Source: Mycobacterium sp. MS1601
GTDB taxonomy: Bacteria; Actinomycetota; Actinomycetes; Mycobacteriales; Mycobacteriaceae
Length of the DNA: 64,000 nt
Direction: 5' to 3'
Assembly: GCF_001984215.1 (NCBI RefSeq)
Contig: NZ_CP019420.1
Coordinates: forward strand, 248,001 to 312,000
The notes under the pieces were generated by a model. The model worked only from the letters and a program-made list of their open reading frames with translations, was not told where the DNA came from and did no database searches. Made by a program: the position numbers and the translations under genes. How positions within the stretch are numbered: the first letter of the stretch is position 1; every line of letters starts with the position of its first letter. Of the stretch, positions 1 through 64,000 are shown in pieces.

Positions 1-39
1 TTCAGCCCGGCAGTGAACGGGAGTCACTCCTGGGCGAGA

Positions 40-420
40 TCAGGACGGTGGCGCGTATGGCGGCTGCGGCGGTGCCGGCGGAGCAGGAGGCGGCCCTTCC
101 GGCGGGGCGAAGTTCCAGTTGTCCGGGTTCTTCGGTGAGTAGATCACCGTGAACAGCTGGCCCATGGTCGGCCATCGATTCACATCAACGGCCATCCGCT
201 GATAGACCACGTGTTCGTTGACTGTGGGTCCGTTGATCACGCCGGTGATGGTGACGAACTGGTCGCCGTCGACGCCGTCGGGCCTGGGACTCACCCCAGT
301 CACCAACAGCGTTCCTTCCGCGAGCGGTTGCCCGGGTCGCGGCCCCCGTCCCCTCAACCTGGGCACGATCAGCAGGGCCAGCGCCCCGACCAGCAGCAGT
401 ATCATCGCCAATTCCCACAC
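40..420 (-). CDS. small single-pass membrane protein, hypothetical
   Basis: A predicted 126-residue protein with one N-terminal hydrophobic segment (about residues 5-19) followed by a basic stop-transfer patch (RLRGRG), an extracytoplasmic-looking domain and a proline-rich tail of about 20 residues. The GTG start at 420 is preferred because the longer reading frame adds an arginine-rich stretch that overlaps divergent hisN. The motif YSPKNPDNW resembles small DUF3592-like membrane proteins, but I cannot assign a function. It is divergent to hisN with about 23 bp between starts, so the two promoters must overlap. Confidence 0.6.
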
Positions 421-443
421 ACCGCCATGGTAGGACTGCTGCC

Positions 444-1226
444 GTGGATGCCTCGAAGAACGACCTGGCTTTGGCCCTCGAACTCGCCGATCGTGCCGAC
501 GTGGTGACGATGGACCGCTACGGCGCACTGGACCTGCACATCGACACCAAACCGGACCTCACCCCGGTCACCGACGCTGACCGCTCGGCCGAAACCACCC
601 TGCGCGAACTGCTGGCCCAATCCCGCCCCGATGACCTGGTGTTCGGCGAGGAGTTCGGGGGCTCGCCGACGCTCACCGGACGGCAATGGGTGCTGGACCC
701 AATCGACGGCACCAAGAACTTTGTACGCCGAGTTCCGGTGTGGTGCACCCTGATTGCGCTTCTCGAGGACGGAGTACCGACCGTCGGAGTGGTGAGCGCG
801 CCCGCACTGGGCCGACGCTGGTGGGCGGCGACGGGACAGGGTGCGCACACGTCGTTCCAGGGTGAGACGCAGCGTATCTCGGTGTCAGGAGTCGCAGACC
901 TCGGCTCGGCAAGCCTGTCGTACTCCGATCTCGTCGGCTGGGGCGAGCGGCGGGCCGATTTCCTCGCGCTGCTCGACGACGTGTGGCGCGTCCGCGCTTA
1001 CGGCGACTTCTGGTCCTACTGCCTGCTCGCCGAAGGCGCCGTCGACGTCACCGCCGAGCCCGAGGTCAACCTGTGGGATCTGGCGCCGCTGGACATTCTC
1101 ATCCGCGAGGCGGGCGGCAGCTTCACCAACCTCGCCGGCCGGCCGGGCCCGCACGGCGGTAGTGCAGTCGCCACCAACGGACTACTCCACGACGCCGTCT
1201 TGGCACGCCTCAAGAGTGTGAACTAG
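444..1226 (+). CDS. hisN: histidinol-phosphatase, inositol monophosphatase family (HisN)
   Basis: This 260-residue protein belongs to the Mg-dependent inositol-monophosphatase superfamily. The metal ligands are visible: E69-E70 (GEEFGG), the D85-P-I-D88-G-T90 motif, and W211-D212 in the late WDLAPLDIL motif. In mycobacteria the homologue next to fadE24/fadE23 is HisN, which dephosphorylates L-histidinol phosphate in the penultimate part of histidine biosynthesis. Translation starts at GTG 444. The length matches the family. A related IMP or CysQ activity cannot be excluded from sequence alone, but the synteny with fadE24-fadE23 favours HisN. Confidence 0.88.
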
Positions 1227-1244
1227 CTAACAGGGTCGCCGTAC

Positions 1245-1260
1245 CTTACTCTGGAGTAAG
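1245..1260. promoter_or_regulatory. palindromic operator candidate upstream of fadE24
   Basis: CTTACTC-TG-GAGTAAG is a perfect 7-bp inverted repeat with a 2-bp spacer, 40 bp ahead of the fadE24 start. Size and symmetry suit a TetR-type repressor of fatty-acid genes. The cognate regulator is not evident next to it. Confidence 0.5.
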
Positions 1261-1299
1261 ATACGGTTCATCGGTCCCCAACTACTTGAGGCTGTTGAT

Positions 1300-2664
1300 A
1301 TGACCAACACACTTCCGGCCCGGTCCGAATCTGGTGTAGGGCTGCAAAAGCACAAACGCACTGCCACCGATATCGGCCTGGCGCTCATCACACCGCTGGT
1401 CGGCCAAGAATTCCTCGACCGCTACCATCTCCGCGATCCGCTCAACCGCGGCCTGCGGCTGGGCGTCAAGACGGCGTTCTCCGCCGCGGGTGCGTCCACC
1501 AGGCAGTTCAACCGCATCCAGGGTCTCGGCAAACCGCCCACCCGGCTCAAGTCCAGCGGAGCCAACTACTTCGACCTCACCCCCGATGACGATCAGAAGA
1601 TGATCGTCGAGACGGTCAACGAGTTCGCCGAAGAGATCTTGCGCCCCGCCGCTCACGATGCCGATGCCGCCGTCACCTACCCCAAGGATCTGGTGGCCAA
1701 AGCGGCTGAGCTGGGTGTCACCGCGATCAACATCCCCGAGGATTTCGACGGGATCGCCGCGCACCGGGCCACAGTCACCAACGCCCTGGTGGCCGAGGCG
1801 CTGGCCTACGGCGACATGGGACTGGCGCTGCCCATCCTGGCGCCCAGCGGTGTTGCCGCCGCGCTCACCCATTGGGGCAGCGCCGATCAGCAGGCCACCT
1901 ATCTCAAGGAGTTCGCGGGCGAGAGCGTGCCGCAGGCCTGCCTCGCCATCGCCGAGCCGCGGCCGCTGTTCGATCCCACCGCGTTGAAGACCACCGCGGT
2001 GCGCACCCCCAGCGGCTACCGCATCGACGGAGTGAAGTCTTTGGTGCCGGCCGCCCTCGACGCCGAATTATTCATTGTGGCAGCACAATTGAACGGCAAG
2101 CCGGCCATGTTCATCGTGGAGGCCGCCACCTCGGGTGTCACAGTCACCCCGGATCCCAGCATGGGTATCCGTGCAGCCGCACTCGGCAAAGTGGAGTTCG
2201 ATCACGTGAGCGTGCCGCTCAGTGCCCGCCTCGGCGAGGACGAGGCCACCGACGCGGACTATTCCGAGGCCATCGCCCTGTCCCGACTGGGCTGGGCCGC
2301 GCTAGCCGTCGGCACGTCGCACGCGGTGCTCGACTATGTGGTGCCCTACGTCAAGGAACGACAGGCCTTCGGCGAACCCATCGCGCGCCGCCAGTCGGTG
2401 GCCTTCATGTGCGCCAACATCGCCATCGAACTCGACGGCCTGCGACTGATCACCTGGCGCGGCGCCGCGCGCGCCGAGCAGGGCCTACCGTTCGCCCGCG
2501 AGGCCGCACTGGCCAAGAAACTGGGCGCCGACAAGGGCATGCAGATCGGCCTCGACGGCGTGCAGTTGCTCGGCGGCCACGGCTACACCAAGGAACACCC
2601 GGTCGAGCGCTGGTACCGCGATCTGCGGGCACTGGGCGTCGCCGAGGGTGTCGTGGTTCTGTAA
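1300..2664 (+). CDS. fadE24: acyl-CoA dehydrogenase FadE24
   Basis: This 454-residue flavoprotein shows the acyl-CoA dehydrogenase order: an alpha-helical N-terminal domain, a central beta domain with the substrate/FAD loop (LAIAEPRPLFDPTALKT near residues 210-225) and a C-terminal helical domain with QLLGGHGYTKEHPVERWYRDLR. It would oxidise an acyl-CoA to the 2-enoyl-CoA in the cytosol. It has an N-terminal extension of about 80 residues, as in mycobacterial FadE24. The gene is followed after 13 bp by fadE23, and in mycobacteria these two form an operon; many mycobacterial FadE proteins act as heteromers. The C-terminus ends in GVAEGVVVL instead of the usual EGT-x-x-I-Q signature, so activity may depend on its partner. 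Confidence 0.85.
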   Translation: MTNTLPARSESGVGLQKHKRTATDIGLALITPLVGQEFLDRYHLRDPLNRGLRLGVKTAFSAAGASTRQFNRIQGLGKPPTRLKSSGANYFDLTPDDDQKMIVETVNEFAEEILRPAAHDADAAVTYPKDLVAKAAELGVTAINIPEDFDGIAAHRATVTNALVAEALAYGDMGLALPILAPSGVAAALTHWGSADQQATYLKEFAGESVPQACLAIAEPRPLFDPTALKTTAVRTPSGYRIDGVKSLVPAALDAELFIVAAQLNGKPAMFIVEAATSGVTVTPDPSMGIRAAALGKVEFDHVSVPLSARLGEDEATDADYSEAIALSRLGWAALAVGTSHAVLDYVVPYVKERQAFGEPIARRQSVAFMCANIAIELDGLRLITWRGAARAEQGLPFAREAALAKKLGADKGMQIGLDGVQLLGGHGYTKEHPVERWYRDLRALGVAEGVVVL

Positions 2665-2677
2665 AGGAGACTTGAAC

Positions 2678-3889
2678 ATGGCGATCAATCTGGAAATGCC
2701 CAAGAAGTTGCAGGCGGTCATCGAGAAGGGCCACCAGGGCGCAGCCGAGATGCTGCGGCCGATCTCGCGCAAATACGACTTGAAAGAACACGCTTACCCG
2801 GTCGAACTGGACACTCTGGCAGACCTTTTCGAAGGGATCTCAGAGGCCAAGACCATCTCGTTCGCCGGAGCGGATGCCTTCCGCGGCACGGACGGTCCCA
2901 AAGAGAACGTCAACGGCGCCAACATGTCCGCACTGTTGAACGCTCTTGAGATTGCCTGGGGTGACGTCGCCTTGCTGCTGTCGGTGCCGCGCCAGGGCCT
3001 GGGCAACGCCGCCATCTCGTCGGTGGCCACCCCGGAGCAGCTCGAACGGCTCGGGACCGACGTGTGGGCAGCGATGGCAATCACCGAGCCGGGCTTCGGC
3101 TCCGACTCCGCCGCAGTGTCCACCACCGCCAAACTCGATGGTGACGAGTACGTCATCAACGGTGAGAAGATCTTCGTCACGGCCGGCTCGCGCGCCACGC
3201 ACATTGTGGTGTGGGCGACGCTGGACAAGTCACTGGGCCGGGCGGCCATCAAGAGCTTCATCGTGCCGCGGGAGCACCCCGGTGTCATTGTCGAGCGCCT
3301 CGAACACAAGCTGGGCATCAAGGCCTCCGACACTGCGGTGATCCGGTTCGACAACGCGCGCATTCCCAAGGACAACCTGCTCGGCAGCCCGGACATCCAG
3401 GTGGAGAAGGGTTTTGCCGGGGTCATGGAGACCTTCGACAACACCCGCCCCATTGTCGCAGCCATGGCCGTGGGCGTGGCCCGCGCCGCGTTGGAGGATC
3501 TGCGCACCATCCTCACCGAGGCCGGTATCGAGATCTCCTACGACAAACCGGCACACGCCCAGAGCGCTGCCGCCGCGGAGTTCCTGCGCATGGAGGCCGA
3601 CTGGGAATCCGGTTATCTGCTGACCGTGCGCTCGGCATGGCAGGCGGACAACAAGATCCCCAACTCCAAAGAAGCGTCCATGGGCAAGGCCAAGGCCGCC
3701 AGGGTGGCCAGCGACATCACCCTCAAGGCCGTCGAAATGGCCGGCACCGTCGGCTATTCCGAGGAAGCGCTCTTGGAGAAGTGGGCTCGCGACTCGAAGA
3801 TCCTGGACATCTTCGAGGGCACCCAGCAGATCCAGCAGTTGGTGGTGGCACGCCGTCTGCTCGGGATGACCTCCGCAGAGCTCAAGTAG
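2678..3889 (+). CDS. fadE23: acyl-CoA dehydrogenase FadE23
   Basis: This 403-residue acyl-CoA dehydrogenase begins at ATG 2678, chosen because a strong AAAGGAGA lies 7-8 bp upstream; an earlier in-frame start would overlap fadE24. Family signatures are present: AITEPGFGSDSAA (FAD/substrate loop), the beta-domain VINGEKIFVTAGSRA, and the C-terminal DIFEGTQQIQQL that carries the catalytic glutamate region. It presumably forms an alpha/beta complex with FadE24 and shares its promoter and operator. The natural acyl substrate is not readable from the sequence. Confidence 0.88.
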   Translation: MAINLEMPKKLQAVIEKGHQGAAEMLRPISRKYDLKEHAYPVELDTLADLFEGISEAKTISFAGADAFRGTDGPKENVNGANMSALLNALEIAWGDVALLLSVPRQGLGNAAISSVATPEQLERLGTDVWAAMAITEPGFGSDSAAVSTTAKLDGDEYVINGEKIFVTAGSRATHIVVWATLDKSLGRAAIKSFIVPREHPGVIVERLEHKLGIKASDTAVIRFDNARIPKDNLLGSPDIQVEKGFAGVMETFDNTRPIVAAMAVGVARAALEDLRTILTEAGIEISYDKPAHAQSAAAAEFLRMEADWESGYLLTVRSAWQADNKIPNSKEASMGKAKAARVASDITLKAVEMAGTVGYSEEALLEKWARDSKILDIFEGTQQIQQLVVARRLLGMTSAELK

Positions 3890-3952
3890 CGGAAGTCCAT
3901 CGGGCGTCGACGCCGCTGATGGCCACTGCGAGCACGACGTGACGATGCCTCG

Positions 3953-4825
3953 CTACGAACCGGTCGGCCGACCCGCCTCGTCCAGCTCTGCTCTGGTCGC
4001 GTCATCGACGACGATCCCGGCAACCGCGAGATTCTGCTCGAGGTGCCCGGGTGACGACGTACCAGGAATCAGCAGCACGTTCGGGGCGACACCCAACGTC
4101 CAGGACAGCGCGACCTGCGCGGGTGTGCAGTCCAGTTCCGCGGCGGCACGACGGATCACAGCATTGCCCAGCACCGGATTGTCCTGCGCGAAGGCCGATC
4201 CCAACGGGAAGAACGGGACAAAGGCGATACCGCGGGCCACACATTCGTCGAGCACCGGTTGGGAACTGCGGTCCACCAGGTTGTACGGATTCTGCACGCA
4301 GGCGATCTCGGTGTGTGCTGCCGCATGCACCAGATGCGAGGCCTCGATGTTCGACAGCCCGATGCCGCCGATCAGCCCGTCATCACGGGCAGCGATCATC
4401 ACCGCCAGCTGGTCGTCGAACAACGCGTCGGGACCGGGGCTCTCAGTCAACCGCAGGTTCACCGCGGCCAGTTGCTCCACTCCGAGACTACGGAGGTTGT
4501 CCTCGATGCCGGTGCGCAGCTCCGCCGGATCGTTCACCGGCAGCCACGCGCCTTGGTCGTCACGGCGACCACCGACCTTGCTCACCAGCGCCAGATTCGA
4601 CGGATACGGGTGCAGCGCTTCGCGAATCAGCGCGTTGGCGACGTCCGGCCCGTAGTACTGAGCGGTGTCGATGTGGTCAACGCCGAGCTCGACGGCCTTG
4701 CGCAGCACGGCGATCGCCCCGTCGTGATCGCGCGGGGGGCCGAACACACCAGGCCCCGGCAGTTGCATGGCACCAAAACCGACCCGGTGAACGTCGAATT
4801 GCCCCAGGGGAAAGCGATCGCTCAT
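3953..4825 (-). CDS. aldo/keto reductase
   Basis: The 290-residue product is a TIM-barrel aldo/keto reductase. The catalytic Asp and Tyr sit in DHIDTAQYYGPD and the Lys in ALVSKVGG. The usual catalytic His of the strand-4 motif is replaced: AAVNLRL stands where many family members have xxLxxLH, as in YdbC-like members. The NADPH-binding end is visible as SSPGHLEQNL. The ATG start at 4825 directly follows the stop of the upstream reductase gene (TGAGATG), so the two are co-transcribed and probably translationally coupled. Substrate unknown. The gene is convergent with fadE23. Confidence 0.8.
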   Translation of the reverse strand: MSDRFPLGQFDVHRVGFGAMQLPGPGVFGPPRDHDGAIAVLRKAVELGVDHIDTAQYYGPDVANALIREALHPYPSNLALVSKVGGRRDDQGAWLPVNDPAELRTGIEDNLRSLGVEQLAAVNLRLTESPGPDALFDDQLAVMIAARDDGLIGGIGLSNIEASHLVHAAAHTEIACVQNPYNLVDRSSQPVLDECVARGIAFVPFFPLGSAFAQDNPVLGNAVIRRAAAELDCTPAQVALSWTLGVAPNVLLIPGTSSPGHLEQNLAVAGIVVDDATRAELDEAGRPTGS

Positions 4826-4826
4826 C

Positions 4827-5834
4827 TCAGAATCCGTTCTCGACGACAACGCGGGTGCGACCGGTGACACCACCACCGACGATGGATCCGAGTACGTCGG
4901 GCACGTCCAGCACCGCGACATCCCGGGTGACCCGGTCCAGGTGCAACGGGAACAGCTCGGTTTCGAGCTGTTGCCAGATGGCCCGCCGCGCTTCGATGTC
5001 CAGTTGCACGGAGTCGATACCGGCCAGAGTCACCCCGCGAAGGATGAACGGGAGCACGGAGGCAGGCAGATCGGCGGATCCGGCCAGTCCTGAGATTGCC
5101 GCGACACCACCGTATTTCAGTGTGCTCAGTGCATATGCCAGTGTCGTCCCGCCAACACAGTCCACCACCGCAGCCCACCGCGCCTTGCCCAGCGGACGCA
5201 GCTTCTCCTCAGGCGCGGGCACCCGGTCGATCACCTCCGCTGCGCCCAGGTCACGCAGCAGGTCGTACCCGTCGGGTTTGCCGGTGGAGGCCACCACCTC
5301 GTATCCCAACCCCGACAGCAGGTCGACGCTGACGCAGCCCACTCCCCCGGTGGCTCCGGTGACGAGTACCGGGCCGTCGCCCGGGGCAACCCAGTGCGCC
5401 CTCAGTGCGTTGACACTCATTGCGGCGGTGAAGCCCGCGGTGCCGATCGCCGCCGCCTGTGCCGCGGTGAGACTGTGCAGCTTCACCACGTAGTCGGCCG
5501 GATATCGAGCCAACGCGGAGTACCCGCCGTGGCGGCCCGTGCCGATGTCATAACCGTGTGCCACCACGGTGTCGCCGACAGCGAAGTCCGGTGAACTGCT
5601 CGCCGCCACCGTGCCCGCGACATCGATGCCGGGGATCAGTGGATACGACCGGGCAACACCACCTTTCGGCATCACCGCCAGCGCATCCTTGTAGTTCACC
5701 CCCGAATACTCCACTGCTATCAGCACCTCACCCTCGGGGAGCGCCGAAACGGGCAGCACCTCGTGCCGCAACACGATGCCGCCTTCGGCGTCCTGGTGGG
5801 CGACCAATGCGTCGAACTCATCCAACTGGGTCAT
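4827..5834 (-). CDS. zinc-independent MDR oxidoreductase, AcuI/YhdH-like
   Basis: A medium-chain reductase of about 335 residues in the YhdH/YhfP quinone-oxidoreductase subfamily, which includes AcuI, the NADPH-dependent acryloyl-CoA reductase. Visible marks are GVNYKDALAV, PLIPGIDVAGTV and the Rossmann loop VTGATGGVGCVSV; structural zinc cysteines are lacking. The start is ambiguous: ATG 5834 gives MTQLDEFDALVAHQD and ATG 5846 adds four residues. It heads a two-gene minus-strand unit with the aldo/keto reductase and is divergent to the dioxygenase operon across about 200 bp, so both directions could respond to the palindrome at 5989-6008. The acryloyl-CoA role is an inference from family. 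Confidence 0.78.
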   Translation of the reverse strand: MTQLDEFDALVAHQDAEGGIVLRHEVLPVSALPEGEVLIAVEYSGVNYKDALAVMPKGGVARSYPLIPGIDVAGTVAASSSPDFAVGDTVVAHGYDIGTGRHGGYSALARYPADYVVKLHSLTAAQAAAIGTAGFTAAMSVNALRAHWVAPGDGPVLVTGATGGVGCVSVDLLSGLGYEVVASTGKPDGYDLLRDLGAAEVIDRVPAPEEKLRPLGKARWAAVVDCVGGTTLAYALSTLKYGGVAAISGLAGSADLPASVLPFILRGVTLAGIDSVQLDIEARRAIWQQLETELFPLHLDRVTRDVAVLDVPDVLGSIVGGGVTGRTRVVVENGF

Positions 5835-5963
5835 GCCCTCGATCATGCACCTCGCGGTGCGCAGGCCCTGAACCGGCACGGTATGACGCCGGCGCCGAGC
5901 AGCGCCCCCTGGGTGTGCCTCGACAAGAGTCCTTCCTGCGGCACGCGACGGGGCCTGATTTTC

Positions 5964-6029
5964 TTGACAGCTGTTGACCGTGGCGCAGAAGTGAAGTTAA
6001 CGTCACTTTTAGCCGACGTCCGACAGGAG
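5964..6029 (+). promoter_or_regulatory. promoter, 20-bp palindromic operator and RBS of the dioxygenase operon
   Basis: The core is a near-perfect 20-bp palindrome, AAGTGAAGTT/AACGTCACTT (5989-6008, 9 of 10 pairs match). Just upstream are -35-like hexamers TTGACA (5964-5969) and TTGACC (5974-5979), so the palindrome would overlap the -10 region. AGGAG (6025-6029) is the ribosome binding site of the ATG at 6037. The likely ligand is the TetR protein encoded inside the operon at 10474. Confidence 0.6.
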
Positions 6030-6036
6030 TAACCCG

Positions 6037-7140
6037 ATGGAGTCGTTTACTCACCTTCGCAAAGGCATCACCCCCCGGCGCCTCCACGCCGACCTCGACG
6101 GCCTCAAAGACGACGAACTCGGACGCGGCGGCTTCGCCGGCCGCACCGCCCTCATGTACCGCCGCCACGACCCCACCGCCTTTCGGTCAGTCGGCCCATT
6201 GCGCCCCATCGATGTGCTGTCCGACGAATTGAAACCCAGCGACGCCACCGACGCCGACGGTGGGCCGATGTTGTTGTTCTCCAATGCCGATTGCCGCATC
6301 TACCTGTCACGGCGCAGTGCGCAGATGCCGTACTTCGCCCGTCACGTCGACGGCGACCTGCTGTGCTTCGTACACAACGGAACGGGACGACTGGACACGG
6401 AGTTCGGACCGCTGACCTACCGCGCCGGCGACTGGGTGTACCTACCGAAAGCCTGTACGTGGCAGCAGCGTCCGGACTCCGAGACCACACTGCTGATGAT
6501 CGAGGCCACCGACGAGTTCCGGGTGCCCCCGCCGGGACCACTGGGACGACACTTCCCATTCGATCCATCCCAGGTTGTCATCCCGGAGCCCGCACCCGTC
6601 GAAACGGGCGACGGCCCGCAGAAAGACGGAGAGTACCGGGTGCGCCTCATCCACGAGGGTGGCCCGACGACGCTGTTCTACCGGCACAACCCGCTCGACG
6701 TCGTGGGCTGGCGTGGCGACAATTTCGCGTTCACGTTCAACATCGAGGACTACAACGTCATCACCTCCGACAGTGTGCACCTCCCCCCGACGGTCCATCT
6801 CTTCATGCAGGCCAGCGGCGTCCACGTGATGAACTTCCTGCCCAAACCCGCCGAGGGTGTGCCGGGCACCGAACGCACACCCTGGTACCACCGCAATGTG
6901 GACTTCGACGAGATCGCGTTCTTCCACGGCGGCTCGCTGTACGGAACCCCCATGCCACCTGGGCTTCTGAGCCATGCCCCACAAGGTGTGCACCACGGCG
7001 CGCCGGAGAAGGCCCGCGAACGTGCCCGCCGCAAGTTCGACGACTTCACGAAGGTGGACTGGAAGGTGATCGCCATCGACACCCGGCGCCGCCTGGTGCC
7101 CTCGGCCGAGGTGCTCAGCCACGATCTGGGACAGCACTGA
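6037..7140 (+). CDS. homogentisate 1,2-dioxygenase-like cupin protein
   Basis: This 367-residue protein reads as a member of the homogentisate dioxygenase family, a double cupin with Fe(II), but is shorter than the usual 430-440 residues. The C-terminal metal region is recognisable: WYHRN (H285), then DFDE (D291/E292), then GVHHGAPE. In classical enzymes the iron Glu is six residues after the His; here that position is Asp291, with Glu292 one step later, so the ligand set may be altered. It opens the operon at 6.0-13.6 kb and is followed after 1 bp by the hydrolase gene. Ring cleavage of an aromatic hydroquinone is a reasonable guess, but homogentisate itself is unproven because no fumarylacetoacetase or maleylacetoacetate isomerase is nearby. 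Confidence 0.7.
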   Translation: MESFTHLRKGITPRRLHADLDGLKDDELGRGGFAGRTALMYRRHDPTAFRSVGPLRPIDVLSDELKPSDATDADGGPMLLFSNADCRIYLSRRSAQMPYFARHVDGDLLCFVHNGTGRLDTEFGPLTYRAGDWVYLPKACTWQQRPDSETTLLMIEATDEFRVPPPGPLGRHFPFDPSQVVIPEPAPVETGDGPQKDGEYRVRLIHEGGPTTLFYRHNPLDVVGWRGDNFAFTFNIEDYNVITSDSVHLPPTVHLFMQASGVHVMNFLPKPAEGVPGTERTPWYHRNVDFDEIAFFHGGSLYGTPMPPGLLSHAPQGVHHGAPEKARERARRKFDDFTKVDWKVIAIDTRRRLVPSAEVLSHDLGQH

Positions 7141-7141
7141 G

Positions 7142-8374
7142 GTGTCACACAGCTACAACCGGATTCCGTATCTGATTGCCTATCAGAACACTTCGGCAGT
7201 GCGCGATGTCTACGGCGGTGTGGCCGAGCTGGTGGTGCTGGAGAGTTATCTGCTCAAGCCCGAGAAGCCGTCGGATACCGTCTTGGTGTTCATGCACCCC
7301 ATCGGTGGCGGCGCCTACCTGCCGATGATCAACGCCCTGGCCCGCGCCGGACACCATGTCATCTACTGCAACAGCCGGTTTCGGGGCACCGACTCCGCGC
7401 TGCTGATGGAGAAGGTGGTCGAAGACCTCGGCGAATGCATCAAGGACGCCAAGAATCGGCTGGGGTACCCCAAGGTGGTGCTGGCCGGCTGGAGCGGCGG
7501 CGGCTCACTGTCGGTGTTCTATCAGCAGCAGGCCCGCACGCCGACGGTGACCGCGAGCCCCTCGGGCGACGGCCCGGATCTGACCCAGCTGGGGCTGATC
7601 CCCGCCGACGGCATCATGCTGCTGGCGGCGCACATCAGCAGACACGGCACGCTGACCGAATGGCTGGACGCCTCGATCCTCGATGAGTCCGACCCTGGCA
7701 ACCGCGACCCGGAACTGGATCTCTACAACCCGGACAATCCGAACCAGCCGCCGTACACCGGGGAGTTTCTCGACCGCTACCGCAACGCGCAGATCGCGCG
7801 TAATCGTCGCATCACCGCCTGGGTGAAAGCCAAACTGGCAGAACTGAAGGCCCACGGCCGTGACGACGACGAATTCGCGTTCGTCGTGCACGGCACCATG
7901 GCAGACCCGCGTTGGCTGGATCCCGCCGTCGACCCCAATGAACGCGAACCGGGCACCTGCTACCTGGGTGACCCCAGCGTGGTGAACATGAGCCCGGTGG
8001 GCCTGGCGCGGTTCTGCACCCTGCGCAGCTGGCTGTCGCAGTGGAGTTATGACGACGCCAACGGCGACGCGGTGAAGGCCGGGCCCGATATCGACGTGCC
8101 CACCCTGGTGATCGGCAACCTCGCCGACGACGCCTGCACCCCGAGTCACACCCGCCGGCTTTTCGAGGCCATCGGGCATCCGGACAAAGAGATGCACGAG
8201 ATCCCCGGTGCCAATCACTACTACGCCGGGCCCACCCAGCGTGAGACGCTACGACAGGCAGTCGGCGTGTGTTCTGACTGGCTACACCGACACGGTTTCT
8301 CGCAGGAGGTCCAGATGACACGTGCCCACCAGCGAGAAGCGCCAGGCACCAGCGAGGGAGCGGATCGGGCATGA
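7142..8374 (+). CDS. alpha/beta hydrolase
   Basis: A 410-residue alpha/beta-hydrolase fold protein. The oxyanion loop is HPIGGG (residues 52-57), the nucleophile is S118 in GWSGGGS, and the late histidine is H359 in GANHYYAG; an acid residue lies in LADDACTP shortly before it. The fold includes a large insert between strand 6 and the cap. The GTG start at 7142 sits 1 bp after the dioxygenase stop, and the gene ends in an ATGA overlap with the CoA-transferase. In this context it probably hydrolyses a ring-cleavage product, lactone or thioester, but the substrate is not identifiable. Confidence 0.78.
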   Translation: MSHSYNRIPYLIAYQNTSAVRDVYGGVAELVVLESYLLKPEKPSDTVLVFMHPIGGGAYLPMINALARAGHHVIYCNSRFRGTDSALLMEKVVEDLGECIKDAKNRLGYPKVVLAGWSGGGSLSVFYQQQARTPTVTASPSGDGPDLTQLGLIPADGIMLLAAHISRHGTLTEWLDASILDESDPGNRDPELDLYNPDNPNQPPYTGEFLDRYRNAQIARNRRITAWVKAKLAELKAHGRDDDEFAFVVHGTMADPRWLDPAVDPNEREPGTCYLGDPSVVNMSPVGLARFCTLRSWLSQWSYDDANGDAVKAGPDIDVPTLVIGNLADDACTPSHTRRLFEAIGHPDKEMHEIPGANHYYAGPTQRETLRQAVGVCSDWLHRHGFSQEVQMTRAHQREAPGTSEGADRA

Positions 8375-9573
8375 ACGCAGGCGCACTGGACGGTATACGC
8401 GTTCTGGAGGTCGGCACGCTCATCTCGGGGCCGTTCGCCGGTCGGCTGCTCGGCGACATGGGCGCCGAGGTCATCAAGATCGAGCCGCCCAACGCGCCGG
8501 ATCCGTTGCGCACCTGGGGGCAGGCCGAGCTCGACGGACACCGATTCTTCTGGGCTGTGCACGCCCGCAACAAGAAGGCCGTCACCCTTGACCTGCGCAC
8601 CGACGCCGGCCGCGAATTGTTCCTCGAACTCGTCGACTGCAGTGACATCATCGTGGAGAACTTCAGACCCGGCACGCTGGAACGCTGGAATCTCGGCTAC
8701 GACGTACTGCACGCCCGAAACCGCGGCATCATCCTGGTGCGAGTATCCGGTTATGGACAGACCGGGCCCGACGCCCATCGCGCCGGTTATGCCTCTGTTG
8801 CCGAGGCTGCCAGCGGACTACGCCATCTCAACGGCTTTCCCGGCGGCCCGCCACCCCGGCTGGCGCTCTCGTTGGGCGACAGCCTGGCCGGAATGTTCGC
8901 CGCCCAGGGTGCACTTGCCGCCCTGTACCGGCGCACCGTCACCGGCGAAGGTCAGGTGGTGGACACCGCTCTCACCGAATCCTGCTTGGCTGTACAGGAA
9001 TCCACCATTCCCGACTATGACATCGGTGGTGTGGTGCGTGGCCCGTCCGGCACCCGACTAGAGGGCATCGCGCCATCCAACATCTACCGCAGCGCCGACG
9101 GCAGCTGGGTGGTGATCGCCGCCAACCAGGACACCGTGTTCCGCCGGTTGTGCGCGGCGATGGGACAACCGGAGCTCGCAGGAGATGACCGCTTCGTCGA
9201 CCACGGCGCCCGCGGACGCAACCAGGACGAGCTGGACAAGCTGATCGGCGACTGGGCCGCGCAGCGCCAACCGGACGACATCATTTCGATCCTCTCGGAG
9301 GCCGGCGTGATCGCCGGTCCCATCAACACCGTGGCCGAGGTGGTAAACGACCCCCAACTGCGGGCCAGAGGAATGCTGGTGGAGCACTGGGATGACCGGG
9401 TGCAGCGGACCGTGCTGGGCCCCGGCGTGGTGCCGGTGCTCTCCGAATCTCCCGGCACCGTGCGCTATTCGGGATCCTCGCATCCCGGCCAGCACAATAC
9501 CGAGATCTATGCAGACCTGTTGGGCCGCTCAGCCGGGGAACTGGATCAGTTGAAGGCCGAGGGCGTGCTGTGA
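8371..9573 (+). CDS. CaiB/BaiF family (class III) CoA-transferase
   Basis: This 400-residue protein carries the family hallmarks. The N-terminal VLEVGTLISGPFAGRLLGDMG and the GAEVIKIEPP nucleotide-loop motif are intact, and the catalytic aspartate is D170 in LGDSLAGMFA, which forms the aspartyl-CoA anhydride. It would transfer CoA between carboxylic acids and so activate the acid made by the two upstream enzymes. The start overlaps the hydrolase stop by 4 bp and the end overlaps the HMGL-like gene by GTGA, so the three are translationally coupled. Donor and acceptor are unknown. Confidence 0.88.
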   Translation: MNAGALDGIRVLEVGTLISGPFAGRLLGDMGAEVIKIEPPNAPDPLRTWGQAELDGHRFFWAVHARNKKAVTLDLRTDAGRELFLELVDCSDIIVENFRPGTLERWNLGYDVLHARNRGIILVRVSGYGQTGPDAHRAGYASVAEAASGLRHLNGFPGGPPPRLALSLGDSLAGMFAAQGALAALYRRTVTGEGQVVDTALTESCLAVQESTIPDYDIGGVVRGPSGTRLEGIAPSNIYRSADGSWVVIAANQDTVFRRLCAAMGQPELAGDDRFVDHGARGRNQDELDKLIGDWAAQRQPDDIISILSEAGVIAGPINTVAEVVNDPQLRARGMLVEHWDDRVQRTVLGPGVVPVLSESPGTVRYSGSSHPGQHNTEIYADLLGRSAGELDQLKAEGVL

Positions 9574-10471
9574 CCGCCGATCACGTCACCATCAGGGAGG
9601 TCGCATTGCGCGATGGCCTGCAGATCGAGGCGCCCATCCCCTTGACCGCCAAGATCGAACTGCTGGAGGCCATAGTGGCCACCGGTGTCCGCGAAATAGA
9701 GGCCACCGCGTTTGTCTCCCCAGCAAGGTGCCTGCGCTGGCCGACGCCCCGGAGCTGGCGGCCGTACTCGCGGATTTTGGTGACGCCGTGGAATTCTCAG
9801 CCCTGGTGGCCAGCCCCAACGGCGCCAAACGCGCCATCGCGGCCGGGCTCGGCACCATCGAGTACGTGGTGTCCGCGGCCGATGCACACAGCCGCGCCAA
9901 CGTCGGCCGCAGCACGGCCGAGGCCAGCGCACACATCCCGGAGATCGTCGCCATCGCCCACGACAACGGAGTCCGCGTCGAGGTCATCGTCGCCACCGCC
10001 TGGGACTGTCCGTTCGACGGACCCACCACGCCCGAACGCGTGCTGGGAGTGGTCACCGCGGCGACGGCCGCGGGCGTGGACAGGCTGGCCATAGCCGACA
10101 CCATCGGCACCGCCACACCACGCCGGGTCGCTGCTCTGATCGACTACCTGCACCCGGTCGTGGGTGCCCTGCCATTGGGCGCCCATTTCCATAACACCCG
10201 CGGAGCCGGCCTCGCTTGCGCCTACGCCGCCATCGGTGCCGGAGTCACCCGCCTGGACGCTTCCGTTGGTGGGCTGGGTGGCTGCCCGTTTGCGCCCGGC
10301 GCCAGCGGCAACATCGCCACCGAGGATCTGGCATATTTGCTGCGCGACAGCGGGATTCCCACCGATGTCGATCTGCCCGCAGCTATCGCCGCTGCCGCGG
10401 TGGCCCAGCGGCTGGTGGGTCATGAGCTGCCCAGCGCCCTGCTGCGCGCCGGCGACCGGATTCTGGCCTGA
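9570..10471 (+). pseudogene. HMG-CoA lyase-like gene interrupted by a -1 frameshift
   Basis: The first part (9570-9721, from a GTG overlapping the CoA-transferase stop) encodes the start of an HMGL-family TIM barrel, including VTIREVALRDGLQ with the catalytic Arg-Asp. The rest (about 9722-10471) is in another frame and contains HFHNTRG, the metal histidines, and GGLGGCPFAPGASGN, the catalytic Cys loop. Adding one C to the four-C run at 9718-9721 restores FVSPSKVPALADAPEL and one continuous protein of about 300 residues. All catalytic motifs survive, so the break is recent or a sequencing or assembly error. If intact, it would cleave a 3-hydroxy-3-methyl-glutaryl-type CoA ester into acetyl-CoA and a keto acid. 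A separate start at GTG 9728 could give the C-terminal piece. Confidence 0.82.
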
Positions 10472-10473
10472 CA

Positions 10474-11082
10474 GTGCCGGCCGCGCTGACCCCCAAGGGC
10501 ATACAGACCAAGGCCGCGATTGCCCAGGCTGCTCGGAAACTGTTCGCCGAACGTGGTTTCCATGCCACCACGCTGGCTGACATCACCGCAGCCGCAGGGA
10601 AGTCAGCCGCAGCGTTCTACCGGTACTTCGACGACAAGGAAGACCTGCTCGCGACGCTTGCCGAGTCGTTCCTGCAATACGTGGTCCAACCCTCCGATAT
10701 CGGGCTGCCCCACTCCCCCGACGACAGCGAGTTCTTCACCTCTGCCGTCACCGGCTACTGGAAAATGTTCAAGCAGAACATCGGCATCATGGTGGCCGTC
10801 GACCAGCTGGCCGCCGGGCAACCGCGGTTTGCGGACGTGCAGAACGAGTTCCGGCGCTTCGGCATGGACATCGTCCGGGCCACGGTGCTGCAGGCCCAGC
10901 AGCAGGGTTACGGCACCGACCTCGACCCCGACCACATCGCCCTGGCCGTCGCGCTGCTGTTCGAACAGTTCACCACGGTGTATCTGCGAGCAGACGCCGC
11001 CGCGCTGGGCGTGCGGACCGATGACCGGGACGCCGTCCGCACCCTGGCCACCATCTGGAAGAAGACCCTGTACGGCCATTGA
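10474..11082 (+). CDS. TetR family transcriptional regulator
   Basis: A 202-residue TetR protein with a standard N-terminal helix-turn-helix: AARKLFAERGFHATTLADI, then AGKSAAAFYRYFDDKEDLL at about residues 35-60. The C-terminal ligand domain is helical and not assignable. The gene starts with GTG two bases after the HMGL-like stop and lies inside the catabolic operon, so it probably acts on the operon's own promoter, where the palindrome at 5989-6008 is the best site. The ligand may be a CoA-ester intermediate of the pathway; that is inference. Confidence 0.85.
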   Translation: MPAALTPKGIQTKAAIAQAARKLFAERGFHATTLADITAAAGKSAAAFYRYFDDKEDLLATLAESFLQYVVQPSDIGLPHSPDDSEFFTSAVTGYWKMFKQNIGIMVAVDQLAAGQPRFADVQNEFRRFGMDIVRATVLQAQQQGYGTDLDPDHIALAVALLFEQFTTVYLRADAAALGVRTDDRDAVRTLATIWKKTLYGH

Positions 11083-11102
11083 GTTCCAGAGAGGAAATCA
11101 AC

Positions 11103-12344
11103 GTGGATTTCACCCTGCCGGATCACCTTCCGGGAGTTCTCGCCGAGATGGACGCGTTCATCGAGGCAGAGATCAAGCCGCTGGAGCGCGAGAACATGCA
11201 GTACTTCGACCGGCGGCGCGAGTTCGCCAGGACCGACCTCGACAACGGAGGCGTACCGGCCAGGGAATGGGAAGATCTGCTCGACGAGATGCGCCGTCGC
11301 GCCGACAAGGCCGGCTGGTTGCGGTATGGCCTGCCCTCGCGGTTCGGCGGTGGCGGCGCCAGCAACCTGGACATGGCGGTGATCCGGGAGCATTTGGCGC
11401 ACAAGGGTTTGGGGTTGCACAACGACCTGCAGGACGAGTCGTCGATCGTCGGAAACTTCCCTCAGGTCATCATGATGGACCGGTTCGGAACCGAAGCCCA
11501 GAAAGCGGACTGGATCGAGGCGATGTTGACCGGCAACCGGTCCATGGCGTTCGGGCTCACCGAACCCGATCACGGTTCGGACGCCACCTGGTTGGCGACC
11601 ACGGCGGAACTTCGCGGGAACGAGTGGGTGATCAACGGTGCCAAGCGGTGGAACACCGGCGTGCATCGCGCCACTCACGATCTGGTGTTTGCCCGCACTG
11701 CCGGTGAAGCCGGCCAGGCTGTAGGCATCACCGCGTTCCTGGTGCCCACCGACACACCCGGGTTCGACGTGCCTTACTACTGGTGGACGTTCAACATGCC
11801 AAGCGATCACGGCGAGGTGACCCTGACCGACGTCCGGGTACCAGCCGACGCGGTCCTCGGCGAGGTGGACCACGGCCTCGAAGTAGGCCAGACCTTCCTG
11901 CATGAAAACAGGATTCGCCAAGCTGCCAGCAGCCTGGGCGCGGCCCAGTACTGCCTCGACCGGGCTGCCGCCTACGCGGGTGAACGGGTGGTGTTCGGTA
12001 AACCGCTGGCGGTGAACCAGGCCGTGCAGTGGCCGCTGGCCGAGTTGCAGACCGAAGCGCAGATGGTGCGACTGCTGGTGTATTACGCGGCATGGCATCT
12101 CGATCGCAATCACCACATGGAGGTGTCGGACATAGTGTCGATGGCGAACTATCGCGCCAATCGGTTGGTATGCGAGGCCGCTGACCGTGCCATGCAGATC
12201 CACGGCGGTGTCGGCTACAGCAGGCACGAACCGTTCGAACACATCTATCGTCACCACCGCCGATACCGAATCACCGAGGGAACCGAGGAGATTCAGATTC
12301 GCCGGGTGGCGCAGCGCATGCTCAAGTTCGGGTCCCGTCGGTGA
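11103..12344 (+). CDS. acyl-CoA dehydrogenase (LvaC/ACAD10-11-like)
   Basis: This 413-residue acyl-CoA dehydrogenase has GLTEPDHGSDATWLATTAE (FAD loop), VINGAKRWNTG in the beta domain and RITEGTEEIQIRRVAQRM at the C-terminus. GTG 11103 is preferred because GAGAGGAAA lies a few bases upstream; a TTG at 11079 would overlap the regulator. It is directly followed, with a GTGA overlap, by an APH-type kinase and then a small DUF6285-like protein. In ACAD10/ACAD11 the same kinase and dehydrogenase domains are fused, and in the levulinate pathway LvaC works with LvaA/LvaB. A role in eliminating phosphate from a phosphorylated hydroxyacyl-CoA is therefore likely. Confidence 0.85.
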   Translation: MDFTLPDHLPGVLAEMDAFIEAEIKPLERENMQYFDRRREFARTDLDNGGVPAREWEDLLDEMRRRADKAGWLRYGLPSRFGGGGASNLDMAVIREHLAHKGLGLHNDLQDESSIVGNFPQVIMMDRFGTEAQKADWIEAMLTGNRSMAFGLTEPDHGSDATWLATTAELRGNEWVINGAKRWNTGVHRATHDLVFARTAGEAGQAVGITAFLVPTDTPGFDVPYYWWTFNMPSDHGEVTLTDVRVPADAVLGEVDHGLEVGQTFLHENRIRQAASSLGAAQYCLDRAAAYAGERVVFGKPLAVNQAVQWPLAELQTEAQMVRLLVYYAAWHLDRNHHMEVSDIVSMANYRANRLVCEAADRAMQIHGGVGYSRHEPFEHIYRHHRRYRITEGTEEIQIRRVAQRMLKFGSRR

Positions 12345-13312
12345 ACACGGGGGCGCTCGCCGACGTGCTGCGCCCGGTCGTCGGCGAGGTGACGGTCCAG
12401 GATCTGACGACGCTCACCGGCGGCGCCAGCCGCACTACGTGGGCGTTCACCGCCGTATCTGAGGACACGAGAAGGGCGCTGATACTCCGTTGCGGGCCAC
12501 CGGATGACGTGCGCGCCGGAATGGAGCTCGAAGCTCGAGTGCAGTCGTTGGCCGCCGCCGCCGGAGCGCCGGTTCCGGAGATCCTGGCCGCCGATGACTC
12601 CGCCGCGGCGTTGGGCAGTCCGTATCTGATCTGCGGCGCCATCGCCGGTGAGACCGTCGTGCGGCGCATCCAACGCAGCCTCGATGATGCCGGGCGTGCC
12701 CAGTTGCTGCGCCAGTGCGCAGCCGCGCTGGCCGCCATCCACCGGGTGGACCCGGCCGACGCACACCTGCAGCCGCGGGATCCGCTGACGCAGTGGCGCC
12801 ACCAGCTCGACGAGATCGGCGACACCACAGCAACATTCGAGTGGGCCCTGCGCTGGTTGGAGCGCAACAGACCCCCGGCTACCGGCACCACCCTGGTGCA
12901 CGGCGACTTCCGGATGGGCAACCTCATCGTCGACATCGATGGAGGCACCGGCCTGGCCGCGGTGCTGGACTGGGAACTGGTGCATTGCGGCGAGATCTAC
13001 GAGGATCTGGCGTGGTTCTGTGTACGGGCCTGGCGGTTCGGGGCTCCACCCGCATTGGCGGCCGGCGGACTGGGCAGTATCGAGGACCTCCTCCGGGCCT
13101 ATGAACAGCAGGCCGGCATGGTGCTCGACCGGGACACGTTCCGGTGGTGGCTGGTGCAGGCCACCCTGCAATGGGGCATTATCTGCCGCTACCAGGCACA
13201 GCGGCACCTGTCCGGACAGAACCCTTCGGTGGAGCTGGCCACGATCGGACGGCGGGTCTGTGAGAACGAATGGGATCTGCTCGAACTCCTCGACACCGGG
13301 TTGGGCGCATGA
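12341..13312 (+). CDS. APH-type phosphotransferase, putative hydroxyacyl-CoA kinase (LvaA-like)
   Basis: This 323-residue protein has the aminoglycoside-phosphotransferase/choline-kinase fold. The catalytic loop is LVHGDFRMGNLIVD (HGDxxxxN) and the metal aspartate follows in AVLDWELVHCGEIYEDLAWF. Proteins of this subfamily beside acyl-CoA dehydrogenases correspond to the kinase domain of ACAD10/ACAD11 and to LvaA, which phosphorylates 4-hydroxyacyl-CoA. It overlaps the dehydrogenase gene (GTGA) and the next gene (ATGA), so the three are made together. Antibiotic resistance is unlikely in this context. The exact hydroxyacyl substrate is unknown. Confidence 0.8.
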   Translation: MNTGALADVLRPVVGEVTVQDLTTLTGGASRTTWAFTAVSEDTRRALILRCGPPDDVRAGMELEARVQSLAAAAGAPVPEILAADDSAAALGSPYLICGAIAGETVVRRIQRSLDDAGRAQLLRQCAAALAAIHRVDPADAHLQPRDPLTQWRHQLDEIGDTTATFEWALRWLERNRPPATGTTLVHGDFRMGNLIVDIDGGTGLAAVLDWELVHCGEIYEDLAWFCVRAWRFGAPPALAAGGLGSIEDLLRAYEQQAGMVLDRDTFRWWLVQATLQWGIICRYQAQRHLSGQNPSVELATIGRRVCENEWDLLELLDTGLGA

Positions 13313-13641
13313 CAGGTCTGTACGGCCGTCCCACCGCCGCCGAACTCGTCGCCGCCGTGGCCGACTTCCTCGACGGTGATGTTCGCGAGGCCACCACCGG
13401 TCAGGTCAACTTCCACGCGCGCGTGGCAGCCAATGCCCTGCGAATGGTGTGGCGCGAACTGCTGTCTTGTGACGCCGCCAAGGTGCTCGAGGCGCTGCAG
13501 GAGCTCGGCTACCCCGATGAGGCCGAACTGGCCGCGGCCATCCGCCGCGGTGAACTCGACGACAGACCCCAGGAGGTGTCGGACACCCTGCGGATACTGG
13601 TGGCACACCGAGTCGACGCCGCCCACCCCGGGTACCGATGA
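13309..13641 (+). CDS. DUF6285 / LvaB-like small kinase-partner protein
   Basis: A 110-residue, mostly helical soluble protein. The N-terminal pattern RPTAAELVAAVADFLDGDV, followed by NFHARVAANALRMVWREL, matches my memory of DUF6285 proteins encoded next to APH kinases. Size and position correspond to LvaB, the small subunit LvaA needs for activity in the levulinate pathway. ATG 13309 overlaps the kinase stop. I infer that it binds or activates the kinase at 12341; nothing in it looks catalytic. Confidence 0.7.
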   Translation: MTGLYGRPTAAELVAAVADFLDGDVREATTGQVNFHARVAANALRMVWRELLSCDAAKVLEALQELGYPDEAELAAAIRRGELDDRPQEVSDTLRILVAHRVDAAHPGYR

Positions 13642-13695
13642 GGAGAAAGCCATCGACGAGTACGTAGGGCCGGCTGAGATGGCACCCTTGAGGGC

Positions 13696-14223
13696 ATGAC
13701 CAGTCTGGAGCAGTTGCTCGCCAACCCCGACAATGCCGCTGTGTGGACGCTGGTCCCGAATCGTTCCGAGGTGAGGTTCACGTGCCGGTCGTTCTGGGGG
13801 TTGCTCCCGGTCAAGGGCCGCTTCACCGAATTCAGCGGTGAAGGCCAGCTGAGCGGCGGTACCGCATTCGGTCGGATCGACATCGTCGCGGCGTCCCTGG
13901 ACACCGGCAACCGCAAACGCGACGAGCATCTGCGGTCGGAGGACTTCTTCGCCGTCGACCGCTTCCCCACCCTCAGCGTCGTCGTCACCGCGGTGCAGCA
14001 GACCGGCGGCCATGCGGACCTGCGCAGCAGCCTCACCGTCCGCGGCGTCACCCAGCCGCTCACGCTCCCGGCCCAGGTTTCTCAGCTCAACGACGGCGCG
14101 GTCCAGATCTCCGCCACCACCACCATCGATCGCACTCGGTGGGACGTCGACGGCAACCTGCTCGGGATGGTCAGGACAGACACCACGCTGGTCGCCTCCG
14201 CCGTGTTCACGAAATCCGGGTAG
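13696..14223 (+). CDS. YceI family protein
   Basis: This 175-residue protein has the YceI lipocalin-like fold pattern: VWTLVPNRSEVRFTCRSFWGLLPVKGRFTEFSG, then RDEHLRSEDFFAVDRFPTLSV and the closing strand LTVRGVTQPLTLP. Family members bind isoprenoid or amphiphilic ligands; the function in actinobacteria is unclear. No signal peptide is visible, so it is probably cytosolic here. It lies 54 bp after the DUF6285-like gene and may be read from the same transcript, but the gap also leaves room for its own start. Confidence 0.82.
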   Translation: MTSLEQLLANPDNAAVWTLVPNRSEVRFTCRSFWGLLPVKGRFTEFSGEGQLSGGTAFGRIDIVAASLDTGNRKRDEHLRSEDFFAVDRFPTLSVVVTAVQQTGGHADLRSSLTVRGVTQPLTLPAQVSQLNDGAVQISATTTIDRTRWDVDGNLLGMVRTDTTLVASAVFTKSG

Positions 14224-14252
14224 CCGGAACGGAAGTGGCCTAGCCTTGGGTC

Positions 14253-14660
14253 GTGCCCGACACTCGAGCCCAGGCTCCGGTCCGTGTCCTGGTCTACAGC
14301 GACAATGCCCGTACCCGTGAGCAGGTGATGCAGGCGTTGGGCACCCGAATTCACCCCGATTTGCCCGAATTGAGCTACCTCGAGGTGGCTACCGCCCCGG
14401 TCGTCATCCAGCACATGGACGCCGGTGAGGTGGATCTGGCAATCCTGGACGGTGAGGCCGCACCCACCGGCGGCATGGGGTTGGCCAAGCAGCTCAAAGA
14501 CGAACTCGACGTGTGTCCACCGATTCTGGTGCTCACCGGACGGGCTGACGACGCCTGGCTGGCCACGTGGTCACGGGCCGAGGCGGCGGTGTCGCACCCC
14601 ATCGATCCCATCCGGCTGGGTGAAGCCGTGGCCGGCCTGCTGCGCGGCATCTCGCGCTGA
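14253..14660 (+). CDS. orphan response-regulator receiver protein (Rv3143-like)
   Basis: The 135-residue product is a stand-alone CheY-like receiver domain without an output domain. The acidic start (VLVYSDNARTR) and the phospho-acceptor region (VDLAILDGEAAP) are present. The conserved Lys-Pro of active receivers is replaced by His-Pro (SHPIDPIRL), so phosphorylation chemistry may be altered. The M. tuberculosis counterpart Rv3143 sits at the same place ahead of nuoA. No partner kinase is visible. The GTG start at 14253 gives the family length. A link to complex I is suggested by position only. Confidence 0.78.
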   Translation: MPDTRAQAPVRVLVYSDNARTREQVMQALGTRIHPDLPELSYLEVATAPVVIQHMDAGEVDLAILDGEAAPTGGMGLAKQLKDELDVCPPILVLTGRADDAWLATWSRAEAAVSHPIDPIRLGEAVAGLLRGISR

Positions 14661-14809
14661 TGACGGGCCGATAACCGGCCGATTAAGGCCTGCCCCACCG
14701 GGCAGCAGCAATTGCCTTGTGCCCCATGCCGGTTCGGCACGCCGAATCCGGCCGCCGGGCCTTGGATTGATCCTAGCGAAACCTGGCAAGGTGCCAGTCA
14801 AGATCGGTA

Positions 14810-14853
14810 GGCTGTGTCCCAGCTCACATGTATACATGAAACGAGACACAGCC
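14810..14853 (+). promoter_or_regulatory. nuo leader: CRP-like site and nested inverted repeats
   Basis: TGTGTCCCAGCTCACA (14813-14828) matches the mycobacterial CRP consensus TGTGAN6TCACA with one mismatch. It lies inside a larger arrangement: a 9-bp inverted repeat GGCTGTGTC/GACACAGCC (14810-14818 and 14845-14853) flanks a perfect 12-bp palindrome, CATGTATACATG (14827-14838). All of this is within 70 bp of the nuoA start, so it can act as operator or as an RNA hairpin in the leader. The rest of the 14661-14875 gap shows no gene. Confidence 0.55.
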
Positions 14854-14875
14854 CACAGTGACGGGAGCTGACGGC

Positions 14876-15235
14876 ATGAACGTCTACACGCCCATCCTGG
14901 TTCTCGGTGCCATTGCCGCTGCGTTCGCCGTGGTGTCGGTGGGGATCGCGTTGGTGATCGGGCCGCGTCGGTTCAACCGGGCCAAGTTGGAGGCCTACGA
15001 GTGCGGGATCGAACCGGCTCGCCAGCCCATGGGTGCGGCGCGGTTTCCGGTGAAGTTCTATCTGACGGCGATGCTGTTCATCGTTTTCGACATCGAGATT
15101 GTCTTTTTGTATCCGTGGGCGGTGTCCTTCGATCAGCTGGGGATGTTCGCCCTGGTGGAGATGCTGCTTTTTATGGCGACGGTGTTTGTGGCCTATGCCT
15201 ACGTATGGCGGCGAGGTGGTCTGGAATGGGATTAG
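14876..15235 (+). CDS. nuoA: NADH-quinone oxidoreductase subunit A
   Basis: This 119-residue membrane subunit of complex I has three hydrophobic helices and the conserved quinone-site loop YECGIEP near residue 40. ATG 14876 is chosen over GTG 14858 because GGGAG lies 8 bp upstream and the protein then begins [11 protein letters not shown] like other mycobacterial NuoA. It opens the 14-gene operon; the nuoB start lies inside its 3' end. Confidence 0.95.
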
Positions 15236-15780
15236 AAGAACAGTTGCCTGGCGGGATCCTGCTCTCGACGGTGGAGAAGGTGGCCGGTTTTGTGCGTAAG
15301 GGGTCGTTGTGGCCGGCGACGTTCGGGTTGGCGTGCTGTGCCATCGAGATGATGGCGACTGCGGGGCCGCGTTTTGATATTGCGCGTTTTGGGATGGAGC
15401 GGTTTTCGGCGACGCCGCGGCAGGCGGATCTGATGATCGTGGCGGGGCGGGTGTCGCAGAAGATGGCTCCGGTGTTGCGGCAGGTGTATGACCAGATGGC
15501 CGAGCCCAAATGGGTTCTGGCCATGGGCGTTTGCGCATCGTCCGGCGGGATGTTCAACAACTACGCGATCGTCCAGGGCGTCGATCATGTGGTGCCCGTC
15601 GACATCTACCTCCCCGGGTGCCCACCACGGCCGGAGATGCTGTTGCACGCGATCCTCACGCTGCACGCCAAGATCGCCGAGATGCCGTTGGGGGTGCATC
15701 GCGATGAGGTGGTGGCCGCAGCCGAGAAAGCGGCCCTGAACGCCAGACCCACCATCGAACTGACCGGGTTGCTGCGATGA
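15226..15780 (+). CDS. nuoB: NADH-quinone oxidoreductase subunit B
   Basis: The 184-residue peripheral-arm subunit that binds cluster N2, the last iron-sulfur cluster before quinone. The ligands C37-C38, C103 (GVCASSGG) and C132 (PGCPPRP) are all present. ATG 15226 overlaps the nuoA stop by 10 bp, and the length equals the mycobacterial norm. The gene ends in an ATGA overlap with nuoC. Confidence 0.96.
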
Positions 15781-16454
15781 CGGACAAAGAGATGTCGGAC
15801 AGGGAGGTGATCGGCGTGCGCCGCGGCATGTTCGGCGGCTCCGGCACCGGTGACACCTCCGGCTACGGTCGGCTGATCCGCGAGGTCGCCCTACCGGGCG
15901 GCTCACCGCGCCCCTACGGCGGCTGGTTCGACGAGGTGGTGGACCGACTCGCAGAAGCACTGGGCGCCAACGTCTTCGCCGAAGCCGTGCACCGGGTGGT
16001 GGTCTACCGCGCCCAGCTCACCCTCGACGTCGACCGCTCCCGGCTACCGGTCGTCGCGCAGACGTTGCGCGACGACCCGCACCTGCGCTTCGAATTGTGC
16101 TCCGGGGTCTCCGGGGTGCACTACCCGCAGGATGCCGGGCGGGAGTTGCGTGCGTTCTATCCGTTGATGTCGATTACTCACAATCGGCGTCTGCAGCTGG
16201 AAGTTGCGTGTCCGGATGCTGATCCGCATGTGCCGTCGCTGTTTTCGGTGTATCCCACGGTGGACTGGCATGAACGTGAGACCTACGACTTCTTCGGCAT
16301 CATCTTCGACGGCCATCCCGCGTTGACCCGCATCGAGATGCCTGATGACTGGGTGGGACACCCCCAGCGCAAGGACTACCCCCTTGGTGGGGTGCCGGTG
16401 CAGTACCACGGCGCCACCATCGCACCACCGGATCAGCGGAGGTCCTACACATGA
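15777..16454 (+). CDS. nuoC: NADH-quinone oxidoreductase subunit C
   Basis: A 225-residue hydrophilic subunit of the 30-kDa family. The signature [16 protein letters not shown], followed by [11 protein letters not shown], is intact. The subunit packs against NuoD near the quinone site. Its first 60 residues are a mycobacterial-type variable extension. It overlaps both nuoB and nuoD by 4 bp. Confidence 0.95.
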
Positions 16455-17821
16455 CCGACACCGCCGGTTCCGTCGACGCCGGGTCTCGTGCTCGCGGAAC
16501 AACGCCGCTCACCGAACCCGCCGAACGCGTCATCACCCTGGGCGGCCAGGACTGGGAGGAGATCGTCACCGCCGCCCGCGCCGGCGGCGACGCCGGGGAA
16601 CGCATCGTGGTCAACATGGGTCCCCAGCACCCGTCCACCCACGGAGTGCTGCGCCTGATCCTGGAGATCGAAGGCGAAACCGTCACCCAGGCCCGCTGCG
16701 GCATCGGGTACCTGCACACCGGTATCGAGAAGAACCTGGAGTACCGCACCTGGACCCAGGGCGTCACCTTCGTCACCCGCATGGACTACCTGTCACCGTT
16801 CTTCAACGAAACCGCCTACTGCCTGGGCGTCGAACACCTGCTCGGTGTCACCGACGACATCCCCGAACGCGCCTCGGTGATCCGGGTGATGCTGATGGAA
16901 CTCAACCGCATCTCCTCGCATCTGGTGGCCCTGGCCACCGGCGGCATGGAACTGGGCGCCATGTCAGCGATGTTCTACGGCTTCCGCGAACGCGAAGAAA
17001 TCCTCACCGTCTTCGAAGCCATCACCGGCCTACGGATGAACCACGCCTACATCCGCCCCGGCGGCGTGGCCGCCGATCTCCCCGCCGACGGCCTCGACCG
17101 CGTCAAACACCTGCTGGACATCCTGCCCGGCCGGTTGGCGCAGCTGTCGGCCCTGCTGCGGGACAACCCCATCTGGAAAGCCCGCACCGTCGACATCGGC
17201 TACCTCGACCTGACCGGATGCATAGCCCTGGGGATCACCGGCCCGGTACTGCGCTCCACCGGCCTACCCCATGACCTGCGCAAGACAGCGCCCTACTGCG
17301 GATACCAGGACTACGAGTTCGACGTCATCACCGACGACGCCTGCGACTGCTACGGCCGCTATGTGATCCGGGTGGACGAGATGGCCGAATCGCTGCGCAT
17401 CGTGTCCCAGTGTGTCGCGCGGCTCGAAGGCCTGGCCGGGGCCCCGGTGATGATCACCGACAAGAAACTCGCCTGGCCCGCCGACCTGCAACTGGGGCCC
17501 GACGGCCTGGGCAACAGCCCGGATCACATCGCCACCATCATGGGTCGATCCATGGAAGGCCTGATCCACCACTTCAAGATCGTCACCGAGGGTTTCCGGG
17601 TCCCACCGGGACAGGTGTACGTCGCCGTCGAGTCACCGCGCGGCGAGTTGGGCGTGCACATGGTCTCCGACGGCGGCACCCGGCCCTACCGGGTGCACTA
17701 CCGCGACCCGTCGTTCACCAACCTGCAGGCCGTAGCCGCCATGTGCGAAGGCGGCATGGTCGCCGACGTCATCTCCGCGGTGGCCTCCATCGATCCCGTC
17801 ATGGGAGGCGTCGACAGATGA
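16451..17821 (+). CDS. nuoD: NADH-quinone oxidoreductase subunit D
   Basis: A 456-residue 49-kDa-type subunit that forms the quinone-binding cavity with NuoB. The motifs [13 protein letters not shown] (PSTHG at residues 61-65) and [10 protein letters not shown] are present, as is a late [13 protein letters not shown]. An N-terminal extension of about 50 residues precedes the conserved core, slightly longer than in many bacteria. Confidence 0.96.
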
Positions 17822-18684
17822 CACTCGTCGATCTCGCGCTGGGTCCGCGCCCCGACGAACCCGGACCGCCCCTGCACGGACCCGCCGCCTACCCCCACGA
17901 CGTCGAGACCCGCCTGGCCGCCGACGCCGCGGCCATCCTGGCTCGCTACCCACAGCCCCGCTCCGCGTTGCTGCCGCTGCTGCATCTGGTGCAGGCCGAA
18001 GACGGGTACGTCACCACCGCAGGCATCCGCTTCTGCGCCGCCCAGCTGAACCTCACCGACGCCGAGGTGTCGGCGGTGGCGACCTTCTACTCGATGTACC
18101 GGCGGACTCCCACCGGAACCTATTTGCTCGGGGTGTGCACCAACACCCTGTGCGCCGTGATGGGCGGCGACGCCATCCTGGCCACCCTCGAGGAGCATCT
18201 CGGCATCGGCCCGGGCGAGACCACAGGTGACGGTGCCATCACCCTGGAACACCTCGAGTGCAACGCCGCCTGCGACTACGCACCCGTCATCATGGTCAAC
18301 TGGCAGTTCTACGACAATCAGACACCCTCCAGCGCAACGGCACTCGCCGATTCACTGCGCAGCGGCACCCCGGCACCGCCCACCCGCGGTACCCCGCTGC
18401 CCACCTTCACCACCACCTGCCGGGTGCTGGCCGGGCTGCCGACGGACCTCGGTGAGGGCACCGGGCCCGGCCCGGCCACGCTGGCCGGTCTGCGGATCGC
18501 CGACCGCCACGACATGACGGCACCGCCGGACACCGGTCCCGCCACCGAGCCGTCGTCGAGCGCCGACGCCCCCGAGCCGGAGGCCGTCGAATCCGTGCGC
18601 GACGAACCGGCCCCCGCACCGTCAGCGACGGTGCCTGCCGAGCCGGGCACCGAGGAAACCGACCCGTCCACCACGGGAGACTGA
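17818..18684 (+). CDS. nuoE: NADH-quinone oxidoreductase subunit E with long acidic tail
   Basis: The 24-kDa subunit of the NADH module. The [2Fe-2S] cluster N1a ligands are C107, C112, C148 and C152. The core ends near residue 200; after it comes a tail of roughly 85 residues rich in Pro, Ala, Glu and Thr, giving 288 residues in total where many bacterial NuoE have about 160-180. The tail looks disordered and is of the mycobacterial kind. ATG 17818 overlaps the nuoD stop. Confidence 0.95.
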
Positions 18685-20004
18685 ATGAGTGCAACGCCGC
18701 TGACGCCGGTGCTGAGCCGCTTCTGGAACGCCGCGCAACCCTGGACGCTGGACACCTATCACGACCACGACGGATACCAGGCGCTGCGCACCGCGCTGGA
18801 CCTGGCGCCCGACGACGTCATCGCGCTGGTCAAGGATGCCGGGCTGCGGGGACGCGGCGGAGCGGGCTTCCCGACGGGCACCAAATGGTCCTTCATCCCC
18901 CAGGACGGCGCGGCGGGCGCCAAGCCGCACTACCTGGTGATCAACGCCGACGAATCGGAACCCGGTACGTGCAAGGACATCCCGCTGATGATGACCACAC
19001 CGCACTTCCTGGTGGAGGGCGCCATCATCGCCGCGTACGCCATCCGCGCGCGGCACGCGTTCATCTACGTCCGCGGTGAGGTGGTGCCGGTGCTGCGCAG
19101 GCTGCAGCAGGCGGTGGCCGAGGCCTATGCGGCCGGGTACCTGGGCACCGACATCCTGGGCTCCGGGTTCGATCTGGACCTGATCGTGCACGCCGGGGCC
19201 GGGGCCTACATCTGCGGTGAGGAGACCGCGTTGCTGGACTCCCTGGAAGGCCGTCGCGGCCAACCCCGTTTGCGCCCACCGTTTCCCGCAGTCGCCGGCC
19301 TGTATGCCTGCCCCACCGTGGTCAACAACGTCGAGTCCATCTCCTCGGTGCCGCCGATCCTGCGCCGCGGCGTGGACTGGTTCAAATCCATGGGCTCGGA
19401 GAAGTCCCCGGGCTTCACGCTGTACTCGCTGTCGGGACACGTCACCACACCCGGGCAGTACGAGGCACCGCTGGGCATCACCCTGCGCGAGCTACTCGAG
19501 TACGCCGGCGGTGTACGCGCCGGCCACGAGTTGAAGTTCTGGACCCCGGGCGGGTCGTCGACCCCGTTGCTGACCGCCGACCATCTCGACGTGCCACTGG
19601 ATTACGAGGGTGTGGCCAAAGCGGGGTCGATGCTGGGCACCAAAGCTCTGCAGATCTTCGACGAGACCACCTGTGTAGTGCGCGCCGTGCGCCGCTGGAT
19701 CCAGTTCTACGCCCACGAATCGTGCGGCAAATGCACGCCGTGTCGTGAAGGCACCTACTGGCTGGCGCAGGTCTACGAACGGTTGGAGACCGGTCGCGGC
19801 GCGCGGGAGGACATCGACAAGCTGCTCGACATCGCCGACACCATCCTCGGCAAGTCGTTCTGTGCACTCGGTGACGGCGCCGCCTCACCGATCATCTCGT
19901 CCATCAAGCATTTCCGCGACGAGTACGAGGCCCACCTGGGCGGTGGGTGTCCCTTCGACCCCGCTGCCTCCACACTGTTCGCCGCCGAGGAGGTGCCCGC
20001 GTGA
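18685..20004 (+). CDS. nuoF: NADH-quinone oxidoreductase subunit F (NADH/FMN)
   Basis: The 439-residue 51-kDa subunit that binds NADH and [19 protein letters not shown] is the glycine-rich nucleotide site, and [19 protein letters not shown] is a further family motif. The [4Fe-4S] N3 ligands are C347, C350, C353 ([12 protein letters not shown]) and C393 (FCALGDGA). It starts immediately after the nuoE stop and overlaps nuoG. Confidence 0.96.
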
Positions 20005-22376
20005 CCGTCACCGAACCGGAGCGCCAGACCCCTACCGTCGAGATGGTGTCGCTGACCATCGACGACACGCCCATCTCGGTACCCAAGGGCACCTTGGTGA
20101 TTCGCGCTGCCGAACTGCTCGGGGTGCAGATCCCACGGTTCTGCGACCACCCCCTGCTCGACCCGGTGGGCGCCTGCCGGCAGTGCCTGGTCGAGGTCGA
20201 AGGCCAACGCAAACCCATGGCGTCATGTACCACCACGGTGTCCCCCGACATGGTGGTGCGCACCCAGCTCACCAGCCCCGCCGCCGACAAGGCGCAGCAC
20301 GGCGTGATGGAACTGCTGCTGATCAACCACCCACTGGACTGTCCGGTCTGCGACAAGGGCGGCGAATGCCCGCTACAGAACCAGGCGATGTCCCACGGCC
20401 GGGAGGAAACGCGCTTCACCGACGTCAAACGCACCTTCCCCAAGCCGATCAACCTGTCAACCCAGGTGCTGCTGGACCGCGAACGCTGCGTGCTCTGCGC
20501 CCGCTGCACCCGCTTCTCCACCCAGATCGCCGGCGACCCGTTCATCGACCTGCTCGAACGCGGCGCCCTCCAGCAGGTCGGCATCGCCACCGGTGAGGCC
20601 TTCGATTCGTACTTCTCCGGCAACACCGTCCAGATTTGCCCCGTGGGCGCGCTGACCGGGACCGCCTACCGCTTCCGGGCCCGGCCCTTCGACCTGGTGT
20701 CCACCCCCAGTGTGTGCGAACACTGCGCCTCGGGCTGCGCGCAGCGCACCGACCACCGCCGCGGCACCGTGCTGCGCCGACTGGCCGGCGACGATCCCGA
20801 CGTCAACGAAGAATGGAACTGCGACAAGGGCCGCTGGGCCTTCACCTATCCCCGGGTGGGTGATCGCATCCTGACACCCCTGATCCGGGAGAACGGTGCG
20901 CTGCGACCGGCCTCGTGGTCGGAGGCCATCACCACCGCAGCCTTCGGCCTGGCGTCGGCCGCCGGACAGACCGGTGTCCTGGTGGGCGGTCGCGTCACGG
21001 TCGAGGACGCCTACGCGTACGCGAAGTTCGCCCGAATGGTGTTGGGCACCAACGACATCGACATGCGAGCACGCGCACACTCCGACGAGGAGGCGCAGTT
21101 CCTCGCCGCGCACGTGGCCGGCCACGCGATGGGTGTCACCTACGCCGACCTCGAGACCGCTCCTGCGGTGGTGCTGGCCGGCTTCGATCCCGAGGAGGAA
21201 TCCCCGATCGTCTTCCTGCGCTTGCGCAAGGCGGTCCGCAAGAAAGGCCTGCGGGTGGTGGCGCTGGCGCCGTTCCTGAGCCGGGGCCTGGACAAACTGA
21301 GTGCCGAGCTGGTGATGACCGCACCCGGCAGCGAGGCCGAGGCACTGTCGGAACTCGAGGTGCCCGCCGGGACCATCGTAGTGGTCGGCGAGCGTCTGGC
21401 CACGGTGCCGGGCGGATTCTCCTCGGCCTGCCGGCTGGCTGCCCGCAGCGGCGCCCGGCTGGCCTGGATTCCGCGCCGCGCCGGGGAGCGCGGTGCCGTG
21501 GAGGCGGGCTGTCTGCCGAACCTGCTGCCCGGCGGCCGGTCGGTCTCCGACGCCGATGCGCGCGGATGGCTGGAGCGTGCATGGAACGTCGACCGGCTGC
21601 CCGCCGCTGCGGGCCGCGACACCGCCGCCATCGTGGCGGCCGCGCAGGCCGGCGAGCTGGCCGCGCTGGTGGTCGGCGGTGTCGAGCCGGCCGACCTGCC
21701 CGATCCCGAAGCCGCTCGCCTCGCCCTGGAGAACACCCCGTTCGTGGTGAGCCTCGAACTGCGCGAGAGCGCCGTCACCGCGTTGGCCGACGTGGTGTTC
21801 CCGGTGGCGCCGACCACCGAGAAGTCCGGTTCCTTTGCCAGCTGGGAAGGTCGGGTCCGTTCGTTCGGTCCGGCCCTGTCCACCAACGCCGCCTCCGATC
21901 TGCGGGTGTTGCAAACCCTGGCCGACGAGCTCGGCGTTGATCTCGGTTTCCACTCCGCTGCCGCGGCCCGCGACGACCTGGCGCGCCTCGGTGTGTGGGG
22001 CGGCCGGGCGCCGGCGTCGCCCGACGTCGCGTCCGCGGCACCGCCCACCCCGCAGCCCGGCGAGGCGGTGCTGGCCACCTGGCGGATGTTGTTGGACGCC
22101 GGGCGGTTACAGGACGGTGAACCGCACCTGGCGGGTACCGCCCGGCCGCCGGTGGTGCGCCTGTCTGCGGCCACCGCCGCCGAGATCGGCGCGGCCGCCG
22201 GAGATCTGGTGCGGGTGGGTACCGCCCGTGGATCGCTCAGTCTGCCGCTGGTGGTGACGGAGATGCCCGAGCGGGTGGTGTGGGTTCCGATGAACGCACC
22301 GGGCAGCCCGGTGTATCAGCTTCTGGGTGTCGGCGCCGGTGCTGTGGTGACGATCGCGCGAGGAGACATCTCATGA
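20001..22376 (+). CDS. nuoG: NADH-quinone oxidoreductase subunit G
   Basis: The 791-residue 75-kDa-type subunit. The N-terminal ferredoxin domain has C48, C59, C62 and C76 (N1b). It is followed by the HxxxCxxCxxxxxC loop ([15 protein letters not shown]) and the [10 protein letters not shown] ligands (N5/N4). A fourth set, C239, C242, C246 and C274 with the CxxCxxxC-x27-C spacing, should hold the extra cluster N7. The C-terminal part is molybdopterin-oxidoreductase-like and less conserved. GTG 20001 overlaps the nuoF stop; an upstream extension would intrude into nuoF. Confidence 0.95.
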
Positions 22377-23599
22377 GTCATCCCGATCTGAGTGCGTTCG
22401 GTCAGGATCCCTGGTGGTTGATGCTGGGCAAGGCGCTGGCCATCTTCGTGTTCCTACTGCTGACGGTGCTGGTGGCCATTCTGGCGGAACGAAAGATCTT
22501 GGGCCGCATGCAGATGCGCTTCGGCCCGAACCGGGTGGGCCCGTTCGGTTTGCTGCAGAGCCTGGCCGACGGGGTGAAACTCGCCCTCAAGGAGGGTTTG
22601 GTGCCGGCGGGTGTGGACAAGCCGATCTATCTGATGGCGCCGGTGATCGCCGTGATCCCCGCGATCATGGCCTTTGCCGTGATCCCGCTGGGTCCGATGG
22701 TGTCGGTGTTCGGTCACCCCACGCCCCTGCAGCTGACCGACCTGCCGGTGGCCGTGCTCTACGTGCTGGCGGTGACGTCGGTGGGGGTGTACGGAATTGT
22801 GTTGGCCGGGTGGGCATCCGGGTCCACCTATCCTCTGCTGGGCGGGTTGCGGTCCTCGGCGCAGGTGGTGTCCTACGAGATCGCGATGGCGTTGTCGTTT
22901 GTGGCGGTGTTCCTCTACGCCGGCACCATGTCCACCTCGGGCATCGTCGCTGCCCAGGCCCAGACCTGGTTCGTGGTCCTGCTGCTGCCCTCGTTCCTGG
23001 TGTATGTCACCGCGATGGTCGGTGAGACCAACCGCGCCCCGTTCGATCTGCCCGAAGCCGAGGGCGAGTTGGTGGGCGGCTTCCACACCGAGTACTCCTC
23101 GCTGAAATTCGCCATGTTCATGCTCGCGGAGTACGTGAACATGACCACGGTCTCCGCGCTGGCGACCACCATGTTCCTGGGCGGGTGGCAGGCTCCGTGG
23201 CCGCTGAGCATGATCGACGGGGCGAATTCCGGGTGGTGGCCGGTGCTCTGGTTCGTGGCCAAGGTGTGGGGTTTCCTGTTCCTGTACATGTGGTTGCGGG
23301 CCACGCTGCCGCGGCTGCGCTACGACCAGTTCATGGCCCTGGGATGGAAACTGCTGATCCCGCTCTCCCTGGCCTGGATCGCCACCGTGGCCATCACCCA
23401 CCAGGTCCGCAGCAACGGAGCGCCGCCCTGGGTGACCGCCGTGGTCTACCTCGGCTTCCTGATGGCGGCCCTGTCCGTCGTGGTGCTCTGGAGCTCCCGG
23501 CGGCGCCGGCGCATCCGAGCAGCCCTCCCACCCACACCCACCGACGAGAGCCCCTTCCCGGTGCCGCCGATACCCCGCAAGGAGACCACCCATGCCTAA
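22373..23599 (+). CDS. nuoH: NADH-quinone oxidoreductase subunit H
   Basis: The 408-residue eight-helix membrane subunit that joins the two arms. [23 protein letters not shown] and [19 protein letters not shown], the charged quinone-side loops, are intact. The C-terminal tail after residue 380 is basic and proline-rich. It overlaps nuoG by 4 bp and nuoI by 8 bp. Confidence 0.96.
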
Positions 23600-24095
23600 A
23601 TTCCTCGACGGCGTATCGGGTTTCGGGGTGACGTTCTCCTCGATGTTCACCAAGCCGATGACTCAGCAGTATCCCGATACCGACAAGGCCACCGAGCCCC
23701 GCTACCACGGCCGCCACCAACTCAATCGGTACGCCGACGGTCTGGAGAAGTGCATCGGCTGCGAACTGTGCGCCTGGGCCTGCCCGGCGGACGCCATCTA
23801 CGTCGAAGGCGCCGACAACACCGCCGAGGAACGGTTCTCCCCCGGGGAACGCTACGGGCGGGTGTACCAGATCAATTACCTGCGCTGCATCGGCTGCGGG
23901 CTGTGCATCGAGGCCTGCCCCACCCGGGCTCTCACCATGACCAACGACTACGAGATGGCCGATGACAACCGCGCCGACCTCATCTACGGCAAAGACAAGC
24001 TGCTGGCCCCGCTGCAGGACGGGATGCAGCCACCGCCGCACGCGATGGCCGAGGGCGCCACGGACGACGACTACTACCTGGGTCGCGTGAAATGA
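23592..24095 (+). CDS. nuoI: NADH-quinone oxidoreductase subunit I
   Basis: A 167-residue ferredoxin-type subunit carrying clusters N6a and N6b. The two ligand sets are C54/C57/C60/C64 ([12 protein letters not shown]) and C99/C102/C105/C109 ([12 protein letters not shown]). It is shorter than the M. tuberculosis protein at the C-terminus, but the core is complete. It ends in an ATGA overlap with nuoJ. Confidence 0.95.
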
Positions 24096-24820
24096 CGTCC
24101 ACAGCCGAAGCCGTCGCCTTCTGGATCCTGGGCGCCATCGCGGTGGCCGGCGCGGTGGGTGTGGTGGCCGCCCCGAAGGCGGTGTACTCCGCGATCTTCC
24201 TGGCGTCCACCATGATCGCGCTGGCGATGCTCTACGTGGCCCAGGACGCCCTGTTCCTCGGGGTGGTGCAGGTGGTGGTCTACACGGGCGCGGTGATGAT
24301 GCTGTTCCTGTTCGTCCTGATGCTGATCGGCGTGGACTCGTCGGAGTCGCTGGTGGAAACCCTACGTGGCCAACGCATCGCCGCACTGGTATCCGGTGTC
24401 GGCTTCGGCATGCTGCTGATCGCCGGCATCGGGTCGGTGTCGACCACCCTGGCCGGCGGCGGCGGATTCGCCGGTCTGGCGCAGGCCAACGCCGGCGGCA
24501 ACGTCGAGGGCCTGGCGGCCCTGATCTTCACCAAGTACCTGTGGGCGTTCGAGATCACCAGCGCCCTGTTGATCACCGCAGCGCTGGGAGCAATGGTGCT
24601 GGCGCACCGTGAGCGGTTCGAGCGACGGAAAACACAGCGCGAGTTGGCGATCGAGCGGTTCAGGCCCGGTGGACACCCCACCACGCTGCCGAGTTCGGGG
24701 GTGTATGCCCGGCACAATGCGGTCGACGTGCCGGCGCGGCTACCCGACGGTTCGAGCTCGATGCTGTCGGTCAGCGCCATCCTGAACCCGCGTTCCCCCG
24801 ACGAGGACGACCTCCGGTGA
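24092..24820 (+). CDS. nuoJ: NADH-quinone oxidoreductase subunit J
   Basis: A 242-residue membrane subunit with five predicted helices in the first 175 residues, including the [19 protein letters not shown] helix that contains the pi-bulge region. A hydrophilic tail follows. It overlaps nuoI and nuoK. Confidence 0.94.
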
Positions 24821-25116
24821 ACCCCGAGAACTACCTCTACCTGTCGGCACTGCTGTTCACCATCGGCGCTGCCGGAGTCTTGTTGCGGCGCAACGCCATC
24901 GTGATGTTCATGTGTGTGGAGCTGATGCTCAACGCGTGCAATCTGGCGTTCGTCACCTTTTCCCGGATGCACGGACAACTCGACGGCCAGGTGGTCGCCT
25001 TCTTCACCATGGTGGTCGCCGCCTGCGAGGTGGTGGTCGGGCTGGCCATCATCATGACCATCTACCGCACCCGCCACTCCGCCAATGTCGACGACGCGAA
25101 CCTCTTGAGGGGCTGA
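24817..25116 (+). CDS. nuoK: NADH-quinone oxidoreductase subunit K
   Basis: A 99-residue three-helix subunit with the conserved membrane glutamates, one in [15 protein letters not shown] and one in [12 protein letters not shown], that take part in proton translocation. The GTG start at 24817 overlaps nuoJ. Confidence 0.95.
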
Positions 25117-25123
25117 GGCACCG

Positions 25124-27001
25124 ATGGACCTGCTGTGGTTGATCCTGGCGCCGTTGGCCGGCGCCGCGGTGCTGCTGCTCGGCGGGCGCGCCACCAACAG
25201 CTGGGGGCACCTGCTGGGATGTGCCACCATGGCGGCCGCCTTCGGCTGGGCGGTGGTGCAGTTCGTGACGCTGCTCGCGCGGGCGCCGCAGGACCGGGTG
25301 ATCCACCAGGTGCTGTTCTCCTGGCTACCGGTCGCGGGGCTGCAGCTGGACTTCGGCCTGCAACTCGACGCGCTGAGTGTGTGTTTCGTGCTGCTCATCA
25401 CCGGGGTCGGCCTGCTCATCCACGTCTACTCCGTCGGCTACATGGCCCACGACCCCGACCGCCGACGATTTTTTGCCTACCTGAACCTCTTCGTCGCCGC
25501 CATGCTGCTGCTGGTGCTGGCCGACAACTTCCTCGGCCTGTACCTGGGCTGGGAAGGGGTGGGCCTGGCCTCCTACCTGCTGATCGGGTTCTGGTCGCAC
25601 AAACCGTCGGCAGCGACCGCGGCCAAAAAGGCCTTCGTGGTTAACCGCGTCGGCGACATCGGCCTGGCGGTGGCGCTGATGGTGATGTGGGCCGATGCCG
25701 GCACCCTGTCCTACGCCGGAGTGTTCAACGCAGTACCCGGACTCTCCGATGGCACCGTCACCGCGATCGGATTGCTGCTGTTGTTGGCGGCCTGCGGGAA
25801 GTCGGCGCAGTTCCCGTTGCAGTCGTGGCTCGGTGATGCGATGGAGGGCCCCACCCCGGTCTCGGCGCTCATCCACGCCGCCACCATGGTGACCGCGGGG
25901 GTCTACCTGATCGTGCGCTGCGGCCCGATCTACGACGCCGCCCCCATCGCCCAGGCCGCGGTGGTGACCATCGGCGCGATCACCCTGGTGTTCGGCGCCG
26001 TCATCGGCTGCGCCAAAGACGACATCAAGAAGGCCCTGGCGGCGTCCACCATGTCGCAGATCGGCTACATGGTGCTCGCCGCAGGCCTGGGACCGGCCGG
26101 CTATGCCATCGCGATCATGCACCTGCTGACGCACGGATTCTTCAAGGCCGGACTGTTCCTGGGGGCCGGCTCGGTGATGCACGCCATGGGCGACGAGACC
26201 GACATGCGCCGCTACGGCGGACTGCAGACGTACATGCCGGTCACCTTCGTGACCTTCGGCCTGGGTTACCTCGCGATCATCGGCGTGCCCCCGCTGGCCG
26301 GCTTCTTCTCCAAGGACGCCATCATCGAGATCGCCTTCGCCGCAGGTGGACTCAAGGGTGCGCTGTTGGGCGGGGCCACCCTGCTGGGGGCGGGTATCAC
26401 CGCCTTCTACATGACGCGGGTCATGCTCTTGACGTTCTTCGGACAGAAGCGTTGGCACGCGCAAGCGCATCCGCACGAATCCCCCGCCGTGATGACCGCA
26501 CCCATGGTGGTGCTGGCCCTGGGTTCGGTCGGGGCGGGCGCCGCACTGGCCGTCGGCGGCACGCTGTCGACGTTCCTGGAGCCGGTGGTGGGCTCGCATG
26601 AGGCACACCATGTCATCCCGGTCTGGGCCATGACCACCATCACCCTGGTGGTCGTCGCCGCCGGCATCGGCGTCGCCTACCGCAGCTACGCCACGCGCCC
26701 GGTGCCGGAGACCGCGCCGCAGGACGTCTCGGCGCTGACCGTCGCCGCCCGCCGGGATCTCTACGGCGACGCGTTCAACGAGGCGGCGTTCATGCGACCC
26801 GGCCAGCGCCTCACCCACGACCTGGTGTCCGTGGACGACAAGGGCGTCGACGGAGCGGCCGACGGACTTGCCGCGCTGATCGGGGCCGCGTCGCGGCGAA
26901 TGCGCACCGCCCAGACCGGTTTCGCCCGGTCCTATGCGCTGTCCATGCTCGCCGGCGCCGCCCTGGTGCTCGGCGCCGTGCTGGTGGTGAGGGTGTGGTG
27001 A
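25124..27001 (+). CDS. nuoL: NADH-quinone oxidoreductase subunit L
   Basis: The 625-residue antiporter-like subunit and the most distal proton channel. [16 protein letters not shown], the helix-5 Glu motif, and the helix-7 lysine stretch [35 protein letters not shown] are clear. The long lateral helix region at the C-terminus is present. The stop overlaps the nuoM start. Confidence 0.96.
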
Positions 27002-28557
27002 TGAACATCCCCTGGTTGACCGTGCTGTGGGCCGTCCCCATGGTGGGGGCCGCGCTGATCATCCTGCTGCCCGCCGCGGCCCGGCAGCTGGCCAAGTACC
27101 TGGGTGTGGCGGTGGCGGTGGCGGTGCTCGCGGTGGCGCTGGTGCTCGCGATCGGGTTTGACCCGGCCGGCGCGCAATACCAGTTCGTCGAGGACCACCC
27201 GTGGATCCCGTCGTTCGGCACCGGCTACATCCTGGGTGTCGACGGGATCGCGTTGGCGTTGGTGGTGCTGACGGCGGTCCTGGTTCCGCTGCTGTTGCTG
27301 GCCGGGTGGAACGACACCCCGGACCAGACGGCACTGTCGGGCCGCTCGGCGCACAGTTACGTGGCACTCACCCTGGCCGTCGAAGGCATGGTGCTGATCT
27401 CGCTGGTGGCCCTGGACGTGCTGCTGTTCTACGTGTTCTTCGAGGCCATGCTGATCCCGATGTACTTCCTGATCGGCGGTTTCGGGGGCGCGGGTCGCGG
27501 CAAGGCGGCGGTGAAGTTCCTGCTGTACAACCTCTTCGGCGGCCTGGTGATGCTGGCCGCCGTGGTGGGGCTGTACGTGGTGACGGCCAACAGCCCTGCC
27601 TTCGACGGCGGCACCTTCGACTTCCGCGCCATCGCCGCCGCGGTGTCCTCAGGTGAACTGGCGGTGGATCCGGCCATCCTCAATGCGCTCTTCCTCGGGT
27701 TCATGTTCGCCTTCGCGATCAAGGCCCCGCTGTGGCCGTTCCACCGGTGGCTCCCGGACGCGACCGTGGAGTCCACCCCGGCCACCGCGGTGCTGATGAT
27801 GGCCATCGTCGACAAGGTGGGCACCTTCGGCATGCTGCGCTACTGCCTGCAGCTGTTCCCCGAGCCGTCGACGGTGTTCCGTCCGTTTGTCATCACGCTG
27901 GCGGTCATCGGCATCATCTACGGCGCGATCGTCGCGATCGGTCAGACCGACGTCATGCGGCTCATCGCCTACACGTCCATCAGTCACTTCGGCTTCATCA
28001 TCCTCGGCATCTTCGTGATGACCAGTCAGGGGCAGTCCGGGTCCACCCTGTACATGGTCAATCACGGCATCTCCACCGCTGCCCTGTTCCTGATCGCCGG
28101 GTTCCTGGTCTCGCGCCGCGGCAGCAGGCTCATCGCCTCCTACGGGGGCGTGCAGAAGGTGGCGCCGGTGCTGGCGGGCACCTTTCTGGTCGCCGGTCTG
28201 GCCACTCTGTCACTGCCCGGGCTGGCCCCGTTCATCAGCGAATTCCTGGTCCTCATCGGCACTTTCACCCGCTACCCGGTGCTCGCAGTGCTGGCCTCGG
28301 CTGCCTTGGTGCTTTCCGCGGTCTACATCCTGTGGCTCTACCAGCGCATGATGACCGGGCCCGTCACGGTGGACAGCAAGGGGGTGGGTGATCTGGTGCC
28401 ACGCGAGATCGCCGTGGTCGCGCCGTTGATCGCCCTGCTGCTGGTGCTGGGCGTGTATCCCAAACCGGCGCTGGACATCATCAACCCCGCGGTGCAACAC
28501 ACCCTCACCACCATCGACCAACAGGATCCCGCGATCGCGGAAGGAACGGTGCCGTGA
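27001..28557 (+). CDS. nuoM: NADH-quinone oxidoreductase subunit M
   Basis: A 518-residue antiporter-like subunit. The helix-5 glutamate is in FYVFFEAMLIPMYFLIGGFGG and the lysine/histidine region in IKAPLWPFHRWLPDATVESTP. ATG 27001 is chosen, although GTG 26998 is also in frame. It ends in a GTGA overlap with nuoN. Confidence 0.95.
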   Translation: MNIPWLTVLWAVPMVGAALIILLPAAARQLAKYLGVAVAVAVLAVALVLAIGFDPAGAQYQFVEDHPWIPSFGTGYILGVDGIALALVVLTAVLVPLLLLAGWNDTPDQTALSGRSAHSYVALTLAVEGMVLISLVALDVLLFYVFFEAMLIPMYFLIGGFGGAGRGKAAVKFLLYNLFGGLVMLAAVVGLYVVTANSPAFDGGTFDFRAIAAAVSSGELAVDPAILNALFLGFMFAFAIKAPLWPFHRWLPDATVESTPATAVLMMAIVDKVGTFGMLRYCLQLFPEPSTVFRPFVITLAVIGIIYGAIVAIGQTDVMRLIAYTSISHFGFIILGIFVMTSQGQSGSTLYMVNHGISTAALFLIAGFLVSRRGSRLIASYGGVQKVAPVLAGTFLVAGLATLSLPGLAPFISEFLVLIGTFTRYPVLAVLASAALVLSAVYILWLYQRMMTGPVTVDSKGVGDLVPREIAVVAPLIALLLVLGVYPKPALDIINPAVQHTLTTIDQQDPAIAEGTVP

Positions 28558-30119
28558 ACGCGCCCAGCGTCGAATACTCCTTGATCCTGCCGATGCTCAT
28601 CGTCTTCGGCGCCGCGGTGGCCGGTGTCCTGGTGGAGGCATTCCTGCCCCGGGCGGCGCGTTACCGCACACAGGTTGTGCTGGCATTGGGAGCGTTGGCC
28701 GCCGCATTTGTGGCCGTGGTGTTCTTGGCACGCAATGTGTATGGCACGGTGGGCCAACTGGCGGTGATGGGCGCGGTGGCCGTCGATCCGGTCACCCTTT
28801 TTCTGCAGGGCACGATCCTGTTGATCGCGGTTCTCGGTGTCCTACTGATCTCCGAACAGCGCATCCCGCACACAAATGACGCCCAGGCAACAGGTTTGGA
28901 TGGCTTCACCCCACAGGCGTCGGCCATCGCGGGCAGTGTGGCGGAGAAGGTGGCCGTCAAAGCAGGGGTGATGCAGACCGAGGTGTTTCCCCTCACCATG
29001 TTCGCCGTGGGCGGCATGCTGTTGTTCCCGGCGGCCGAAGACCTTTTGACCATGTTCATCGCGTTGGAGGTGCTCTCCCTGCCGCTGTACCTGATGTGTG
29101 GGCTGGCGCGGCGGCAGCGGCTGCTCTCCCAGGAAGCAGCGCTGAAGTACTTCCTGCTGGGCGCGTTCTCGTCGGCGTTCTTCCTGTACGGCGTCGCGCT
29201 AATGTACGGCTACAGCGGTACCTTCTCTCTCTCCGGCATCGCTGAGGCCATCGCCACGTCGGATTCGCAAGGCTCGGCGATCGTGTTGATCGGCATCGGC
29301 TTGTTGGCCGTCGGAGTGTTGTTCAAAGTTGGTGCGGTGCCGTTCCATTCGTGGATTCCAGACGTCTACCAGGGTGCCCCCACGTCCGTCACCGCGTTCA
29401 TGGCCGCCGCCACCAAAGTCGCCGCCTTCGGCGCGATGCTGCGCATCTTCTACGTGGCGTTGCCGGAGTTGCGCGACGACTGGCGGCCGATGATGTGGGC
29501 GATCGCGATCCTGACCATGGTGGTGGGCACCGTCACCGCCGTCACCCAAACCGATGTCAAGCGCATCTTGGCGTATTCGGCTGTGGCACATGCCGGTTTC
29601 ATTCTGACCGGTGTCATCGCACTCAACGACAACGGCTTGTCCGGCACGCTGTTCTACCTGTTCGCCTACGGCTTCTCGACGCTGGGCGCCTTCGCGGTCG
29701 TGAGTCTGGTACGCACTTCGGCCGGCGAGGAGGCAACTGCTCTGCAGCAGTGGGCCGGTCTGGGTCGGCGGTACCCAGTTGTCGGCGTGGTGTTTTCCTT
29801 GTTCCTTCTTGCCTTCGCAGGTATTCCGTTGACCAGTGGCTTCGTCAGCAAGTTCGCGGTGTTCAAGGCCGCGGGCGAAGGTGGCGCGATTCCGCTGGTG
29901 ATCGTCGGCGTGATCGCCAGCGCCATCGCGGCGTACTTCTATGTGCGGGTGATCGTGCTGATGTTCTTCACCGAGCCGCCGGCTGACGCCCCGGAGGTGG
30001 TGAACCCCAGCTCACTGACCATCGCGACCGTGACCGTCACTGCCGCCGTCACCTTCGCCCTCGGCGCACTCCCCCAGCCGCTGCTCGACTTCGCCGACAA
30101 CTCGGCTCTTTTCTTGTGA
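28554..30119 (+). CDS. nuoN: NADH-quinone oxidoreductase subunit N
   Basis: The 521-residue third antiporter-like subunit and last gene of the operon. ALEVLSLPLYLMCGLARR and GVLFKVGAVPFHSWIPDVYQGAPTSVTAF are typical NuoN motifs. The GTG start at 28554 overlaps nuoM. The gene ends 31 bp before the convergent TetR gene; no clear hairpin is seen in that gap. Confidence 0.95.
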   Translation: MNAPSVEYSLILPMLIVFGAAVAGVLVEAFLPRAARYRTQVVLALGALAAAFVAVVFLARNVYGTVGQLAVMGAVAVDPVTLFLQGTILLIAVLGVLLISEQRIPHTNDAQATGLDGFTPQASAIAGSVAEKVAVKAGVMQTEVFPLTMFAVGGMLLFPAAEDLLTMFIALEVLSLPLYLMCGLARRQRLLSQEAALKYFLLGAFSSAFFLYGVALMYGYSGTFSLSGIAEAIATSDSQGSAIVLIGIGLLAVGVLFKVGAVPFHSWIPDVYQGAPTSVTAFMAAATKVAAFGAMLRIFYVALPELRDDWRPMMWAIAILTMVVGTVTAVTQTDVKRILAYSAVAHAGFILTGVIALNDNGLSGTLFYLFAYGFSTLGAFAVVSLVRTSAGEEATALQQWAGLGRRYPVVGVVFSLFLLAFAGIPLTSGFVSKFAVFKAAGEGGAIPLVIVGVIASAIAAYFYVRVIVLMFFTEPPADAPEVVNPSSLTIATVTVTAAVTFALGALPQPLLDFADNSALFL

Positions 30120-30150
30120 TGTGCATGCGTCGCAACAACCGGCAGATCAC

Positions 30151-30708
30151 TCACCGTTCGGGAGCCTGGTACCGCAGGCCGTCGATCAGCAATCCGAGCA
30201 TGCGTGCTGATTGCTCCGCATCGGAGGACATGCACAGGCACGCGACCGCGTGCAGGAGGTCATTGGGTTCCACGTCAGCCCGGAGGCCGCCAGCGTTCGA
30301 TGCCGCATCCAGGAGTGTCCGCACTCGTGGCAGCATCTGTGTCTCGAAGTACGTGGGCAAGGCGTCGTAAGCGGCGTCGCCCGAGTGCAACACCGCCGCC
30401 AATCCCCGTTTGGTGCCGAGCAGTTCGGCGTACCGATAGAGCCACCGCACCAACGCTTCGTCTGGCGCCACGTCCTGGGCGAGGTCATCGGCGGCAGCCG
30501 CGCAGGCGTCGATCTCGTGCTTGAACACTGCCACGATCAGATCCGAGCGCTGCGGGAAATGGCGGTACAGCGTGCCCACCCCGACGCCGGCCCGGACAGC
30601 GATCTCCCGCACCGGGGCATCGACCCCCGATTCGGCGAACACGGCTTTCGCGGCGTCCAACACGGCACCGATGTTGCGTTGCGCGTCCGCGCGACGGCGC
30701 TGCTCCAC
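30151..30708 (-). CDS. TetR family transcriptional regulator
   Basis: This 185-residue regulator starts at GTG 30708 behind AGGAGGG. Its N-terminal helix-turn-helix is VFAESGVDAPVREIAVRAGVGVGTLYRHFPQRSDLI (residues 24-59), and a helical ligand domain follows. It is divergent to an SDR gene with two matching palindromes between them (30727-30764), so it very probably represses both. The effector is unknown; the SDR substrate or product is the natural candidate. Confidence 0.88.
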   Translation of the reverse strand: MEQRRRADAQRNIGAVLDAAKAVFAESGVDAPVREIAVRAGVGVGTLYRHFPQRSDLIVAVFKHEIDACAAAADDLAQDVAPDEALVRWLYRYAELLGTKRGLAAVLHSGDAAYDALPTYFETQMLPRVRTLLDAASNAGGLRADVEPNDLLHAVACLCMSSDAEQSARMLGLLIDGLRYQAPER

Positions 30709-30716
30709 AGCCCTCC

Positions 30717-30764
30717 TTGACTAACCGGAACATGGTTCCATATATTGATGTGGAGCACTGTTCC
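30717..30764 (+). promoter_or_regulatory. SDR promoter with two tandem TetR operators
   Basis: GGAAC-ATG-GTTCC (30727-30739) is a perfect inverted repeat and GGAGC-ACT-GTTCC (30752-30764) a one-mismatch copy; the centres are 25 bp apart. On the plus strand, -35 TTGACT (30717-30722) and -10 TATATT (30741-30746) flank the first operator with an 18-bp spacer, so binding would block polymerase directly. Confidence 0.65.
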
Positions 30765-30786
30765 GCTTAGCAGATGGTAGCCGATC

Positions 30787-31782
30787 ATGAGTTCTCACAA
30801 CCAACATCCCCTGGGCTCCCGCTTCACGGCCGCTTCCACCGCCACCGACATCCTCGCCGGCGTCGACCTCACCGGCATCCGAGTGGTCGTCACCGGCGGC
30901 CACGCGGGGCTCGGTCGCGAGACCACCCGCGCCCTGGCAACCGCCGGCGCGACCGTCACCGCCGCGGCACGCAACCCCGAACGAGCAGCTGAAGCACTGT
31001 CCGACGACACCATCGAGGTCAGCAGACTGGACCTGATGGATCCGGCGTCCATCGACGACTTTGCCGCCCGCTGGTTGAAATCGGACCGGCCGCTGCACAT
31101 CCTGATCAACAATGCCGGACTACCCGCACCCGCGGAGGTGATCCGGGATGCCCGTGGCTACGAGGCGCAGTTCGCCACCAACCACCTGGGCCACTTCCAG
31201 TTGACACTCCGTTTGTTGCCCGCACTGCGTGCCGCCCGGGGCGCGCGGGTGGTCACCGTCTCGTCCGGCGCACAACGCTTCGGCCAAATTCATTGGGATG
31301 ATCCACATTTCAACACCGGTTACGACCCCAACGTCGCCTACGCACAGTCCAAGGTCGCCAACGTACTGTTCACGGTCGAACTGGACCGCCGATACCGCGC
31401 CGACGGCATCCGCGGCTACGCCGTGCATCCGGGTGTGGTGGTGGGCACCGCGTTGAACTCATCCGGCGGATCGGAGCAGCTGCGGGCGATGGGCCTCATC
31501 GACGAGGCGGGGAACGCCATCATCCGGCCCGAGACCGGACGCAAGACCGCGGCGCAGGGTGCTTCCACCATCGTCTTTGCCGCCGCCAGTCCCCTGCTCG
31601 CCGGAACTGGTGGTGTCTACCTGATGGACAACGACATCTCGCCCCTGGTGGACGAAGACGTGCCCATGACGTTCAGTCCGGATCAGCCCATTCCCGCTCA
31701 GGTCGCTCCGCATGCCATCGACCCGGAGTCCGCCCGTCGCCTGTGGCAGCTCAGCGAGGAGTTACTGAAAACCATTCAGTGA
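30787..31782 (+). CDS. short-chain dehydrogenase/reductase (retinol-dehydrogenase-like)
   Basis: A 331-residue SDR. The cofactor motif is VVTGGHAGLG (residues 35-43), the NNAG motif is at 108-111, and the catalytic S160, Y185 and K189 (YAQSK) are present. The acidic-residue pattern after strand 2 (AARNPERA) suggests NADP(H). The subfamily resembles the WW-oxidoreductase/retinol dehydrogenase-like SDRs common in mycobacteria. It is controlled by the divergent TetR through the double operator. The substrate is unknown. Confidence 0.87.
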   Translation: MSSHNQHPLGSRFTAASTATDILAGVDLTGIRVVVTGGHAGLGRETTRALATAGATVTAAARNPERAAEALSDDTIEVSRLDLMDPASIDDFAARWLKSDRPLHILINNAGLPAPAEVIRDARGYEAQFATNHLGHFQLTLRLLPALRAARGARVVTVSSGAQRFGQIHWDDPHFNTGYDPNVAYAQSKVANVLFTVELDRRYRADGIRGYAVHPGVVVGTALNSSGGSEQLRAMGLIDEAGNAIIRPETGRKTAAQGASTIVFAAASPLLAGTGGVYLMDNDISPLVDEDVPMTFSPDQPIPAQVAPHAIDPESARRLWQLSEELLKTIQ

Positions 31783-31895
31783 TGTCGGCGCCGCCGACCG
31801 GCCGGTGCGACGACGAGCTGGCCCCCGAGATCGTCTCGGAGGGTCACCAGCGCGCCCCTTCGGGTGGCGGCAAACGTGGTTGCGCAAAGCCTGCC

Positions 31896-32123
31896 TTGTT
31901 CCACGTCCACGGCCCCGATCGGCAACGGATTGTCCACCGCTGTGGCGAATCTGAACCTCCTCGATGACAGGTTCGCCGACCGCAGCCGCTGAGCTGACAT
32001 CGTGGGGTCAATCCCGATTCGCGAGGCTAGGTGAGCCACCAGGGAGTGCGTCACCGATCGAAGGACCTGCCACGCGGCCTTCGGAGACCCCGCAGGATCG
32101 GACCAAAGACTCCCGATTGACGA
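31896..32123 (-). pseudogene. possible remnant of a TetR C-terminal domain in the 31783-32123 gap
   Basis: The 341-bp gap between the two SDR genes has no convincing intact gene. On the minus strand an open frame directly after the SDR stop reads ...RSVTHSLVAHLASRIGIDP followed by RFATAVDN. This looks like the C-terminal half of TetR proteins of the kind with two Asp-Pro helices, but no helix-turn-helix and no good start precede it. It may be a decayed regulator fragment. The resemblance is by eye only. Confidence 0.3.
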
Positions 32124-32975
32124 TCACCCCCTGAAAGCGCGGAAGCTCCCGTCGAGCACCTCGCGGTGGCCGACGGTCCGCCCGGTCACCTGCGCCGGGT
32201 CCACCAGCGCCAGCCGGACGACAGCCTCAGCGAACTCCGCCTCGGAGCCGGTCTCGTCGAAATCAGTTCGGTAGTAGGATAATCCGGGCGTCATCATCGG
32301 TAGCGACGGTGACAGCGCATTGACCGAGATGTTGCTGCGCTGCAGCTCATAGGCCGCCGACGAGGTGAGGTGTTCCAGTGCCGCTTTCGAGGCGCCGTAC
32401 CCGGGCAGGACGCCACCGGAGAAGTCACTGAACGGCCCGGAACCCGGGATCCGGGAGGCCACCGAGCTGATGTTGACGATCGCGCCACCGCCCGCGGTGA
32501 TCATGTCCGGCACCACCAACTGCATCAGCTGGTAAGAGGCAAACACCGCGATCTCGAAGTGCCTGCGAAACGCCGGCAGCGGCGTCCCGACAAACGGTGG
32601 CCAGTCCGACTGAGCCGCTGCGGTCTTGGGCTTCGGCGACGTCACCGCGCCGGGGCGCCCCGGCGCGGTGAACGCGGCGTTGTTCACCAGCAGGGTGATC
32701 GGCCCGAACGCCGAGCGGGCCTGGTGCACCAACCTTGGGATGTCGTCGCCGTCCAGCAGGTCGGCACGGATGGCGACCGCACGACCGCCCGCCGCTTCGA
32801 TCTGGGCAACGGTATCGCAGATGGTGCCGGGAAGCCGTTCATCCCAGACCTGTTCGGTGCGCGCCACCACAGCTACCGCAGCGCCCTCTGCGGCCAATGC
32901 CAAGGCCGTCGCACGACCCAGACCGCGGCTGGCCCCGGTCACGATGGCCACGCCGCCGTCGAGGCGCGCCCCCAT
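32124..32975 (-). CDS. short-chain dehydrogenase/reductase
   Basis: A 283-residue classical SDR. The TGASRGLG cofactor loop is at residues 13-20, and Ser170/171, Tyr193 and Lys197 (YGASK) form the catalytic set. Between strands 4 and 5 is an unusual insert with PGRPGAVTSPKPKTAAAQS. ATG 32975 overlaps the TetR stop (TGATG) with GGAG six bases upstream, so it is translated from the regulator transcript. The substrate is unknown. I did not place it in the M. tuberculosis version of this block, so it may be an insertion. Confidence 0.85.
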   Translation of the reverse strand: MGARLDGGVAIVTGASRGLGRATALALAAEGAAVAVVARTEQVWDERLPGTICDTVAQIEAAGGRAVAIRADLLDGDDIPRLVHQARSAFGPITLLVNNAAFTAPGRPGAVTSPKPKTAAAQSDWPPFVGTPLPAFRRHFEIAVFASYQLMQLVVPDMITAGGGAIVNISSVASRIPGSGPFSDFSGGVLPGYGASKAALEHLTSSAAYELQRSNISVNALSPSLPMMTPGLSYYRTDFDETGSEAEFAEAVVRLALVDPAQVTGRTVGHREVLDGSFRAFRG

Positions 32976-33583
32976 CAACGCTCCTTCTTCACACCGTGCA
33001 CCACCAAGGCCGCGGTCTGTGCCACCCAGGTGTCATCGAGGTCCCCGCCGGGGTCGAGTATCAGGCGGATCAACGTGGTGCCGCCGATCACCTCGACTAG
33101 GCGGTCGGGGTCGATGTCGGCGTGCACCTCACCGCGTTCGACGGCGTCGGCCAGGCGTTGGCGGATCACACCGAAGACATCACCGAACCGGGCCATCACC
33201 CTGGCACTGAGGTCGGCGTCGGTGGCCATGTCGGCGATCAACCCGGGCAACGCGGCCCGCACCACCGGGGAGGTGAAGACGTCGCGGGCCGCGGCAATCA
33301 TCGCGTGGATATCGGCGGCGATGTCGCCGGCAGGCATCTGCAGCGCGGTGGGTGCTGCGGGAAACGCCGCCTCGTGCACGATCTCGGCTTTGCTCGACCA
33401 CCGCCGGTAGAGCGCGGTTTTGGTGGTACCCGCGCGGTCGGCGATGGCGGCCATTGTGATGTTCGAGTAACCGATTTCGACAAGCAGGTCCGCCGTCGCC
33501 GCGAGTATGGCAGCGTCAATGCGCGGGTCGCGGGGACGTCCGGCACCCGGAGGCTTGTCTTCGGGGTACGGGTCTGCTTTCAT
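32975..33583 (-). CDS. TetR family regulator (Rv3167c-like)
   Basis: A 202-residue TetR protein with the helix-turn-helix NITMAAIADRAGTTKTALYRRWSSKAEIV at about residues 40-68. ATG 33583 is preferred over GTG 33595. It is divergent, by only 41 bp, to the phosphotransferase and Rv3169-like genes, the same order as Rv3167c-Rv3168-Rv3169 in M. tuberculosis, where the regulator is linked to lipid and host-response phenotypes. The tiny gap means one bound dimer would affect both directions. Confidence 0.85.
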   Translation of the reverse strand: MKADPYPEDKPPGAGRPRDPRIDAAILAATADLLVEIGYSNITMAAIADRAGTTKTALYRRWSSKAEIVHEAAFPAAPTALQMPAGDIAADIHAMIAAARDVFTSPVVRAALPGLIADMATDADLSARVMARFGDVFGVIRQRLADAVERGEVHADIDPDRLVEVIGGTTLIRLILDPGGDLDDTWVAQTAALVVHGVKKER

Positions 33584-33585
33584 AA

Positions 33586-34763
<1,178 letters not shown>

Positions 34764-34764
<1 letters not shown>

Positions 34765-35903
34765 TGCTCGGCCCTATGGATGAGTTTCCGGTCCACCAAC
34801 TTCCCCAACCCATCGCGTGGCCGGGGTCCAGCGATCGCAACTTCTACGACCGGTCCTACTTCAACGCCCATGACCGCACCGGCGACATCTTCGTCATCAC
34901 CGGCATCGGGTACTACCCCAACCTGGGCGTCAAGGACGCCTTCTTCCTGGTCTCCCGCCGCGGAGGCGGCGCATTCGGCGGAAGTGGGGACACGCAAACC
35001 GCGGTGCACCTCTCCGATGCGATCGACGCTGACCGGCTCAACCAACACGTCGGCAACTACCGCGTCGAGGTCGACGAACCACTGCACAAGCTGCGCATCG
35101 TGCTCGATGAAACCGAAGGGGTGGCCGCAGACCTCACCTGGGACGGTCTGTTCGACGTGGTCCAGGAACAGCGCCACATTCTCCGGGCGGGCACTCGCGT
35201 GACCCTGGATGCCCAGCGTTTCGCGCAGGTGGGCGCCTGGAGCGGCACCATCAACATCGATGGTGAGGACATCACCGTCGACCCGGCCCGCTGGATCGGC
35301 ACCAGAGACCGGTCCTGGGGCATCCGACCCATCGGTGAGGCCGAACCCGCGGGCAGGCCCGCCGATCCGCCGTTCGAAGGCATGTGGTGGCTGTACGTGC
35401 CCGTGGCCTTCGACGACTTCGGCATCGTGATCATCATCCAGGAGGAACCCAGCGGCTTCCGCTCGCTCAACGACTGCACCCGCATCTGGAAAGACGGCCG
35501 GGTGGAACAACTCGGCTGGCCGCGGGTCAGGATTCACTATCGTTCCGGCACTCGCATTCCCACCGGTGCCACCATCGACGCCACCGCGGGCGACGGCTCC
35601 GCGGTGCGCTTCGAAGTGGAATCCAAACTGGCCGTGCCCATTCATGTCGGCGGCGGTTACGGTGGCGACACCGACTGGATCCACGGGGTGTGGAGGGGTG
35701 CGGAGTTCACCGAGCGTCTCACCTACGACATGACCGATCCCGCCATCGTTTCCCGCGCCGGCTTCGGTGTCATCGACCATGTCGGTCGCGCGGTGTGCCA
35801 CGAAGCCGGGACGGAGCGACAGGGCTGGGGTCTGTTCGAGCACGGTGCGCTGGGCCGCCACGACCCCTCCGGCTTCGCCGACTGGCTGACCGTCGCCCCC
35901 TAG
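34764..35903 (+). CDS. conserved hypothetical protein, Rv3169-like
   Basis: A 379-residue soluble protein rich in beta strands, without signal peptide or membrane segment. It contains DRSYFNAHDRTGDIFVITGIGYYPNLGVKDAF and WGIRPIGEAEP, patterns seen in Rv3169-type proteins and in the DUF7064/7065-like lipocalin-type proteins next to phosphotransferases. No catalytic motif is evident. It is coupled to the phosphotransferase by a TGATG overlap, so the two likely act on the same hydrophobic compound. An alternative ATG lies 12 bp further in. Confidence 0.75.
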
Positions 35904-35904
35904 C

Positions 35905-35957
35905 GGGATTTCGGCGTGATTACGACCGCTGAGCGGTTGGAATCACGCCGAAATCCC
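35905..35957. terminator. bidirectional terminator hairpin
   Basis: A perfect 17-bp inverted repeat (35905-35921 with 35941-35957, beginning GGGATTTCGGCG) encloses a smaller ACCGC/GCGGT stem. It lies exactly between two convergent genes, and its right arm touches the stop codon of the F420 oxidoreductase. There is no T-run, as is common in mycobacteria. Confidence 0.8.
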
Positions 35958-36931
35958 TACAACTGGTCGACGATTTCCGACAGCACGTCCACTGGAATGG
36001 GGCCGGGCTGATACAGGCACACCGTGTCTGCCACGCCCGCAACACGTTTGCGGATGTGCTCGGCGATCTCGGCGGGCGTGCCGCACGCGGCGATGGTGTG
36101 CAACACCTGATCGTCGATCAGCCCGCCCATCTCCTGCCAGCGGCCCTGCTTGGACAGTGTGTGCAACTCCGGCTGTAGATCTCCCCAGCCGTGGATGTCG
36201 AGGACGGGCTTGTACGCCGGGGTGGACCCATAGAACGCCAGCAACCGCCGCGCCGCTGTGTGGTCCTCACCCGCAGAGACGATGATCTCCGGCACCACCG
36301 CGAAGTCGCCCACGCTGCGCCCGGCCGCGGCCAGGCCGTCCCGCACCGCGGGCATGGTGGCCTCGTGTAGGAACTTCGCCGAGCCGAACGGCATCACCAG
36401 CAATCCGTCGGCGTGCTCGGCGGTGGCCCTGGTCAGACGTGGCCCCAGCGCCCCGACGTAGATGGGCGGCGGCCCAAAGGGATTGGGCCCGGGGCTGAAG
36501 TTCGGCGTCATCAACGTGTGGCGGTAGAACTCCCCTTCGAACCGTAGCCGCTCCCCGGTGTTCCATGCGTCGAAGATGGCCCGCAGCGCCTTGATCAGGT
36601 CGACCATCCGGGCCACCGGACGGTCGAAATCAGCACCGAATCGCTTCTCGATCTGGGTGCGGATCTGCGTGCCGAGCCCCAAGGTGAATCGGCCCTGGCT
36701 CAGCAGCTGATGATCATTGGCCTGATGCGCCAGGTGAATGGGATTGCGCGGAAACGCAATCGCCACATTGGTCATCAGATCCAGACCTCCCACCGTCGAT
36801 GCCAGGGTGAGGGGGGCGAAGACGTCGTTGGGGCCTTCGAACGTGAAAACCCCGGTGGCGCCAGCTTCTTTGAGTGCGTGTGACCGGGCGATCGCATCCG
36901 TGGGACCGAACAATGCCGTCTGGATCTTCAC
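35957..36931 (-). CDS. LLM class F420-dependent oxidoreductase
   Basis: A 324-residue luciferase-like TIM-barrel protein. The motifs TNVAIAFPRNPIHLAHQANDHQLLSQGRFTLGLGTQI and the C-terminal GTPAEIAEHIRKR belong to the mycobacterial LLM family that uses coenzyme F420. It would reduce or oxidise an unknown substrate in the cytosol. It stands alone, between a terminator and the divergent amine oxidase gene (31 bp between starts). Confidence 0.87.
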   Translation of the reverse strand: MKIQTALFGPTDAIARSHALKEAGATGVFTFEGPNDVFAPLTLASTVGGLDLMTNVAIAFPRNPIHLAHQANDHQLLSQGRFTLGLGTQIRTQIEKRFGADFDRPVARMVDLIKALRAIFDAWNTGERLRFEGEFYRHTLMTPNFSPGPNPFGPPPIYVGALGPRLTRATAEHADGLLVMPFGSAKFLHEATMPAVRDGLAAAGRSVGDFAVVPEIIVSAGEDHTAARRLLAFYGSTPAYKPVLDIHGWGDLQPELHTLSKQGRWQEMGGLIDDQVLHTIAACGTPAEIAEHIRKRVAGVADTVCLYQPGPIPVDVLSEIVDQL

Positions 36932-36962
36932 GGTCGCAGCTTATGCTGCTTGACTGGTATCC

Positions 36963-38300
36963 GTGCGTGATCGCGTCGACGTCGTGGTGGTGGGTGCAGG
37001 GTTCGCGGGTTTGACCGCGGCACGAGAGCTGGTCCGGTCCGGGCACGAGGTACTGGTGCTCGAGGGCCGCGACCGCGTGGGGGGTCGAACCGCACCCGGA
37101 TCGGTGGCCGGGGTACCGGTGGACCTTGGCGCGGCATTCGTCGGACCCACCCAGGATGCCGTACTGACCTTGGCCGCCGAACTGGACTGTCCGACAACGC
37201 CGACGTACAACAGTGGCGCCAACCTGATCCGCTGGCGCGGTCGTGTGCGCACGTACAACAGCACCATCCCGGCACTGTCGATCGTCAGCCTGATGGACGT
37301 CGCCCGGATCCAGTGGCAGTTCGCGCAGCTGGTGCGCGCGGTGCCGCTGGCCCAGCCCTGGACGGCGCCGCGGGCGCAGTCACTCGACGACCAGTCACTG
37401 GCCGACTGGCTGGCCGCGGTCCGAGCGATGGAGAGCACCCGCGACCTGCTCGCGATCATGTCTCGGGTCACGTGGGGTTGTGAGCCCGCGGACGTGTCGC
37501 TGCTGCACGCCGTGCGCTATGTGAAGGCCGCCGGCGGCTTGGCCCGGATGCTCGACGTCCGCAACGGCGCACAGCAGGACCACTTCGCGGCCGGCACTCA
37601 CGCCATCGCCGAACGGATGGCCGCCGACTTGGGTGAGCGGGTGCAGCTGTCAGCCACCGTCGACGCGGTGGAGTACACCGACACCGGGGTGAGCGTGGTG
37701 TCCACGGCGGGGACCGTGAGCGCACGGGCGCTGGTGGTCGCGGTTCCGCCGCAGCACCGCGGCCACATCACGTTCTCCCCCGCACTGCCCGCGGGCAGTG
37801 CCCAGCTACCCAGGGTGTGGCCGCAGGGCGCGTTGAGCAAGGCATTCGCGGCTTACGACACTCCGTTCTGGCGGGCAGACGGCCGATCGGGCCAAGCACT
37901 GTCCGACACGGGACCGGTGTTCATCACGTTCGACGTCAGCGCGTCCACCGGTCCGGGTGTGCTGCTGGGTTTCGTCGACTCCAGGGAGTTCGACGAGTGG
38001 GACGACGCGCAACGTCGGGACCGTGCCTTGGACTGCTTTGCCGAGCTGTTCGGCGAAGCCGCCCGCAGTCCCGTGGACTATGTGGATTTCCGGTGGGGAT
38101 CCGAGCCGTTCTCGCCCGGCGGCCCTACCGCTGCGGTGCCGCCGGGATCCTGGACGACGGTGGGACGCTGGCTGCGTGAACCCGTCGGCCCCATCTTCTG
38201 GGCGGGTACCGAGACCGCCGACGAGTGGACCGGATTTCTCGACGGTGCCGTCCGATCCGGGTTGCGCGTCGCGGTGGAAGTCACCGCGATGCTCGGCTGA
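36963..38300 (+). CDS. aofH: flavin-containing amine oxidase (AofH-like)
   Basis: This 445-residue FAD protein begins at GTG 36963 with the dinucleotide-binding motif [36 protein letters not shown]. The C-terminal [21 protein letters not shown] is the second FAD motif of the monoamine oxidase family. It follows the Rv3168/Rv3169-like genes as Rv3170 (aofH) does in M. tuberculosis. It would oxidise an amine with release of H2O2; the substrate is unknown. Confidence 0.85.
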
Positions 38301-38356
38301 GTCGCAGTACAGTACCTTCGGGCTCGACACGCAGGGGCGGTCCGGGGAGGTTGAGA

Positions 38357-39805
38357 ATGGGCAAGGTCTTCAAACGTGCTGTGACGCCGACGGTCATCGG
38401 AGGTATGGCGATGGCGACGGTGGCCGCGGTGGCCCTCACCACGACGGTGCCGCAGGTGGCGTCGCGGGAGAAGGTGGCGCTGACGGCGACCATCACCCCG
38501 GGCAGTGCCACCAACTGGAACGCCCAGGGCATCGATCGGTTCTACGGCATCGATTGGAACGCAACCTACGGCGACACCGCGATCGCCCCCTTCCGGCTGA
38601 TCCAGTTCTGGCAGGGCGCCCAGAACATCCTCAGCGCGCTCGACGCCGCCCAGGGCGACGACGAACCCGACGTGGTGGTGAGCTCGGGCCGCGGGGCGGG
38701 CAACGCCAGCGCGGTCATCACCTGGCTGGCCCACACCGATCCCGACGGCGCCCGGCTGAACGACACGTTGTGGATCCTGGACAACAACGTCGACCGACCC
38801 AACGGGGGGTATGCCACCCGATACCCGTTCTTCGCGCTGGTGGGCGTCAATCCGATACCGGTGCCCAACGATCTCGAGGGCGTCCAGATCCTCGACGTCG
38901 GCTATCAGTACGCCTGGAATTCCAGTGCACCGACGTACATCTCGAATCTGCCCGCACTGCTGAACGCGATCATCGCCTACGCCTACCGGTATCAGCAACA
39001 GGACAAGCTGCCGATCCCGGAGGAGATCCTGCGCGCCGACGGCACGTTGGACCCCAACGCCTCCGGCTACTACATCGTGCGCACCGACGGCACCGTCGAA
39101 CGGCACGATTTCGACGATCCCGAATCGAAGGTCACCACCGTCTACGTCACCTACGAGGTCAAGGGATTGCCGATGTTGCAGCCCATCCGCGACTTCGGCG
39201 GCGACTTCGGCAATGCCTTCGCCGACGTGGTGGAACCGGTCCTGACGGTGCTGGTCAATGCGTCCTACAAGGACAACAACCCATTGTCGGATCCCAGCGT
39301 GTACACGCCGATGCAGCTGTTCGCGCCGCCGAAAGTGTGGGCCACCGCCGCCCAGCAGCTTCCCGGCGCCATCGACGAAGGGCTGCAGAGGCTGCGGGAA
39401 CACATGGGGGCCAAGCCCGCCGCGAAGAAACTTGAGCCCACCGCGGCCGTCGCAGAGGAGGCTCCGGATGAGGATGCCCTCGTCGCCGAGAACACCGAGA
39501 GCACTGAGAACACCGACGACGCCGCGGTGACCCAGACCCGCACTGTGTTGTCGTCCGGCAACCGCGGCGACGACGAGGACGCCGAGCCGCAGCTCGATAC
39601 GGACGAGGAGACCGACGAGGACCTCACGGCCGACATCGAACCTGCCGGCGATGACGAGATCGTCTCCGATGACGGGCAATCCGTGGATGAGGACAAGGCT
39701 GCCGAACCGGACGAGAACGCCGAGAAGTCGACCGACGGGGTGAAGGACACCGACAAGTCGACCGACCCCGAGAAGGACAGCTCGTCCGGCAAGGCAGTGG
39801 AGTAG
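38357..39805 (+). CDS. exported PE-PPE-domain protein with acidic tail
   Basis: A 482-residue protein. The N-terminal hydrophobic segment (about residues 10-35) follows basic residues and serves as signal or anchor. The middle part (about 50-260) matches the PE-PPE alpha/beta-hydrolase-like domain: NNVDRPNGGYATRYPFF and YQYAWNSSAPTYISNLPALLNAI are typical. Where related hydrolases have the GxSxG nucleophile, this protein reads VVVSSGRGAGN, so the serine position is probably Gly111 and the enzyme may be inactive. The last 110 residues are low-complexity, very rich in Asp and Glu. GGGGAGG precedes ATG 38357. Confidence 0.75.
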   Translation: MGKVFKRAVTPTVIGGMAMATVAAVALTTTVPQVASREKVALTATITPGSATNWNAQGIDRFYGIDWNATYGDTAIAPFRLIQFWQGAQNILSALDAAQGDDEPDVVVSSGRGAGNASAVITWLAHTDPDGARLNDTLWILDNNVDRPNGGYATRYPFFALVGVNPIPVPNDLEGVQILDVGYQYAWNSSAPTYISNLPALLNAIIAYAYRYQQQDKLPIPEEILRADGTLDPNASGYYIVRTDGTVERHDFDDPESKVTTVYVTYEVKGLPMLQPIRDFGGDFGNAFADVVEPVLTVLVNASYKDNNPLSDPSVYTPMQLFAPPKVWATAAQQLPGAIDEGLQRLREHMGAKPAAKKLEPTAAVAEEAPDEDALVAENTESTENTDDAAVTQTRTVLSSGNRGDDEDAEPQLDTDEETDEDLTADIEPAGDDEIVSDDGQSVDEDKAAEPDENAEKSTDGVKDTDKSTDPEKDSSSGKAVE

Positions 39806-39818
39806 CCGACCTCCGGCG

Positions 39819-40835
39819 CTAGAGTGCCCGCAGGAAGCGCTCCTTGGGCGGGCACTGACGCCACGCGCTGATCTCGTCCATCAGATTGTCCGAGTCCGGC
39901 CGAATCCGGTTCTGCGCCAACTGCTCGCCCTGTTCCTTGGGCATGAGTTCGATGCGATTGGGGGTCTTCCAGAGCTCGACGGTCTGCACCACCCAGAACG
40001 CCGCGAACTCACCGATGAGCAGCGCTTCGATGACCAGGACGGCATGCTGCCATCCCGTCCAGAAGCGGATGAGCACCAGCACCACCACCAGGGTCACGCA
40101 CATGAGACCGCCGATCGCAAAGTACAAGGCGGCGAACAACTTCGGACGCGGCGAGAGCTCGCTTGCCGGCGTCACAAGCGCGAGCACGGCGTTGACGAAG
40201 ACGTTGACGATGATCGCGGCGAACATCAGGATCGCCGCCGTCATGTGAGCGTAGGAGTCGAAAAGATCCCGCAGGAACAGAAAACCGAACACCCCGGCTG
40301 CCATGATGGCCCAGAACGCCACCTGCACCACGGCGCCAACCAGCGACCGCGGCCCCCGGCTACCACGCCGCCGATACAGGATCAGCACTACGACCAGCGC
40401 AAGCATCAGTGCGACGATGACCGCCCCGATGTTGTTGGTGACTGCTCGATCCGATGGCCCCCACGGGCCGTCGGACGGGCAGCCCTGCACTTCGGCGTCG
40501 CTGGTGGGCACAAAAGCGACGCCGAACGCCAACACACCCGCGGTGTTCAGCAGCGCGTCCTCGGTATCGGTGCCCTTGTAGACGATGAGTTGCGCTCCGA
40601 TGGAACACAACGCGGCGATGAAGACACTGTGGGCCGCGGTGTAGAAGTACGCGCTGATCGATGCCTGCCAGCATCCCGTGGACACCCGCTCCCCCACCAC
40701 CGCGGCAGCCAGCATCACGACCGTGACGACCATCCCGCCGCGCAGGTATCGATAGGTGTCCAGCGCCAGATCGTAAGTGTGTTGGCGCACCACGGGTGAA
40801 GGAGACACCACCGGCGCTTCATCCGAAGAACCCAT
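39819..40835 (-). CDS. multi-spanning membrane protein, unknown function
   Basis: A 338-residue integral membrane protein with about seven or eight hydrophobic segments, one extracytoplasmic loop with two cysteines (near EVQGCPSDGPWG) and a charged cytosolic tail. No family motif was recognised. It is convergent with the PE-PPE-domain gene (13 bp between stops). Some resemblance to DUF998-like proteins is possible but not firm. Confidence 0.7.
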   Translation of the reverse strand: MGSSDEAPVVSPSPVVRQHTYDLALDTYRYLRGGMVVTVVMLAAAVVGERVSTGCWQASISAYFYTAAHSVFIAALCSIGAQLIVYKGTDTEDALLNTAGVLAFGVAFVPTSDAEVQGCPSDGPWGPSDRAVTNNIGAVIVALMLALVVVLILYRRRGSRGPRSLVGAVVQVAFWAIMAAGVFGFLFLRDLFDSYAHMTAAILMFAAIIVNVFVNAVLALVTPASELSPRPKLFAALYFAIGGLMCVTLVVVLVLIRFWTGWQHAVLVIEALLIGEFAAFWVVQTVELWKTPNRIELMPKEQGEQLAQNRIRPDSDNLMDEISAWRQCPPKERFLRAL

Positions 40836-40909
40836 CGATCCCCCTGGGCGTCGACAAGCCGTTCCTCGGCAAGGATAGGAGCGCTGCGGCCCCCACGGGG
40901 AGTTTCAGC

Positions 40910-40947
40910 TCGATTGTTGCTCCGGCCGTCGCCGAAGCAACAATCGA
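40910..40947 (-). terminator. hairpin downstream of the hydrolase gene
   Basis: A perfect 12-bp inverted repeat, TCGATTGTTGCT/AGCAACAATCGA, with a 14-nt loop, lies 11 bp after the stop of the minus-strand hydrolase gene. It fits a mycobacterial terminator without a T-run. Confidence 0.65.
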
Positions 40948-40957
40948 AGCGAATCGA

Positions 40958-41896
40958 CTAGCCGCTCAACGACGGTTCCTGCGTGCAGTTCTTGATGAGC
41001 AGGCGCAGTTCCTGGTTGACTTCGGCGGGCCGTTCCAGGATGGCGCAGTGCCCCCCGGGCAGCTCCACCAGGCCAACCAGGTTCGGGGCGTCGCGGGCGA
41101 TGCGGCGTGACGAGTCGATGGGCAGCAGCCGGTCACGTTCACTGCCGATCACCAGCGTGGGCACCGTCAGGCCGTGCAACCGGATGTGGCGCTTCTCCAT
41201 CGAATCGATGAGGGCGCGGGCGCAACCGGCGCGGCCTGCCGGTGGCGTGGACGCGTACAGGTCATAGACCAGATCGGCGACATCGGGAGCGGCGTCGCGA
41301 CCCACCGCCAGTGCTGCCACGAATCGCTTGCTCGGTCGTTCTGCCGCCCGCAGCACGGGCATCCCGCCGAAGGTGCGTATGATGCCCGACCCCACGGCCA
41401 CTCGGCTGCGGGCCAGCCGCGGCGCCACCGCCAGCAGTTTCACCTGGCGGACGATTTCACCGGTGGTGGTGTTGATCAGTGCCACCGCATCGGCGCGCTG
41501 CGCGACTTTGTGGGGATAACGCTCGGCCCACGAGGCGATGGCGATGCCACCCATCGAATGCCCGGCGATGACGGCGCGTTCGCCCGGTGCCAGCGTGGCC
41601 TCCAGCACCGCGTCCAGGTCGGAAGCCAGATGGTTGAGGCTGTAGTGGCCGCGCGGAGGAACGCCGCTGCGGCCGTGACCACGGTGGTCGAACGCGATCA
41701 CCCGGTAGTCGCGGGCCAGATCGTTGATCTGCTCATGCCACACGCTGATGGCGCAGGTGATGCCGTGTGCCAGGACGATGGGGTAGCCATCGCGGGGTCC
41801 GAAGACCTCGGTGTGCAGCCGGGTGCCGTCGGCCCCGCGAACGATGGCGGGCCGGCCGGGCGGCAGGTGAACTTGCCGTGCGGGGTTCGCTGTCAT
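40958..41896 (-). CDS. alpha/beta hydrolase (non-heme haloperoxidase-like)
   Basis: A 312-residue alpha/beta hydrolase. The nucleophile is S114 in GHSMGG, the acid Asp lies in GSERDRLLP and the base His in GGHCAIL. The oxyanion HG is in LAHGITCAISVW. ATG 41896 is chosen because GAGAGGTC lies seven bases upstream; the longer frame adds an unconserved stretch. A haloperoxidase-like hydrolase (Hpx) occurs near aofH in M. tuberculosis as well. The substrate is unknown. Confidence 0.83.
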   Translation of the reverse strand: MTANPARQVHLPPGRPAIVRGADGTRLHTEVFGPRDGYPIVLAHGITCAISVWHEQINDLARDYRVIAFDHRGHGRSGVPPRGHYSLNHLASDLDAVLEATLAPGERAVIAGHSMGGIAIASWAERYPHKVAQRADAVALINTTTGEIVRQVKLLAVAPRLARSRVAVGSGIIRTFGGMPVLRAAERPSKRFVAALAVGRDAAPDVADLVYDLYASTPPAGRAGCARALIDSMEKRHIRLHGLTVPTLVIGSERDRLLPIDSSRRIARDAPNLVGLVELPGGHCAILERPAEVNQELRLLIKNCTQEPSLSG

Positions 41897-42014
41897 CAAT
41901 CGACCTCTCGCGACGATGCCACGGACGTCTTTGCCCGCGACGTGTGCCGAGTTTACTAGACGGCTGTCAAATTGCGCCGATTCGTCGGAGGGGTCGACGC
42001 TGCAATACTGAGGT

Positions 42015-42479
42015 GTGTCTGCAATCGAATACTCCGCGTCCATCGACGTCAACCGCGATGCCGACGAGCTCTACGCCCTGATCGCCGACGTGACCCGGAT
42101 GGGCCAGTGGAGTCCGATCTGCCGTGCGTGCTGGTGGGATGAGGGTGCAGGCCCGCAGGTCGGCGCGTGGTTCACCGGCCGCAACCAGACCCCGCAGCGC
42201 ACCTGGGAGACACGCAGCCAGGTGGTGGTGGCAGATCCGGGACGAGAGTTCGCCTGGGAGGTCAACAACGGATGGGTGCGCTGGGGTTTTGTCATGACGC
42301 CGATCGACGGCGGTACCCGCCTGACCGAGGAGTGGACCTTCCTGCCCAAGGGCCTGGCCGGGTTCCAGGAGCGATACGGCGATCAGGCCGACGCACAGAT
42401 CGCCGAGCGCACCGAGGCTGCCCATCGTGGGATTCCGGAGACGCTGGCGGCGATCAAGCGCACTGCCGAAACCCAGTGA
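42015..42479 (+). CDS. SRPBCC / polyketide cyclase-like protein
   Basis: A 154-residue START-like fold protein beginning at GTG 42015. The pattern IEYSASIDVNRDADELYALIADVTRMGQWSPICR is the typical first strand and helix of SRPBCC proteins, and WGFVMTPIDGGTRLTEEW the later strands. Such proteins bind hydrophobic ligands in a deep pocket; some are cyclases or dehydratases. It is divergent to the hydrolase (about 118 bp between starts). The ligand is unknown. Confidence 0.8.
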   Translation: MSAIEYSASIDVNRDADELYALIADVTRMGQWSPICRACWWDEGAGPQVGAWFTGRNQTPQRTWETRSQVVVADPGREFAWEVNNGWVRWGFVMTPIDGGTRLTEEWTFLPKGLAGFQERYGDQADAQIAERTEAAHRGIPETLAAIKRTAETQ

Positions 42480-42513
42480 GGCCTGCGGTCGTGGGGGTAC
42501 GACCGCAGGCCTC
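42478..42513. terminator. bidirectional terminator hairpin
   Basis: A perfect 15-bp stem, GAGGCCTGCGGTCGT (42478-42492) with its complement at 42499-42513, and a 6-nt loop GGGGGT. It sits between the convergent SRPBCC and PepD genes and starts at the SRPBCC stop codon. Confidence 0.85.
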
Positions 42514-42525
42514 GTGGGGGAAGTG

Positions 42526-43845
42526 TTACGCCTGGCCTAGCGTGACCTCGGTGGTCTGCGCGGCTCCGGAATCATCCAGATAGGTCAGCGACACCGTGTC
42601 ACCGGGCGCCTTGGACCGCACCGCGGCGATCAGGGACTCCGGGCCGTCGATCACCCGGTTGTCGAGCTTGGTGATCACCGACCCGCTGGGCAGGCCGGCT
42701 GCAGCGGCCGGGCTGCCCGCTTCGACCTGGGCGACGGCCGCCCCGGTGGCGCTGGGGTTGTCGCCCAACTGCACGCCCAGCGAACCGTGGGTGGCGGTGC
42801 CTGTCGAGACCAGTTCATCGGCGATCCGCTTGGCCTGGTCCACCGGAATGGCGAAGCCCAGCCCGATGGAGCCGCTCTGCGCCTGGGCAGAACCCTCGCC
42901 GCCGCCCATGGTGGCGATGGCCGAGTTCACCCCGATCAGTTCACCGTTCATGTTGACCAGCGCGCCGCCGGAGTTGCCGGGGTTGATGGCGGCGTCGGTC
43001 TGGATCGCGTCGAGTACCGAGAGCTGTTCATCAGGACCTCCGCCCGCGGTGACCGGCCGGTCCAGGGCGCTGATGATGCCAGTGGTGACGGTGCCCTGAA
43101 GTCCGAGCGGCGATCCGATGGCCACGACGTCCTGCCCGACTTTCACATCGGCCGACGAACCCATGGCAATGGGTGTCAAGCCAGAAACCCCTTGCGCGCG
43201 AATCACAGCCAGGTCTCCGGCAGGGTCGGTGCCGACGACGCTGAACGGAGCCGTCCGACCATCGGAGAAGGTCACCGTCTGGGTGACGCCCCCGGTGGAT
43301 GCTTGCTGCGCCCCACCCTCGCCAGGCAGACCGGCCACGACGTGGTTGTTGGTCAGGATGAGGCCGTCCGGCGAGAGCACAATGCCGGAGCCTTCACCGC
43401 CCTGGCGACCCATGCGGATCTCGATCTTGACCACGCTGGGCATCACCTTGGCAGCCACCTGCTCGACGGAGCCGGGTGGCAGATCTGCTGCCACCGGCTG
43501 GCTGGGAGCGGCGGCGATGGCGGCCTGCATGTCGGCCGAGTGATCGGTCTCGGTGGTGACGGCCGCTGCCGCACCCACCCCTGCGCTCACGACGGCCACC
43601 GCCAAGGCGCCCACCAGCAAGGTGCCGCGGCCCTTCTTCGAACGCCGGTGACGTCGAGTCGAGGGCGCCGAAAATGGCTGCGTTCCAGCGTGATACGGAC
43701 CTTGCGCGGGTCCGGGGTACGACGCGGTGGGCTGCTGTGCATAGCGCCAGTCATAGGCCGAATCCGGGTAGTACTGTGCCGCAGAATGACTCGGGTCCTG
43801 ACGGGGGTCAGGCCGGTTCGTGGGATACCGCGACGGGTTAGTCAT
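42526..43845 (-). CDS. pepD: PepD/HtrA-type membrane-anchored serine protease
   Basis: A 439-residue HtrA-family protease. A proline-rich cytosolic N-terminus (1-65) and a basic patch precede one membrane helix (about 74-96). The trypsin-like domain carries H168 (TNNHVV), D211 (GDLAVI) and S292 (GNSGGAL). A PDZ domain follows from about residue 345. It would work outside the membrane in cell-envelope protein quality control, like Rv0983. ATG 43845 is chosen; the upstream open frame is arginine-rich and unconserved. A direct-repeat site upstream suggests envelope-stress control. Confidence 0.88.
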   Translation of the reverse strand: MTNPSRYPTNRPDPRQDPSHSAAQYYPDSAYDWRYAQQPTASYPGPAQGPYHAGTQPFSAPSTRRHRRSKKGRGTLLVGALAVAVVSAGVGAAAAVTTETDHSADMQAAIAAAPSQPVAADLPPGSVEQVAAKVMPSVVKIEIRMGRQGGEGSGIVLSPDGLILTNNHVVAGLPGEGGAQQASTGGVTQTVTFSDGRTAPFSVVGTDPAGDLAVIRAQGVSGLTPIAMGSSADVKVGQDVVAIGSPLGLQGTVTTGIISALDRPVTAGGGPDEQLSVLDAIQTDAAINPGNSGGALVNMNGELIGVNSAIATMGGGEGSAQAQSGSIGLGFAIPVDQAKRIADELVSTGTATHGSLGVQLGDNPSATGAAVAQVEAGSPAAAAGLPSGSVITKLDNRVIDGPESLIAAVRSKAPGDTVSLTYLDDSGAAQTTEVTLGQA

Positions 43846-43910
43846 CGTGTTCGTTCTCTTTCTCAAACGCCATAGAGCACAGTTGCTTAAGGACAAGATG
43901 CCCGTTGTCG

Positions 43911-43927
43911 CTGAGACAGTACTGAGA
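43911..43927 (-). promoter_or_regulatory. CTGAGA direct repeats, OmpR/MprA-type site candidate
   Basis: CTGAGA occurs at 43911 and 43922, an 11-bp period (TCTCAG on the pepD strand), 66-82 bp upstream of the pepD start. Direct repeats one helix turn apart suit an OmpR-family response regulator. MprA, which controls pepD in M. tuberculosis, is the obvious candidate. The surrounding 43846-44186 gap otherwise holds only the two divergent promoters. Confidence 0.45.
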
Positions 43928-44076
43928 GTGGGCTCTGCGAAGTCCGAGACTTTTCCGCTGTCGGTGAAATGTTTTCCCAGGGTGCCGTGCGGGCTACGCC
44001 AGCCACCCCGTAGATCCGCTCCACAGGCGCGCGCCGGCGAACCGACCCGAGTCTTCGAGCGAAGCATGGAGCTAAA

Positions 44077-44107
44077 TGTGGACAGTCCACAGCCGGTGTC
44101 ATATATT
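44077..44107 (+). promoter_or_regulatory. promoter and operator of the sugar/polyol operon
   Basis: TGTGGAC-A-GTCCACA (44077-44091) is a perfect 7-1-7 palindrome. It covers a good -35, TGGACA (44079-44084), which is 17 bp from a -10, TATATT (44102-44107). The start codon of the DeoR gene is 80 bp downstream. Autorepression by the DeoR protein is the simplest reading. Confidence 0.65.
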
Positions 44108-44186
44108 CACACTCACGCCTCCACAACGAGGCGACAAGTCGGATAAACGGAGAAGTTTCTGTGAATTTTCCACAGATGGCTCGGGC

Positions 44187-44972
44187 GTGACGGTGGACCT
44201 GAAGCGTCGTCGGGATCAGATCGAACAGCGCGTGCGCGCGGACCGTGAGGTCGGATACGCCGAATTGGCGCTCGAGTTCGACGTCTCCGAGATGACGATC
44301 CGGCGCGATGTCGAGGCCCTCGAGTCACTCGGCGTCGTCCGCCGGGTGGTCGGTGGCGCAATTGCCATGCAGGGCAAAGATACTGAACCATCCTTTGCGA
44401 CCCGGGTGGCTGACGCCGCTCAGGAGAAGAACCACATCGCCGATGTGGTGGCCGACCTGATCAGCCCCAGCGAGACCGTGATTCTCGACTCCGGCAGCAC
44501 CGCACTCGCGGTCGCCCACTCACTCAAGGGGCGCGATCTCGGATTGACTGTCGTGACCCCCAGCGTCCTGGTGGCGCTGGCACTTGTCGACGAGCCCCAG
44601 ACCACCGTCGTTCTCACCGGCGGCGAACTGCGCTCCGGTGAGCTGAGCCTCATCGGCCCCAGCACCGAGCAGACACTGGCGAACTACAACTGCGACACCT
44701 ACATCATGGGAGTCGCAGGCATCGACGGCGAGCGCGGGATCTCGGACTACCACCAGGCCGAGAGCCAGGTGAAGCGGGCCGCCAGCCGTCGCGCCGACCG
44801 CGTCATCGTCGCCGCCGACCGCAGCAAGCTCGGCCGGGTGACCTTCGTCAGCATCGCCGCGCTGTCCCAAGTGCAGACCATCGTCACCGACGGCGCCCCC
44901 GACCATCCCACCCTGGTAGCCGCCCGCGACGCGGGCGTGGAAGTCATCTGCGTCGAAGGAGAGCTACTGTGA
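44187..44972 (+). CDS. DeoR family transcriptional regulator
   Basis: A 261-residue sugar-type repressor. The N-terminal winged helix is VGYAELALEFDVSEMTIRRDVEAL, followed by the DeoR signature region VVRRVVGGAI. The C-terminal domain has ILDSGSTALAVA and VVLTGGELRSGELSLIGP, the sugar-phosphate isomerase-like fold that binds phosphorylated sugars. GTG 44187 gives the family length; GTG 44193 is an alternative. It heads the operon up to 52414 and overlaps the kinase gene, so it probably senses the phosphorylated product. Confidence 0.88.
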   Translation: MTVDLKRRRDQIEQRVRADREVGYAELALEFDVSEMTIRRDVEALESLGVVRRVVGGAIAMQGKDTEPSFATRVADAAQEKNHIADVVADLISPSETVILDSGSTALAVAHSLKGRDLGLTVVTPSVLVALALVDEPQTTVVLTGGELRSGELSLIGPSTEQTLANYNCDTYIMGVAGIDGERGISDYHQAESQVKRAASRRADRVIVAADRSKLGRVTFVSIAALSQVQTIVTDGAPDHPTLVAARDAGVEVICVEGELL

Positions 44973-46450
44973 CGCGCTACACCATCGGGATCGACATCGG
45001 TACCACGGGCACCAAGACGGTGCTGCTGGACACCACCTCCGGCATCGTCGCAACCGCAACACGCGAGACCGCATTGCACTCTCCCGCACCGGGTTTCGCC
45101 GAGGCGGATACCGCACAGTGGTACCGCAACGCGGTCGAGTCGATCAGGGAGGTGTTGACCGCCAGCGGAGTCTCCCCCGGTTCGGTCGGCGCGGTGGCCA
45201 CCTCCGGCATGGTGCCCGCGGTGATCCCGGTGGACGCTGCCGGAAAACCGCTGCGATACGCCATCCTCCAAAACGATGCACGTGCCCACATCGAGGTCGG
45301 CGTCCTGGCTGACGCCCTCGCGGACGTCGACCTGGTGACCTTGACCGGATCGGCACTCACCCAGCAGTCGGTGGCGCCGACGCTGACCTGGCTACGGGAG
45401 CACGAGCCCGAGGTATACGCGAACGCGACCCACTGGGTCGGCTCCTATGACTGGGTGCTGACCGCACTCGGGGCCCCCGTCCACGTCGAGCAGAACTGGG
45501 CATTGGAATCCGGACTGTTCAGCGTCGACGGTGACATCGCCGACGTGCTGTTCAACGCCGCCGAACTCGACCCCGCGACGGTGGCACCGGTGCACCGGCC
45601 CGGTACCAAAGTCGGCGAACTCAGCCGCGCAGCCGCCGAGGAGACGGGACTGGTGCCCGGCACCGCTCTGGTGGTCGGCGGGGCCGACCACGTGCTGTCC
45701 GCCTATGCCGCCGGCGTCAACAATCCGGGCGATGCACTGGTGAAACTCGGTGGTGCAGGCGATATCCTGGTGGCAAGCAACACCAAGGTGGCCGACAAGC
45801 GGCTCTATCTCGACGCCCACCCCGTACCGGGACGCTGGCTTCCCAATGGCTGTATGGCGACCAGCGGCAGCCTCATCCGATGGTTCCAGAGCCTGATCGG
45901 TGGAGCCGCCCTGACCGATCTCGACGACGAGGCCGCCGATCGCGCCCCCGCCGAGATCCTCTGCCTTCCCTACTTTTTGGGTGAGAAGAGCCCCATCCAC
46001 GATCCGGACCTGCGCGGTGTATTCGCCGGGATGCACCTGGGGCACACCAGAGCCGATCTCTACCGCTCGGTGCTCGAGGCCATCGCATTTGGATTCCGGC
46101 ACCATGTGGACGTTTTCGGTGACATCGGCATTCCGTTCACTCGGGTGATGATCACCAACGGCGGCTCGAAATCCACCCTGTGGAAGCAAATTCACGCCGA
46201 CGTGCTCGGTCACGAGATGCTGCCGGTGTGGGGACACCCCGGCGCCTCCCTGGGCGCGGCGGTGATCGCCGCCATCGGCGTCGGCGATCTCGACGACTGG
46301 TCGGACGCAGCCCGATTCATCGCCCTGGAAGCCCCGTTCGTCCCTGACCCCGCCCGGCGCGACGCCTACGACGCCGCCTATGCCACCTGGCAAGAACTCA
46401 GTACCGCCATGACCCCGATATCACACGCAGTCGCCCGCACCACCCGGTAA
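44969..46450 (+). CDS. FGGY-family carbohydrate kinase
   Basis: A 493-residue kinase of the FGGY family. The phosphate-1 motif is GIDIGTTGTKTVLLD at the N-terminus; the second ATPase domain begins around ALVVGGADHVLSAYAAGVNN and contains ITNGGSKSTLWKQIHADVLG, the adenosine region. Catalytic aspartate candidates lie in GGADHV. It resembles xylulose/L-ribulose-type kinases and should phosphorylate the ketose made by the SDR of this operon. GTGA overlap with the repressor. The exact sugar is not readable. Confidence 0.85.
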   Translation: MTRYTIGIDIGTTGTKTVLLDTTSGIVATATRETALHSPAPGFAEADTAQWYRNAVESIREVLTASGVSPGSVGAVATSGMVPAVIPVDAAGKPLRYAILQNDARAHIEVGVLADALADVDLVTLTGSALTQQSVAPTLTWLREHEPEVYANATHWVGSYDWVLTALGAPVHVEQNWALESGLFSVDGDIADVLFNAAELDPATVAPVHRPGTKVGELSRAAAEETGLVPGTALVVGGADHVLSAYAAGVNNPGDALVKLGGAGDILVASNTKVADKRLYLDAHPVPGRWLPNGCMATSGSLIRWFQSLIGGAALTDLDDEAADRAPAEILCLPYFLGEKSPIHDPDLRGVFAGMHLGHTRADLYRSVLEAIAFGFRHHVDVFGDIGIPFTRVMITNGGSKSTLWKQIHADVLGHEMLPVWGHPGASLGAAVIAAIGVGDLDDWSDAARFIALEAPFVPDPARRDAYDAAYATWQELSTAMTPISHAVARTTR

Positions 46451-46476
46451 GAAGAAGTGAAAGGAACAGTGCTCTA

Positions 46477-47793
46477 ATGAGATTCGCTCAAAATCCCACT
46501 CGGGGGCGTCGCACGCGCTCCGCACTTGTTGCGCTGGGAGCCGTCGCCGCCCTGACCCTGAGTGCCTGTGCCGGTTCCGGTGGACCCGAACAGGCCGAGG
46601 CCACCGGCACCGGTGAGGTGTCCGCGGACGTCTCGGGCACCGTCCGCATCCTGATGGAGAACGTGCCCGACACCGACATCGTGCAGTCGATGGTGGCCGA
46701 CTTCAACGCCGACTACCCCGATGTCGACATCAACATCGAGACCCTGACCTACGACCAGATGCGCGACAAGCTGGTGTCGTCCTTCCAGTCATCGGCTCCC
46801 ACCTACGACCTGATCGTGGTGGACAACCCCTGGATGGTCGACTTCGCCAACGCCAATTTCCTGCAGCCGCTGGACGCCCGCATCGACAGCACGCCGGATT
46901 ACGACGCCGGGGACTTCTTCACGCCGCTGACGGACATCACGACCGTCGACGGAACCCGATTCGCCGTCCCGTTCTACAACTACGCGCTCGGATACCTCTA
47001 CAACACCGATGACCTCGCGGCGGCCAACCAGCAGGTGCCGACCAACCTCGACGAGCTCGTCGCCACCAGCAAGGCCCTCAAGACCGCCGACCGCGCCGGT
47101 ATCGCCATGCAGCCACAGCGCGGCTACAAGATCTTCGAGGAATGGGGCAACTGGCTGTTCGCGGCCGGCGGCTCGATCTACGACGCCGACGGCAAGGTCA
47201 CGCTCAACACCCCCGAGGCCAAACGCGCACTCGAGGCCTACATCGACACCTACACCAATGCCGCTCCGGCCAACAGCTTGAACTGGAGCATGGACGAGGC
47301 CCAGCGGTCGGTGTCGGCCAATCAGTCCGCGTCGATGATCAACTACAACTGGCAGCTGCCAGCCCTCAACGAACCCGGCTCAGGCCCGGCCGCGGGCAAG
47401 ATCAAGCTCGCCACCATCCCCGGCGGCAAGCAAGTTCTCGGCTCCTGGAGCTGGGCCATCCCCACCAATTCAGCAGCCTCGGACGCCGCGTGGGCATTCG
47501 CATCCTGGATCACCAGCAAGCCCCACGACGTGGCACGGGTCGAAAAGGGTGGAGCGGCCATCCGGCAGAGCACCCTGCAGGATCCGGCCGTGCTCGAAGG
47601 GCAGTTCGGCGCCGAGTACTACCAGACCGTCGAGAAGCTGCTGGCCAACTCCGCTCCGCTGAGCCAGGGGCCCAGTGGCGAGGAGATGATCCAGGCCGTC
47701 GGCACCGAGCTCAACGAAGCCGTCGCGGGCACCAAGAGCGTCGATGACGCCCTGGCCGCCGCACAGGCCGAAGCCGAGAGGATCCAGGGCTAA
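46477..47793 (+). CDS. ABC transporter sugar-binding lipoprotein
   Basis: A 438-residue family-1 extracellular solute-binding protein. The signal peptide has a basic start (RGRRTRSAL) and the lipobox LSAC, with C31 as the lipidated cysteine. The mature part has VRILMENVPDTDIVQSMVADFNADYP and GSWSWAIPTNS, typical of sugar and polyol binders. It is the import receptor for the two permeases and the ATPase downstream. A repeat-filled gap of 225 bp separates it from the first permease gene. Confidence 0.9.
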   Translation: MRFAQNPTRGRRTRSALVALGAVAALTLSACAGSGGPEQAEATGTGEVSADVSGTVRILMENVPDTDIVQSMVADFNADYPDVDINIETLTYDQMRDKLVSSFQSSAPTYDLIVVDNPWMVDFANANFLQPLDARIDSTPDYDAGDFFTPLTDITTVDGTRFAVPFYNYALGYLYNTDDLAAANQQVPTNLDELVATSKALKTADRAGIAMQPQRGYKIFEEWGNWLFAAGGSIYDADGKVTLNTPEAKRALEAYIDTYTNAAPANSLNWSMDEAQRSVSANQSASMINYNWQLPALNEPGSGPAAGKIKLATIPGGKQVLGSWSWAIPTNSAASDAAWAFASWITSKPHDVARVEKGGAAIRQSTLQDPAVLEGQFGAEYYQTVEKLLANSAPLSQGPSGEEMIQAVGTELNEAVAGTKSVDDALAAAQAEAERIQG

Positions 47794-47803
47794 GTCCCTG
47801 GCT

Positions 47804-47974
47804 CTGCCCTCCCTCCCCGGGCTCGTTCCTCGCCCGGCTCGTCGACAGGACTCACCCACCAGTCCTGCCCTCCCTCCCCGGGCTCGTTCCTCGCCCGGCT
47901 CGTCGACAGGACTCACCCACCAGTCCTGCCCTCCCTCCCCGGGCTCGTTCCTCGCCCGGCTCGTCGACAGGACT
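47804..47974. repeat. 61-bp tandem repeat, 2.8 copies
   Basis: Three head-to-tail copies of a 61-bp unit: 47804-47864, 47865-47925 and a 49-bp partial copy at 47926-47974. Apart from the first bases of copy 1, the copies look identical. Each unit holds CCGGGC/GCCCGG with a 9-nt loop, and at each copy junction CAGGACT/AGTCCTG with an 8-nt loop, so the transcript can form a row of hairpins. It separates the binding-protein gene from the permease genes. The period is not a multiple of three, so it is not coding. Confidence 0.95.
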
Positions 47975-48018
47975 AACCACATGAAACCGACCACCCCGCG
48001 AAAGGAGCCCGACCTACC

Positions 48019-48882
48019 GTGACATCCCCTCTGAAATTCCAGCACGGTATGGTCGCCCCCCTCATCGCTCTTTTTGTCGGGGTGGTCGGTTTCCCCCTCG
48101 GGTACGCCGCATACCTCAGCGTCACCGACTACAAGCTCACCGACCGGGGCGCCCCGGCCATCATCGGCGCCGACAACTTCGTCGCGACCTTCGGGGACAG
48201 TGGGTTCTGGAATGCCTTCGGTACCACCGCGGTCTACGTCGTGGTGGCCGTCGGCCTCGAACTCGTCATCGGTCTGGCTCTGGCCCTGTCACTCCAGAAG
48301 CAGAAGTGGGCAAAGGATCTCACCCGCTCCATGCTGCTGGCACCCATGTTCATCACTCCGATAGCGGTCGGGCTGACGTTCCGGTTCCTGCTCAACGACC
48401 AGTTGGGCGCCATCCCGGCGATGCTCGACACCATCGGCATCTCCTATGACTTCTTCGGTCCCGGTCGGGCACTGTTCACCCTGGCATTCATCGACGTGTG
48501 GCAGTGGACACCGTTCATGGTGCTGCTCCTGCTGGCCGGCCTCGAGTCCATTCCGAAGGAACCACTCGATGCCGCTCGCCTAGACGGCGCCAGCGGTTTC
48601 TACGTACTGCGGCGGGTGACCCTGCCCCTGTTGGCCCCGGTGCTGGTGGTGGCGATACTGCTGCGCAGCCTCGATGCGATGAAGACGTTCGAGTACGTCT
48701 TCGCCACCACCCGAGGTGGCCCAGGCACCGAAACCGAGACGCTGCAGTACTTCATCTACCAGACCGGCATCCAATTCTTCCGACTCGGATCCGCGTCGTC
48801 GATGGCATTCGTCGTGCTGATCCTGGTGCTGGCCGTCATCGTGTTCGCGTTCCGCCGCATGGAAAGGGCCAAAACGCGATGA
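48019..48882 (+). CDS. ABC transporter sugar permease 1 (MalF type)
   Basis: A 287-residue inner-membrane permease with six predicted helices. The EAA loop that contacts the ATPase is SIPKEPLDAARLDGASGFYVLRRVTLP. The GTG start at 48019 follows AAAGGAG at a slightly long distance. It pairs with the next gene, which overlaps it by 4 bp. Confidence 0.9.
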   Translation: MTSPLKFQHGMVAPLIALFVGVVGFPLGYAAYLSVTDYKLTDRGAPAIIGADNFVATFGDSGFWNAFGTTAVYVVVAVGLELVIGLALALSLQKQKWAKDLTRSMLLAPMFITPIAVGLTFRFLLNDQLGAIPAMLDTIGISYDFFGPGRALFTLAFIDVWQWTPFMVLLLLAGLESIPKEPLDAARLDGASGFYVLRRVTLPLLAPVLVVAILLRSLDAMKTFEYVFATTRGGPGTETETLQYFIYQTGIQFFRLGSASSMAFVVLILVLAVIVFAFRRMERAKTR

Positions 48883-49694
48883 CTCGTTCGACTGTGGTCA
48901 CCGTTCTGCGGGTGGGCCTGCTGTGGGCCGCGGGAATCTCGGTGCTGTTCCCCATCGTCTGGATCGCGCTGGCGAGCGTGAAAACGCCTCAGCAGCTCAA
49001 TGATCCGTTCCTGTTCGCATTCACCCCGGATTTCAGCAGCTGGCAGAACGTGCTGACCTCGGGCATCTTGGGTGCCGCGGGTCGCAGCGCGTTGGTGGCG
49101 CTGGTCACCGTCGGTGTCAGCGTGGTGGTCGGCAGCATGGGCGCCTACGCCATCGCCCGGTACCGCGCCGGTGGCACCCTCACCCGGTTCGGCATGCTCG
49201 CCGCCCAGGTGCTGCCGCCCGCGGTGCTGGTGTTTCCGTTCCTCACCATGGCCTACGCATTACGGCTCACCGACACGCTGATCCCGGTGATCTTCGCGCA
49301 CCTGAGTTTTGTTCTGCCCGTGGTCACCTGGTTCCTCATCGGCTTCTTCGAAGCGGTCCCCCGCTCGCTGGAGGAACAGGCCCAGGTCGACGGGTTCACC
49401 CGATTCGCCGCGTTCCGGCTGGTGGTCCTGCCTCAGGTTCTACCCGGCATCGGCGCTTCGGCGATCTTCGGTTTCACGCTGTCCTGGAACGACCTGTTCT
49501 ACGGACTCATCTTGGCCCCCGGTAAATCGGCGATCCTCCCGGTGGCCATCGCAGGGTTCAACACATTCCGCGGAGTGCAGATCGGCTCGATGAGCGCGGC
49601 GATCCTCATCGCGGTAATTCCCGTTGTCATCGCGAGCTTCTTCATTCAGCGCAAGCTGGTGCAGGGCATCAGCGGCGGCGCGGTGAAATTCTAG
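48879..49694 (+). CDS. ABC transporter sugar permease 2 (MalG type)
   Basis: A 271-residue permease with six helices and the EAA loop AVPRSLEEQAQVDGFTRFAAFRLVVLP. ATG 48879 overlaps the first permease stop. With the binding protein and the ATPase at 49719 it completes a CUT1-type importer. Confidence 0.9.
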   Translation: MTRSTVVTVLRVGLLWAAGISVLFPIVWIALASVKTPQQLNDPFLFAFTPDFSSWQNVLTSGILGAAGRSALVALVTVGVSVVVGSMGAYAIARYRAGGTLTRFGMLAAQVLPPAVLVFPFLTMAYALRLTDTLIPVIFAHLSFVLPVVTWFLIGFFEAVPRSLEEQAQVDGFTRFAAFRLVVLPQVLPGIGASAIFGFTLSWNDLFYGLILAPGKSAILPVAIAGFNTFRGVQIGSMSAAILIAVIPVVIASFFIQRKLVQGISGGAVKF

Positions 49695-49718
49695 TCGCAG
49701 ATAGGATTTTCAGGCTCA

Positions 49719-50747
49719 ATGGCTACCGTCCGTTTCTCCGGCGTCAACAAGGCGTACGGACCCACCTCTGTCGTCAGCGATCTCGATCTCGAGCTGCCCG
49801 ACGGATCGTTCACCGTGCTCGTCGGCCCGTCCGGCTGTGGTAAGTCCACCTCGCTGCGGATGCTGGCCGGGCTGGAGACGGTCACCTCCGGCACCATCAG
49901 CATCGGCGACCGCGACGTCACACACCTGCAGCCTCGCGACCGCGATATCGCCATGGTGTTCCAGAACTACGCGTTGTACCCGCATCTGAGTGTGCAGGAG
50001 AACATCGCTTTCCCACTGCGGGCCATTAAGACTCCGCGCGCCCAGGCCTTGTCCCGCGCGACCGAGATCGGTGAATCACTGGGCTTGGGCAAGCTGATGA
50101 GCCGCAAACCCAAGGATCTCAGCGGTGGTCAGCAGCAGCGCGTCGCGATCGGCCGGGCCATCATCCGCGAACCCTCGGTGTTCCTGTTCGACGAGCCACT
50201 GTCGAACCTGGACGCCAAACTGCGTGTCGAGACCAGGACCGAGCTGCTGCAGATCCAGCGGCGACTCGGTATCACCTCGGTCTACGTCACGCACGACCAG
50301 GAAGAGGCGATGACGCTCTCCGATCGGATGGTCGTGATGCGTGACGGCCGGATCGCCCAGCAAGGCACTCCCCAGGAGGTGTACGCCCGGCCGGCCGACA
50401 CCTTTGTCGCCTCCTTCGTCGGCAGTCCCAAGATGAACCTCATCAACAGCGACGTCGCACGCCGTCTGGGTCTGCTGCCTGCCGGGGCCGAAGCCGTCAC
50501 CCTGGGAGTCCGGCCCGACGACCTGATCCCCACCGCCACCGACGGCGCCACCGCCCGGGTGATCCTGATCGAAGATCTCGGCCCTCGCGCCATTGTCACG
50601 ATCGACGCCGGCGGCACCGAGCTGACCAGCGTCGTGGAGGCATCCCGTTTGTCGGGGATCTCCGAAGGCAGCCCGATCGACCTGGCCGCCAGGCCTGGCG
50701 CCACCCACCTTTTCGACACCCAGTCCGGCCAGCGGCTCGCAGGCTGA
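49719..50747 (+). CDS. ABC transporter ATPase (UgpC/MsmK type)
   Basis: A 342-residue ATPase. Walker A is GPSGCGKS (36-43), the signature LSGGQ is at 134-138, Walker B is VFLFDEP with D158-E159, and the switch histidine lies in VYVTHDQ. The C-terminal 110 residues form the TOBE-type regulatory domain found in CUT1 ATPases. It energises the two permeases of this operon. Confidence 0.92.
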   Translation: MATVRFSGVNKAYGPTSVVSDLDLELPDGSFTVLVGPSGCGKSTSLRMLAGLETVTSGTISIGDRDVTHLQPRDRDIAMVFQNYALYPHLSVQENIAFPLRAIKTPRAQALSRATEIGESLGLGKLMSRKPKDLSGGQQQRVAIGRAIIREPSVFLFDEPLSNLDAKLRVETRTELLQIQRRLGITSVYVTHDQEEAMTLSDRMVVMRDGRIAQQGTPQEVYARPADTFVASFVGSPKMNLINSDVARRLGLLPAGAEAVTLGVRPDDLIPTATDGATARVILIEDLGPRAIVTIDAGGTELTSVVEASRLSGISEGSPIDLAARPGATHLFDTQSGQRLAG

Positions 50748-50775
50748 ACACAACAAGATAGGAATCCAGCATCTG

Positions 50776-51546
50776 ATGACCAACACAGTCGTAGTCACCG
50801 GCGCAGGCTCGGGCATCGGCCGTGCCATCGCGAACACTCTGGCGCAACGGAATTGGCGCGTCGTCGTCACCGACCTTGACGGTGACGCCGCCCGCGAGGT
50901 CGCCGCGGTCCTGCCCAATCCGGACGCCGGTCACGAGTCGGTACGGTTGGACGTCACCTCACCCGACAGCGCGGCCGCGGTGGCTGCCGATGTGGCCAAC
51001 CGGTTGGGCCTCGACGCCTGGGTGAGCAATGCCGGTATCTCATTCATGCACCGCTTTCTCGACGCCCCCGTCGAGCGTTACCAGCAGACCATGGACGTCA
51101 ACCTCAAAGGCGTGTTCGTCTGCGGTCAGGCCGCGGCGCGTGAGATGGTGCGCAATCGGGTTGCCGGAACCATCGTCAACACCGCCTCCATGGCAGGAAA
51201 ACAGGGCCGGGTGCCGTTCCTGTCGGATTACGTCGCCTCCAAGTTCGGGGTTGTCGGCCTCACCCAGGCGATGGCCTACGAACTCGGCGAACACCGCATC
51301 ACCGTCAACTGCGTCTGCCCGGGATACGTCGAAACACCCATGCAGTCAAGGGAATTGGAATGGGAAGCCGAACTTCGCGGGACCTCCACCGACGGCGTGC
51401 GCACCATGATGCTCGATGACACCCCACTGGGCCGGCTCGAGCAGCCCGAGGATGTGGCCCGCGCGGTGGCGTTCCTGCTATCCGACGACGCCCGATTCAT
51501 CACGGGAGAAGCCCTGGCCGTCAACGGCGGCGCCTACATGGACTGA
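50776..51546 (+). CDS. SDR polyol/sugar dehydrogenase
   Basis: A 256-residue classical SDR with TGAGSGIG (residues 8-15), the NAG motif at 85-87, and the catalytic S138, Y152 and K156. VTDLD after strand 2 favours NAD. It closely follows the importer genes and precedes the BtpA gene. With the FGGY kinase it suggests a route of polyol to ketose to ketose phosphate. The polyol is not identified. Confidence 0.87.
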   Translation: MTNTVVVTGAGSGIGRAIANTLAQRNWRVVVTDLDGDAAREVAAVLPNPDAGHESVRLDVTSPDSAAAVAADVANRLGLDAWVSNAGISFMHRFLDAPVERYQQTMDVNLKGVFVCGQAAAREMVRNRVAGTIVNTASMAGKQGRVPFLSDYVASKFGVVGLTQAMAYELGEHRITVNCVCPGYVETPMQSRELEWEAELRGTSTDGVRTMMLDDTPLGRLEQPEDVARAVAFLLSDDARFITGEALAVNGGAYMD

Positions 51547-51595
51547 CCCCTCAACGACCTCATTTCGCAGTTCAACAGTTAGAGAAAGGCACACA

Positions 51596-52414
51596 GTGAC
51601 CACCACCTGGCTCGACGAGGTGTTCGGAGTTCGGAAACCCGTCATCGCCATGCTCCACCTGAACGCACTTCCGGGCGATCCCGGATATGACAGCAAGAGC
51701 GGCATCGCGGCCGTCGTCAACCGCGCCCGCACCGAACTCGACGCGCTGCAGAGTGGCGGTGTCGACGGCGTCATGATCAGCAACGAGTTCAGCCTGCCGT
51801 ACCTGACCAAGACCGAGCCGATCACCGCCATCACGATGGCGCGCATCATCGGTGAACTGCTGCCCGAGATCTCGGTGCCCTACGGCGTCAACGTGCTGTG
51901 GGACGGTCGCGCCTCCATCGACCTGGCAGTGGCCACCGGTGCCCGGTTCGTCCGCGAGATCTTCACCGGGGTCTACGCCAGCGATTTCGGCTTCTGGAAC
52001 ACCAACGTCGGCGAGGTGGCCCGCCATCGTGCCCGCGTCGGCGGCTCCGACGTCAAGCTGCTGTTCAACATCGTGCCGGAGTCGGCCACGTACCTGGCCG
52101 AGCGCGACCTCGAATCCATCACCCGGACAACGGTTTTTGCGACCCTTCCCGACGCCATCTGCGTCTCCGGCGCCACCGCGGGCTCCCCGACCGACCTTGA
52201 GGCGCTGCAGGTGGTCAAGAACGCCGCGGGCGCCGTGCCGGTGTTCGTCAACACCGGTGTGCGTGCCGAGAACGTCGCACTGCAGCTCGGTATCGCCGAC
52301 GGCGCGGTGGTAGGCACCTACTTCAAGGAGGGCGGCGTGTTCGAGAACCCAGCGGAGAAGTCGCGGGTGGAAGAACTGATGGGGGCCGCCAAGGCATTCC
52401 GCGCAACGCTGTAG
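51596..52414 (+). CDS. BtpA/SgcQ family protein
   Basis: A 272-residue TIM-barrel protein of the BtpA/SgcQ family: KPVIAMLHLNALPGDPGY at the N-terminus, GVDGVMISNEFSLPY, and VSGATAGSPTDLEALQVVK at the phosphate-binding end. BtpA was named for photosystem I biogenesis, but homologues in sugar operons such as SgcQ have no proven reaction. Here it is the last gene of the operon, so a phosphorylated-sugar lyase or isomerase role is conceivable. GTG 51596 is chosen for AAAGG six bases upstream. Confidence 0.83.
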   Translation: MTTTWLDEVFGVRKPVIAMLHLNALPGDPGYDSKSGIAAVVNRARTELDALQSGGVDGVMISNEFSLPYLTKTEPITAITMARIIGELLPEISVPYGVNVLWDGRASIDLAVATGARFVREIFTGVYASDFGFWNTNVGEVARHRARVGGSDVKLLFNIVPESATYLAERDLESITRTTVFATLPDAICVSGATAGSPTDLEALQVVKNAAGAVPVFVNTGVRAENVALQLGIADGAVVGTYFKEGGVFENPAEKSRVEELMGAAKAFRATL

Positions 52415-52442
52415 CCCGCGCACATTTCCGGTTCAGCCGGCC

Positions 52443-52503
52443 GGGGTCGGAACCGTGACGTGAGCGGGCAGTCAATGCCGACGTGACGTCACGGTCCGGC
52501 CCC
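52443..52503. terminator. terminator hairpin after the sugar operon
   Basis: An 18-19-bp inverted repeat with one bulge: arms 52443-52461 and 52486-52503 share ACCGTGACGT/ACGTCACGGT. It lies between the BtpA gene and the convergent TetR gene. No T-run. Confidence 0.7.
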
Positions 52504-52560
52504 GACGCCGGGTTCAGCCCCAGCCGGCTGCCTCGCCGGCCACCACCGTCCGCATTCCGG

Positions 52561-53133
52561 TCAGGACTCGAACGCCGGAAGCAGAAACCGTGTCACCACA
52601 GCACGCTCCTTCTCGGTCCCGATGGGCGCGACCAGCAGCGAGAGGAACACCCGTACCGTCCACTGCGCAGCCTCGGTATCGTCGGAGCTCGATCCGGTGA
52701 GATCCCCGGCGTAGTCGGCCAGTAACGACGATCCGATCATCCAGGCAGATACGCCGGGGCGCGCGAGAGATTTGAGGAGCAGGTCCCCGACGAGATCGGC
52801 GCGCACTTCAGCCAGAGCGGTCAGTATCGCCTCTACCGCGCGCTCACCGCCGGTCAAACCGTCCACCCGGCGGCGAACTGAGGCCGCGATGCGCTCCGCC
52901 GCCGCCGCCAGCACTGCGTTGCGAATCTCTGTCTTGCCGCCGACGTGGCGGTAAATCGTTGCCCGCGAGCAATGGGCCTCGGCGGCCAGCGCATCAAGAT
53001 CAAAATCATGCCAACCGCGCCGAGCGATCAAGACAGCTGCCGCGTCGAGAATGCGGGTGCGTGCCACGGAGTGTCGGTCTGTCCCGAACAGCCAGTCATC
53101 GCCTGACATTCGCGTCAATTCCTTTCCGGTCAT
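52561..53133 (-). CDS. TetR family transcriptional regulator
   Basis: A 190-residue regulator with the helix-turn-helix HDFDLDALAAEAHCSRATIYRHVGGKTEI at about residues 42-70 and a helical C-terminal domain. ATG 53109 (AAAGGA 10 bases upstream) is an alternative start that removes eight residues. It is divergent to a cytochrome P450 gene, with a 15-bp palindrome eight bases before its own start, so it likely controls itself and the P450. Confidence 0.86.
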   Translation of the reverse strand: MTGKELTRMSGDDWLFGTDRHSVARTRILDAAAVLIARRGWHDFDLDALAAEAHCSRATIYRHVGGKTEIRNAVLAAAAERIAASVRRRVDGLTGGERAVEAILTALAEVRADLVGDLLLKSLARPGVSAWMIGSSLLADYAGDLTGSSSDDTEAAQWTVRVFLSLLVAPIGTEKERAVVTRFLLPAFES

Positions 53134-53140
53134 GACTCAT

Positions 53141-53155
53141 GTCTCACCGTGAGAC
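53141..53155. promoter_or_regulatory. TetR operator candidate between regulator and P450
   Basis: GTCTCAC-C-GTGAGAC is a perfect 7-1-7 palindrome just upstream of the TetR gene. A second half-site, GTGAGAC, occurs at 53202-53208, closer to the P450. Confidence 0.6.
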
Positions 53156-53293
53156 GGCCGAGGCCCTCGCGATGTCGATTCGTGCACGTCGGGTCGCGCT
53201 TGTGAGACACCACCACCTCCACGCGGCTCGTCGAAGAGTTCGACTTCGACCATTTCGTTGACGATATCGCAACGCAGACAGCACATTAGAGCG

Positions 53294-54568
53294 ATGGCGG
53301 TCATGGAAGGTCAACTCGGCATGGAACTGTTCGCCGAGGAGTCCATCCAGGACCCCTATCCGCTGTATGCCCGCATGCTGGATGCCGGACCCGTCCATGC
53401 GGTCGGCGACTCCGGGTTCTACGCCGTGTGCAGTCGAGACGCGATCATCGAAGCGGTCTCACGACCGGAGGATTTTTCGTCCAATCTCACCGCCACAATG
53501 ACACTGGGTCCCGATGGCACGGTCAAGCCTTTCGAGCTGGAGGGTCTCGGCGGCGAAACCCACGCTCTGGCAACCGCTGATGGACCGCTGCACGCCGCCC
53601 ATCGCAAGCTGCTACTGCCACAACTGGCCGCCCGACGCGTTCGACAGCTGGAAACCTTCATCAACGAAACCACACACCGGCTCTGGGACGAATACACCGG
53701 CGAAAGCCACCTCGAATGGATGAGCGCGGTCGCCAACCGACTCCCCATGATGATCGTGGGCCGCCTCATCGGGGTGCCCGACACAGACATCGACCGACTC
53801 ATGGAGTGGGGTTATGCCAGCACCCAACTCCTGGAGGGCATCGTCACCCAGCCTCAACTCGAGGCCGCCGGCACCGCCGTCATGGAGTTGAGCAACTACC
53901 TCAACGACCACTTCATCGATGCTGCAATACATCCGCGGGACACCCTTCTCGGCGACCTGGCGACAGCCTGCGCCAACGGCGAGATCGGCGACATCCCGGC
54001 ACGCATCATCATGATCACACTGTTCAGCGCAGGAGGTGAATCAACAGCGTCGCTCATCGGCTCCGCCGCCCACATTCTGGCAACACAACCCGACGTGCAA
54101 CGCGAACTTCGCGCCCATCCCGACCTCGTCGGCGCCTTTCTCGAAGAGGTACTGCGCTACGAGCCACCCTTCCGCGGCCACTACCGACACGTACTGCACG
54201 ACACCACCCTCGCCGGTGTCGCATTACCCGCACACTCCCGACTGCTCCTGCTGTGGGGAGCGGCCAATCGCGACCCCTCCCACTTCACCGAACCGAACCA
54301 GTTCCTCCTCGGCCGCAACGCCACAACACACCTCAGCTTCGGCAAAGGCGCACACTTCTGCGTAGGCGCAGCCCTTGCACGCGCAGAAGCCCGGGCCGTG
54401 CTGAACACCCTCCTGACCCGCAGTTCGTCTATCCAGGCAGCCCGGGTCGGACGATGGCTACCCAGCCTATTGGTACGCCGCCTCGATCGGCTCGACCTCG
54501 ACGTCACCGCACACCATCCTGTTCGACAACCGCAGGCGACCGCGAATACGTCACCACGCCCTGGCTGA
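53294..54568 (+). CDS. cytochrome P450
   Basis: A 424-residue soluble bacterial P450. The I-helix oxygen motif is FSAGGESTAS, the K-helix ExxR is EEVLRYEPP, and the heme loop is FGKGAHFCVGAALARAEA with Cys356 as the iron ligand. ATG 53294 is chosen over a TTG at 53258; ATG 53303 is possible. No ferredoxin gene is adjacent. The substrate is unknown; regulation by the divergent TetR is likely. Confidence 0.9.
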   Translation: MAVMEGQLGMELFAEESIQDPYPLYARMLDAGPVHAVGDSGFYAVCSRDAIIEAVSRPEDFSSNLTATMTLGPDGTVKPFELEGLGGETHALATADGPLHAAHRKLLLPQLAARRVRQLETFINETTHRLWDEYTGESHLEWMSAVANRLPMMIVGRLIGVPDTDIDRLMEWGYASTQLLEGIVTQPQLEAAGTAVMELSNYLNDHFIDAAIHPRDTLLGDLATACANGEIGDIPARIIMITLFSAGGESTASLIGSAAHILATQPDVQRELRAHPDLVGAFLEEVLRYEPPFRGHYRHVLHDTTLAGVALPAHSRLLLLWGAANRDPSHFTEPNQFLLGRNATTHLSFGKGAHFCVGAALARAEARAVLNTLLTRSSSIQAARVGRWLPSLLVRRLDRLDLDVTAHHPVRQPQATANTSPRPG

Positions 54569-54761
54569 TGCCCCGCAAAAACTCGGTCCCCTTCGGCGAC
54601 CGCATTCGCCGTTGTGACGCTCTTCGCCCAGTCAGCAAATAGGAATCAATTTGTGAGGGTGCCCGAAAAGTTGCCATAGATACACCAAAACATATGGTGA
54701 GAGCCCTCTTTCATGGCTGCCGGTTTGCATTGGTGAGCACTTTGTGCAAACCTGGTGCAAG

Positions 54762-54867
54762 CGAAGGGGAGTAGTCCTCCAATTCGGGCCATCGACATAC
54801 TGGCTACGCGGCAACCGCCGTGTGCCCGGTGCCCGGGCCGGTTCCTGACCGGTGGACGAGACCTTCG
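54762..54867 (+). promoter_or_regulatory. yybP-ykoY manganese riboswitch aptamer
   Basis: The conserved elements appear in order: AAGGGGAGTAG (54764-54774), the central GACATAC (54794-54800) and GAGACCTT (54858-54865). The P1 helix pairs CGAAGG (54762-54767) with CCTTCG (54862-54867). This is the yybP-ykoY Mn2+ aptamer, and the gene behind it is a GDT1-type cation exporter, a standard partner. The upstream part of the gap (54569-54761) shows no gene. Confidence 0.9.
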
Positions 54868-54900
54868 GCCGAACAGACCATTTGGGCTGTGGGCCGAAGG
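54862..54900 (+). promoter_or_regulatory. expression-platform hairpin competing with riboswitch P1
   Basis: CCTTCGGCC (54862-54870) pairs perfectly with GGCCGAAGG (54892-54900), with ACAG/CTGT extending the stem inside. CCTTCG is also the 3' strand of aptamer P1, so the two helices exclude each other. The released strand contains GAAGG, six bases ahead of an ATG at 54907. Confidence 0.6.
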
Positions 54901-54906
54901 CATCTG

Positions 54907-54933
54907 ATGACTCCGGCCGGCAGCCGCCGATAG
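54907..54933 (+). CDS. possible 8-codon leader ORF in the riboswitch expression platform
   Basis: ATG 54907 opens MTPAGSRR and stops at TAG 54931-54933. GAAGG (54896-54900) gives it a well-placed ribosome binding site inside the switching hairpin. Its stop overlaps the GAGGGG that serves the exporter start, so translation of the two could be coupled. Very short ORFs arise by chance, so this is tentative. Confidence 0.35.
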   Translation: MTPAGSRR

Positions 54934-54944
54934 AGGGGTTGTCC

Positions 54945-55718
54945 GTGGTTTCCGCTTTACTGCTGAGCTTCGCCGTGATCTTCGTGGCCGAGCTCGGCGA
55001 CAAGACCCAACTGGTCGCCATGACCTTCGCGCTGCGCTACAAGTGGTATGTCGTCCTGGGCGCCATCACCGCAGCCACCACTTTGGTGCACGTGCTGTCG
55101 GTGGCCATCGGGCACTACCTGGGCGCTGCGCTGCCGACACATCTGCTGGGCATCCTCGCCGGCGCGATGTTCGTTTTCTTCGGCCTGTGGACGTTGCGCG
55201 GCGATTCCCTCAGCGACGAGGAGAAGAGTCGCGCCGAGCGCGCCACCGGTGCGGCGTTTTTTGTCGTGACCTCAGCGTTCTTCCTCGCCGAACTGGGCGA
55301 CAAGACCATGCTCGCCACCATCACGCTGGCCGCCGACAACGACTGGTTGGGTGTGTGGATCGGCTCCACCCTGGGCATGGTGGTGGCCGACGGGCTGGCC
55401 ATCATCGTGGGCGCGGTCGCCGGCAAGCACCTGCCCGAGCGGTTGATCCAGATCGTGGCCGCCGCGCTGTTCCTGTTGTTCGGGTTCTACATGCTGTTCG
55501 AGAACATCTTCTCCAGCGCACCTGTCTGGGTCGTCGCACTGGCCACCGCGGCTGTGGTCGCGCTGTGCGCCGCAGGCCTGCGTGCACTGCCGGAGCGGTT
55601 CCGTCCCGCAGTGCTCAAACCGCAGACCGACTCCCCCGCCGCAGAGGACACTGAGCAGACGCTCGACGCCGAGGTGCACCAACCGACCGCACCGGAGTCG
55701 CCCCAGCCCCGAAGCTAG
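54945..55718 (+). CDS. TMEM165/GDT1 family (UPF0016) cation exporter, probably Mn2+
   Basis: A 257-residue membrane protein with two repeats of three helices, each carrying the family motif ELGDKT (residues 16-21 and 116-121) whose acidic residues bind cations. GTG 54945 lies six bases after GAGGGG. Members of this family export Mn2+ or exchange Ca2+/Mn2+ for protons. The Mn riboswitch upstream makes Mn2+ detoxification the likely role. A hydrophilic tail of about 45 residues ends the protein. Confidence 0.92.
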   Translation: MVSALLLSFAVIFVAELGDKTQLVAMTFALRYKWYVVLGAITAATTLVHVLSVAIGHYLGAALPTHLLGILAGAMFVFFGLWTLRGDSLSDEEKSRAERATGAAFFVVTSAFFLAELGDKTMLATITLAADNDWLGVWIGSTLGMVVADGLAIIVGAVAGKHLPERLIQIVAAALFLLFGFYMLFENIFSSAPVWVVALATAAVVALCAAGLRALPERFRPAVLKPQTDSPAAEDTEQTLDAEVHQPTAPESPQPRS

Positions 55719-55729
55719 GAGGACGTCCC

Positions 55730-56122
55730 ATGCTGCTCGCCTCTCGCTGTCTGGCCCTGCTCACCATCGCCGTCGTGGCCGTGTTGTTCCTCACCGCCGG
55801 CGCTCTGGTTCAGGCCGGCGAGCTCATCGACGTCCATGGCGGCGCCGCCATCGCCCTGCATGTGGTCACCGGCCTGCTGACCGTGACGCTGGCGATTCTG
55901 GCCAGACAGCGAGGGCAGGGCTGGTGGGCTGCCGGGGTGGCGTGCGCGCTGTTCGCCTACTCGTTCGTCCAGGCCTACCTGGGCTCCGGGCCCACCCTGG
56001 GGATCCACGTCCCCGGCGCGATGCTCATCACCGTCGCCTCGATCTGGCTGGTGTTCTGGCTGTTCACACGTCAGCGCCCCGCCCCCAACGCCTCATCGAG
56101 TGCGCCGGTCAGGTCCTCGTAG
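55730..56122 (+). CDS. small four-helix membrane protein, hypothetical
   Basis: A 130-residue protein with four hydrophobic helices and a short polar tail. AGGAGG is well placed before ATG 55730, 11 bp after the exporter gene, so it is probably co-transcribed with it. The 3' end overlaps the convergent DsbA-like gene by about 50 bp. The function is unknown; the helices LDVHGGAAIALHVVTGLLTVTLA-like in pattern resemble small cytochrome-b561-type helices, but heme ligands are not convincing. Confidence 0.7.
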   Translation: MLLASRCLALLTIAVVAVLFLTAGALVQAGELIDVHGGAAIALHVVTGLLTVTLAILARQRGQGWWAAGVACALFAYSFVQAYLGSGPTLGIHVPGAMLITVASIWLVFWLFTRQRPAPNASSSAPVRSS

Positions 56123-56730
56123 CTGCGCGGCTGCAACCGGGAGCCGTTGACGAAGAACGTGGGAGTGCCCTGCACCCCCAGAGCCTCACCGTCGGACTTG
56201 TCCATCTGGACGCGCTGTGCGGTGGCGGGATCGCTGTAGGCGGCATCGAAGGCGGCCATGTCCAGCCCCAGTCCGGCAGCCAGCTCCCGCAATTCGGCGT
56301 CGGCAGGTGTCTCTTTGTGACCCCACTGGTCCTGGGTGTCGAACAACGTCTTGTACATCGGCTCGAGTTGGCCCTGTTGCGCGGCAGCCTCGGCAGCGCG
56401 GGCAGCCCGCTCGGAGTTGAAGTGCCCGCTCAACGGGAAGTACCGGATCACGAAGTTCACCCGGTCGCCGTACTCGCCTCGCAGTTGTTCCACTACGGGG
56501 TACAGCGCTTTGCAGCCCTCGCATTCGAAATCCAGGAACTCGACGAAGTCGACGTTGCTGTCGGGCACCGACGACAGACGGTGACTGTTGTCGCGGACCA
56601 CCTGTCCCGCGTCGGTTTGTGCGACCCGTTCCGGTTCACTGTCGTCCCGCAGGAACAGGACCACCACCGTGGCCACCACCACGGCGACGACGAGCGACGC
56701 CGTCAGCGCGATCCGCGTCTTGTGCGTCAT
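56071..56730 (-). CDS. membrane-anchored DsbA-like thiol oxidoreductase
   Basis: A 219-residue protein. One N-terminal membrane helix (about residues 8-27) is followed by a thioredoxin-fold DsbA domain with the active site C70-E-G-C73 (FLDFECEGCK) and the cis-proline loop GTPTFFVNG. It acts outside the membrane in disulfide formation, probably with a VKOR-type partner encoded elsewhere. ATG 56730 has AAGGGCGG upstream. It is divergent to the DUF4239 gene across a palindrome. Confidence 0.88.
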   Translation of the reverse strand: MTHKTRIALTASLVVAVVVATVVVLFLRDDSEPERVAQTDAGQVVRDNSHRLSSVPDSNVDFVEFLDFECEGCKALYPVVEQLRGEYGDRVNFVIRYFPLSGHFNSERAARAAEAAAQQGQLEPMYKTLFDTQDQWGHKETPADAELRELAAGLGLDMAAFDAAYSDPATAQRVQMDKSDGEALGVQGTPTFFVNGSRLQPRSYEDLTGALDEALGAGR

Positions 56731-56750
56731 GTCTGCCGCCCTTCTCAAAG

Positions 56751-56773
56751 ATCTACTAGGGACGATAGTAGAT
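56751..56773. promoter_or_regulatory. operator candidate between DsbA-like and DUF4239 genes
   Basis: ATCTACTA-N7-TAGTAGAT is a perfect 8-bp inverted repeat centred 32 bp upstream of the DsbA-like start. TACTA/TAGTA half-sites bring BlaI- or CopY-type repressors to mind, but no regulator gene is adjacent. Confidence 0.5.
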
Positions 56774-56820
56774 GCTTGATCTGGTGAGCCCGGCGGTCAG
56801 CGGTTGACTACTGTCAGCGG

Positions 56821-57600
56821 ATGACCGAGTGGATCGTCACCCATGTACCGGCCGGACTGGTGCTGGTCATCTTCATCGTGGGCATCGCCGGCGGCAGCAT
56901 GCTGTTGCAAAGTGTTGTGCGGAAACGCTTTCCGGCACTCACTCGGGACGAGCACAACGATGTCACCCGATTCACCTACGGTGTCATCGGCTTCGTCTAC
57001 GCATTCTTCATGGGCTTCGTGGTCTCGACCATGTGGGGACAGATCAACACCGCGGACGGCAAGGCCCGCACCGAAGGGGCCGCCGCTGTGCAGATGGCCA
57101 ACGATCTACGGGTGTTCGACCAGCCCGACGCCGACCGCATCCGGGCCGCCCTGCTGACCTACGAGCAGGCGGCACTCGCCGAATGGGAGGTGCAGCAGCG
57201 AGGTGCGAGCGCCCGCGCCGATACCGCCCTGGCCGACCTGTACGTGGCCTACGAGCAGGTTCAGCCCGGCACCGACGTGCAGACCAGATTCCTGAACACG
57301 TCCTTCACCAATCTCGACAAGGTGAGCCAAGCCCGCACCGAGCGACTGCTACAGGCGCGCACGGACACCGGTCCGCCCTGGCCGCTGTGGGCCGTCATCT
57401 TCATCACCAGCGCCATGGTGCTCGGTACCGCGATCATCTACGGGGTCGAGAAGGCGACCATGCACTATCCGATGACCGCGGTCATCGGCGCGCTGGTGGC
57501 CACCAACCTGTTCCTCGTGGTGCAGCTGTCACACCCGTTCCTGGGCGATCTGTCCACCTCGTCGGAGCCGCTGCGGGAAGTGATCGCCGTCCTGCAATGA
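56821..57600 (+). CDS. DUF4239 (bestrophin-like) membrane protein
   Basis: A 259-residue protein with two hydrophobic helices near the N-terminus (residues 10-32 and 52-72), a soluble helical middle part and two helices near the C-terminus (about 190-240). The order and the NDVTRFTYGVIGFVYAFFMGF stretch fit DUF4239. The function of the family is unknown; distant similarity to bestrophin anion channels has been proposed. Convergent with the FetB-like gene with 2 bp between. Confidence 0.78.
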   Translation: MTEWIVTHVPAGLVLVIFIVGIAGGSMLLQSVVRKRFPALTRDEHNDVTRFTYGVIGFVYAFFMGFVVSTMWGQINTADGKARTEGAAAVQMANDLRVFDQPDADRIRAALLTYEQAALAEWEVQQRGASARADTALADLYVAYEQVQPGTDVQTRFLNTSFTNLDKVSQARTERLLQARTDTGPPWPLWAVIFITSAMVLGTAIIYGVEKATMHYPMTAVIGALVATNLFLVVQLSHPFLGDLSTSSEPLREVIAVLQ

Positions 57601-57602
57601 CT

Positions 57603-58355
57603 TTAGTTGGGCACAAACGCATTTCGGCGCACCCGACCGCGGGCCACCAGTTCAGCGGTCAGAGCCACGGCACAGCTCTGTGACAACAACAGCGCCACCA
57701 GAACCAACACCTGCACAGCAGCGGCCTGCGCGGCAGAGCCGGTACTCAGGAGCACGCCGATGAAGGCGCCGGGCAGGGTCACCAGACCCGCGGTACGGGC
57801 CTGGTCGACGTTGGGAATCAGGGCGTCGGCGGCATCGCGGCGGATGACCTCCATGCGAGCATCCCGTTCCATCAGACCGAGACTCAGGGCAGCCTCGACC
57901 TCACCGATACGATCCACCTGCGAGTCCAGCGCGCGCCGCGACGCCACGGCCACCGCCGTCATGGTGCCGCCGAGGACGATCCCCACCACCGGAACCACGG
58001 CCACACCGTCGAGGGGAACCACGCCGCCGAGAATCAGCAGTGGGATGACCGACAGCAGCCCGGCTGCCAATGGCACCGCCAACCAACAAGATCCGTGACT
58101 GGCTTGCGCTCGGCGGGCGGCGGTCACCGCGGCGATCACGAACATCCCCATGAGCACCAGCACCGACGACCACAGTTGCGTCACGGCCACGGTCAGGATG
58201 GAGGCCACCGCGGCCAGTTGCGCCGCCGAGCGCAGTGCCGCACCGGGCACCACCCACCAGCGGCCCAGCAGCGCGAGCCGGTAGACGGCAGCCGCGGCAG
58301 CGGCCATCACGATGCAGACGATGACCAGGTTCGGGCCGAGCACGGTGGACGTCAC
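57603..58355 (-). CDS. UPF0014 / FetB-like ABC-type permease
   Basis: A 250-residue membrane protein with about seven helices. Motifs such as GAALRSAAQLAAVASIL, VPVVGIVLGGTMTAVAVASRRALD and the late GLVTLPGAFIGVLLSTGSAAQAAAVQ are typical of FetB, the permease of an iron exporter. No FetA ATPase gene is next to it, so the partner is elsewhere or missing. GTG 58355 is a best estimate of the start because no clear ribosome site is seen. Confidence 0.8.
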   Translation of the reverse strand: MTSTVLGPNLVIVCIVMAAAAAAVYRLALLGRWWVVPGAALRSAAQLAAVASILTVAVTQLWSSVLVLMGMFVIAAVTAARRAQASHGSCWLAVPLAAGLLSVIPLLILGGVVPLDGVAVVPVVGIVLGGTMTAVAVASRRALDSQVDRIGEVEAALSLGLMERDARMEVIRRDAADALIPNVDQARTAGLVTLPGAFIGVLLSTGSAAQAAAVQVLVLVALLLSQSCAVALTAELVARGRVRRNAFVPN

Positions 58356-58383
58356 TCGAACCAGTGTCGGCCATCGACGGATC

Positions 58384-58710
58384 TCAGTCGCCTGCGTGCA
58401 CCGATTCCACGGTGTACAGGTGTGGGTCGAAGCTGTCCGCCAGCGCGGCCGCCCGGCCCATGTGCTCACGGGCTACGGGGTCAGCGAGCATGTCCTGGTA
58501 GGCCTGCACACTGTCCCACTGCGCGTAGTTCAGAACGCGGGTGCCGTCAGTGCTGACGTGGATGTTGGCCGCACGAAATCCTTCGTAGTGCCGCATGACG
58601 CTCTCGGTGGCGGCGGCGAGCACCTCGGCGAGTTCGGCGGCCTTGCCGGGGTCGACGGTGAAGACGTTGATCAGCGTGGCGTAGGGGGCGTGGGGCTGGA
58701 TGGTGGTCAT
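58384..58710 (-). CDS. antibiotic biosynthesis monooxygenase (ABM) domain protein
   Basis: A 108-residue ferredoxin-fold ABM protein: ATLINVFTVDPGKAAELAEVL, then GFRAANIHVSTDGTRVLNYAQWDSVQAYQDML. Such proteins are dimeric and include quinol monooxygenases and heme-degrading enzymes; the Asn/Tyr-Trp pattern fits but does not decide. It is divergent to the MarR gene with a large inverted repeat between them, so it is probably the regulated target. Confidence 0.85.
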   Translation of the reverse strand: MTTIQPHAPYATLINVFTVDPGKAAELAEVLAAATESVMRHYEGFRAANIHVSTDGTRVLNYAQWDSVQAYQDMLADPVAREHMGRAAALADSFDPHLYTVESVHAGD

Positions 58711-58722
58711 GACTCCCTCTCA

Positions 58723-58776
58723 TGTCAGGTTCCTTACATTGCCGACCGTAGCACTACCGATGTAAGGTTCCTGTCA
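58723..58776. promoter_or_regulatory. large inverted repeat, MarR operator candidate
   Basis: TGTCAGGTTCCTTACAT (58723-58739) and the inverse of its near-copy (58760-58776) match at 14 of 17 positions, flanking a central GTAGCACTAC palindrome. The right arm ends on the A of the MarR start codon. Confidence 0.65.
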
Positions 58777-59222
58777 TGGAGGTTCCCGCCGTCGAGCATG
58801 CGCCGGGCTATCTGGTCAAACGCGTGCAGCAGGCATTCCGCAGGCGCAGCGATGCCGCCCTGCGCGCCACCGGGCTGTCGATGTCGCAGTACGCCCTACT
58901 GCGGGCACTGGCAGATCACCCCGACGCCTCGGCGGCCGAACTGGCCCGGCTGTGCTTCGTCACGCGACAGTCGCTGCAGGACGTGCTGACCGCGTTGCGT
59001 ACCGACAATCTGGTGGATGACGCAGGGCTTCCCCCTCGAGGACGCTCCCGCGCCCTGACGCTCACACCCGAGGGTCGACGACGACTCGCCGGCGCCGACG
59101 ACGCTGTCATGCAGATCGATGCGCTGATGGTGCAGGGGCTGTCCGGCGCCGAGCAACAGCGCCTAAGCCAACTGTTGCTGTGCTGCGCGCAGAATCTCGA
59201 AGATCAACCGCGGCCGAAATAG
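58776..59222 (+). CDS. MarR family transcriptional regulator
   Basis: A 148-residue MarR protein. The winged-helix core is SQYALLRALADHPDASAAELARLCFVTRQSLQDVLTALRTDNLV, followed by the wing RGRSRALTLTPEGRRRL. The ATG at 58776 lies at the edge of the operator and has no clear ribosome site, so a leaderless or very short-leader mRNA is likely. It probably represses itself and the ABM monooxygenase. The 3' end overlaps the convergent SDR by 19 bp. Confidence 0.87.
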   Translation: MEVPAVEHAPGYLVKRVQQAFRRRSDAALRATGLSMSQYALLRALADHPDASAAELARLCFVTRQSLQDVLTALRTDNLVDDAGLPPRGRSRALTLTPEGRRRLAGADDAVMQIDALMVQGLSGAEQQRLSQLLLCCAQNLEDQPRPK

Positions 59223-59938
59223 GGCATGGCCCTTGCCATCACCGTCAACGACGGGACAGACACATCCAGCGGCAGTTCGATCACGTGCGCGATGGAGCGG
59301 GCCACGTGGTCGGCGTCAATCGTGGGTTCGGCGGCCACAGTTCCATTGGCCTGCAACGCTTTCGAGAATCCGGCGGTGATGGCGGTGGCCGCATTGCCGA
59401 TGTCGATCTGGGTGACGCAGATATCGAGATCGCGCAGATCCAACAACATCGATGCGGTCAGACCGCTGATCGCGTGTTTCGTCACGGCGTAGGCCAGCGT
59501 GGCGGGTCGCGGCCGGTGCGCAGCCAGCGACCCGTTGTTGATGATCCGTCCACCTCGGGGCAGTTGTGCCGCCATCACCCGGGCTGCCTCACGCGCGCAG
59601 AACACCGACCCGTCGACGTTGGTGCGCCACGTCTGATGCCACTGCGCGTCATCGATCTCGGCGATAGACGCCGACGGTCCGAACACCCCGGCATTGTTGA
59701 ACAGCACGTCGACGCGGCCGAACACCGATACGGTTTCCTCGAACAGCGTCCGCACCGCCGCGGAATCCGTGACGTCGGTGACGCGGACTCGGGCATTGGG
59801 ATGACCACCTGCCGCTTCGGTCAGCGCGTCGGGGCGCCGGCCCGCCAACACCACCCGGTGCCCCGCCTCCACAAGCACCCGGGCGGTGGCGCGCCCCAAC
59901 CCGCTGCCCGCCCCGGTGATCACCACAACCTTGCTCAC
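59204..59938 (-). CDS. short-chain dehydrogenase/reductase
   Basis: A 244-residue classical SDR with TGAGSGLG (residues 8-15), NNAG at 81-84 and the catalytic S137, Y150 and K154 (YAVTK). LAGRRPD after strand 2 suggests NADP(H). The GTG start at 59938 is 3 bp after the stop of the upstream F420 oxidoreductase gene, so the two are co-transcribed. The substrate is unknown. Confidence 0.86.
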   Translation of the reverse strand: MSKVVVITGAGSGLGRATARVLVEAGHRVVLAGRRPDALTEAAGGHPNARVRVTDVTDSAAVRTLFEETVSVFGRVDVLFNNAGVFGPSASIAEIDDAQWHQTWRTNVDGSVFCAREAARVMAAQLPRGGRIINNGSLAAHRPRPATLAYAVTKHAISGLTASMLLDLRDLDICVTQIDIGNAATAITAGFSKALQANGTVAAEPTIDADHVARSIAHVIELPLDVSVPSLTVMARAMPYFGRG

Positions 59939-59941
59939 AGA

Positions 59942-60772
59942 TCAACCCCGGTACCGCTGTACGGCCGCGGCGTAGTCGTCGAGCACACGCAGCGCCTCGT
60001 CCTTGGGCACCGATGGCAGCAGCAGCCCTACCTGGCCGAAGCCCAACTGCTCGACGGCCTGCCAATAGTCGGCGTCCACCGGGGTGCCGAACATGGCCAG
60101 CGGCACGTCGTGGCCCGCACCCTCACGCAATTGGCTGATGCGCTTGGACAGATCCTCCACCGCCAGCGGATTGGAGATCCATCCGGCGCCGTGGCGCAGC
60201 GCCCGCTTGACCGTGGCATCGGAGTTGCCGCCGATGAAGATCGGCGGGTGCGGCTTCTGAACCGGCTTGGGCCGACTGAACGTCGGCTCGAAATCGACGA
60301 ACGTGCCGTGGTACTCGGCGGGGTCTTCGGTCCACAGCGCTTTGATGGCCTCGATGCGCTCATCGAGCAGGGCACCACGCGTCTTCGGGTCCGTGCCGTG
60401 GGCGCGCATCTCCTCGAGGTTCCAGCCCGCCCCGACACCGAAGACGAAGCGTCCGCCGGAGATCAGGTCCACGCTGGCGGCTTCCTTCGCGGTGTGGATG
60501 GGATCGCGCTGGATCAGCAACGCGACGCCGGTGACCAGTTGGATGGTCTCCGTCACCGCCGCAGCAGCGGCCAGCGTGACAAACGGGTCAAGAGTCTTGT
60601 AGTAGACCGAGGGCAGCTCGCCGCCGCCCGGATACGCCGATTCACGGCTGACCGGGATGTGTGAATGCTCGGCCACGATCAGCGAATGGAAACCGCGCTC
60701 CTCGATGGCGCGACCCAGGGACACGGGGTCGATTCCGTCGTCGGTGACGAACGTCGAAATACCGAATTTCAT
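59942..60772 (-). CDS. LLM class F420-dependent oxidoreductase
   Basis: A 276-residue luciferase-like protein. HIPVSRESAYPGGGELP, VALLIQRDPIHTAKEAASVDLISGGRFVFGVGAGW and IFIGGNSDATVKRALRHGAGW are typical of the mycobacterial F420-binding group. ATG 60772 has GAGGAG six bases upstream. It forms a two-gene unit with the SDR. Confidence 0.87.
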   Translation of the reverse strand: MKFGISTFVTDDGIDPVSLGRAIEERGFHSLIVAEHSHIPVSRESAYPGGGELPSVYYKTLDPFVTLAAAAAVTETIQLVTGVALLIQRDPIHTAKEAASVDLISGGRFVFGVGAGWNLEEMRAHGTDPKTRGALLDERIEAIKALWTEDPAEYHGTFVDFEPTFSRPKPVQKPHPPIFIGGNSDATVKRALRHGAGWISNPLAVEDLSKRISQLREGAGHDVPLAMFGTPVDADYWQAVEQLGFGQVGLLLPSVPKDEALRVLDDYAAAVQRYRG

Positions 60773-60892
60773 GTTGCGCTCCTCACAGTCTGGACTCCCC
60801 CACGACAATGCCTACGTGCTCGACCGTATTCCCCCGATCGATCTCCTCGGATCGGGCTCCCGGGCAATCGCTGCGACGCTAGGGTGCTGTCC

Positions 60893-61546
60893 GTGAGCAA
60901 ACGGGTGTTGACCAGCGCCCGAGGGCGCTGGTTGGCCATCGCGGCCTCGATCGCCGTGTCGGCGGGAATGTTCTATGCCCAGAGTTCCGACCACCACCTG
61001 CAGACGCCGACCGTTGCGCCTGCCGGCCACAACCACGTCCTCGCCGACGCGCCGACGGCCGCCGCGCCTGCCGAGGCGGCACCCCTGCTGGCCAGCGTCC
61101 CCGCCGGGGCCGCCGACATCGCGTTCGCACTTCCCCGGGGAGTGACCCCCGAAGGCGGACTACAGGTCAGGACCATCTGGGTAGCCCGCGCCATCAGCGT
61201 CCTGTTCCCCGAGGTGACGACCATCGGCGGCTACCGCCAGGACCCCTTGAAGTGGCATCCCAACGGTCTGGCCATCGACGTGATGATCCCCGACCACAAC
61301 ACCGAAGAGGGCATCGAACTCGGCAATCAGATCGCGGGGCTGGCGCTGGCCAACGCGCAGCGCTGGGGGGTGCTGCACGTCATCTGGCGCCAGGGCTACT
61401 ACCCGGGCGTCGGCGCTCCGAGTTGGACTGCGGACTACGGCAACGAGACCGCCAACCACTTCGATCACGTGCACATCGCCACCTCCGGCGGGGGCTACCC
61501 CACCGGCAAGGAGACGTACTTCATCGGCTCGATGAGTAAAAGCTGA
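60893..61546 (+). CDS. exported LAS-type (M15/VanY-like) peptidase domain protein
   Basis: A 217-residue protein. A basic start and one hydrophobic segment (about residues 10-25) mark export or anchoring. The C-terminal domain has WHPNGLAID (H122, D129) and FDHVHI (H192, H194), which is the H-x6-D plus H-x-H zinc pattern of LAS peptidases such as VanY and VanX. It may cut peptidoglycan stem peptides. It also resembles mycobacterial proteins of unproven function with the same C-terminal domain, so activity is inferred. GTG 60893 is chosen as the start that keeps a signal-like N-terminus. Confidence 0.75.
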   Translation: MSKRVLTSARGRWLAIAASIAVSAGMFYAQSSDHHLQTPTVAPAGHNHVLADAPTAAAPAEAAPLLASVPAGAADIAFALPRGVTPEGGLQVRTIWVARAISVLFPEVTTIGGYRQDPLKWHPNGLAIDVMIPDHNTEEGIELGNQIAGLALANAQRWGVLHVIWRQGYYPGVGAPSWTADYGNETANHFDHVHIATSGGGYPTGKETYFIGSMSKS

Positions 61547-61655
61547 GCCACCCTCGCAGTGAGTTATTGACGCGCAGAACGCAAATCGATCCGCCAGGTC
61601 GCACCGGCTTGTAACGTCTGCGTCAACTTCGAGCCCGCCGTGATGGGAGTGCCTT

Positions 61656-63518
61656 GTGTCGACGGTCAAACAGGTCTGTCTTGGTGTTGCTGCCGCGGGT
61701 GTGATCGCCGGCGCGGGCACCGTGTTGGCTACCGGCGTCGCCTACGCCGACACCACCACCGATAGCGGGTCGTCCGCGTCGGCAAGCGCCGATTCCCCCG
61801 GCGGTGAGAGCTCCTCGGAACGCAGCGCCACCCGCACGGAGAAGAAAGAGAACGAGGAAAAGAACGACGACGACGACACATCGGCCTCCGACGATGTGTC
61901 GAAGTCGAGCACCACGTCGCCGGAGCCCGACGACGACTCCGACGACACGCCGTCGAGGACCTTCGGTTCCACCAACACCTCCGATGACGACCAGGGCGCC
62001 GACGACGACTCCGATGCATCGACGTCGGAGGACCTGACGAACGAGGACACCGCCGCTATCGAGGACACCGCAGCTGAGCCTGTGCAGCCGGCGGTGCTCA
62101 CGCGCGAGGAGATCAAGGCCGCCCAGGCTCCCCAGCGCAAGCAGCGCGATCTGCCATTGCCGTTGCTGCCCACCACACCCGCCGCCCCGGCTGTCACCAC
62201 CACCGCGGCCGCTGAGCGCAACCGCGCCGCCACCACCGCTGACGTCACCGCGACCGCCGTGGATCCCACCAAGCAACGTGTCCTGGTGATCGGTGTGGAC
62301 GGCACCAACCTGAGCCGGGTGTTGGACAATCCGGCCAACACGAACTTCTGGGAGTTGATGCAGACCGGCACCACCGGCGCGGCCTCCATCGTCGGACACA
62401 CGACGATCTCCAACCCGTCCTGGACCGCCATCCTGACCGGCGTCTGGGACAACAAGAGTGGCGTGATCAACAACGTCTTCACCCCCTCGACCTACAACCG
62501 CTGGCCCACGGTGTTCAACCAGCTCGAGGAGTACAACCCGAACATCAAGACCAAGGCAATCGCGGATTGGAAAGTGGTCGCCGACATCGCCGGGGCAGGT
62601 TCCACCCCGGCCGACGAGGTGATCTACATCCCGCAAGGCCCCAACGACCCGGTGTACGCAGCGGCCGACGCCGCCGTCACCGCCGAGACGGTGAAGTCCA
62701 TCCTGGGCACCGATCCTGGCTACGAGAACGTCCCGAACTTCATGTTCACCTACATGACCGGGGTCGACGAGGCCGGACATCTGTACGGCGGGGCCTCGAC
62801 GCAGTACGCGCAGGCCATCGAAAGGGCCAACGTCAACGTCGGGCTGATCCTCGACGCGGTCGCCGCACGTGAAGCCGCGACCTGCGCCGCCGGTCCGAGC
62901 ACGTGCGAGGACTGGACCATCATCATGGTGACCGACCATGGTCACCAGCCGCAGCAGGGTTTCGGCCACGGCTTCCAATCCCCCGACGAGACATCGACGT
63001 TCGTGATCGTCGACGGCCCGGACTTCGATGACGCGAAGATGAACCTGAAGTACTCGATTGTCGACGTCACCCCCACGGTGGTGAGCCTGTTCGGGCTCGG
63101 CCCCCGCGGCGACGCCGACGGTGTGCCGCTGACCGATCTGACGGGCAGCCAAGTCGACCCGGTGAATCTGCGTCAGGCCCTACAGGACGCCATCGACATG
63201 TACGGATGGCCGGATATCCAGACGAACGTGGCGTTGAGCCTGCGCACTGTCTTCGCCACCATCCCTTACTACGTGGACACCTTCACCGCCGACATCACGT
63301 CACAGTTGCAGGCCATCGCCGGACAGGGGATCTTCCTGGTCAGTGATGTCGCCGCCATCGCGGTGTTCCCCGTGGAGCTGATCGGCGACGCGCTGTACGC
63401 GGTGACCAACGCGATCGCCCAGGTGGTGGCACGACTGACCGGGATCGACGGGGCTGGGCCGTTGCTGCCGTCGAGCGCTGACCGCGACGGTCAGCCGTAC
63501 CCGTGGATCGTCGTGTAG
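61656..63518 (+). CDS. exported phosphodiesterase/nucleotide-pyrophosphatase-like protein
   Basis: A 620-residue protein. The signal peptide ends near ATGVAYA (residues 26-32). Residues 33-140 are low-complexity, rich in Asp, Ser, Thr and Glu. The catalytic domain of the alkaline-phosphatase superfamily starts at VIGVDGTN (D215). The nucleophile region is TISNPSWTAILTG (S252 by alignment with type I phosphodiesterases), and further metal ligands lie in VDEAGHLYG and VTDHGHQP. It should hydrolyse phosphate di- or monoesters outside the cell. The last 100 residues are hydrophobic and lack assignment. Confidence 0.83.
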   Translation: MSTVKQVCLGVAAAGVIAGAGTVLATGVAYADTTTDSGSSASASADSPGGESSSERSATRTEKKENEEKNDDDDTSASDDVSKSSTTSPEPDDDSDDTPSRTFGSTNTSDDDQGADDDSDASTSEDLTNEDTAAIEDTAAEPVQPAVLTREEIKAAQAPQRKQRDLPLPLLPTTPAAPAVTTTAAAERNRAATTADVTATAVDPTKQRVLVIGVDGTNLSRVLDNPANTNFWELMQTGTTGAASIVGHTTISNPSWTAILTGVWDNKSGVINNVFTPSTYNRWPTVFNQLEEYNPNIKTKAIADWKVVADIAGAGSTPADEVIYIPQGPNDPVYAAADAAVTAETVKSILGTDPGYENVPNFMFTYMTGVDEAGHLYGGASTQYAQAIERANVNVGLILDAVAAREAATCAAGPSTCEDWTIIMVTDHGHQPQQGFGHGFQSPDETSTFVIVDGPDFDDAKMNLKYSIVDVTPTVVSLFGLGPRGDADGVPLTDLTGSQVDPVNLRQALQDAIDMYGWPDIQTNVALSLRTVFATIPYYVDTFTADITSQLQAIAGQGIFLVSDVAAIAVFPVELIGDALYAVTNAIAQVVARLTGIDGAGPLLPSSADRDGQPYPWIVV

Positions 63519-63534
63519 ATCCTGCTACCACCCG

Positions 63535-64000
63535 TTATGGGTGGCGGTTGGCCCAGCCGTCGTCGTTGTAGGTCAGCAGCCGTATCTCGCGGTCCCAGGC
63601 GCGGACCCGCAGACGGTCGAGTCCCCTGCGCACGCCCATGGCACCGATACCGCCGAACAGGACGATGGTGGTCCAGCCGACCCAGGCGATGCCCAGCGCG
63701 CTGAGTTCGGCGTCCAGGGGTTGCAGTGGAGCGCTGACCACCTCGTTGTCGGTGTCCAACCAGATGGTCAGTGGCGCACCGGTTTCGACGGTGGCGGGGC
63801 TGATGATCTGCTCGGTGCGAACCTTGTTGCCGTCCGCCCACTGAACGGTGACAGACGCCGCGGAGTCGAAGTCGGTGGGGAACCCGGTGCTGCCGCGTAC
63901 CACCGTCGCCTGCACCGAATGCCGCGTCTGTGCCTGCTCGGTAACAGCATGCATGCGCTCCGTGTAGGTCTGGTGGTGCAGCTGCATGGCAAGTGGTATC
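63535..64000 (-). CDS. Rv1733c-type membrane protein, 5' end cut by the window
   Basis: The C-terminal 155 residues of a protein that continues beyond the right edge; the frame stays open through base 64000. Features match Rv1733c-like proteins: an extracytoplasmic part with VQATVVRGS, VQWADGNKVRTEQI and TGAPLTIWLDTDNEVVSAPL, then one membrane helix (VGWTTIVLFGGIGAMGV) and a short basic tail ending after WANRHP. The first membrane helix should lie outside the window. The function is unknown. Confidence 0.75.
   Translation of the reverse strand, partial: IPLAMQLHHQTYTERMHAVTEQAQTRHSVQATVVRGSTGFPTDFDSAASVTVQWADGNKVRTEQIISPATVETGAPLTIWLDTDNEVVSAPLQPLDAELSALGIAWVGWTTIVLFGGIGAMGVRRGLDRLRVRAWDREIRLLTYNDDGWANRHP

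Follow-up and report, generated by a model that had tools for sequence, protein, structure and literature searches.

The window, 64,000 nucleotides of Mycobacterium sp. MS1601, contains a set of eight genes that is conserved in mycobacteria and apparently undescribed so far, and we give an even chance to the reading that it forms a TetR-containing catabolic operon, which combines cleavage of an aromatic ring and hydrolysis with CoA transfer, phosphorylation of a hydroxyacyl-CoA and a step by an acyl-CoA dehydrogenase from a poorly known class with a glutamate base (Glu class). As described in an earlier note on this DNA, the genes at 6037-13641 overlap or nearly touch, by 4 bases or at distances of 1 to 20, all on the plus strand (Table 1). 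The family assignments of that note were recovered by Pfam for all eight genes; the broken frame of the lyase gene, of which the C-terminal piece only matches HMGL-like, had been overlooked. All eight genes are found in one order in 73/73 named mycobacterial loci that extend far enough (321 loci were found and 80 named ones kept, the remaining 7 being cut by contig ends), while a cupin match at E 1e-90 is present in 220 of the 248 genomes of the genus. The strong co-occurrence for which a neighbourhood survey had been suggested is evident. Chance clustering of the eight genes was rejected on the identical order at these loci. Literature searches on the enzyme set, the kinase and a tocopherol/hydroquinone route yielded no description that we recognised as this operon.

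Table 1. Genes of the eight-gene operon with their positions in the window and the evidence for their assignment.
Feature	Position	Strand	Evidence
Homogentisate-1,2-dioxygenase-like Fe cupin, 367 aa	6037..7140	+	Pfam HgmA_N, HGD matches in PDB, ligands, AlphaFold model
Alpha/beta hydrolase, 410 aa, putative triad S118/D329/H359	7142..8374	+	Pfam, triad alignment, cupin neighbourhood
Class III CoA-transferase, 400 aa	8371..9573	+	CoA_transf_3 (PF02515), 401.9 bits; NCBI models
HMG-CoA-lyase-like gene, frame broken	9570..10471	+	Two pieces, both matching NCBI PRK05692
TetR-family regulator	10474..11082	+	PF00440, 61 bits
Acyl-CoA dehydrogenase, Glu class, 413 aa, base E392	11103..12344	+	Pfam, residue columns, trees
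LvaA-type kinase, APH fold, 323 aa	12341..13312	+	PF01636 (APH), 124.4 bits; tree, motifs
LvaB/DUF6285 small subunit, 110 aa	13309..13641	+	DUF6285 (PF19802), 71.7 bits (cut-off 28.1)

The cupin is likely an aromatic-ring-cutting enzyme. Its HgmA_N domain (PF20510) scores 31.9 bits against a Pfam cut-off of 20.2, the three matches among PDB sequences at E 0.001 are all homogentisate 1,2-dioxygenases (HGD), and so are the top 11 PDB matches of its AlphaFold model (mean pLDDT 75, residues 1-36 below 50) with TM scores by query of 0.65-0.69, the other 39 listed reaching at most 0.40. Aligned to HGD, residues H285, E292 (or D291) and H320 are invariant across 21 sequences; these we take to be the His-Glu-His iron ligands, with their identities transferred from HGD, and a candidate catalytic histidine is located near position 248. 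While fold, ligands and the PF20510 domain are those of HmgA, the 367-residue cupin scores 49.2 bits with the homogentisate-dioxygenase equivalog TIGR01015, far under its cut-off of 510.75, has an alpha/beta hydrolase as partner and belongs to a genus in which the enzymes that precede and follow homogentisate cleavage in tyrosine breakdown, HPPD and fumarylacetoacetase (FAH), exceed their cut-offs in 0/25 genomes (its own plus 24, 3 of them less than 90% complete), with weak sub-cut-off matches for HPPD in 25/25 and for FAH in 24/25. The tyrosine/homogentisate pathway was rejected on these counts. As a homogentisate gene cluster is reported for M. abscessus in PMC2694998, the pathway is not missing from the entire genus.

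Cupin and hydrolase genes lie together at 30/30 orthologous loci, of which one has a dehydrogenase gene between the two and one a split match. Against PDB sequences the hydrolase obtained weak matches alone, mostly to lipases, and its putative triad is invariant in 8 aligned sequences including one of Rhodococcus opacus at 39%. Next to this pair an HpaB-type hydroxylase is encoded upstream in 4 loci of other genera and an HsaA-like monooxygenase nearby in locus L046. The earlier proposal that the cupin opens a ring and the hydrolase acts next is plausible with respect to fold, ligands and triad. HpaB surpasses its cut-off in only 2/19 genomes of the genus, hence a hydroxylase partner is not general among mycobacteria. 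The R. opacus plasmid pRop44186_a also carries a cupin gene (about 29-30%) next to a hydrolase gene (about 39-41%), but in a hydroxycinnamate-type cluster with a monooxygenase and a different CoA-transferase, and with no kinase annotated across the 21-kb stretch.

At the other end of the operon, the kinase and the small protein belong, as judged from sequence, with LvaA and LvaB. The kinase aligns pairwise with LvaA of the lva operon at 162 bits versus 78 bits with an ACAD11-like kinase of its own genome, and groups with LvaA and DUF6285-linked kinases in a clade of 22 of the 34 tree rows (support 97/99), a midpoint-rooted placement in which the long-branch row own_L196 also falls within the clade and from which 2 of 36 kinases (d_L209, d_L045) had been dropped by the stop/length filter. 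Its motifs HGDFRMGN at 187 and LDWE at 209 correspond to HGDxxxxN and DWE, the catalytic motifs of APH kinases (PMC12440821). The probable role of the kinase is to mark a hydroxyl group that is then removed. That the 110-residue protein is LvaB-like, as anticipated, is borne out by the Pfam family it shares with annotated LvaB (85.3 bits for the latter), although the direct pairwise match is weak (21.9 bits, E 0.003). The structure-based search put forward in addition returned 0 Foldseek matches at E 0.001 for the model (five predicted helices, pLDDT 86.7, pTM 0.55), a comparison with PDB sequences 0 matches up to E 10 and a literature search on DUF6285 no papers. At 8/12 loci with a kinase-DUF6285 pair no dehydrogenase was found in the fetched stretch, and in Variovorax (L227) the pair is accompanied by an ordinary dehydrogenase outside the Glu and Asp classes. 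A haloarchaeal small protein has no DUF6285 match, and the haloarchaeal kinase, nearly equidistant from LvaA (83 bits) and the ACAD11-like kinase (76 bits), is therefore not called LvaA-type.

The dehydrogenase, with the motifs HENRIRQAASS (267) and YRHHRRYRITEG (382), possesses the base E392 where ACAD11 has D753, while R626, H634 and R637 of ACAD11 are replaced by F, Q and S in this protein and in 19/20 other members of the class, and by F, Q and G in the twentieth. These residues bind the phosphate in ACAD11 and nonconservative substitutions there are the most disruptive, according to PMC12440821. The protein is placed outside the Asp clade in a separate clade at 100/100 support; the two classes are sisters (99/95) in a 39-row tree that sets them against 6 ordinary dehydrogenases only. 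This last dehydrogenase tree was built without the two upstream dehydrogenases, a row from Massilia and duplicate rows. Identity with LvaC was rejected on base, phosphate-site residues and clade. From the LvaA/LvaB/LvaC-type module claimed earlier, kinase and small protein consequently stand, whereas the role of the dehydrogenase as a phosphate eliminator of the LvaC/ACAD10/ACAD11 type does not.

That the genes encode LvaABC proper after all, the kinase making a 4-phosphoacyl-CoA and the dehydrogenase eliminating phosphate as LvaC, ACAD10 and ACAD11 do, would agree with the presence of LvaAB, the adjoining dehydrogenase and the sister relationship in the tree, but is quite unlikely in view of the glutamate in place of the catalytic aspartate, the exchange of all three sensitive phosphate-site positions and the best PDB matches, which are ordinary dehydrogenases (185 bits versus 129 bits for ACAD11). 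We also consider it unlikely that an ordinary dehydrogenase resides near the kinase by chance and performs alpha-beta oxidation of a CoA ester, with an Asp-type enzyme from elsewhere eliminating the phosphate. Its glutamate base is canonical and the same genome encodes three or more Asp-type dehydrogenases, with kinase genes next to two of them and ACAD11-like kinase-dehydrogenase pairs away from the operon, yet a kinase gene is close to the Glu-class gene in 16/20 other loci from Actinomycetota, Pseudomonadota and haloarchaea (in 11/15 where the dehydrogenase alone prompted retrieval; the remaining 4/20 have no strong kinase match nearby), compared with a total of 22 APH matches over the 6.83 Mb of the genome. 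Among plasmid records 12 have a Glu-class dehydrogenase, 6 of which were read. As the enzyme is devoid of any ACAD11 phosphate-site residue, it is adjacency only that suggests that the kinase feeds it.

In another reading, the genes for aromatic ring cleavage and those of a hydroxyacyl module of the fatty-acid type would be co-regulated in one operon without forming one pathway. Each half is also seen by itself, with cupin and hydrolase but no kinase-dehydrogenase module in the stretch at L046-L061 and with the module but no cupin at L209, L217, L228 and L230; 16/30 orthologous cupin-hydrolase loci lack the kinase module in the fetched stretch, the TetR gene lies between the halves, and the dehydrogenase is encoded in 21/169 family genomes outside the genus without a close cupin. 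Kinase and Glu-class dehydrogenase are a separable module that recurs without ring-cleavage genes. Sulfitobacter pontiacus is among the carriers of the kinase, DUF6285 protein and Glu-class dehydrogenase, while M. aurum has the complete operon and M. vaccae its first six genes up to a contig end. Two unconnected functions are nevertheless quite improbable given that the eight genes stay together, ends touching, at every one of the 73 loci and that 14/17 family genomes outside the genus with a close cupin have the dehydrogenase, although mostly at a separate locus (Fisher p 3e-9, with related genomes not independent and the counts being lower bounds, as the best 9 candidates per genome were scored here and the best 5 in one other search).

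The reading of a single catabolic pathway can be extended. A second lineage of kinase-coupled dehydrogenases, distributed across bacteria and haloarchaea, might accept a phosphorylated or kinase-processed acyl-CoA in an active site that is distinguished from that of LvaC/ACAD10/11 by its Glu base, by N/R/Q on the helix of the active site and by an HHRRYR cluster, and mycobacteria might have built it into a new aromatic pathway of HGD-type ring cleavage, C-C hydrolysis, phosphorylation-dependent hydroxyl removal and an HMG-CoA-lyase-type cut; both together fall somewhat short of an even chance. While the sequences directly show how the genes are ordered, how well this order is conserved, to which families the proteins belong and which residues line their active sites, we infer substrate, reaction order and activities as follows. 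The HGD-type Fe(II) dioxygenase would, by fold, ligands and neighbours, open a hydroquinone- or homogentisate-like ring supplied from a source other than the tyrosine pathway, the alpha/beta hydrolase would stand in for fumarylacetoacetase and cut the product of ring fission, and the class III CoA-transferase would load CoA onto an acid product, probably a dicarboxylate. By homology, the LvaAB-type kinase would then phosphorylate the hydroxyl of the acyl-CoA, on which, in what is the least certain step, the Glu-class dehydrogenase may act to remove or bypass the hydroxyl with its active site unlike that of LvaC and ACAD10/11, before the HMG-CoA-lyase-like enzyme would carry out the last retro-aldol cut. 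Tocopherol-type substrates, with a hydroquinone ring and a 4-hydroxy acid side chain, are an idea only.

Compared with the lva operon for levulinate catabolism in Pseudomonas, the LvaA-clade kinase, the DUF6285/LvaB subunit and an adjoining dehydrogenase are alike, whereas the Glu-base dehydrogenase without the phosphate site, the absence of an LvaD/LvaE-type gene from the eight and the added ring-cleavage genes differ. With ACAD10/ACAD11 of mammalian 4-hydroxy acid catabolism the operon shares the logic of kinase plus dehydrogenase, but its kinase, with a separate small subunit, is of another clade and its dehydrogenase lacks the catalytic aspartate as well as R626/H634/R637. The LvaAB kinase is thereby uncoupled from LvaC chemistry, and a single family of kinases seems to work with dehydrogenases of two classes. 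Knowing what the Glu class does with the kinase product would tell whether bacteria and archaea in general make use of phosphate tagging of hydroxyacyl-CoAs, and a widespread mycobacterial operon gains a testable role in the breakdown of some aromatic compound, perhaps by a new route.

The NCBI models closest to the CoA-transferase are of the dicarboxylate type, with 249 and 214 bits to the succinate-glutarate and succinyl-CoA:mesaconate CoA-transferase models, both sub-cut-off. The lyase gene that follows is frameshifted, with an N-terminal piece at 9570-about 9719 and a C-terminal piece at 9728-10471 in another frame. The HMGL-like Pfam match of 114.6 bits comes from the C-terminal piece, and both pieces match one NCBI subfamily model, PRK05692, with 38 and 211.5 bits (cut-off 246). 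The C-terminal piece was found at 95/110 relative loci, some genomes being entered twice, and 95/95 carry both pieces in one open frame. The TetR gene behind it sits between the ring-cleavage half and the kinase-dehydrogenase half.

The eight genes of the operon overlap or nearly touch, as the earlier note had described; they lie on one strand, neighbours overlapping by 4 bases or standing 1–20 bases apart. What seems new is that a kinase of known type is paired with a dehydrogenase falling short of every NCBIfam cut-off, in a pathway without description in the literature searched. That literature does not mention DUF6285, and no account of the enzyme set was recognised in it, which agrees with the earlier remark that no described pathway is known to have this set and does not prove absence from print.

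Located features; positions within the operon's window unless another sequence is named, gene families by Pfam and NCBIfam
Feature	Sequence	Position	Strand	Content
Upstream dehydrogenase genes	window	1300-3889		two adjacent acyl-CoA dehydrogenase genes
Reductase-like gene	window	4827-5879	-	acrylyl-CoA-reductase-like
Operon	window	6037-13641	+	HgmA_N cupin, alpha/beta hydrolase, class III CoA-transferase, HMG-CoA-lyase-like, TetR, acyl-CoA dehydrogenase, APH kinase, DUF6285
Downstream genes	window	14858-16454		NADH dehydrogenase chain 3 and 30-kDa subunit
Kinase-dehydrogenase pair, ACAD11/LvaC type (L204)	MS1601, G000:C1	2.744 Mb
Kinase-dehydrogenase pair, ACAD11/LvaC type (L205)	MS1601, G000:C1	5.213 Mb
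Plasmid locus (L225)	Paracoccus aestuarii plasmid	1498-7256		Asp-type dehydrogenase, LvaA-clade kinase, short DUF6285 gene
Plasmid cupin (L218)	Mycobacterium avium plasmid pP7a	11983-13095		47% identical cupin, annotated homogentisate 1,2-dioxygenase

Kinase and small protein were compared with the lva operon on a Pseudomonas plasmid in which LvaB is annotated; the original lva paper is reportedly that of Rand in 2017. The DUF6285 model is matched by both LvaB (85.3 bits) and the window protein (71.7 bits), which places them in one family as had been proposed, the pairwise alignment being poor (21.9 bits, E 0.003). The window protein, the sole DUF6285 match of its genome, has an all-helical predicted structure and found no match in the PDB by sequence or by that model. 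The kinase aligns with a DUF6285-associated Thermus kinase at 174 bits, with LvaA at 162 and with the ACAD11-like kinase of its own genome at 78, and in a tree of 34 kinases it groups with LvaA and DUF6285-linked kinases (97/99), separate from the ACAD11-like ones, which upholds its likeness to LvaA. At four plasmid loci (L223, L224, L226, L232) a gene of the histidine phosphatase family lies directly 3' of DUF6285, its product perhaps being a partner phosphatase.

One study assigns to ACAD11 the use of Asp 753 and the holding of the phosphate by R626, H634 and R637, from a modelled complex and mutation (PMC12440821), and another agrees on the catalytic Asp and unites LvaC-like bacterial enzymes with ACAD10/11 in one subgroup (PMC11342911). 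The window dehydrogenase carries Glu in place of Asp 753 and F, Q and S at the three phosphate sites and falls into a separate tree group, so that its assignment to the LvaC/ACAD10/ACAD11 type has to be given up. It scores 129 bits to ACAD11 versus 185 to an ordinary dehydrogenase of the PDB; an ACAD11-like dehydrogenase (438 bits to ACAD11) is encoded elsewhere in the genome beside its own kinase. Polar side chains at the ACAD11 phosphate site or close to it (Q at 634, R at 633 and an HHRRYR stretch before the base, shared by the whole Glu class) suggest that the window enzyme may take a polar substrate.

By its sequence, the window dehydrogenase is a member of a class of its own, with close matches in at least 34 of 345 class genomes, at least 50 of 201 family genomes and 12 of 72,556 plasmid records. 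The 20 further loci compared come from every one of the 11 matching class genomes that do not belong to the genus and from six plasmid records out of the 12, with L217, L209 and L045 added; the Glu base and the motif IYRHHRRYRITEG occur in each, and the phosphate-site columns give F, Q, S at 19 loci, L272 having F, Q, G. A kinase gene scoring at least 200 bits to a query kinase lies within 0.9 kb in 16 of the 20, a count that includes self-matches, as three query kinases were taken from these loci. The operon had first led to L045, and a kinase or DUF6285 gene to L217, L209, L228 and L230; of the 15 loci picked up for the dehydrogenase alone (L269–L283), 11 have the kinase. Given 22 APH matches in the 6.83 Mb MS1601 genome, chance adjacency of kinase and dehydrogenase is put, as a rough estimate, at about 1 in 100. 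No kinase match was found near the dehydrogenase in L272 and L273, and those of L280 and L282 are weak (57–68 bits) and 1 to 2 kb off. DUF6285 is also recognised in 13 of the 16 kinase-bearing loci, among them L274, where it and the kinase are both divergent and a TetR gene intervenes. The remaining three are haloarchaeal plasmids (L269–L271) with a protein of 157–159 residues that gave no DUF6285 match. Acetoacetate-decarboxylase-like and hydantoinase/oxoprolinase-like genes stand beside the set in L269 and L271.

A dehydrogenase tree of 39 rows recovers both classes as single groups, Glu with 21 rows (100/100) and Asp with 12 (100/99), and joins them as sisters (99/95) against six ordinary dehydrogenases. 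The small outgroup makes this sister pairing provisional, and it is not favoured by the PDB scores of the window enzyme. An LvaA-clade kinase of Variovorax (L227) adjoins an ordinary dehydrogenase outside both classes.

All three PDB sequences matched by the cupin are homogentisate dioxygenases, which are also, by a wide margin, the top matches of its predicted structure (mean pLDDT 75, first 36 residues poor). In the cupin the iron-ligand positions of these enzymes are filled by H285, E292 (or D291) and H320, which do not vary across 21 sequences with identities as low as 27%; the score is tenfold short of the equivalog cut-off. The hydrolase has a putative triad (S118, D329, H359) kept in 8/8 aligned sequences. 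A role of the cupin in ordinary tyrosine breakdown is unlikely in MS1601, because 4-hydroxyphenylpyruvate dioxygenase and fumarylacetoacetase, the flanking steps, are over cut-off in none of 25 genus genomes, its own included (three less than 90% complete; weak matches below cut-off are common for both); in other genomes of the order they reach it in 12/16 and 8/16, respectively. Mycobacterium abscessus is an exception, with a homogentisate cluster described as acquired from other bacteria (PMC2694998).

In other genera (L055, L057, L058, L060) an HpaB-type hydroxylase (about 170 bits to the HpaB-1 model, under cut-off) and an acyl-CoA dehydrogenase precede the cupin-hydrolase pair; in L046 an HsaA-like monooxygenase (226 bits, under cut-off) lies nearby on the opposite strand; a Rhodococcus opacus plasmid has the pair inside a hydroxycinnamate-type cluster; and in L055 the CoA-transferase, lyase and TetR genes stay with it, no kinase module being present in the stretch. 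These neighbourhoods suggest that the ring to be cleaved is that of a hydroxylated aromatic. HpaB_N is over cut-off in two of 19 genus genomes, which makes it doubtful that mycobacteria generally pair the operon with a hydroxylase; MS1601 is one of the two, with three copies, none adjoining the operon. The plasmid cupin L218 is clustered with P450s, aldehyde dehydrogenases and a mycofactocin-coupled reductase, its stretch giving no hydrolase match.

The neighbourhood survey that the earlier note called for found that the set co-occurs. Among 80 named loci, kept from 321 found and belonging to mycobacteria in the broad sense or to MAGs labelled so or as Actinomycetes, 73 show the complete set in one and the same order (one gene with a doubled match in two of them) and seven stop at a contig edge. 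A close cupin (E < 1e-150) occurs in 31 of 201 family genomes, 14 of the 15 in the genus and 17 outside it. At E 1e-90 a larger genus sample gave 220/248, at least six of these matches being weaker (4e-95 to 1.5e-125) and possibly fragments or paralogues, and a phylum sample only 5/296, all within the family. Of 30 orthologous loci inspected, 14 have the full set, one in another genus; 16 keep cupin and hydrolase together (the hydrolase match split in L050, a dehydrogenase gene intervening in L055), no kinase or DUF6285 gene being found in the stretch, for which reason the pair looks like the older core of the operon.

What the sequences show is gene content, order, families and residues; the most likely route inferred from them would begin with ring opening, go on through hydrolysis, CoA transfer, phosphorylation of a hydroxyacyl-CoA and a step by the Glu-class dehydrogenase, and end with a retro-aldol cut. 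Against this route stand the broken lyase gene of this genome, the finding that the two halves of the operon also occur apart, and kinase-DUF6285 pairs whose fetched stretch gave no dehydrogenase: in 12 further Actinomycetota loci, drawn from 21 genomes with DUF6285 hits, a related kinase adjoins in 12/12, and a dehydrogenase was detected in only four stretches, about 7 kb off in one. That the two halves serve different substrates is improbable. The survey of family genomes made this reading, already doubtful, slightly less probable, since the Glu-class dehydrogenase is present in all 15 genus genomes and, outside the genus, in 14 of the 17 that carry a close cupin versus 21 of the 169 that do not (Fisher p 3e-9, which overstates the case as many of these genomes are closely related). 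The two halves thus travel together even where they are not neighbours. On a Paracoccus aestuarii plasmid (L225) a homogentisate dioxygenase and an lva-like module are close together in another lineage: annotated hmgA and fahA are followed downstream by two toxin-antitoxin genes and, just past these, by the module.

The lyase-like gene belongs to the family named earlier and is not whole, a break that the earlier note had missed: residues 3–52 in one frame and 1–241 in another match consecutive parts of one NCBI model. The C-terminal piece was recovered at 95 of 110 relative loci (some genomes occurring twice), with both pieces in one open frame in 95/95, so that the frameshift appears, as far as seen, private to this assembly, through either an assembly error or recent loss.

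The two upstream dehydrogenase genes lie near the operon in 52/80 and 59/80 named loci and, with the reductase-like gene, form what we take to be the mycobacterial FadE24/FadE23/FadB4 neighbourhood, while the NADH dehydrogenase genes downstream place the operon in front of the nuo locus.
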